In this document: positions 1 to 29,250 of the stretch, one piece after another
Layout of the letters: every line of letters begins with the position of its first letter
Numbering within the stretch: position 1 is the first letter of the stretch
Source: a virus
Length of the DNA: 29,250 nt
Strand: one strand, 5' to 3'
Virus record (IMG/VR): IMGVR_UViG_3300022842_000048
Coordinates: 1 to 29,250 of that record
The notes under the pieces: model-generated
Told to the model about the DNA's origin: nothing
Databases searched by the model: none
The model's input: the letters and a program-made list of their open reading frames with translations, nothing else
Made by a program: the position numbers and the translations under genes

Positions 1-282
1 GATCCAGTAAAGATATTTATTAACAATAACTTTATTGGACATGCTCTTGAATATGATATTTGGCTAAGATGGGACAGGGGGGACGGAGGGGAGTGGATAT
101 ACTCTGGCAGGATAGAGGGTAACCCCGCAACCTTTGTTATTCCAGCCACATATTTCATTGACGGAGTTGATGAAGAAAAAAGGCCAAACCAACTTACAGC
201 AGAGATATTCTTAAAGGGCAGGCCTATAGCTAGGACTTCAGACTTCTTAAAAGTTTACACAATAGGCCCAGAAGTGGTATAA
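1..282 (+). CDS. 3' end of a virion (probable tail) protein, partial
   Basis: An open frame runs from the first base to a TAA at 280-282, giving 93 residues of the C-terminus of a protein that begins outside the window. The residues are rich in aromatic and beta-strand-like stretches (LRWDRGDGGEWIYSGRI, then TYFIDGVDEE), as in beta-sandwich phage structural proteins. No family is recognised with certainty. The next gene 10 nt downstream looks like a tail or receptor-binding protein, so a structural role is the best inference. The last codons GTG GTA TAA TAG overlap an extended -10 promoter-like box. Confidence 0.6.
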   Translation, partial: DPVKIFINNNFIGHALEYDIWLRWDRGDGGEWIYSGRIEGNPATFVIPATYFIDGVDEEKRPNQLTAEIFLKGRPIARTSDFLKVYTIGPEVV

Positions 283-283
283 T
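275..283 (+). promoter_or_regulatory. extended -10 box inside a stop codon
   Basis: TGG-TATAAT, an extended -10 (TGn plus a perfect TATAAT), is formed by the last codons and stop of the preceding gene. It lies 9 nt before the ATG at 293, so transcription would start about 3 nt before that codon. No good -35 is visible. The same string recurs at 10247. Confidence 0.4.
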
Positions 284-292
284 AGGTAGACT

Positions 293-736
293 ATGGCAAA
301 AATTCCACTACCAGAACGAGGTCAGCCACTAGATCTGACCTACATCTATCAGCTCGCTGCTGCAATAAATGACTTATCTACACAGGTGTCTCCCTCGACA
401 TACAAGTATGTGACGATTGACACACCTTCAGCTGGAAAGCAAAGTCTAAAGGCATCAGACGCCAGGATAATCGGTGGCTATGTAGAAGTTACCAATAACA
501 GCACCGTAAACGCTGGCAACGAGAAGACATTCTCTTATGACTTTCCAACAGACTTCAAGTACGCCCCAGTCGTTACTGCCACACCTTTAAATGTTGGTAA
601 CACTCAGGCTGGAAAGGATGTCATCGTAATCCTAAAAACCGTGACAACCTCTAGGATAGAGGGCATCGTAAAGTTTAACACAAGCGGAGACGTTTCTGTA
701 GCCGTAAATATTTTGATTGTCGGAGTACCTAACTAG
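293..736 (+). CDS. probable tail/receptor-binding protein with H-type-lectin-like beta domain
   Basis: 147 residues. The N-terminal ~35 residues (PLDLTYIYQLAAAINDL) look like a short attachment helix. From about residue 38 to the end the protein is beta-rich: FxYDFPTDFKYAPVVTATPLN followed by an alternating hydrophobic C-terminus ending VNILIVGVP. This pattern (F..PP.V.ATP.N.GN...G..V.V.......G.V.F) resembles H-type lectin-like domains at the tips of phage tail fibres and decoration proteins, which is the basis of the call. It sits at the end of what appears to be the structural module, directly before the replication genes. The start at 293 has only a weak ribosome site (GGTAG). A head decoration protein is possible. 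Confidence 0.55.
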   Translation: MAKIPLPERGQPLDLTYIYQLAAAINDLSTQVSPSTYKYVTIDTPSAGKQSLKASDARIIGGYVEVTNNSTVNAGNEKTFSYDFPTDFKYAPVVTATPLNVGNTQAGKDVIVILKTVTTSRIEGIVKFNTSGDVSVAVNILIVGVPN

Positions 737-744
737 GTAATCAG

Positions 745-1287
745 ATGGCAGATCGAAACGGGTATAGAAGCCGTGAGGAATACAACAGCGCTTCAGTAAT
801 TCCTGGAAACAAAAAGGTCTGGTTCTTAAACGGAGATCTTGTCAGGGTCCATCATTTAAACAGGTCCAACGGCATCATGTCTGTATATAATATAATTAAG
901 AATAGAATTGAAAGCTGCCTAGTGTCAGACTTTAAAAAAAATAGAGAAAGAGCTTACACTGTTGGAGAAGCGGCTGACTTAGTAAATCGTCACAAGAAAT
1001 ATATGCCAAGCTTGATGAAGCGGGGAGTCATCCCAGAGCCTACTGGCAGCCAAGAGGGTGGTGCTAGGGGGTGGCAGGTACGAAGCTATTACTCCGAGTC
1101 CCAAGTAAGGTCAATTCGTGATATACTAGCTTCCTATCACATGGGCAGACCTCGCAAGGACAAGCTTATTACAAATGATATAACTCCTTCCATTCAAGAG
1201 TTGACACGGAGGATGGGGGATGGTATACTGACTTATACAAGAACAGAAGACGGTAGATTCATTCCAGTTTGGTCTGAATCAATATAA
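745..1287 (+). CDS. MerR-like helix-turn-helix protein
   Basis: 180 residues of unknown overall family. Residues ~72-95 (TVGEAADLVNRHKKYMPSLM followed by KRGVIPEP) read as a MerR/excisionase-type winged helix: a TVGEAA recognition start, a turn, then a kRGvIP segment. A basic segment follows, with ARGWQVRSYYSESQVRSIRD as the likely second half and GRPRKDK as a possible minor-groove hook. The N-terminus (residues ~20-60) may be a separate small beta domain. A DNA-binding role is inferred, either in regulation or as an origin-binding protein, because it is the first gene before the replication block. Spacing from the previous stop is 8 nt, and the ribosome site is weak. Confidence 0.55.
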   Translation: MADRNGYRSREEYNSASVIPGNKKVWFLNGDLVRVHHLNRSNGIMSVYNIIKNRIESCLVSDFKKNRERAYTVGEAADLVNRHKKYMPSLMKRGVIPEPTGSQEGGARGWQVRSYYSESQVRSIRDILASYHMGRPRKDKLITNDITPSIQELTRRMGDGILTYTRTEDGRFIPVWSESI

Positions 1288-1305
1288 ATAAGAGAGACAG
1301 TGGGT

Positions 1306-1512
1306 ATGGAGAACGAGCAGACAAAAGTAACAGTTTCGCTAGGTTATACACTAAATCTTGGCAACTTCCAATCACTAAGAATTGATCTTGGTGTAGAAGA
1401 CTCTAGGCGAGATGCCGAGACAGTCAATGAAGCTTTCGACAGGGTTTATGCCTTTGTTGAGAATAAGCTAATTGCTAAAATTAATGAGGCAAAAGAAGAA
1501 GTTCCTGAGTAA
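1306..1512 (+). CDS. small conserved-looking hypothetical protein
   Basis: 68 residues from the ATG at 1306; a GTG two codons upstream (1300) is an alternative start. The sequence is acidic with an N-terminal beta hairpin (VTVSLGYTLNLGNFQSLRID) and a helical C-terminus (VNEAFDRVYAFVENKLIAKI). Its shape suggests a subunit that packs through a beta sheet, but no family is recognised. Its TAA overlaps the ATG of the next gene (TAATG), so it is translationally coupled to the helicase region and is probably a replication accessory protein. Confidence 0.5.
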   Translation: MENEQTKVTVSLGYTLNLGNFQSLRIDLGVEDSRRDAETVNEAFDRVYAFVENKLIAKINEAKEEVPE

Positions 1513-1820
1513 TGGTGGAGCGCAAAGACCGAATGGCTTTGCTTTCTAGGTATAGTAAACTTTATACTCAAAGGTTGAAGGTAAAGCCATTGCTTAACTT
1601 AAACGTAGAGCAATGGGCAGCAGATGCCCTAATAGAGTCCTATGGGCTACCGTATTGCTATGACTTGCTAGAACACTATATGCAAGTATCACAATCCCCT
1701 AGTTGGAAATATTTTGCCAACTATGCTCATGACATAATCCAAAAAAGAGAGACCTACGCTCAAGACCTTAGGGATCGAGAAGAGCGCAGGGCATTAGCAA
1801 AGAAATGGCTAAATGAATAA
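1512..1820 (+). CDS. hypothetical protein, possible helicase loader/replisome organiser
   Basis: 102 residues, mostly alpha-helical and charged (LLSRYSKLYTQRLKVKPLLN at the start, RDREERRALAKKWLNE at the end). No catalytic motif is visible. It overlaps the previous gene by 1 nt and the DnaB-type helicase by 8 nt. Small helical proteins directly before a phage replicative helicase are often helicase loaders or replisome organisers; that role is inferred from position only. The conserved-looking core around NVEQWAADALIESYGLPYCY would be the stretch to compare with known loaders. Confidence 0.45.
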   Translation: MVERKDRMALLSRYSKLYTQRLKVKPLLNLNVEQWAADALIESYGLPYCYDLLEHYMQVSQSPSWKYFANYAHDIIQKRETYAQDLRDREERRALAKKWLNE

Positions 1821-3033
1821 TACAGAATCTAAACTAATATCAGCAGTCCTGAGCGACAAGCAAATGCATGTCCTACTCCAGGCAAACATTGACAACCTTT
1901 TGAGAACCCATAATGACGTTTGGGACTTCGTAAGATCCTATTTTGAGCAGAATGGGTCAACCCCACCCACATCTTTAGTTGTAGAAAAGTTCAGGGACTT
2001 CTCACCAGTTGATGGCATAGGGGCAACAAAGCATCACCTTGAAGAGTTGCAGGCAGAGTACCTTAATGATAGCCTTAAGGAGATCATTAGATCAGCTGCA
2101 GCCGATATACAAAGCGGTACAGCTCCAAGTGCTTTAGAGAAACTAATCTCTCAGACATCTGAGCTAAAGAAGAACACCTCTAGAATCAAAGACATCGATG
2201 CGACTGACCTAGAGAGTGCTGTAGCTTATTACGAAAATCTAAAGAAGCAGCAAGAGCTTGGCGCATTAGGAATCAAAACAGGTCTTCCAGGATTTGACAA
2301 CTACCTTCCATCAGGTATTATGCCAGGACAGCTAGGGGTGTTCCTGGCATACCCTGGTATTGGAAAGTCTTGGCTATCGCTTTACTTTGCTGTTCAAGCA
2401 TGGAAGCAAGGAAAGACGCCACTAGTGATTAGCCTTGAGATGAGCGAGACAGAGGTCCGTAATCGTGTATTCACAATTATGGGCGAAGGTCTTTGGTCCC
2501 ACAGAAAGCTAAGCTCTGGAGAAGTTGAGGTAGAAGACTTAAAGAAGTGGCATGCAAAGAACTTGGTGGGACGTCCAGAGTTCCATATTATTTCTAATGA
2601 TTCTGGTGGAGAAGTTACCCCATCAGTTATTCGTGGAAAGATTGACCAGTATAAGCCAGACTTTATTATTGTAGATTATCTACAGCTAATGTCTCCAAAT
2701 CAAAAATCGGATAATGAGACTGTTAGAATGAAGAACCTTTCTCGTGAGCTAAAGCTAATGGCTATCTCTGAGGAGGTACCAATCATGGCTATATCCTCAG
2801 CGACCCCAGATGACGTCACAAAGCTAGATACGGTACCAACCCTAGGTCAGACTGCCTGGAGCCGTCAGATCGCCTATGACGCCGACTGGGTGATGGCTCT
2901 GGGTAGAGCAGCAAACTCAGACGTAATTGAATGCGTGTTCCGTAAAAACAGAAATGGATTTATGGGAGAGTTTATGGTACAAGCGGACTTCGATAAGGGA
3001 TACTATAGGTACAAGGACTTTGAGGATAATTAG
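1813..3033 (+). CDS. dnaB: DnaB-type replicative DNA helicase
   Basis: 406 residues, slightly shorter than bacterial DnaB (about 450-470). Residues 1-130 form the helical N-terminal domain, and the RecA-like motor follows from about 150. Walker A is AYPGIGKSW at 179-187, where the first Gly of GxxxxGKS is Ala. SLEMS (207-211) is the DnaB motif after strand 2. Walker B is FIIVDYLQLM at 284-293. RKNRNG (378-383) corresponds to the C-terminal arginine region. The protein should form a ring on the lagging strand and unwind DNA using ATP together with the primase at 3293. The sensor region reads MAISSATPDD instead of the usual 'LSQLSR', a family-level variation. It overlaps the preceding gene by 8 nt. 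Confidence 0.93.
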   Translation: MNNTESKLISAVLSDKQMHVLLQANIDNLLRTHNDVWDFVRSYFEQNGSTPPTSLVVEKFRDFSPVDGIGATKHHLEELQAEYLNDSLKEIIRSAAADIQSGTAPSALEKLISQTSELKKNTSRIKDIDATDLESAVAYYENLKKQQELGALGIKTGLPGFDNYLPSGIMPGQLGVFLAYPGIGKSWLSLYFAVQAWKQGKTPLVISLEMSETEVRNRVFTIMGEGLWSHRKLSSGEVEVEDLKKWHAKNLVGRPEFHIISNDSGGEVTPSVIRGKIDQYKPDFIIVDYLQLMSPNQKSDNETVRMKNLSRELKLMAISEEVPIMAISSATPDDVTKLDTVPTLGQTAWSRQIAYDADWVMALGRAANSDVIECVFRKNRNGFMGEFMVQADFDKGYYRYKDFEDN

Positions 3034-3036
3034 GGT

Positions 3037-3042
3037 TATAAT
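3037..3042 (+). promoter_or_regulatory. TATAAT box close to a start codon
   Basis: A perfect TATAAT lies 5 nt before the ATG at 3048, immediately after the helicase stop. It has neither a TGn extension nor a -35. It could give a leaderless mRNA, but GGAG also sits just before the ATG, so the case is weaker than at the other sites. Confidence 0.25.
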
Positions 3043-3047
3043 GGAGT

Positions 3048-3380
3048 ATGTCAAAGTTCCATCACAAGCCTATAAAAAGGTTTGGTATTCAGGGCACTAT
3101 CTATGACGACTCGGCTGTCGCAAGGCTCCGTGACGAGTATAGGAAGCTGCTACTTCTAGAAATGAAGATGTCTGGATATGTTCCAAGGCTTGACATAAAA
3201 GAAGATTTTACGATAGAATATAACTCCAATAATAATTATTTTGAATTTAAATTATCAATACATGGAATATACGTAGGGAAAAGACAGGGCGAATGGATCA
3301 CAGGGGTAGACGGAGCAACACCAGTATATATAGCGAAGAGCAAATCAAGCGAGTACTCACAGGAGCAGGCCTCACAATAG
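3048..3380 (+). CDS. hypothetical protein overlapping the primase start
   Basis: 110 residues, basic at the N-terminus (MSKFHHKPIKRFG) and then mixed alpha/beta (RLRDEYRKLLLLEMKMSGYV, with a later strand-rich part). No family is recognised. Its last 88 nt overlap the primase gene in another frame, an unusually long overlap for this genome; the tail GATPVYIAKSKSSEYSQEQASQ looks less constrained than the rest. It lies between helicase and primase genes, so an accessory role in priming is possible but is inferred from position only. Confidence 0.5.
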   Translation: MSKFHHKPIKRFGIQGTIYDDSAVARLRDEYRKLLLLEMKMSGYVPRLDIKEDFTIEYNSNNNYFEFKLSIHGIYVGKRQGEWITGVDGATPVYIAKSKSSEYSQEQASQ

Positions 3381-4237
3381 AGTCAGAGGTAGATACCGAC
3401 TATATTTTATTCTGCCCTTTTCACCCAAATCATCGTACACCAGCTGGAGAAGTAGACAAGCAAAGAGGAATCTTCTTTTGCTTTTCTTGCCATCATGTCT
3501 GCGACCTTAATGAGCTTATCATGCATACCACTGGCCGATCATATTTTGAATCAGCCAGGTTTATAAAAAGCAAAGAAGCCGAGACAAGCATTCAGGACAT
3601 CATTGCAAAGCAACTACACACCAAGCCAGACTACGTACCATTTGATGAAATATTAATTAAAAGACTTAATGCCCAAGGCGTTGACTCTGAGAGAGCCACA
3701 TCATACTTTTCTGGCAGGAAGATTACAAAAGAATCTATGCTTAAGTTTGGCCTTGGCTATTCTGAAAAGCAAGACATGGTCACTGTACCAGTTCACTCCC
3801 CAGACGGTATGTCAGTTGGATTTGTCGGTAGGTCTGTCGATGGAAAAGACTTTAAGAATACTCCTGGATTGCCAAAAAGCAAGATCCTGTTTAACCTGCA
3901 CAGGATAAAGGCAGCAGACAGAGTATACGTCGTAGAGTCATCTTTTGACGTTGTGCGACTTGATCAATGCGGACTTCCAGCGGTTGCAACCTTAGGCGCT
4001 AATGTGTCTAACATTCAGGTAGAGCTGCTGAAAAAATACTTCAACAACATTATAGTTGTTGCAGATAATGATGAAGCTGGAGGAAACATGAGCTCAAGGA
4101 TTCAAGAAAGACTTGGATCTCGTGTGTCTCTACTTCATCTAGATAAACAGTATAAAGATATAGGCGATATGCCAGACGATGAAATAAAAAAGCTTGAAGT
4201 ATCGTTTGACAAATCAATACAAGCCATGCTAAACTAA
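3293..4237 (+). CDS. dnaG: DnaG-type primase (CHC2 zinc ribbon plus Toprim)
   Basis: 314 residues, about half the length of bacterial DnaG, as is usual for phage primases lacking the C-terminal helicase-interaction domain. The CHC2 zinc ribbon has C41, H44, C63 and C66 (FCPFHP ... FFCFSCHH). A Toprim domain follows from about 210: VYVVESSFDVVRL supplies the catalytic Glu (E215), and VVADNDEAG (256-263) supplies the DxD metal site. It should synthesise RNA primers on ssDNA. The ATG at 3293 is the only standard start before the zinc ribbon, so the 88-nt overlap with the preceding gene appears real. Confidence 0.9.
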   Translation: MDHRGRRSNTSIYSEEQIKRVLTGAGLTIESEVDTDYILFCPFHPNHRTPAGEVDKQRGIFFCFSCHHVCDLNELIMHTTGRSYFESARFIKSKEAETSIQDIIAKQLHTKPDYVPFDEILIKRLNAQGVDSERATSYFSGRKITKESMLKFGLGYSEKQDMVTVPVHSPDGMSVGFVGRSVDGKDFKNTPGLPKSKILFNLHRIKAADRVYVVESSFDVVRLDQCGLPAVATLGANVSNIQVELLKKYFNNIIVVADNDEAGGNMSSRIQERLGSRVSLLHLDKQYKDIGDMPDDEIKKLEVSFDKSIQAMLN

Positions 4238-4262
4238 AAGACAAGAAAACAAGGAGAAAAAA

Positions 4263-4922
4263 ATGAGCGTAATCAAAGGGCTAAAAAACATCAATGCACT
4301 ACTTGATAAGCCAAAGTATGACGAGAACAGGCCACGAGTAAGGTGGCTAAAGCTTGCAGATGGTCAGGCTGTAAAGATTCGATTTATCGAAGAGCTTGAT
4401 GATGAAAGTGCTAACTATGACGAAGGTCGTGGGCTAGCTCTGGTAGTAAAGGAGCACTCAAATCCAAAGGACTACAGGCGCAAGGCTGTAGACACAATGG
4501 AGACAGACGGCAGAGACTTTGCAGAAGAGATGTATCGTAAGGACTCAAAGGCTAATTCTGGCTGGAAGGCCAAGCTTCGCTTTTACTGCAATGTCCTTGT
4601 AGACGATGGACTTGAAGATCCTTACGTGGCGATCTGGTCAATGGGTGTAAGCAAGCAGTCTGTCTTTAATACCATACGAGAGTATGCTCTTGACACTGGC
4701 AGCATTTCCAACCTACAGTGGAAGCTGAAGAGGAATGGTCAGGGAACTGAAACAAACTACACACTAATTCCATCGGTACCAGACAAGGAACCGTTTTCAT
4801 GGGATGGCACAGAGCCATTTCCACTGGAGTCTGCACTTAGCAAGATTCCATATGCAGAGCAAGAAGCATTCTATCTTGGCTTTGACAACCCATCAGTCAC
4901 TTCATCAAATATTGACTGGTAG
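4263..4922 (+). CDS. ssb: probable ssDNA-binding protein
   Basis: 219 residues. It starts at an ATG with a good ribosome site (AAGGAG 8 nt upstream). The N-terminus (SVIKGLKNINALLDKPKY) is followed by a compact domain with aromatic strands (VRWLKLADGQAVKIRFIEEL; later KLRFYCNVLVDDG and PYVAIWSMG). The Cys/His-containing middle and beta-rich core resemble T4 gp32-like or T7 gp2.5-like OB-fold ssDNA-binding proteins found between primase and polymerase genes. The C-terminus ends SSNIDW, a short acidic/aromatic tip like those SSBs use to bind partners. The family call rests on fold-like pattern and position, not on a diagnostic motif. Confidence 0.6.
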   Translation: MSVIKGLKNINALLDKPKYDENRPRVRWLKLADGQAVKIRFIEELDDESANYDEGRGLALVVKEHSNPKDYRRKAVDTMETDGRDFAEEMYRKDSKANSGWKAKLRFYCNVLVDDGLEDPYVAIWSMGVSKQSVFNTIREYALDTGSISNLQWKLKRNGQGTETNYTLIPSVPDKEPFSWDGTEPFPLESALSKIPYAEQEAFYLGFDNPSVTSSNIDW

Positions 4923-4930
4923 GCGATAGG

Positions 4931-7900
4931 TTGAGCTACAATGGTCTTCACGTTCACACACACTATTCCCTTTTCGATGGGATAGCCACACCAGAAGAGT
5001 ACTTGGTTCGAGCAGAAGAGCTCGGCATGAAATCTTTGGCAATTACAGATCACGGTTCACTCTCTGGCCACAGAGAGTTCTACCGAATTGCAAAAAGCCT
5101 TGGTATCAAGCCAGTACTTGGCGTAGAAGGTTATATAACTAATGATAGATTCGACAAGCGGGCAAATGACGTTAGAGACGGACTACTTGACTTAGTATAT
5201 AACCATGTTATTGTTCTTGCAAAGAACCGTGTTGGACTAGAAAACCTAAATAAGCTCAACGAAATTGCGTGGACTGAAGGATTCTTCAAGAAACCACGCT
5301 TTGACTATGAGGTGCTAGAGAAGTACTCAGAGGGCCTAATTGTCCTTTCTGGGTGCCTCTCTGGCGCTCTAGCGAAAGCCATAGAAGCCGACGAGCTAGC
5401 AGAAGCCAAGAGAATTATTGAATGGCACAAGCGTGTCTTTGGAGATGACTATTACATTGAAGTCATGCCTCACAACCCACCAGATGTAAACCACAAGCTT
5501 CTAGAACTGGCTGACAAGTATGGCGTGAAGCCTATTGTTACTCCAGACTGCCACCACGCACATACTGGGCAAAAAGAAATCCAAGAGCTTAAGCTAATCC
5601 TGAATAGTTATTCTAACAAGGTTCAGAAAGACTCTACTTACGACAAGTCGTCCAAGTATGAAAACTTAATGGAGAGGCTTGACTATCTATATGGTGAAAG
5701 ACAGATATCTTTTGCTAAGTTTGACATCCACCTTTTATCAGATGAAGAGATGCACGATGCCATGAAGGCTCAGGGTATCGATCGTGAAGACATGTATGAT
5801 GCCACAAAAGAGGTAGCAGACAAGGTAGAGGACTATGAGATAGAGGATCACCTAGACCTTCTTCCAGTTCAGTATCAGCAGCCAGACAAAGAGCTTAAAG
5901 ACTTAGGCCTTGCTGGTCTTGAAAAGCGTGGAATTCTAAATGATGAGTATATCGCTAGGCTTGACGAAGAGCTAGAGGTTATTAAAAACAAAAACTTTGG
6001 ACCATACTTTCTTGTAGTTCGCTCTATGATTGCATGGGCAAAGAAAGAGGGTATCATGGTAGGTCCAGGACGTGGATCAGCCGCTGGGTCTTTGCTATGC
6101 TATGCATTAGAGATTACAGACATTGACCCTATTAAGCATGGCCTACTATTCTTTAGGTTTATTAACCCAGAACGTAATGACTTCCCAGATATTGATACTG
6201 ATATTCAAGACACAAGGCGTGAGGAAGTGAAAGACTATCTAGTTAGACAGTATAAGCACGTAGCGTCTATCGCAACCTTCCTACAGTTTAAAGATAAGGG
6301 TGTTGTTCGAGACATTGCACGTGTCCTCCACATCCCACTAACCGATGTCAACAAAGTACTAAAAGTTATAGATACCTGGGATGACTACTGCTACTCAAAG
6401 CAAGCAGCTTGGTTTAGGGAAAAGTATCCAGAGATTGAGAAGTATGGAGATCAGCTACGTGGTAGAATTCGTGGTACTGGAATCCACGCAGCAGGAGTTG
6501 TAACATCTAAGTATCCAATCTTTAAGTATGCCCCACTAGAAACTAGGACATCTCCTGGTACTAAAGAAAGAATCCCAGTTGTTGGGGTAGACATGGAAGA
6601 GGCTGAGAGGATTGGTCTAATCAAGATCGATGCTCTAGGTCTTAAAACACTATCAGTATTAAGAAACACACTTGATATCATCAAGGAGCGTCACTACAAA
6701 GACATAGACTTGCTTTCTATTAACATGGAAGACTCAAAGGTTTATGAAATGCTATCATCTGGATACACTAAAGGCGTGTTCCAGTGTGAAGCTACACCAT
6801 ACACTAATTTGCTTGTCAAGATGGGTGTAAAGAACTTCTCAGAGCTAGCAGCCTCCAACGCACTGGTACGACCAGGTGCCATGAATACAATTGGCAAAGA
6901 CTACATCCTTCGTAAGCATGGTAAGCAGAATATTGCATATCACCATCAGAAGATGAAGCAGTTTACTTCAGAAACTTATGGGTGTATCCTGTACCAGGAG
7001 CAGGTCATGCAGGCCTGTACAGAGCTAGGGGGCATGTCAATGGCTGATGCCGACAAGGTTCGTAAGATTATTGGAAAGAAGAAAGATGCTAAAGAGTTTG
7101 ATGTATTTAAAGACAGGTTTATTGCTGGTGCTTCAGAGTTTCTCAGTCCTAATGTGGCTGCTGATCTATGGCATGATTTTGAGGCCCATGCAGGGTATTC
7201 GTTCAATAAGTCTCACGCTGTGGCGTACTCTACGCTATCGTACTGGACGGCATGGCTAAAGACATACTATCCAATTGAATTTATGTACTCTATATTAAAG
7301 AATGAGTCGGACAAGGATGCAAGAACAGAGTACCTGATTGAAGCAAAGCGTATGAATATTCCTATTAAGCTGCCCCATGTTAATGACTCCGATGCAGACT
7401 TTAAGATCGAGGGCAAGGGAATTAGGTTTGGGCTAACTGCTATTAAGTATATCTCTGACAACATCGCTGAGAAGTTTATTTCAGCAAGACCATTCACATC
7501 GTACAAGCAGATTGAAGAGTTTACATTTAACAAGGGTAGTGGCGTAAACTCTAGGGCTTTGCAGGCATTGAGGGTTATTGGCGGTGCAACATTCGAGGAT
7601 AACCCAAGGAATGCTGAAGAAGTAAGGCAAAACCTTTACGAGTACTTAAACCTCCCAGAGTTTAACGTAGATGTTCCACAGCACTACTATGCATTTATGG
7701 ACCAGGTAGAGAGCTTTGAGGAGAAGGGCTCGTTTATTTTACTAGGAATGGTAAAGAGCATTAAGCGGGGCAAGGGTTGGTCAAGAGTAGAGCTTCTAGA
7801 TAAGACTGGCAGCATAGGGATCTTCGATGAAGAGCAAACTACTATAGAGTCTGGCAAAACCTATTTGATTCTGGCAAGTGATAACAGGATCGTAAAGGCT

Positions 7901-8206
7901 ATTCCTTCAGAGAACATTATAAAATCTGACGACTCTCTGATAAAGATTTTGAACTACAAGATGCTACCCTTTAAAGAGGAAGAGCTATTTGTTGTATCAT
8001 TCAATCCTAGGATTACTAAAGCTGGAAAGAAGATGGCAACGCTAACATTGGCGGACGTGTCTAGATCTCTTTACCCAGTAACTGTATTCCCTACTTCATT
8101 TGCAAAAGCTTATATGAAAATAAAAGAGGGCGAGGCATACACCTTTAGCCTAGGTAAAACAAAAGATGGAACAATAATCATGGAGGATGTAATTGACAAC
8201 AATTGA
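4931..8206 (+). CDS. dnaE: DNA polymerase III alpha subunit (DnaE-type)
   Basis: 1091 residues, close to bacterial DnaE. It starts at a TTG with GATAGG just upstream; no ATG fits before the PHP domain. The PHP domain opens with LHVHTHYSLFDG (7-18) and continues with TDHGS and PDCHHAH; its metal-binding His/Asp residues look intact, so PHP-linked proofreading is possible. The palm has GPGRGSAAGS (~377) and the catalytic pair PDIDTDI (~419-425). The third carboxylate is in IKIDALGL (~566). A helix-hairpin-helix (GVNSRALQALRVIGG) and an OB-like segment (GSFILLGMVKSIKR) follow. It should be the phage's replicative polymerase. Its end overlaps the recA-like gene by 14 nt. Confidence 0.95.
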   Translation: MSYNGLHVHTHYSLFDGIATPEEYLVRAEELGMKSLAITDHGSLSGHREFYRIAKSLGIKPVLGVEGYITNDRFDKRANDVRDGLLDLVYNHVIVLAKNRVGLENLNKLNEIAWTEGFFKKPRFDYEVLEKYSEGLIVLSGCLSGALAKAIEADELAEAKRIIEWHKRVFGDDYYIEVMPHNPPDVNHKLLELADKYGVKPIVTPDCHHAHTGQKEIQELKLILNSYSNKVQKDSTYDKSSKYENLMERLDYLYGERQISFAKFDIHLLSDEEMHDAMKAQGIDREDMYDATKEVADKVEDYEIEDHLDLLPVQYQQPDKELKDLGLAGLEKRGILNDEYIARLDEELEVIKNKNFGPYFLVVRSMIAWAKKEGIMVGPGRGSAAGSLLCYALEITDIDPIKHGLLFFRFINPERNDFPDIDTDIQDTRREEVKDYLVRQYKHVASIATFLQFKDKGVVRDIARVLHIPLTDVNKVLKVIDTWDDYCYSKQAAWFREKYPEIEKYGDQLRGRIRGTGIHAAGVVTSKYPIFKYAPLETRTSPGTKERIPVVGVDMEEAERIGLIKIDALGLKTLSVLRNTLDIIKERHYKDIDLLSINMEDSKVYEMLSSGYTKGVFQCEATPYTNLLVKMGVKNFSELAASNALVRPGAMNTIGKDYILRKHGKQNIAYHHQKMKQFTSETYGCILYQEQVMQACTELGGMSMADADKVRKIIGKKKDAKEFDVFKDRFIAGASEFLSPNVAADLWHDFEAHAGYSFNKSHAVAYSTLSYWTAWLKTYYPIEFMYSILKNESDKDARTEYLIEAKRMNIPIKLPHVNDSDADFKIEGKGIRFGLTAIKYISDNIAEKFISARPFTSYKQIEEFTFNKGSGVNSRALQALRVIGGATFEDNPRNAEEVRQNLYEYLNLPEFNVDVPQHYYAFMDQVESFEEKGSFILLGMVKSIKRGKGWSRVELLDKTGSIGIFDEEQTTIESGKTYLILASDNRIVKAIPSENIIKSDDSLIKILNYKMLPFKEEELFVVSFNPRITKAGKKMATLTLADVSRSLYPVTVFPTSFAKAYMKIKEGEAYTFSLGKTKDGTIIMEDVIDNN

Positions 8207-9206
8207 TGAAGCAATGGCACTACTCGACCCCAAGTTGAGAAAGCGTGTGCAGACTGGAGTAGGAATCGAAACTCAATTCCAGGCCACACCAAGCCCTGGC
8301 CTTAATAAGGCTTTAGGCGGTGGCCTACCGTATGGGAGGCAGATATTACTTTGGGGAAGCAAGTCAAGTGCTAAGTCTTCCTTATGCCTACAGATGATTG
8401 GAGAAGCTCAGAAGGAAGGAAAGCTCTGTGCATGGATAGACGCAGAGATGTCCTATGACGAAGCCTGGGCTAAGAAGCTTGGGGTAGATACCACTCAGCT
8501 AATCTATTCAGAAGCCAGAAGCATCAACGACATGACCGACGTGACCGTTGGACTTTTGAATGCTGGGGCTGACCTGATCGTAATAGATAGTATTAGTTCT
8601 CTTTTGCCAGCGGTATACTTTGAAAAAGATTCACACGAGCTTAAGCAGCTGGATCAGACAAAGCAGATTGGTTCAGAGTCTAAGGACTTAAAGCATGCTT
8701 GGCTAATGATTAACTATGCCAATAACAGAGAGAAGCCAGGACTTATTGTTGCAATCTCTCAAGCAAGGAACAACATTACGGCAATGTATACTCAGCAACA
8801 GCCAACGGGAGGCTTGACAACACAGTACATGTCCTCTACAATTATCAAGCTGTTCTCCTCAACCTCCGACTCTCAGGCACTGAAGGCAAAGGTAAAGGTT
8901 GGAGACAAGATCATTGAACAGAAGGTTGGCCGCAAGGTTAGATGGGAAGTGACTAATTCTAAGACCTCAGCACCAGGAGACTCTGGAGAGTACGACTTCT
9001 ACTTTAAGGGAGACCTTATTGGCATAGACGTTATAGCAGACCTAGTTGATACCGCTGAGATGAACGGGCTAGTAGAGAGAACTGGCGCATGGTACAAGCT
9101 CGAAAATGGAGAAAAGCTTCAGGGAAGGGACGCATTTGTTCAGTATGTTAAGGACAATCCAGACTTCCACAAGGAACTTGAGGCAAAGCTGAATGAGCAA
9201 GTATAG
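8193..9206 (+). CDS. recA: RecA-like recombinase
   Basis: 337 residues, RecA/UvsX family. The start is a TTG at 8193 with a strong GGAGG 6-7 nt upstream, inside the end of the polymerase gene. Walker A is GSKSSAKSS (55-63), where the usual Gly before Lys is Ala. WIDAE follows strand 2, and Walker B is LIVIDSISSLL (128-138). SQARNNI and QQPTGG mark the DNA-binding loop region. It should form a nucleoprotein filament for strand exchange and recombination-dependent replication. It works alongside the resolvase-like genes immediately downstream and overlaps the next gene by 14 nt. Confidence 0.93.
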   Translation: MTTIDEAMALLDPKLRKRVQTGVGIETQFQATPSPGLNKALGGGLPYGRQILLWGSKSSAKSSLCLQMIGEAQKEGKLCAWIDAEMSYDEAWAKKLGVDTTQLIYSEARSINDMTDVTVGLLNAGADLIVIDSISSLLPAVYFEKDSHELKQLDQTKQIGSESKDLKHAWLMINYANNREKPGLIVAISQARNNITAMYTQQQPTGGLTTQYMSSTIIKLFSSTSDSQALKAKVKVGDKIIEQKVGRKVRWEVTNSKTSAPGDSGEYDFYFKGDLIGIDVIADLVDTAEMNGLVERTGAWYKLENGEKLQGRDAFVQYVKDNPDFHKELEAKLNEQV

Positions 9207-9381
9207 CGTTTACACTGGTAAGTTTTCTTGCCACACCTGCAAAGAGGACGTATCATCCTTACGCAGCTATCCAGAAACCAAAGAGCTTACGTGGATGTGT
9301 AGTAATAGACACCTATCAACCGTTAGCTTGTCCAAATATAAGAAGACAAAGAAGGACTATGAGCGAGAGATCAGAGATTAA
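9193..9381 (+). CDS. small zinc-ribbon protein
   Basis: 62 residues. CxxC at C13/C16 (FSCHTCKE) pairs with C36 and H40 (WMCSNRHL), forming one zinc-binding knuckle. The C-terminus is strongly basic (SKYKKTKKDYEREIRD), which suggests nucleic-acid or protein binding. It overlaps recA by 14 nt and the next gene by 23 nt, so it belongs to the recombination operon. The exact role is unknown; a recombination mediator is a guess from position. Confidence 0.6.
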   Translation: MSKYSVYTGKFSCHTCKEDVSSLRSYPETKELTWMCSNRHLSTVSLSKYKKTKKDYEREIRD

Positions 9382-9646
9382 AAGGCTTGGTGCAAAAGCT
9401 ATAAAGAACAGTGGTAGAGGAATTACCAAAGGCGATGCCAAGTGGGAGGGGTTTACCGTAGACTTTAAAGAATATCCAAAAGGCTTTACTGTTAATCAAG
9501 ATAACTGGGCCAAGGCTGTAACTGACGCCTTGCGTAATGGGAACGATCCTGCTATAGTAGTAGTATTGGGTGAAACTAACAGAAAAACAAGACTAGCAAT
9601 AATTGAACTAGAATTACTAGAGCAACTAATAGAAGGAAATAAATAA
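9359..9646 (+). CDS. PD-(D/E)XK Holliday-junction-resolvase-like protein
   Basis: 95 residues. The arrangement of a basic start, SGRGITKGDAKWEG (~18-31), then VDFKEYPKG (34-42) and a strand PAIVVVLGET, matches small PD-(D/E)XK resolvases, in which GD and (D/E)xK carry the metal-binding residues. Here D26 and D35-F-K37 fill those positions. Such enzymes cut branched DNA. It overlaps the zinc-ribbon gene by 23 nt and ends on the A of the next ATG (TAATG), in the recombination operon. A general VRR/restriction-like nuclease is an alternative. Confidence 0.6.
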   Translation: MSERSEIKRLGAKAIKNSGRGITKGDAKWEGFTVDFKEYPKGFTVNQDNWAKAVTDALRNGNDPAIVVVLGETNRKTRLAIIELELLEQLIEGNK

Positions 9647-10254
9647 TGAAAATATTACATCTAGATATTGAAACTACACCTATTAAAGCATATGTCTGGG
9701 GCCTTTGGGACCAGAACGTATCTATAAATCAGATTATTGAGCCTACGGAGATGCTATGCTTCGGTGCAAGATGGCACGGTACAAAGAAGGTAATCTTTAA
9801 GTCAGTACACCATGATGGCAAGAAGACAATGCTTGAAGACCTTCATAAGCTAATGGAAGAGGCAGATGTTCTAGTTGGCTGGAACTCAGCTGGCTTTGAT
9901 CACAAGCACATCAATAGGGAGTTCTTGGAGAATGGGCTAATGCCTCCTTCAACAGTTAAAGACCTAGACCTAATGAGTGTCGTAAAAGCAAACTTCCAGT
10001 TCCCATCAAACAAGCTAGACTATGTTGCCCAGGCTCTGGGTGTAGGTGCAAAGGTAAAGCACTCAGGATTCCAGCTATGGATCGACTGCATGGCAGGAGA
10101 TGACAAGGCCTGGAAAGAGATGAAGAAGTATCAGTTACAGGATGTAAACCTTCTAGTAGACTTGTATGAGGTTCTCCTTCCATGGTTTGTTGGCAAAGCT
10201 AATGTCACAAGCAAAGAGAAGCAGACCATCCTACAGGCCGAGTCCGTGGTATAA
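9646..10254 (+). CDS. DEDDy-type 3'-5' exonuclease (RNase H-like)
   Basis: 202 residues. The exonuclease motifs are in order: Exo I LDIETTP (D7, E9), Exo II LVGWNSAGFDHKHIN (N80, D85) and Exo III YQLQDVNLL (Y162, D166), with the Tyr four residues before the Asp as in the DEDDy subtype. It probably degrades ssDNA or 3' ends. Because the DnaE-type polymerase has no separate proofreading exonuclease domain other than PHP, this protein could proofread in trans; that is inference. It overlaps the preceding stop by 1 nt. Confidence 0.85.
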   Translation: MKILHLDIETTPIKAYVWGLWDQNVSINQIIEPTEMLCFGARWHGTKKVIFKSVHHDGKKTMLEDLHKLMEEADVLVGWNSAGFDHKHINREFLENGLMPPSTVKDLDLMSVVKANFQFPSNKLDYVAQALGVGAKVKHSGFQLWIDCMAGDDKAWKEMKKYQLQDVNLLVDLYEVLLPWFVGKANVTSKEKQTILQAESVV

Positions 10255-10255
10255 T
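10247..10255 (+). promoter_or_regulatory. extended -10 box inside a stop codon (second copy)
   Basis: TGG-TATAAT is built from the exonuclease's final GTG GTA TAA TAG, the same 12 bases as at 275. It is only 3 nt before the ATG at 10259, too close for that start to be fully transcribed from it, so it may serve downstream genes or be a coincidence of the Val-Val-stop codons. Confidence 0.25.
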
Positions 10256-10258
10256 AGT

Positions 10259-10567
10259 ATGGTGGAAAAAAACAGTACGACAATTGATAAGGTTAATGGA
10301 CTTTCTGAGATTGCAGAATTTATGCAAGATGAGGAGCTAACCATTGCCTTAACTACAATTGCAAAACTAATTGTAAGACCAGACATACCACTTCAGGTAG
10401 CCACTGTTGAGATAGTTAGGCTTCAAGCCATAGCTGCTAAGATGGCTTTCAGGGCTACCTGGATGGTAAATGTTGAAAAAGGACAAAGAGAGAAGAAGAA
10501 TATTTACTTCACTGCACACGAGGCTATATCAGACCTAGTCTCAGCATTGAAATATATTGTAAAATAA
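10259..10567 (+). CDS. hypothetical helical protein
   Basis: 102 residues from the ATG at 10259; an earlier in-frame ATG (10166) lies inside the exonuclease gene and would add residues of poor composition. The sequence is almost all helix (LTIALTTIAKLIVRPDIPLQ, then IVRLQAIAAKMAFRATWMVN), as in a small helical bundle. No family is recognised. It sits between the exonuclease and the Cas4-like nuclease with 1 nt to the next start, so it is part of the same operon. Confidence 0.5.
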   Translation: MVEKNSTTIDKVNGLSEIAEFMQDEELTIALTTIAKLIVRPDIPLQVATVEIVRLQAIAAKMAFRATWMVNVEKGQREKKNIYFTAHEAISDLVSALKYIVK

Positions 10568-10568
10568 T

Positions 10569-11366
10569 ATGGCAAAAAACCTATTGAGTCAAGTAATGCT
10601 TAAGACTGTCGCTGACAAGAAGTCTTTTATTAATGCAAAAGATCTTATTGACAAGATTAACCTTGGATATACCGCTAAGCGTGGAACGAAGTTTACTACT
10701 AAGAAAAGCTTTGCCCCCTCGACAGTGGCGTTCTCTCACGGAGAGTGCCCGAGGTATTGGTACCTGGCATTTGAGGGTGCAGACTTTGTAGACAATGCGG
10801 ATGCTTACGGAGGCGCCAATATGACAGCTGGCACTAAGTCGCATGAGCGTATTCAAGAGGCTATGGGAAACGTAGATGGACTCTTGGTTGACTCAGAGTT
10901 TAAGGTGATATCCGAGGATCCACCAATTTTTGGTTACGGAGACGTAATCCTTAATTGGGATGGAGAAGATCTTCTTGGTGAAATAAAGACTATGCCGATG
11001 GAAGGCTTTGAGTATCGTAAAAAGGTAAACAAGCCAAAGCTAGGACACCTAGTCCAGCTGCTTATATACATGAAGATTCTAAATAAGACTAAGGCAGTTC
11101 TTATTTATGAAAACAAAAACAATCATGAACTACTGATACTACCAGTAGAACTTAATGATTACTACATAGCGTGGGTGAACCAGACATTCAATTGGATGAG
11201 GGACGTTAGGGCAACATGGGAGAAGAAGAAGCTCCCAGAAAAAAATTATAGAGCTAATTCAAAGATCTGTAAGACATGTCCTTTACGTGCTACATGTGAT
11301 ATTGCTGGCAAGGGAGACGTTAAACTTAATTCCTTGGAGCCCTTAAATGAAGATCAAACACTGTAG
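10569..11366 (+). CDS. Cas4/RecB-like Fe-S cluster exonuclease
   Basis: 265 residues. C60 (GECPRYW) together with C234, C237 and C243 (CKTCPLRATC) gives the four-Cys pattern of Cas4/AddB-type iron-sulfur nucleases. The PD-(D/E)XK core has H92 (SHERIQ), D125 (FGYGDVIL) and E138-I-K140 (LLGEIKT). A QLLIYMKIL helix follows at the usual place. It should process DNA ends, probably producing 3' or 5' overhangs for the RecA-like protein. No Cas1, Cas2 or repeats are present, so this is a phage recombination enzyme and not part of a CRISPR system. The last 20 nt overlap the following gene. Confidence 0.85.
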   Translation: MAKNLLSQVMLKTVADKKSFINAKDLIDKINLGYTAKRGTKFTTKKSFAPSTVAFSHGECPRYWYLAFEGADFVDNADAYGGANMTAGTKSHERIQEAMGNVDGLLVDSEFKVISEDPPIFGYGDVILNWDGEDLLGEIKTMPMEGFEYRKKVNKPKLGHLVQLLIYMKILNKTKAVLIYENKNNHELLILPVELNDYYIAWVNQTFNWMRDVRATWEKKKLPEKNYRANSKICKTCPLRATCDIAGKGDVKLNSLEPLNEDQTL

Positions 11367-11658
11367 CTGGTGCGACAAACATTTTGAAACTAAAATAACT
11401 TACCAGATTTATTGTTCTGCAGAATGCCGAGAGGCAGCTACAAAAGAAAAGATAGCTCAACGGTATGCTATTAAGAAACGATCTCAAAGAAAAAATCGGG
11501 ATCGTAAATGCAAGAGTTGCAACGCAAAGCTTTCGAATTATAATGACGATAGTCTTTGCACACTTTGCACAGTCAATCCACAAGACGTAGTCAAGGCTTT
11601 AAAAGAGATTAAGGGGATGTCCAATGGTAAACCTAACCAAGATAAACCCAAGACCTAA
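11347..11658 (+). CDS. double zinc-finger protein
   Basis: 103 residues with two four-Cys clusters: C6, C9, C23 and C27 (CSWCDKHF ... YCSAECRE), then C55, C58, C71 and C74 (CKSCNAKL ... CTLCT). A basic linker (KKRSQRKNRDRK) lies between. The first cluster resembles the treble-clef style of HNH or zinc-ribbon proteins, but no catalytic His is present. A DNA- or RNA-binding role is likely. It overlaps the Cas4-like gene by 20 nt and the RuvC-like gene by 35 nt. Confidence 0.6.
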   Translation: MKIKHCSWCDKHFETKITYQIYCSAECREAATKEKIAQRYAIKKRSQRKNRDRKCKSCNAKLSNYNDDSLCTLCTVNPQDVVKALKEIKGMSNGKPNQDKPKT

Positions 11659-12202
11659 AAGGATATGCTCTATTGATGCGAGCACCAATAGCATAGCTTT
11701 TGCAATTTTTAACGACAAGGTCTTAGAAAAGTACGGGAAGATTAACTTTCTCGGAACCAACACCTATGAAAAAGTCATTGATGCTGCTAGAAAATCATTG
11801 GGAGTGTTTAAGCTATTTGAGGTTGACTCCATTGTTATAGAGCACACAGTATACATGAATAGCCCAAAGACCGCTGCTGACCTAGCTCTTGTTCAAGGAG
11901 CAATGCTAGGTGCTGCTGGAATCAATATGGTTAAAATTGGAGGGTCTATCAATCCAATAGCCTGGCAAACCTTTATAGGAAATGGAAAGTTGACCACTAG
12001 CGAAAAGCTAGATATTGTTAATAAAAATCCTGATAAGTCAAAGTCCTGGTACAAGACAAAGGAAAGAGAAATTCGTAAACAAAAGACAATTAACTTTGTT
12101 AATATTAACTATGATTTAAGCGTGACAGATAATGATGTTGCAGATGCAATTGCTATTGGACATTACTCTCTGCTCAACTGGGATAAGATTGCGAGGTCTT
12201 GA
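11624..12202 (+). CDS. ruvC: RuvC-like Holliday junction resolvase
   Basis: 192 residues. The RNase H-like catalytic acidic residues are visible: D18 (SIDASTNSIAFAIF), E73 (SIVIEHTVY) and an acidic cluster at 169-174 (TDNDVADAIAIGHY). This matches RuvC and phage RuvC-like enzymes that cut Holliday junctions symmetrically. An inserted basic stretch (KSWYKTKEREIRKQK, ~141-154) likely contacts DNA. The ATG at 11624 has AGGGGA nearby. Its TGA (12200-12202) lies in a TTGACA string. It is one of three junction-type nucleases in the window. Confidence 0.8.
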   Translation: MVNLTKINPRPKRICSIDASTNSIAFAIFNDKVLEKYGKINFLGTNTYEKVIDAARKSLGVFKLFEVDSIVIEHTVYMNSPKTAADLALVQGAMLGAAGINMVKIGGSINPIAWQTFIGNGKLTTSEKLDIVNKNPDKSKSWYKTKEREIRKQKTINFVNINYDLSVTDNDVADAIAIGHYSLLNWDKIARS

Positions 12203-12227
12203 CAAAAACCATCATGGCTGCTAAACT
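12199..12227 (+). promoter_or_regulatory. possible -35/-10 promoter at the ruvC-like stop
   Basis: A perfect TTGACA (12199-12204) overlaps the stop codon of the RuvC-like gene. With a 17-nt spacer, the -10 position holds TAAACT, only a 4/6 match. The start would fall within the small HTH gene, so the box would serve the gene at 12366 and those after it. Weak. Confidence 0.25.
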
Positions 12228-12369
12228 ATATACGAATCAAACTTGGTTAAAGAAAAGATACCACCTAGATAAAAAGACTCCAGAGCAAATTGCAAAAGAG
12301 TGCGGTGTAAGTGTAGAAACTATTTACGTTTACCTTGCAAAGTTCGGACTAAGGAAATCACGCAGATGA
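12214..12369 (+). CDS. micro helix-turn-helix protein (51 aa)
   Basis: A short frame from ATG 12214 to TGA 12367-12369 encodes 51 residues. The centre, TPEQIAKECGVSVETIYVYL, is a clear homeodomain-like HTH: an AKECGVS turn followed by a recognition helix, with a basic end (KFGLRKSRR). Such mini-HTH proteins are frequent in actinobacteriophage replication regions. It starts 11 nt after the RuvC-like gene, and its TGA overlaps the next ATG (ATGA), indicating translational coupling. It probably acts as a regulator or DNA-site binder. Confidence 0.72.
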   Translation: MAAKLYTNQTWLKKRYHLDKKTPEQIAKECGVSVETIYVYLAKFGLRKSRR

Positions 12370-12629
12370 GTGCACAAACAGAACAAGATATTGAGAGAGT
12401 ATCAAACACCATTAGAGACTTGCTTATTTCTAAGAACAGATCCTACGGAGACTCGGCATTGCATCCAACAAGGATCTTTTCTAAGTCAGACAAGGTAGAG
12501 CAGCTTCTTGTTCGTGTTGATGACAAGCTATCAAGAATTCAAAATGGTCATGATTGGCCAGGAGACAATGACATCGATGACCTACTAGGTTACCTAATAC
12601 TATTAAAGATTGCTAAGGAGAGGGCATAA
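12366..12629 (+). CDS. nucleotide-modification-associated domain 1 (Nmad1/DUF1599-like) protein
   Basis: 87 residues from the ATG at 12366, chosen because it overlaps the preceding TGA and removes a basic, unlikely N-terminal extension. NRSYGDSALHP (~25-35), then VRVDDKLSRI (~50-59) and IDDLLGYLILL (~71-81), match the compact helical domain found in phage and bacterial proteins linked to nucleotide modification; it is distantly related to MazG-type helical pyrophosphatases. The exact reaction is not known, but nucleotide handling is likely. Its TAA overlaps the next ATG. Confidence 0.65.
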   Translation: MSAQTEQDIERVSNTIRDLLISKNRSYGDSALHPTRIFSKSDKVEQLLVRVDDKLSRIQNGHDWPGDNDIDDLLGYLILLKIAKERA

Positions 12630-12916
12630 TGGGTAGGAGAGCTAACAGAGCACCAGTAGCAGAATCAAAGTTCAGCACAGTACCAAGCTTTGACATAGAT
12701 GGCTTCATTATAGAGGCTGGTGACATCGTAAAGGTTCGTGGAGAGTATGGTGTAAAGTTTAAGGTTCGTGGCCTTACAACCAACGATGAGACTGGAGCCA
12801 ACTGGATAGACGTGTTTGAGCTTTTTAGGGGCAAGCCCCAGCAATTCCGTGCGTTTAGCAAGGATAAGATCAAGAGGATCCCGCAAAAGGGAAAGAGAGC
12901 TAAGCGTGTCGTTTGA
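12629..12916 (+). CDS. hypothetical basic beta-rich protein
   Basis: 95 residues. A small SH3-like or KOW-like pattern is possible in FIIEAGDIVKVRGEYGVKFK, then VRGLTTNDETGANWIDVFEL, followed by a basic C-terminus (KDKIKRIPQKGKRAKRVV). A DNA- or ribosome-associated protein is conceivable, but no family is recognised. It overlaps the upstream gene by 1 nt and the terminase small subunit by 11 nt. Confidence 0.5.
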   Translation: MGRRANRAPVAESKFSTVPSFDIDGFIIEAGDIVKVRGEYGVKFKVRGLTTNDETGANWIDVFELFRGKPQQFRAFSKDKIKRIPQKGKRAKRVV

Positions 12917-13436
12917 AGACCTGACAGTAGAACACCTTGATACAGTTAACAAGGTGGTTGAGAAGTATCTAGCTGGAACACCAGAGACTCAGATATCTAA
13001 AGAGCTTTCCATGCCAAGACAAAAGGTAGTTGGATACATAAACGAGTGGCGAGCAATGGCGTCCGATAACGCTGCTATAAGAGCTCGTGCAAAAGAAGCA
13101 CTCGTAGGAGCAGACACTCACTACAGCAAGCTAATTCAAAAGGCATACGAGGTTATAGATGAAGCAACTACCGTAGCTAATCTAACAGCCAAGACCGCAG
13201 GGATTAAGCTGGTAATGGATCTAGAGAGAACCAGGATAGACATGCTGCAAAAAGCTGGACTTCTAGAGAATAAAGAGCTTGCAGAAGAGATGATAGAAAT
13301 TGAAGAAAGGCAGCAAGTCTTAATTCAAATACTTAAAGATGTTGCTGCAGAGCATCCAGAGATTCGTGACAAGATCATGACCAGACTTTCTAGGGCAACG
13401 AAGCCAGGAGAAACTATTACGATTGTGAACGAATAG
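12906..13436 (+). CDS. terS: terminase small subunit
   Basis: 176 residues from the GTG at 12906; a longer reading from 12816 would sit wholly inside the preceding gene. A purine-rich ribosome site (GGGAAAGAGAG) precedes the GTG. Residues ~20-45 (GTPETQISKELSMPRQKVVG) form an HTH, as expected for packaging-site recognition. A long helical oligomerisation region follows (EMIEIEERQQVLIQILKDV). The overlap TAGTG with the next gene, a clear terminase large subunit, makes this the small subunit. It would bind the packaging site and activate the motor. Confidence 0.78.
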   Translation: MSFEDLTVEHLDTVNKVVEKYLAGTPETQISKELSMPRQKVVGYINEWRAMASDNAAIRARAKEALVGADTHYSKLIQKAYEVIDEATTVANLTAKTAGIKLVMDLERTRIDMLQKAGLLENKELAEEMIEIEERQQVLIQILKDVAAEHPEIRDKIMTRLSRATKPGETITIVNE

Positions 13437-15217
13437 TGTTTGATGATTTCTTAGAGGCACTACAAGACAGCCCATTTGCTGACATGCCAGTAGATGCAAA
13501 GACATTTGTTGAGGGCGAAGACTATTTGGCACAACCACCTTTATCTCAAATACAATATGACATAGTAGAGGCCATGAGCCAAATCTATAGGCTTGAAGAT
13601 GTCATAACAATTATGGGTGAAGCTGAAGGAACAAGATACTATAAAAAGTATACTAAGAATGAAGTCATTCTACAGCTCGGAAAGGGCAGTGGGAAAGACT
13701 TTACATCTACAGTAGCCTGTGCTTACCTTGTATATAAGCTACTGTGTCTCAAGGATCCAGCAAGGTATTTTGGCAAGCCATCTGGTGACGCCATTGACCT
13801 TATTAACGTAGCTATCAATGCCCAGCAAGCAAAGAATGTTTTCTTCAAGGGATTTAAGTCCAAGATTGAAAGGTCTCCTTGGTTTCAGGGTAAGTACTAT
13901 GCAAAGATGGACAGCATTGAGTTCGATCATTCAATTACCGTTTACTCTGGCCACTCTGAGCGTGAGTCTCATGAGGGCCTTAACCTAATCCTTGCAGTAC
14001 TAGATGAGATATCTGGATTTGCTCAAGAGGTAAACACTGGCAATGACCAAGGAAAAACAGCTGATAATATTTATAAAGCTTTTCGTGCGTCTGTAGACTC
14101 TCGTTTTCCAGACTTGGGGAAGGTAGCCCTGCTATCATTTCCAAGATTCCCAGGTGACTTCATCTCTCAAAAATACGATGACGTAATTGCCGAGAAAGAA
14201 GTAATTACAAAGACTCATAAGTTTATTATGAATCCAGATCTGCCAGAAGACACTAGTGGTAATAGCCTGGAGATTACCTGGGATGAAGATATAATTACTA
14301 GTTATAAGTACCCTGGCATATTTGCACTAAAGAAGCCAACCTGGGAGGTAAACCCCACTCGTAAAATTGATGACTTTAAGATGGCCTTTTATACAGATCT
14401 AGGTGATGCTATGCAGAGGTTTGCTTGTGTGCCAACCTTTGCATCAGATGCATTCTTTAAGCAGCGAGAGAAGGTTCAGGCGGCAATGACCATCAGGAAC
14501 CCCCTGGACTCTCACAGGAGATTTGAAGAGACCTTTGTTCCAGATCCAGAGAAGAGATATTTTGTTCACGCTGACCTTGCTCAAAAGCACGACAAGTGTG
14601 CTGTTGCTATTGCCCATGTAGATAAGTGGGTAAATATTCAGGTAATAAAAGACTATCAGCAGATAGCTCCAGTAGTTGTTGTAGATGCAGTTGCATACTG
14701 GGAGCCTAAGGTAGAAGGTCCAGTAGATCTGTCAGAAGTAAAGCAGTGGATTCAAAACTTACGAAGGCTAGGCTTTGATTTGGGAATGGTAAGCTTTGAC
14801 AGGTGGCAGTCGTTCGACATTCAGAATGAGCTGAAGGCTGTTGGAATTAGAACAGAAACGGTATCGGTAGCTAAAAAGCACTACGAAGATATGGCTATGC
14901 TTATCTATGAAGAGAGGCTAGCAATGCCGATGATCGATCTTTTATTTGAAGAGCTTACAGAACTAAAGATTATGAATAATAACAAGGTAGACCACCCAAG
15001 AAAAAAGTCTAAGGACTTAGCAGACGCAGTTTGTGGAGCTATCTATGGAGCAATATCTCACACGCCAAGGAACTCTAACCTTGAGATAGACATTCATACA
15101 TTCCGAGATAGACCAAAAGATCGAGTTGACTCTTCGTCAGAAAACGTGATAGAATATAAGACCAAAGAGTTACCAGACGACGTGAGAGACTACCTCTCAA
15201 GGTTTAATATTTTATGA
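13436..15217 (+). CDS. terL: terminase large subunit (DNA packaging ATPase/nuclease)
   Basis: 593 residues starting at a GTG that overlaps the preceding TAG. The N-terminal ATPase has Walker A LGKGSGKDFTST (~81-92) and Walker B LILAVLDEISG (~184-194). The C-terminal RNase H-like nuclease has the first Asp in FVHADLAQKHDK (~375-386), then VSFDRWQS (~454-461) and the last acidic pair in SKDLADAVCGA (~524-534). It drives DNA into the capsid and cuts the concatemer. The gene lies between replication and nucleotide metabolism genes instead of next to capsid genes. Confidence 0.95.
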   Translation: MFDDFLEALQDSPFADMPVDAKTFVEGEDYLAQPPLSQIQYDIVEAMSQIYRLEDVITIMGEAEGTRYYKKYTKNEVILQLGKGSGKDFTSTVACAYLVYKLLCLKDPARYFGKPSGDAIDLINVAINAQQAKNVFFKGFKSKIERSPWFQGKYYAKMDSIEFDHSITVYSGHSERESHEGLNLILAVLDEISGFAQEVNTGNDQGKTADNIYKAFRASVDSRFPDLGKVALLSFPRFPGDFISQKYDDVIAEKEVITKTHKFIMNPDLPEDTSGNSLEITWDEDIITSYKYPGIFALKKPTWEVNPTRKIDDFKMAFYTDLGDAMQRFACVPTFASDAFFKQREKVQAAMTIRNPLDSHRRFEETFVPDPEKRYFVHADLAQKHDKCAVAIAHVDKWVNIQVIKDYQQIAPVVVVDAVAYWEPKVEGPVDLSEVKQWIQNLRRLGFDLGMVSFDRWQSFDIQNELKAVGIRTETVSVAKKHYEDMAMLIYEERLAMPMIDLLFEELTELKIMNNNKVDHPRKKSKDLADAVCGAIYGAISHTPRNSNLEIDIHTFRDRPKDRVDSSSENVIEYKTKELPDDVRDYLSRFNIL

Positions 15218-15227
15218 TAGGAGTAGC

Positions 15228-15633
15228 ATGTCTATAGGCATAGTCTACTTCTCAAATTATTCAGGCAACACTAAGAGATTTATGGAGAAATTAAATGGAA
15301 GATATCTTTCAACTGCTACTCGTATTCCTATCGATTCTAGGAGCGATAACTCTGTTGTCATGGATCGTGAGTTCGTTCTTTTTGTACCGACTTATGGTGG
15401 CGGCAATGAAAAAGGAGCAATCCCAAAACAGGTCAGGGTATTCCTCAACAACAGGACAAACAGAGAACTTCTAAGAGGTGTTGTAGGGTTTGGTAATACA
15501 AACTTTGGAGACAACTTTTGTAAAGCAGCAGAACAAATATCTAGTAAGACAGGCGTACCGCTTATTGCTAGGGTAGAAATTTTCGGTACAAATGATGACC
15601 TTGAAAAGGTAAAAGAACGGTTGGAGATACTAT

Positions 15634-15641
<8 letters not shown>
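15228..15641 (+). CDS. nrdI: NrdI flavodoxin-like protein
   Basis: 137 residues. The FMN-binding loop [12 protein letters not shown] (~7-18) and [14 protein letters not shown] (~53-66), with [11 protein letters not shown] (~87-97), match NrdI, which supplies superoxide or reducing equivalents for assembly of the Mn(III)-tyrosyl cofactor of NrdF. The ATG has AGGAG 6 nt upstream. It overlaps nrdE by 8 nt, so nrdI-nrdE-nrdF form one operon. Confidence 0.93.
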
Positions 15642-18695
<3,054 letters not shown>

Positions 18696-18698
18696 TTC

Positions 18699-18727
18699 TT
18701 GACAAATCATTCTAAAGAGAGTAGAAT
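18699..18727 (+). promoter_or_regulatory. near-consensus sigma-70 promoter, leaderless
   Basis: TTGACA (18699-18704), a 17-nt spacer and TAGAAT (18722-18727). The hexamer ends 7 nt before the ATG at 18735, so the transcript would begin at or one base before the start codon. It is placed just after the nrdF stop. Confidence 0.7.
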
Positions 18728-18734
18728 ATTAGTT

Positions 18735-18911
18735 ATGAAAGATTACGATGAGTTTATGACCTGGGCTAAGATTGGTTATGACAAGGGATGGATTTCAGAT
18801 GCCTTTTGTAATACCCATGATGGAGACCCATACATGACAGAAGAAGAAGAGAAAGAATGGGAAGACGGGGGAGATCCTTGTCTTCATGTCTTTAAGATTC
18901 TAAATAATTAA
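18735..18911 (+). CDS. small acidic hypothetical protein
   Basis: 58 residues from the ATG at 18735; the upstream TTG (18699) is the -35 box of the promoter and not a start. The sequence has MTWAKIGYDKGWIS, CNTHDGDPYMTEEEEKEWED and GDPCLHVF, with three Cys/His positions (CNTH, CLH) that could bind a metal. Strongly acidic. Its fixed aromatic and Cys/His residues look conserved, but no function is known to me. It has its own leaderless promoter and precedes the tRNA-like gene and lysis cassette. Confidence 0.65.
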   Translation: MKDYDEFMTWAKIGYDKGWISDAFCNTHDGDPYMTEEEEKEWEDGGDPCLHVFKILNN

Positions 18912-18943
18912 ACATGATGGAAGCCCATCCTTAACGGGCACTT

Positions 18944-19015
18944 TGGGGTGTAGCTCAATTGGCAGAGCAACGCTCTTGTAAAGCGTAGGTCAATAGTTCG
19001 AATCTCTTAGGTGGA
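18944..19015 (+). tRNA. tRNA-Thr(UGU)-like gene with unmatched acceptor stem
   Basis: D arm GCTC/GAGC with loop AATTGGCA, anticodon arm ACGCT/AGCGT with loop CTTGTAA (anticodon TGT, Thr) and T loop TTCGAAT are all correctly spaced. The T stem AATAG/CTCTT has one mismatch. The acceptor strands (TGGGGTG at 18944-18950 and AGGTGGA at 19009-19015) do not pair, with two wobbles at best. No CCA is encoded. It may be a decayed or chimeric tRNA rather than a working one. Confidence 0.5.
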
Positions 19016-19020
19016 TCGCA

Positions 19021-19029
19021 TGATACAAT
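19021..19029 (+). promoter_or_regulatory. extended -10 promoter for the endolysin
   Basis: TGA-TACAAT, directly after the tRNA-like gene. The expected start (~19036) gives a leader of about 11 nt carrying AGGAGA before the ATG at 19047. Its core matches the box at 29206. Confidence 0.5.
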
Positions 19030-19046
19030 ATATGTAAGGAGATAAC

Positions 19047-19823
19047 ATGTCAAATAAGTTTGTAATGCCAGTAAAGGGAAAGTATGGAATTACTTCTCCT
19101 TTTGGCTGGAGGAAAGATCCCGTAACTAAGAAAAATACTAGGCATCACAATGGTGCAGACATAGTTACTGGAAAGAAAGATGAGCCAGTTCTTGCTGTTA
19201 TGAACGGTAGAATTGTTAAGGCTCAAAAGTCTACGGCCAAGAGCGGTGGCTTTGGCTACTATGTTGTTGTTCGTCATTTTATAGATGGAAAGTTTTATAC
19301 ATCATTGTATGCTCACATGAAAGCTAATTCATTTAAGGTTAGAGTTGGTCAGCTTGTAAAGGCTGGAGATCAGCTTGGAATTATGGGAACGACTGGGTAT
19401 AGCACTGGTGTTCATTTGCACCTGGAAATATGGAAGGGCAGGACACATGGCTGGTCTGCTGACGGCAAGGGATTCGTAGAGCCAATCAGTTTTCTTGAGG
19501 CCATGGACAAAGCAGCTGAAGCAAAATCTTTTGCCAAAGTAGCGTCGCCAAAGCCAAAGACAGCTAACCCTGTACCAGATCATCTAACAGGATATAAAAC
19601 TAGCGGTAGTAACACAAAGACTTCTACCTCAAAACCTGTTACAAAGGCTCCTGTGGCTTCTAAAAAGCCTTCAAAGCCAGACAAGGTCTATACCGTAAAG
19701 TCTGGGGATACCTTGACAAAAATTGCAAGGGACAACAAGACTACGATTGCAACCCTAAAGAAATTAAATAAGATCAAGAATGCTAATTTAATTAGAGTTG
19801 GTCAGGTAATTAAACTACCGTAA
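19047..19823 (+). CDS. endolysin: M23 peptidase plus LysM domain
   Basis: 258 residues without a signal peptide, so export needs a holin. The M23 metallopeptidase spans about 5-150: H34 and D38 (RHHNGADIV), H90 (LYAHM) and H123/H125 (GVHLHLEI) form the zinc and catalytic set. A Lys/Ser/Thr/Pro-rich linker (165-212) leads to one LysM domain (214-257, VYTVKSGDTLTKIARDN to VGQVIKLP) that binds peptidoglycan. It should cut peptide cross-links in the host wall at the end of infection. Ribosome site AGGAGA is 5 nt before the ATG. Two holin-like genes follow. A virion-associated hydrolase is a less likely alternative. Confidence 0.9.
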   Translation: MSNKFVMPVKGKYGITSPFGWRKDPVTKKNTRHHNGADIVTGKKDEPVLAVMNGRIVKAQKSTAKSGGFGYYVVVRHFIDGKFYTSLYAHMKANSFKVRVGQLVKAGDQLGIMGTTGYSTGVHLHLEIWKGRTHGWSADGKGFVEPISFLEAMDKAAEAKSFAKVASPKPKTANPVPDHLTGYKTSGSNTKTSTSKPVTKAPVASKKPSKPDKVYTVKSGDTLTKIARDNKTTIATLKKLNKIKNANLIRVGQVIKLP

Positions 19824-19833
19824 AGGAAGCCTC

Positions 19834-20172
19834 ATGACATCAAGAAAGAAAAACACTGTATGGTCATCTCTTAAAAGAGTGACGCCAAATCTTATGGATA
19901 ACTTGTTTTTCTTGAAGGACTCTGATGCCGCAGAAAACAGTAATGGTCCATCCTGGAAGTTTAGGCGTAAGCTGATCTATGGATCTTATAGGCTTTCATT
20001 TGTTATGATAATTTTTGGAGCAATCACATATGCTTCAGATACAGCAGTAGGTTCTGGACTAGTGGCTGGGGGGGTAAGTCTATTAGGCATTATTCTTACA
20101 GCATATACCGCAGCTAGCACCTATGAAGATGTCAAACTATGGCAAAACAATAATGACGAAAGTCAAATGTAA
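19834..20172 (+). CDS. putative holin-like membrane protein
   Basis: 112 residues. A basic, soluble N-terminus is followed by two probable transmembrane segments (about 52-68, YRLSFVMIIFGAITYA, and 72-95, VGSGLVAGGVSLLGIILTAY) and a charged C-terminus. Two-helix topology, size and position between the endolysin and an r1t-type holin suggest a lysis role (holin, antiholin or spanin-like partner). Family membership is not certain. Confidence 0.55.
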   Translation: MTSRKKNTVWSSLKRVTPNLMDNLFFLKDSDAAENSNGPSWKFRRKLIYGSYRLSFVMIIFGAITYASDTAVGSGLVAGGVSLLGIILTAYTAASTYEDVKLWQNNNDESQM

Positions 20173-20185
20173 ATAAGGAGAAGAT

Positions 20186-20395
20186 ATGTCATTCACAAAA
20201 GAATGGTTCGCAATGATGGCAGAACGTGCTATCAAAACTGTTGCACAAACTGCTATTGCAGGAATCGGAACTACCGCACTTGGTCTACTCGATGTTGACT
20301 GGCTCGCAGTAGCTGGCTTGGCAGGTCTGGCTGGAGTTATGTCTGTCCTAACCTCAATAGCTTTCCCTGCAAAGGAAATGAAGGAATCTAAGTAG
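20186..20395 (+). CDS. holin (r1t-like)
   Basis: 69 residues. WFAMMAERAIKTVAQTAIAG, then LGLLDVDWLAVAGLAGLAGV and SVLTSIAFPAKE match the r1t-type holin pattern: an ERAIKT-AQ amphipathic first helix, a DVDW turn and a second helix ending in LTSIA. It would form membrane holes that let the endolysin reach the wall. Ribosome site AAGGAGA is close to the ATG. Confidence 0.75.
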   Translation: MSFTKEWFAMMAERAIKTVAQTAIAGIGTTALGLLDVDWLAVAGLAGLAGVMSVLTSIAFPAKEMKESK

Positions 20396-20402
20396 ATAAA
20401 CT

Positions 20403-20588
20403 ATGCCGATATATGAATATCGCTGTGGTACCTGTGATGCCCCGTACACAAAAGTGCGGGGTATTTCAGACCCAGAGCAAGAATATAATTGTGATACTTG
20501 CAATATTAAGCTTACTAGGGTATACTCTTCTGTAGGCGTTACTTTTAATGGAAGCGGCTTTTACAATACGGACAATCGAAAGGCATAA
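20403..20588 (+). CDS. FmdB-type zinc-ribbon protein
   Basis: 61 residues beginning MPIYEYRC, the hallmark start of FmdB-family putative regulatory zinc ribbons. C8, C11, C30 and C33 form the metal site (RCGTC ... NCDTC), followed by RVYSSVGVTFNGSGFYNTD, also typical of the family. The role in phages is unknown. It starts 7 nt after the holin gene. Confidence 0.8.
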   Translation: MPIYEYRCGTCDAPYTKVRGISDPEQEYNCDTCNIKLTRVYSSVGVTFNGSGFYNTDNRKA

Positions 20589-20589
20589 C

Positions 20590-20853
20590 ATGGAGAATGT
20601 TTTGACAAACACTCTAGAGAAAAGAGACAATCGCGTGGAAGAATGGACGCCAACAATCGCAGATAGGTGCGACTATGAGTGCCCATCACAAGCCTATGCA
20701 AAGCTTACGGGTGTCTCAGGAGAGCTGACCTTTTGCGTCCATCATTTTGACAAGACAGTTTCTGCTGCAGAAGACAAGATCAAGGCATTCGCATTTGACA
20801 TTCAAGATAGAAGGGACCTTCTTATTGAGAATAGGTTGCAGGGGGATGACTAG
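20590..20853 (+). CDS. DUF7455-like zinc protein
   Basis: 87 residues from the ATG at 20590; the earlier start at 20548 lies inside the FmdB-type gene. The core ADRCDYECPSQAYAKL and GELTFCVHHFDK gives Cys/Cys and Cys/His-His metal-binding positions, as in a widespread small actinobacterial protein family (DUF7455). Function is unknown. Its presence supports an actinobacterial host. Confidence 0.65.
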   Translation: MENVLTNTLEKRDNRVEEWTPTIADRCDYECPSQAYAKLTGVSGELTFCVHHFDKTVSAAEDKIKAFAFDIQDRRDLLIENRLQGDD

Positions 20854-20871
20854 TAAGAGAAGGGCTGCGCT

Positions 20872-21198
20872 ATGGAGCCAAATGACTTCTTTGAATATTT
20901 AATGATATCTGGGATAGTAGAATTCTCTGGCATGGATACAGAGACTAACGAAATGCTATACAACTTTACTGGAGACCTAGAGGACATTGACCCAGAGCTA
21001 TTTATGAAAGTGGCGGAAATGATTAATGAAGACATTTACATATTGTGGCAAAAGGGATTTTTAGATATGGATGTTACTCAGGTAAATCCAAAGGTAAGCC
21101 TAACTGAAAAAGCGCTAGACAGTGAAGTAGTTAGCAAAGAGCTAAATCGTGATGAGCAGAGAAGCCTGAGCGTTATTAAGCTGTACATGTCTAAGTAA
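20872..21198 (+). CDS. hypothetical acidic protein
   Basis: 108 residues. DFFEYLMISGIVEFSGMDTE, then EDIDPELFMKVAEMINEDIY, LWQKGFLDMD and NPKVSLTEKALD; the last part resembles a winged-helix-like 'LT.KA.D' ending. Conserved-looking proteins of this shape occur in tailed phages, with no known activity. Ribosome site GAAGGG lies 8-9 nt before the ATG. Confidence 0.55.
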   Translation: MEPNDFFEYLMISGIVEFSGMDTETNEMLYNFTGDLEDIDPELFMKVAEMINEDIYILWQKGFLDMDVTQVNPKVSLTEKALDSEVVSKELNRDEQRSLSVIKLYMSK

Positions 21199-21204
21199 TT
21201 ATTC

Positions 21205-21213
21205 AGGTATAAT
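21205..21213 (+). promoter_or_regulatory. TATAAT promoter with short leader
   Basis: AGG-TATAAT (hexamer at 21208-21213). A start near 21220 would leave about 11 nt with GAAGGGAG before the ATG at 21231, so this one is not leaderless. It differs from the TGn form by A for T. Confidence 0.45.
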
Positions 21214-21230
21214 TGTTGAAGGGAGTCTGA

Positions 21231-21653
21231 ATGGAATATTTAATTGGTGCTATCGTAATGCTAATTACGTTAAATTTCATAAATGGGTATGTGGTAAAAA
21301 AAGTTAATAAGCATCCAGCCCCAGGCGTACTGATATCCCAAAGCAGATCCTTTGAGGCTACACGGATGTTCTCCATAACCTTGCCAAATCAACTTAAATT
21401 TTTAGATACACAATCAACAAAGCATTTTGAAAGCAAACATCTTCGTGTTGTAATATTAGACGAGGTAGCATATTGGATATTTGAGAACAGCCTTTATACA
21501 GCTGATCTACTCGATGGAGATATCGATAAAAATTCTACAAAAAAGGTTGACACAATGACCTTGGATAAGGTAGAATTGGATAAGTTAGTTTTAGTTGTTG
21601 AACAGCTAACAGGAAGGAGAAGCAATGATCGTGGGTATCCAGGGGACTCGTAA
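21231..21653 (+). CDS. N-terminally membrane-anchored hypothetical protein
   Basis: 140 residues. Residues 2-20 (EYLIGAIVMLITLNFINGYV) form one transmembrane helix followed by KKVNK, so the rest is probably cytoplasmic. The soluble part has hydrophobic strands (LRVVILDEVAYWIFEN) and an acidic helix (TLDKVELDKLVLVVEQL). Family unknown. It ends 29 nt into the next gene, which fits translational coupling. Confidence 0.55.
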   Translation: MEYLIGAIVMLITLNFINGYVVKKVNKHPAPGVLISQSRSFEATRMFSITLPNQLKFLDTQSTKHFESKHLRVVILDEVAYWIFENSLYTADLLDGDIDKNSTKKVDTMTLDKVELDKLVLVVEQLTGRRSNDRGYPGDS

Positions 21654-21975
21654 TTTTAGTGATTACCAGATTCTCATGCGAGCCATGGGCAGTGCATTGT
21701 ACAGCCTTCCAGAAGATGATAAAGAGTTTTTCATCTATAGTGCTGGTCCAGCAAACATTAATTCAATGGCAACAGAGTTCTCCAATATTACAGAGCGCAG
21801 TCTAAAGGCTATTGGAATAAAGAGCAAGTTGTTTAGAGTTCCACCAAGTAACATCAAAGAAAAAATACAAGAAATAGACTACTTTATATTCCTCAGTAAA
21901 CCAGGAGAGGCCACCTCTGACTTGGTTGACGTAGCCGAGAGTGCTAACGTTGAGGTTGGAATATACAGGTATTAA
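21625..21975 (+). CDS. SLOG-like (YspA/DUF2493-type) nucleotide-binding-fold protein
   Basis: 116 residues. MIVGIQGTRNFSDYQILMRA, with a GxRxFxDY start, then FFIYSAGPANINSMATEF and IDYFIFLSKPGEATSDLVDV fit the Rossmann-like SLOG superfamily that binds nucleotide or nucleotide-derived ligands. The exact ligand and activity are unknown. It overlaps the membrane protein gene by 29 nt. Confidence 0.6.
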   Translation: MIVGIQGTRNFSDYQILMRAMGSALYSLPEDDKEFFIYSAGPANINSMATEFSNITERSLKAIGIKSKLFRVPPSNIKEKIQEIDYFIFLSKPGEATSDLVDVAESANVEVGIYRY

Positions 21976-21988
21976 TGAAGGTAAAGAA

Positions 21989-22198
21989 ATGCTAATCAAA
22001 TCCCTTGAAAAAATGGAGCAGCTAGTAAAAGATAACCGTGCATTGTCTTGGGAAGGCTGGGACGTTCTGGATAGAAAATATTATCCAGTAGCCTGGAAAT
22101 CTAAAGACGGAATATTCTATAAAGGTACGTGGTACCTTCAAAGAAAGTATGAAGTTACCCCAGATGGTTGGCATATACCTAAAAAGTTTGTGGGGTAG
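21989..22198 (+). CDS. small hypothetical protein
   Basis: 69 residues from the ATG at 21989 with GAAGG upstream; the upstream start at 21941 lies inside the previous gene. Aromatic-rich (SWEGWDVLDRKYYPVAWKSK, then GIFYKGTWYLQRKYEVTPDG) with a short helical N-terminus. Unrecognised. It lies just before the WhiB-like gene and is probably co-transcribed with it. Confidence 0.5.
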   Translation: MLIKSLEKMEQLVKDNRALSWEGWDVLDRKYYPVAWKSKDGIFYKGTWYLQRKYEVTPDGWHIPKKFVG

Positions 22199-22200
22199 GC

Positions 22201-22488
22201 TTGAAGAATGACGACTGGAAAGAATCAGCGTCCTGTAGAGACTATGAAGTAAATCTATTCTTCGATGATTATGAAGATAATGAATCACGAAGACCAGCAA
22301 TTGATAAGATCTGTTCTGAATGCCCCGTAGCAAAGCAATGCTTCGCTGTCGGAGTTTCTCAAAGAGAATGGGGAGTATGGGGAGGTATCTACCTTGAAAA
22401 CGGTAAGATAAATAGAGAATTTAATAGACACAGGACAAAGGCAGACTGGGCAGAGACCTGGCAATATTTAACGATGGACAATAAATAA
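22201..22488 (+). CDS. whiB: WhiB-like Fe-S transcription factor
   Basis: 95 residues from a TTG at 22201. Four Cys: C12 (ASCRD), C38, C41 and C47 (ICSECPVAKQCF) would hold a 4Fe-4S cluster. GVWGG (58-62) is the family's turn, and a basic C-terminus (NREFNRHRTK) can bind DNA. WhiB-like (Wbl) proteins are restricted to actinobacteria and their phages, where phage copies can override host Wbl regulation or superinfection. The GGGGTAGG upstream serves as ribosome site. Strong evidence for the host group. Confidence 0.92.
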   Translation: MKNDDWKESASCRDYEVNLFFDDYEDNESRRPAIDKICSECPVAKQCFAVGVSQREWGVWGGIYLENGKINREFNRHRTKADWAETWQYLTMDNK

Positions 22489-22489
22489 T

Positions 22490-22735
22490 ATGTATACAGA
22501 TGCAATGAGAGCAGCATTCAGATCACTGGCACACTACTCACCAAAAGGTTTTGGACTAGAGATCGTAGACAATGATCAGTTTATTACAGTACGAGCACCA
22601 GAGCGCAACTTCATGAGGCTTACTGATGAGGACAGGCGAATGGCAATAGAGTATATGGCTAGAGTAAAGAAGGCACTAGAAGATAATGGTGCAATTGTTT
22701 TGCTAGTAAGAGAAGGCGGAGAGGAGCAGGCATGA
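22490..22735 (+). CDS. hypothetical small protein
   Basis: 81 residues. DAMRAAFRSLAHYSPKGFGL, then IVDNDQFITVRAPERNFMRL and a helix (EDRRMAIEYMARVKKALED) ending in a strand GAIVLLVRE. A mixed alpha/beta fold, unrecognised. It follows the WhiB-like gene at 1 nt and overlaps the next gene through ATGA. Confidence 0.5.
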   Translation: MYTDAMRAAFRSLAHYSPKGFGLEIVDNDQFITVRAPERNFMRLTDEDRRMAIEYMARVKKALEDNGAIVLLVREGGEEQA

Positions 22736-23148
22736 TTATGGGAGTAACAGAATTCGTTTTATTCATAGCTACTATTGTACTATTTGCAAGTCTTGTTAGC
22801 TATGGACTAACCCTGAGAGTTAAGATTACTAGACTTTCTAACCTTTTAGCACAAGAGGTTGTTGACAAGATCTCCATATCAAATAAGCTTGCAGCCATGG
22901 TATCTGAGAAGAATTCAGATACCCTACAGCAAAGCGACGGGTTCATAAAGTTCTTATCTGAGTCTAGAGACTCTGCATTTAAATATATTGAAGACGTTCA
23001 AAAAGAGCTTGACACTTTTATTAAAGATGTAGGTCCAGTAGTCAATGCATATCGAGAGGTATCCACAGAGGATGCGGGATCTCAAAAAATTATAGAAGCA
23101 TATGACAATCTGGCGAAGTTTCTTCCAGAAGAATCTTCTAAGAATTAG
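22732..23148 (+). CDS. membrane-anchored coiled-coil protein
   Basis: 138 residues. One transmembrane helix (about 5-27, VTEFVLFIATIVLFASLVSY) is followed by a long charged helical, coiled-coil-like region (LAQEVVDKISISNKLAAMVS to EAYDNLAKFLPEES). No enzymatic motif. Possible roles are membrane scaffolding or lysis accessory; both are guesses. The ATGA overlap couples it to the previous gene. Confidence 0.55.
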   Translation: MIMGVTEFVLFIATIVLFASLVSYGLTLRVKITRLSNLLAQEVVDKISISNKLAAMVSEKNSDTLQQSDGFIKFLSESRDSAFKYIEDVQKELDTFIKDVGPVVNAYREVSTEDAGSQKIIEAYDNLAKFLPEESSKN

Positions 23149-23150
23149 TT

Positions 23151-23179
23151 TAAACAAAACATCTAGAATGATGTATAAT
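23151..23179 (+). promoter_or_regulatory. sigma-70-like promoter for candidate small RNA
   Basis: TAAACA (23151-23156, 4 of 6 to consensus), 17 nt, then perfect TATAAT (23174-23179). The predicted start (~23186) is only 2 nt before the 5' arm of the hairpin at 23188. Confidence 0.55.
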
Positions 23180-23187
23180 TAAATAGT

Positions 23188-23268
23188 CCCCACACAGGAC
23201 AAGGATTTAGCTTCTTAGGATGACTAGTTACCATTTTCTGGGCCAACGTACCAGGTTTCTGTGTGGGG
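23188..23268 (+). ncRNA. candidate structured small RNA closed by a perfect 10-bp helix
   Basis: CCCCACACAG (23188-23197) and CTGTGTGGGG (23259-23268) are exact inverted repeats enclosing 61 nt. Inside, CTGG (23238) pairs with CCAG (23251) around a 9-nt loop, and TTAG/CTAG can form another small stem. The helix begins where the preceding promoter should start, and the gap before it has no convincing gene. It is followed by CTTTAT, a short terminator-like tail. It is not a standard tRNA cloverleaf. It could be a small RNA or a 5' regulatory element of the TUDOR-like gene. Confidence 0.5.
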
Positions 23269-23273
23269 CTTTA

Positions 23274-23282
23274 TGCTATAAT
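23274..23282 (+). promoter_or_regulatory. extended -10 box before a leaderless ATG
   Basis: TGC-TATAAT, a perfect extended -10, 6 nt before an ATG at 23289. That ATG opens a 25-codon frame different from the TUDOR-like frame. Confidence 0.5.
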
Positions 23283-23298
23283 AAATATATGCCTTATA

Positions 23299-23691
23299 GT
23301 GTTGGAGAAAAGGGAAGCTTGGGGAGGAAATGCGGGATTCTCTTGGTCTCGCTCAATAGTAAATAGAATGAGGGATAAGGCAATGTTTAGTGATTTTGGT
23401 AAGGATTATACAAGGGCTGAGAGGCTCACAGATTTTGGCAAGGGTTATGACAAGGATGAGATGTATAAAGCCGTTAAAACGGGTGCTATGGTCTCCTGGA
23501 ATAGCTCTGGTGGTCGGGCAACGGGTAAAGTAAAGAGAATTATTTCTAGCGGAACATATAATGTGCCAGGAACAAGCGTGTCTCTAAACGCTTCTCAAGA
23601 TGATCCAGTAGCTGTCATAACCCTTTATCGTAATGGAGAAGCTACAGATGTTACAGTAGCTCATAAGCTAAAGACTCTTAGGATGCTTTAA
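23299..23691 (+). CDS. TUDOR-like (hypervirulence-associated/DUF2945-type) protein, start uncertain
   Basis: 130 residues if the GTG at 23299 is used. The C-terminal domain, GAMVSWNSSGGRATGKVKRI through VPGTSVSLNASQDDPVAVIT to TVAHKLKTL, closely follows the HVA1 TUDOR-like pattern (SWNSxGGxAxGxV ... VAHK). The N-terminal half has a repeated DFGK-Y motif (SDFGKDYTRAERLTDFGKGY). Other possible starts are GTG 23263 (inside the hairpin) and ATG 23368, just after the stop of a 25-codon ORF. Function unknown. Its TAA overlaps the stop of the converging HNH gene. Confidence 0.6.
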   Translation: MLEKREAWGGNAGFSWSRSIVNRMRDKAMFSDFGKDYTRAERLTDFGKGYDKDEMYKAVKTGAMVSWNSSGGRATGKVKRIISSGTYNVPGTSVSLNASQDDPVAVITLYRNGEATDVTVAHKLKTLRML

Positions 23692-23966
23692 GCAGCTTCC
23701 TGTTCTCTCTGGTAGGTTCTAATCTTGTGACAATTTGCACAAACAACATCACACTTAGCAACTTCTTCCCAAGCAGCCTTAGGTCCGTAGTTTCGTAATA
23801 CTCTGTAAACAACATCTACTTTATTAAACTCTGGTTTATGATCAAATTCAAGAACATAGTGTGGGTAGTGGTTTCTGCAATCAAAGCAGCCATTCTTTTC
23901 TTTATAAAGATGCAGCTCTTCTAAAGTCTTATGCAGTTCTTTGCGGTGTTTCGCTGTCTTTACCAT
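23688..23966 (-). CDS. HNH-like zinc-finger nuclease
   Basis: 92 residues. C27/C30 (CFDCRNHY) and C76/C79 (VVCANCHK) form the zinc knuckle, with the catalytic-type LEFDHKPEF (D42, H43) between them and H80 after the last Cys: the core of an HNH (His-Me finger) endonuclease. It could be a free-standing homing-type or packaging-linked nuclease. Convergent with the TUDOR-like gene, sharing the overlap at 23688-23691. Confidence 0.75.
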   Translation of the reverse strand: MVKTAKHRKELHKTLEELHLYKEKNGCFDCRNHYPHYVLEFDHKPEFNKVDVVYRVLRNYGPKAAWEEVAKCDVVCANCHKIRTYQREQEAA

Positions 23967-23988
23967 AGTTAATTAGTTTGACAAGAGT

Positions 23989-24615
23989 TTAAAAATTCTC
24001 TGGCCTGATTGCTTTGGCGAAGACTACCCTAGAGGCCATCTTGCTTGCAGCTATGATAGCAATAGGGGCAGCTATTCCTAGGATAGTTCCAGCCCACATG
24101 CGGGGCTCAAGCCATGCCCAATTCCAAAAGTCAAATGTGTGAAATCCATTAGCTAGAACAGCCAAGCCACCAAAGGCAACCATTCCAAGAATAGCTCCAA
24201 AGGTTTTCTCTGGTTTACCATTTTCTGTAATCCTTGAGGCAAGCACTAGGTACGCTACCAAGAAAAGCAGGTACATTAGCTCAATGAAGAAGAAGAATAG
24301 TCCTGCCATCCATGGCCGAGACAAACCTACAAAGGCAGCCACAGAGGTTATACCATTAAAAGAAACTATGGCAGATGAAACAAATGCAAAGCCTACTGCT
24401 ATTAGCCAAGACCAAAGAATAACCTTCTGATCTACCTGGATCCTTGGAGCTCTCTTTAGCTCTTGAAGCTCATAGCGCTCAATATTTTTATCTACTAGCC
24501 TCTTGTCAGATTCCTGCTTCTTATCTTCAGGGGGTTCGACAACGCCACGCTGGTTGTCAAGAATTCTTTGTCTGTTTGCGCTTAAGACTGGACGCCTAGC
24601 TGATAGATCACTCAT
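23989..24615 (-). CDS. four-TM membrane protein (DUF2637-like)
   Basis: 208 residues. The first ~65 are soluble and highly charged. Four hydrophobic segments follow: about 66-86 (VILWSWLIAVGFAFVSSAIV), 104-126 (AGLFFFFIELMYLLFLVAYL), 139-157 and 174-192 (WAGTILGIAAPIAIIAASK). The pattern of a charged N-terminus and a four-TM C-terminal block resembles DUF2637 proteins of actinobacterial plasmids and phages, some linked to DNA spread or segregation. That match is tentative. A leaderless promoter is directly upstream. Confidence 0.5.
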   Translation of the reverse strand: MSDLSARRPVLSANRQRILDNQRGVVEPPEDKKQESDKRLVDKNIERYELQELKRAPRIQVDQKVILWSWLIAVGFAFVSSAIVSFNGITSVAAFVGLSRPWMAGLFFFFIELMYLLFLVAYLVLASRITENGKPEKTFGAILGMVAFGGLAVLANGFHTFDFWNWAWLEPRMWAGTILGIAAPIAIIAASKMASRVVFAKAIRPENF

Positions 24616-24622
24616 ATAGTAA

Positions 24623-24631
24623 ATTATACCA
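24623..24631 (-). promoter_or_regulatory. extended -10 promoter, leaderless, minus strand
   Basis: On the minus strand: TGG-TATAAT, then 7 nt, then the ATG at 24615. No -35. The predicted start coincides with the ATG or the base before it. Confidence 0.6.
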
Positions 24632-24665
24632 CAATGTGTATAGAGAGTGGGGTGGATGGGACTTG

Positions 24666-25061
24666 CTAACTCAAATATTCTAAAGCTGACAGAATACTTT
24701 CTTTTCTGTCCTTGAGAAGACCTATCGCAGTATTGCAGTTATGACACAGAACACCACGAACACAATTACCACAAGAGGATCCTGTTTGGGGGCAGCAGTT
24801 ATGGTCATGGTCAATGGTAGTCGCATTCAAATCTTTACAGATCCAGCATTTATTATCATGCCTTGACATAAGGGTGTCGTAATACTCTTTTGTAATTTTA
24901 TGCCTAGAGAATCTTCGAGGATCGTAACCCAAAGATTGTACTGCCCTTGTTCTTTTACTTCTTTGATATACGTTAGAAGCCTCTCTGCATTCATTGCAGA
25001 TGCTAGTCTTGTCTCTAATGTGTATTGTATATCCCGAATATGTTCCACATGATTTGTGCAT
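24666..25061 (-). CDS. recombination endonuclease VII-like protein
   Basis: 131 residues. C72/C75 (KCWICKD), the catalytic TTIDHDHNCC (D84-H87) and GVLCHNCNTAIGLLKD (C106, C109, N110) are the hallmark of T4 gp49-type endonuclease VII. It resolves Holliday junctions and branched DNA before packaging. The basic N-terminus has another CxxC (ICNEC, C22/C25). No ribosome site is evident upstream of the ATG at 25061. Confidence 0.88.
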   Translation of the reverse strand: MHKSCGTYSGYTIHIRDKTSICNECREASNVYQRSKRTRAVQSLGYDPRRFSRHKITKEYYDTLMSRHDNKCWICKDLNATTIDHDHNCCPQTGSSCGNCVRGVLCHNCNTAIGLLKDRKESILSALEYLS

Positions 25062-25098
25062 GCTTAATTACATCATAATAAAAGTATCATAATCGTAG

Positions 25099-25175
25099 CC
25101 CTCCAGGTTGGGATTGAGCCAACGTGTAACTACTACCCTTTCTACGCCCAGTAAGAGCGAGGGGATACTGGAGGC
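25099..25175 (-). ncRNA. tRNA-like element with acceptor and T arms only
   Basis: On the minus strand, CCTCCAG (25174-25168) pairs perfectly with CTGGAGG (25106-25100). Directly inside the 3' strand lies a canonical T arm: GTTGG, loop CTCAATC, CCAAC, so the acceptor and T stems give a 12-bp coaxial helix with tRNA spacing. The middle 44 nt has the right length for D and anticodon arms but forms no standard 7-nt anticodon loop; the best partial match would read TAC (Val). Probably a decayed tRNA or a structured RNA. It lies between the thyX stop and the endonuclease VII gene. Confidence 0.4.
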
Positions 25176-25180
25176 GAAGA

Positions 25181-25897
25181 CTACTCTTCGTAAAGGGTAG
25201 AGATCGTTTCTGGAAATGCTTCCTTTGTTAAGGCCAACACAGCCTTGGCATACTCCTGAATCTCCCACTGTGCATCGTGGGGCATTCTCTGGTCAAGGAA
25301 AGTTAAAACTCCTTGTAGTGATGTTGTCCAACGCCATCTTACATACATTCCATAGGCAGGCAAAAATAGTCTTGCAATCTCTGGAGCTACTCCATCATTC
25401 ATTGCATCGTGGTATGCCTCTGTCCCGCTCACAATGGTCTCACAGAGCCTGTCAAAGTGCTTCTGACCTAGTTCTACGTCTATAGGCTCTCCAGAGCCCT
25501 GCTTGCTGTTCTCTGGCTTGCTACGCCACTCTTCTGGCATGGGCACATAGAACTTCTCATCTTCAGTAATATAACGCCTGGAGGATTCATTCCAGCCATT
25601 CTGGTCATCAATATGTGTAGATGATACAGCATACTTCCACCATTGCCTTGCTACAAATAGTGGGGCATAAACTTCAAAAGTCATAGCAGCATGTCTAAAA
25701 GGACTAGTATGTCCCTCTCTTAACAAAAACTTTAGCAGCTTAGCTTCACGATCAGACCATTCAGTAGCCTCTTTATCATAGGATACCCTTGCAGCATTGG
25801 CTACAGACAGGTCATCTCCAAGCACATCTACTAATCTGATGTATCCTTCATCCAAAACATTGATTGGTTCTGGGGTAGTCCTAATGTATGTGGTCAT
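25181..25897 (-). CDS. thyX: flavin-dependent thymidylate synthase, variant signature
   Basis: 238 residues from the ATG at 25897; a longer frame to 25951 lies inside the upstream gene. AGGAAGAG is well placed before the ATG. LREGHTSPFRHAAMTFEV, FVARQWWK, WNESSRRY and ARLFLPAYGMYVRWRWTTSL fit the ThyX family, which makes dTMP from dUMP with FAD and NADPH. The RHR of the usual signature (RHRxxSxNxxSxR) is replaced by KYA, and about nine residues (THIDDQNGW) are inserted before NESSRRY. Similar variants are known from actinobacteriophages. Its ATG overlaps the preceding stop (ATGA). Confidence 0.9.
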   Translation of the reverse strand: MTTYIRTTPEPINVLDEGYIRLVDVLGDDLSVANAARVSYDKEATEWSDREAKLLKFLLREGHTSPFRHAAMTFEVYAPLFVARQWWKYAVSSTHIDDQNGWNESSRRYITEDEKFYVPMPEEWRSKPENSKQGSGEPIDVELGQKHFDRLCETIVSGTEAYHDAMNDGVAPEIARLFLPAYGMYVRWRWTTSLQGVLTFLDQRMPHDAQWEIQEYAKAVLALTKEAFPETISTLYEE

Positions 25898-26076
25898 TTC
25901 TCTTCCTGTCCAACTGCTCGATTTATTCCAGATACGTATCCAGATTGCCAAGCTTTTACCTCAAGCTCTGACGGGGTCTCTGGTAATAGAGATAGCCACC
26001 TAGCCATATCTACCTTAGCTTTGCGAACAATGTTTGCTGTTTCTGCGTCATGCTTTCTTTTATGCCACCTGGTCAT
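25894..26076 (-). CDS. hypothetical protein coupled to thyX
   Basis: 60 residues, basic (MTRWHKRKHDAETANIVRKA) and helical (VDMARWLSLLPETPSELEVK, then AWQSGYVSGINRAVG). Unrecognised. Its TGA overlaps the thyX ATG, so the two are translationally coupled; a perfect consensus promoter lies upstream. A role in thymidylate metabolism is inferred from coupling only. Confidence 0.6.
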   Translation of the reverse strand: MTRWHKRKHDAETANIVRKAKVDMARWLSLLPETPSELEVKAWQSGYVSGINRAVGQEEK

Positions 26077-26108
26077 TACACTTCTCTCTTAGTGATTATT
26101 CTATATTA

Positions 26109-26137
26109 ATTATATTTAGATTGCCAGATAATGTCAA
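26109..26137 (-). promoter_or_regulatory. perfect consensus sigma-70 promoter for the thyX operon
   Basis: On the minus strand: TTGACA (26137-26132), exactly 17 nt, then TATAAT (26114-26109), identical to consensus. The -35 overlaps the TGA stop of the gene at 26134-26394. A ~25-nt leader with AGAGAGAAG precedes the ATG at 26076. Confidence 0.8.
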
Positions 26138-26394
26138 GCTATCTTTTTATAATCTTCATCAAGCTCTCTTTTAAGAACATTGATAACTTCAACAATTGTC
26201 TTTCTAATGACTATTCGATCGGACCTTTGTCCAATCTTAAAGGGGATTGAATTCATTTTATTCTCAAGCATCTTTATAATTCTTTCTTTTTCTTTGTAAG
26301 AACCTTCGCTAAGAACCTCATTAACATCTATCATCTGCATATCTATTCCAAGATCATGCCTAAGGTATTCGTAATCATTCAAATAGTCTGACAT
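26134..26394 (-). CDS. hypothetical helical protein
   Basis: 86 residues, acidic at the N-terminus (MSDYLNDYEYLRHDLGIDMQ) then helical and basic (YKEKERIIKMLENKMNSIPF, then VIRKTIVEVINVLKREL). A coiled-coil or bundle fold is likely; no family recognised. AAAGGGG lies 7 nt before the ATG. Confidence 0.5.
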   Translation of the reverse strand: MSDYLNDYEYLRHDLGIDMQMIDVNEVLSEGSYKEKERIIKMLENKMNSIPFKIGQRSDRIVIRKTIVEVINVLKRELDEDYKKIA

Positions 26395-26440
26395 TGCTGC
26401 CCCTTTCGTATTTAGTTATATAAAGCTTCTTTCTTAAAAA

Positions 26441-26662
26441 CTATGCAGCCAACTTCTGAAGTTTATCTGGCTGAAATCCTGCCCAAGAGTCTGAGTTTGT
26501 AATCACGACTGGGGCCGATGAAAATCCCATTTCTAAAATCATCTCTAACGCTGAGGGATCTTCGGTAATGTCAATAGTGTTATACGCCACCCCATTTTTA
26601 TCTAAGAATCTTTTTGTCATATCGCATTGTACACATGTTGGCTTTGTATAGACTGTTGTCAT
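26441..26662 (-). CDS. nrdH: NrdH-type glutaredoxin-like electron donor
   Basis: 73 residues from the ATG at 26662, with AGGAG 6 nt upstream. The thioredoxin fold has the CxxC redox pair C10/C13 (KPTCVQCDMTKRFL), a cis-Pro segment (SSAPVVITNS) and an NrdH-like end (SWAGFQPDKLQKL). It should reduce the C-terminal Cys pair of NrdE. Unlike the usual nrdHIEF order, it lies about 8 kb away on the other strand, under its own promoter, so supply of the donor can be controlled separately. Confidence 0.88.
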   Translation of the reverse strand: MTTVYTKPTCVQCDMTKRFLDKNGVAYNTIDITEDPSALEMILEMGFSSAPVVITNSDSWAGFQPDKLQKLAA

Positions 26663-26747
26663 GCCATCTCCTATCAAGTTATAGATCTATTATATTTGAA
26701 TATTGAAAATTCCAGAAAACTCTTTAAAGGGAATTATCTTAAGTATA

Positions 26748-27470
26748 TCAAAGTTTCCAACCAAGAGCAACCAACTCATGCAGTAGATCTCTCTTGGTAT
26801 AGCTGCCCTGAGAGATTGCCCTATACAGGGCAACCCGATCCGAACCACCAATAATAATTCCAGGGGTATCCATGTAGGCCATTCTCCACCCCTTTGACTT
26901 TAGAACATGATCTACATAGTAAGACATCCATAAGTCTTCAACCTTTAAGGCACCAGAGGGAGCTTTCATAATACCTTCTTCCAAGAAGAATGATGAATCT
27001 ATTATAGATATGCCAGTTCCACAGTATTGAACGACATCTTTCTTGTTCCAGGTTCTTTCCCTGTCAGTATAGTAGTCTGCTCCACCACTAAAAAGCTTCC
27101 AGGCAAATCCAGACTTGTAAGTCTTTGGCTCATATTGCCTTATTACATTTTTTACATAATCCTTAGGGATTGAGATGTCATCATCTATAAAGAGAATCTT
27201 TTCATATCCTGCTTCTGCAAGCATTCTACCGAGCGGTAGCCTCCTGAAAGCATATAGATCATTTCCATCGTGGCTAACCCAAACGTCAAGCCTGCCATCA
27301 AAGAGCTTTACTATTTCATTTACCTTTTCTAGATATTTTATGTTAGCATTTGAAACATATATATCAAATTTGGAATATGTTTGATTCTCCAGTGCCCTGA
27401 GGGTATTGCGAAGATTCCCTAGCCTTTGCCAAGTCAGCAAAACTATAGCAGTGTCGTTCAATGGCTCCAC
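26748..27470 (-). CDS. glycosyltransferase, GT-A fold
   Basis: 240 residues. AIVLLTWQRLGNLRNTLRAL at the N-terminus is the GT2-like sugar-nucleotide-binding start. KILFIDDDISIP (91-102) supplies the metal-binding DxD. GALKVEDLWMSYYVDHVLKS is the likely acceptor-side acidic motif. Soluble, with no membrane helix. The acceptor may be a virion protein, cell surface glycan or modified DNA base; the sequence does not tell. It overlaps the following glycosyltransferase gene by 13 nt. Confidence 0.8.
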   Translation of the reverse strand: MEPLNDTAIVLLTWQRLGNLRNTLRALENQTYSKFDIYVSNANIKYLEKVNEIVKLFDGRLDVWVSHDGNDLYAFRRLPLGRMLAEAGYEKILFIDDDISIPKDYVKNVIRQYEPKTYKSGFAWKLFSGGADYYTDRERTWNKKDVVQYCGTGISIIDSSFFLEEGIMKAPSGALKVEDLWMSYYVDHVLKSKGWRMAYMDTPGIIIGGSDRVALYRAISQGSYTKRDLLHELVALGWKL

Positions 27471-28078
27471 CTCTTGTCCTTATTGTCTAAGTCAGAAATT
27501 GAGAAGTTCGTTACGCTTTCATGCTCGCCCAGCTGATATAACATTGGCCTGTTAAGTGCATATATGTTGAAATATTTCATAGTCTCTGCCCGTAGTTTGT
27601 CATGATGGTCACCAGTTTCTAAGAAAAGGCTCATCTTCTCTGCAATAAACTTTGCATAATCCTTATTTAAATATAGGATCGCATGGGCCCCTAGCATATT
27701 GTATACTCTAAAAATATCATCGTTAATCTTTTCAGCAGATATCCTGAATATACCTTGTCCACCGTAAAGTCCATATTTGGAATTTCCAAGGTATAAGGCA
27801 TCGGCATCATCTGGAACATCTATGTGCTGTCTAAAGTTTGCAATCCTAGCATCATCTTCCAGGATAAGGAAAGGCTCCTCGTAATCAGATAACTTGTTTA
27901 GTAGGCCATGATGGGCCTTTGTACAGCCAAGCTTGCTGTTTTGGTCCAGAGCGCCATCATGTCTGGTAATGCTTTCAAACTTATATTCAGCAAGCTGCTC
28001 CTGCATAGCAGTTTTGTTGTGGGTATGATCGGGCATGTTGATATAGTGAGCAGGAGTCTTATTTAAATTAATTATCAT
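27458..28078 (-). CDS. glycosyltransferase family 25-like protein
   Basis: 206 residues. MIINLNKTPAHYINMPDHTH at the start, LGCTKAHHGLLNKL (50-63) and FLILEDDARI (70-79) match GT25 (LPS-biosynthesis-type) transferases, where EDD binds metal and sugar nucleotide. ALYLGNSKYG and GAHAILYLNKDYAKF follow in the expected order. It overlaps the GT-A gene by 13 nt, so the two are one operon and probably work on the same substrate. Confidence 0.82.
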   Translation of the reverse strand: MIINLNKTPAHYINMPDHTHNKTAMQEQLAEYKFESITRHDGALDQNSKLGCTKAHHGLLNKLSDYEEPFLILEDDARIANFRQHIDVPDDADALYLGNSKYGLYGGQGIFRISAEKINDDIFRVYNMLGAHAILYLNKDYAKFIAEKMSLFLETGDHHDKLRAETMKYFNIYALNRPMLYQLGEHESVTNFSISDLDNKDKRWSH

Positions 28079-28131
28079 CGTTTATACCAAGCTGTTATTT
28101 GATTTTATCATGACAACATTTTACCATAAAA

Positions 28132-28263
28132 CTATTCTGAGGGTCTTAGTACACTAATTCGATAAACGCACGAAGAGCACTTTGAAACTATTTGCTGAAT
28201 GTTCTTGTCAGCTATATTGTTTATTACATCAAGAATTAGCTTGGAGTTGCAGTGTGGACACAT
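28132..28263 (-). CDS. micro zinc-ribbon protein (43 aa)
   Basis: 43 residues from ATG 28263 to TAG at 28132-28134. MCPHCNSKL and SKCSSCVY give two CxxC pairs (C2/C5 and C29/C32), a complete minimal zinc ribbon. The rest is helical (ILDVINNIADKNIQQIV). A leaderless-type extended -10 lies directly in front, and no other gene uses this stretch, so it is probably real. It likely binds nucleic acid or protein. Confidence 0.65.
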   Translation of the reverse strand: MCPHCNSKLILDVINNIADKNIQQIVSKCSSCVYRISVLRPSE

Positions 28264-28269
28264 GTATCA

Positions 28270-28278
28270 ATTTTATCA
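28270..28278 (-). promoter_or_regulatory. extended -10 box for the micro zinc-ribbon gene, leaderless
   Basis: On the minus strand: TGA-TAAAAT, 6 nt, then the ATG at 28263. The hexamer is 5/6 to consensus, and the spacing puts the start on the A of ATG. Confidence 0.5.
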
Positions 28279-28281
28279 CTG

Positions 28282-29019
28282 TTATTTACCAACCTTTGAG
28301 GTAAGATCAGGATAAGTAGCAAAGTCTGTATATAGCTTATCTGCATCAGATACCCCAGAGGTCCTTCGTAATACCTTCTTGATATAATCCATTCGCTTTT
28401 TAGAGCCAATGGGTATGGTTACTGTCAGGTTCTTGTCATGAATATAGGAATCCCCAAGAACTATCCTACAGTTTGTAGTTGTCTGCTCTGTTAGAGCGTT
28501 GTATTGCTTTAGTCTAGCCCAATGTTCCCAATCGGCACCAAATCTAACATCATCAAAGTATCCGATAGCATTGAACACATCTCTGGTAAACAGGGCATGA
28601 GCCATAGTTAACTGTTCATCAATTGCTTCATTGCTTTCAAGGTAACGCCTCATAAAGATATCTTGAACGCCATTGACTCTACCCCTGAGGTATTTCAAAA
28701 GAGTGGCATACCTCTTGGGATTTGATATATCATCGGCATCATGAGTAGTAAAATAATCCCACTTCCTGTTTCTATTTATATAAAGTCCAAAGTTTCTAGA
28801 ATAGTATGCTCCCATATTCTTTTTACTTCTGTAAATAGATACACGTGGATCTGACAAGAATTGCTTAGCAATCTTAAGAGAATTATCTGTAGAGCAATCA
28901 TCTACAATTGTCAGTATTAGGTTTGAGTATCTTTGACTAAGGATACTTTGTATTGCCTTTTCCAGAGTTTCCTCGGAATTATAAACTGGCATAACTACCA
29001 AAATTGTTTGACTAATCAT
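28282..29019 (-). CDS. glycosyltransferase family 2
   Basis: 245 residues. VVMPVYNSEETLEKAIQSIL (8-27) and IVDDCSTDNSLKIAKQFL (38-55) are the classic GT2 nucleotide-sugar site. THDADDISNP (92-101) is the DxD metal site, and FGADWEHWARL is the acceptor-side ED/DW motif. Soluble, without membrane segments. Third glycosyltransferase of this minus-strand group, separated from the other two by the micro zinc-ribbon gene. Confidence 0.9.
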   Translation of the reverse strand: MISQTILVVMPVYNSEETLEKAIQSILSQRYSNLILTIVDDCSTDNSLKIAKQFLSDPRVSIYRSKKNMGAYYSRNFGLYINRNRKWDYFTTHDADDISNPKRYATLLKYLRGRVNGVQDIFMRRYLESNEAIDEQLTMAHALFTRDVFNAIGYFDDVRFGADWEHWARLKQYNALTEQTTTNCRIVLGDSYIHDKNLTVTIPIGSKKRMDYIKKVLRRTSGVSDADKLYTDFATYPDLTSKVGK

Positions 29020-29028
29020 TATAGATTA

Positions 29029-29037
29029 ATTATAACA
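29029..29037 (-). promoter_or_regulatory. extended -10 promoter for the GT2 gene, stop-embedded
   Basis: On the minus strand: TGT-TATAAT, 9 nt before the ATG at 29019, giving a leader of about 2 nt. The TAA within TATAAT is also the stop codon of the short CDS at 29030-29173. Confidence 0.5.
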
Positions 29038-29173
29038 TTAACAGACAATTCACGCCACCCAGAGATTTATGCAACCAGGATTGTGCCATCAGCTGTTCAA
29101 TAGTCTTGCCATAAACGGCATATCCACAAGAACATACTGCCTTTAATTCTAGAGAGTTTTGAGGTAAGAACAT
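29030..29173 (-). CDS. micro Cys-rich protein (47 aa), tentative
   Basis: 47 residues from ATG 29173 to TAA 29032-29030. LELKAVCSCGYAVYGKTIEQ, then LMAQSWLHKSLGGVNC: C-x-C plus a later His and Cys could bind a metal. A TATAAT (29184-29179) 5 nt upstream, with AAGG between it and the ATG, supports expression. The frame is short and unconfirmed, but this is the only coding candidate in the stretch between the GT2 gene and the plus-strand gene at 29221. Confidence 0.45.
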   Translation of the reverse strand: MFLPQNSLELKAVCSCGYAVYGKTIEQLMAQSWLHKSLGGVNCLLML

Positions 29174-29185
29174 CCTTAATTATAG

Positions 29186-29214
29186 TTGACCTTTATGCCC
29201 AGATTTGATACAAT
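29186..29214 (+). promoter_or_regulatory. strong extended -10/-35 promoter, leaderless
   Basis: TTGACC (29186-29191), 17 nt, then TGA-TACAAT (hexamer 29209-29214), 6 nt, then the ATG at 29221. -35, spacing, TGn and -10 all fit. It is divergent from the minus-strand gene at 29173. Confidence 0.7.
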
Positions 29215-29220
29215 ATAGAT

Positions 29221-29250
29221 ATGATAATTACAACTGAGACTGGCTCTGTC
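29221..29250 (+). CDS. 5' end of a gene truncated by the window
   Basis: Ten codons (MIITTETGSV) remain open to the end. It is assigned because the ATG follows a strong leaderless promoter at the diagnostic spacing. Nothing can be said about function. Confidence 0.45.
   Translation, partial: MIITTETGSV

Follow-up and report, generated by a model that had tools for sequence, protein, structure and literature searches.

The window analyzed in this study is a 29,250-nt stretch of DNA (positions 1 to 29,250 of IMG/VR virus record IMGVR_UViG_3300022842_000048) from a virus that infects freshwater actinobacteria. The phage encodes a WhiB-like protein (22201-22488; Pfam Whib, E=3e-13), and its terminase shares 54% identity with those of Karimac-type Streptomyces phages. 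Upstream of the element described below are genes for ribonucleotide reductase (15634-18695) and for a peptidase/LysM endolysin (19047-19823). A tRNA-like match at 18951-19008 (RF00005, 40.8 bits, model positions 8-63), where ARAGORN calls no tRNA, is possibly a decayed or unusual tRNA, and a perfect consensus promoter (TTGACA-17-TATAAT) is found on the minus strand at 26137-26109. Related phage contigs carry a manA RNA by tRNA genes (L023 670-851) and a tmRNA gene (L025 7295-7617).

The element is flanked on the plus strand by the gene for a 138-aa membrane/coiled-coil protein (22732-23148), whose relatives are found just upstream of the RNA more often than any other neighbour, and by a gene that starts with MPYSVGEKGS and matches Pfam Hva1_TUDOR (23289-23691; E=3.8e-9). 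The frame of this downstream gene is broken after the start in this phage. The MPYSVGEKGS start at 23289 is intact in L151; in the window the frame shifts soon after, placing the Hva1_TUDOR part in another frame, and L001, which matches the window at 23289-23400, has the same shift. The frameshift may be natural, the gene may be broken, or the two assemblies may share an error. A perfect 13-bp inverted repeat (23440-23452 with 23613-23625) lies inside the Hva1_TUDOR reading frame.

A sequence-only reading of this gap had proposed a candidate phage small RNA with its own promoter, and comparison with relatives bears this out, pointing to a conserved, single-copy, structured and covarying element that appears to be promoter-driven. 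The predicted promoter occupies 23151-23179 on the plus strand (TAAACA at 23151-23156, 17 nt, TATAAT at 23174-23179). Its 10/12 match is as described, but a scan found 25 such sites in the region compared to 26.2 in shuffles, so the match by itself is no more than chance would give. From the promoter position, an RNA start would be expected at approximately 23185-23186, and the putative small RNA of ~88 nt would extend over 23185-23272 (plus strand), its ends being placed by the promoter and by the closing helix plus a T-rich tail. The perfect 10-bp inverted repeat was confirmed (CCCCACACAG at 23188-23197 and CTGTGTGGGG at 23259-23268, the two arms of the closing helix, P1), as was its 81-nt span, with 61 nt enclosed. 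The second, extended -10 (TGCTATAAT, 23274-23282, plus strand) is also real. It lies 6 nt before the ATG at 23289, consistent with a leaderless mRNA from the next gene, and a downstream -10 is present in 73 of 76 relatives.

The element had been described as neither a tRNA nor a known riboswitch, and we agree on both counts. ARAGORN calls no tRNA in the window, Rfam gives no tRNA or tmRNA match at the element, and Rfam 15 has no match within it at the gathering threshold or at E<=5, bar one chance hit; the family elements of relatives are likewise without a match in Rfam 15. The window element folds modestly better than chance, with z-scores of -2.6 on the plus strand and -3.0 on the minus strand. 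With folding this modest and the promoter scan at chance level, the window sequence alone would not prove an RNA, and it is the relatives that do so.

Searching IMG/VR with the repeat and a free middle returned more than 60 contigs that share the whole anatomy, beyond the repeat itself: a -10, GTCCCCACACAG, a middle of TTAG..GATG..TAGTTACC, CTGTGTGGGG and a second -10. These first relatives were found by the P1 pattern or by neighbour proteins, with the core described below not used. The set was then widened by core scans and neighbour proteins, and family counts are lower bounds. Some members were gathered by the core pattern, and sequences of this kind went into the covariance model. The window element is one member of a large, unannotated family of predicted RNAs carried by more than 100 actinophage contigs.

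Compensatory change in the closing helix was one of two tests named in the earlier reading, and it is present: in an alignment of 48 sequences, 7 of the 10 pairs have changed on both sides (45 cells), a score reached by none of 500 shuffles. The other was whether homologues code a protein through the element, and none do. Because the first elements had been cut out by their helix, the helix test was repeated on 85 core-selected elements, of which 55 form a perfect helix of 9 bp or more, built from 33 distinct arm sequences. The corresponding figures were 12.5% when 3′ flanks were swapped between elements and 0% on shuffling. Each of the 76 unique P1-type elements has an upstream -10 that matches at least 5/6 positions and usually lies 8-10 nt ahead of the helix; among shuffles the figure is 46%. 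Since the scan alone gives no excess, it is this conservation that supports the window promoter. Downstream of the closing helix, the T fraction is 0.46, as opposed to 0.32 in flanks.

The covariance model matches the window at 23187-23269 (E=7e-13), with a seed that contains the window's own sequence through L001. When whole contigs (37-118 kb) were searched, each carrying contig had one copy, and second matches fell at the same place on the opposite strand, a shadow of the inverted repeat. A search for a chromosomal gene using the 2-nt-spacer pattern, with the 3-nt spacer left out, gave one chance match (Rheinheimera) in 84,980 species genomes, and blastn queries of isolate phages with the window element or with a P1-type relative gave chance matches or none. 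A local GAUG/CAUU hairpin can be drawn inside the RNA. Several relatives (L136, L160, L175, L178) do not keep it, so this hairpin does not explain why the core is conserved.

Actinobacterial 23S rRNA positions 1909-1929, which form helix 69 (H69) and the strand towards helix 70, are matched exactly by the reverse complement of the conserved core, CUUAGGAUG-(2-3 nt)-UAGUUACC, with a few H69 loop bases left unpaired. Given the WhiB protein and the Karimac-type terminase, the actinobacterial version of 23S is the expected target. It reads GGUAACUA-UAAC-CAUCCUAAGG at E. coli numbers 1909-1930 in Tsukamurella, Streptomyces, Actinomyces, Nonomuraea and a fetched Arthrobacter sequence, and the E. coli 23S differs at this site (CGUAACUA-UAAC-GGUCCUAAGG). 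On the plus strand of the window, the first half of the core (CTTAGGATG, 23214-23222) is the complement of 23S CAUCCUAAG at 1921-1929, and the second half (TAGTTACC, 23225-23232) is the complement of GGUAACUA at 1909-1916. Between them a variable spacer, AC in the window (23223-23224), faces the unpaired UAAC of the H69 loop at 1917-1920. The core as a whole (23214-23232) is thus perfectly complementary, over 9+8 bp, to the 23S of Streptomyces and Arthrobacter; the references used for pairing (Streptomyces, Arthrobacter and Actinomyces) may not match the 23S of the actual host. On the 5′ side, GACAAGG (23198-23204, plus strand) is antisense to 23S CCUUGUC at ~1941-1947 and, together with ATTTAGCT (23205-23212, plus strand), extends the antisense match towards the core. 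On the 3′ side, TTTTCTGGGC (23234-23243, plus strand) has a weaker antisense match at 23S ~1891-1900 that is not significant alone.

Local alignment of the whole window element to antisense 23S scored 51, compared to 27.0±3.1 for shuffles (maximum 35), 23 for sense 23S, 22 for antisense 16S (E. coli) and 27 for sense 16S. Against antisense E. coli 23S the score was 39. The 26 nt before the window core matched antisense 23S 1931-2030 at a level equalled by 3 of 500 shuffles and by none of 57 other 23S windows. Across the family, UAGUUACC is invariant in 42/42 unique sequences of an alignment whose loci were mostly not chosen by core, and the core is nearly invariant in the more than 60 relatives collected without it. 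The sole UUAG change in the alignment, A to G, still allows a G-U pair at that position of 23S. When duplexes were sought over the whole of 23S, the best site overlapped H69-H70 for 21 of 26 elements and 1 of 78 shuffles. For the window RNA on 23S 1880-1960, the net binding energy with unfolding included is predicted to be a moderate -12.1 kcal/mol compared to -4.8±3.0 for shuffles; this estimate uses a nested structure and opens P1, although P1 need not open.

Several P1-type elements match 23S in the core only, and in some short-type relatives (L081, L174) the antisense extension on the 5′ side is weak. For P1-type RNAs, a second antisense block towards the 3′ end was considered and dropped, being found in 8/99 elements and 14/495 shuffled sequences, which is not significant. 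A core version suited to E. coli-type 23S (CTTAGGACCNNTAGTTACG) gave three matches in viral contigs, none with the RNA anatomy. Overall, the family has the features expected of trans-acting sRNAs, with conserved predicted complementarity to 23S 1909-1947 and, elsewhere, up to ~2016, and we regard pairing of the RNA with 23S as strongly supported by sequence.

The core is also found in other architectures. A free-spacer scan showed that 3-nt (at least 63 unique) and 2-nt (at least 35) spacers dominate. Besides the P1-closed RNAs, some relatives have a terminator-type layout, in which a -10 precedes ~100 nt that run colinear with antisense 23S; then come the core, a GC hairpin and a T run (L339, L326, L342, L349, L395, L352, L171, L177). 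The whole of L339 is antisense over 23S 1892-2016, with a score of 79 compared to 28.1±3.1 (z=16.4). The 5′ parts of terminator-type elements played no role in their selection, and in most cases they match the adjoining 23S: against antisense 23S 1931-2030, L339 scored 54 (shuffles 18.5±3.6), L395 scored 42 (19.8±4.2) and the cultured phage Francob scored 32 (16.6±3.2), while L321 fails. Unannotated terminator-type RNAs are present in the cultured Streptomyces phages Francob, Annadreamy, Beuffert, LukeCage, Lululemon and IchabodCrane, where the RNA sits between the endolysin gene and the next gene; with its own endolysin and ribonucleotide reductase genes upstream of the element, the window partly shares the gene order of these phages. 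These homologues were found by terminator-type blastn queries, and most blastn matches of L339 are probably to its terminator alone. The core is slightly varied in these Streptomyces phages (TTATATTACC, TTATACTTACC), so some of these homologues would pair less perfectly. Further core-bearing elements adjoin phage tRNA genes (L323, L345, L353, L358, L361, L367, L380, L393) and are closed by other helices, such as CCCATATGC/GCATATGGG and GAATGGTAGG/CCTACCATTC.

A second structured RNA, which we call class II, occupies a comparable position in related phages, in contigs that lack the window-type RNA (L003 5487-5650; L004 ~5690; L010 ~10305; L018 ~2517; L300-L317). It is apparently pseudoknotted and contains CGCTACCTTRGG, a 12-nt match to antisense 23S 1924-1935 with one G-U in some members. 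Class II was considered as a 23S-antisense RNA and not counted, as the overall antisense score (L003, L010, L306 and others) is not significant. The contig of L010, which carries class II, also has a degenerate window-type element (L298) in which the P1 arms are fused into a short hairpin and the core is gone.

The boldest reading of these results, to which we give a probability of roughly 0.6, is that a widespread and hitherto unrecognised family of phage sRNAs pairs directly with helix 69 of 23S rRNA, the main intersubunit bridge, and in this way attacks or reprograms the host ribosome. That the RNA works by pairing with host 23S we consider very likely; an inhibitory outcome, taken by itself, has slightly less than an even chance. 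In the proposed sequence of events, an RNA of ~88 nt would be made during infection of the actinobacterium, and its closing helix would hold a loop that places UAGUUACC on 23S 1909-1916, CUUAGGAUG on 1921-1929 and GACAAGG on ~1941-1947. The RNA would bind H69 and the strands towards helices 70-71, opening the H69 hairpin so that a few bases of its loop bulge out. H69, at the heart of intersubunit bridge B2a, is buried in mature 70S ribosomes. The likely effect would therefore be on free or newly made 50S subunits, since H69 is covered in the 70S, and bound H69 could block late 50S maturation or 30S-50S joining, after which host translation would be reduced or redirected. Point mutations in the H69 loop stop translation or 70S formation (PMC1190176), and in E. 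coli A1919G (H69) and A1960G (H71) lead to degradation of ribosomes, an effect that deleting H69 does not have (PMC4289901). Growth of E. coli is inhibited by a PNA directed against H69 (Kulik et al. 2017, as cited in PMC7038079). Two points weigh against the proposal: H69 is buried in mature 70S ribosomes, and blocking ribosomes could harm the phage as well.

The same complementarity would be seen if the RNA pairs with 23S and helps, shielding or chaperoning H69-H71 in newly made 50S subunits and so letting phage translation continue; host toxins or silencing factors directed at domain IV are examples of what it might guard against. In favour of such a role, the phage depends on host ribosomes, and certain bacterial toxins are known to cut rRNA (see also the review PMC5408214). 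With that said, this reading names no phage or host partner, and because bound H69 cannot form B2a, the RNA would have to leave before translation; we consider it unlikely. Alternatively, the RNA could mark 23S for cleavage or modification, with two short helices on 1909-1930 creating a double-stranded site for a host RNase or a phage enzyme. The two predicted helices (8 bp and 9-10 bp), with a small internal loop between them that hardly varies in size, would fit this, but they are short for RNase III, no associated enzyme is seen in the neighbourhood and early ribosome destruction would hurt the phage, making marking improbable.

A structured sRNA with another target, either an mRNA or a protein, could match 23S by accident of a short conserved loop. 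Some relatives do match 23S only in the 17-20-nt core, and class II RNAs are found at a similar site without a significant antisense match. However, all 17 core bases of the window are complementary in register, the match extends into independent sequence in many relatives, and it is absent from shuffles and 16S controls, so an accidental match seems very improbable.

Lying just upstream of a gene and beginning at a promoter, the element could also act in cis on the downstream gene, as a leader, an attenuator or a processive antitermination element, and the sequence-only reading had suggested control of the TUDOR-like gene. This suggestion does not hold up in the relatives, where the genes after the element are unrelated: they encode HNH-like, MPYxVGEKGS (in the window, one with Hva1_TUDOR), Dps-like, MTTH and other proteins, the labels HNH-like and Dps-like being read from the neighbour sequences with no database match behind them. 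Most of these genes have their own -10 after the element, with a start codon a few bases later. Differing downstream genes, mostly with their own promoters, argue for a free-standing sRNA rather than a leader. Together with the -10 in 76/76 elements, the closing helix and the terminators of relatives, the variable neighbours point to a free-standing transcription unit. A put-like or other processive antitermination RNA would also sit poorly with a single copy per contig and with canonical terminators directly after the core in other relatives, and we regard any cis-acting role as highly improbable. Lastly, an element acting at the DNA level, for instance an attachment site that shares identity with the 23S gene, would account for one-strand identity with an rRNA gene but is scarcely credible, as the identity is interrupted by deletions, the promoter, compensatory P1 changes and terminators point to RNA, no integration signal was seen and the host gene is essential.

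Antisense segments directed at rRNA are a feature of the H/ACA and C/D s(no)RNAs of archaea and eukaryotes, and to our knowledge bacteria are without either guide machinery. The window RNA shares such segments with them but has neither box layout and no hairpin between its antisense halves. As an H/ACA guide it can be rejected, since the segments are 2-3 nt apart in most relatives with no upper hairpin and there is no ACA tail at the predicted 3′ end; as a C/D guide, because box C (RUGAUGA) and box D (CUGA) are both absent from 23185-23272. According to PMC10662448, snoRNAs guide pseudouridines in helix 69, the same helix that the window core matches. The synthetic PNA against helix 69 (PMC7038079) is likewise sequence-directed at this helix, although it is man-made and the RNA described here would be a natural phage gene. 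Trans-acting antisense sRNAs of phages, such as c4 of P1/P7 and STnc6030 of BTP1 (PMC12197685), are also small phage RNAs that base pair, as predicted for the window RNA, but their targets are mRNAs or other sRNAs, whereas the conserved target of the window family would be 23S rRNA; the term rRNA is absent from the text of that review. Takeover at the ribosome is also achieved by phage proteins, which target the ribosomes of the host or co-opt them (PMC10914614), through protein and not through RNA-rRNA pairing. In a literature search with incomplete coverage of subscription journals, we found no phage or bacterial sRNA directed against 23S helix 69, nor a family with a conserved rRNA target.

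Takeover of translation by phages is known through proteins, and phage sRNAs are known to hit mRNAs or sRNAs. If our proposal is true, this family would represent a new way of ribosome control and nature's equivalent of the antisense agents directed at rRNA, and the homologues in cultured Streptomyces phages make the idea directly testable. It would also point to a site on the ribosome that phages have repeatedly found worth targeting.
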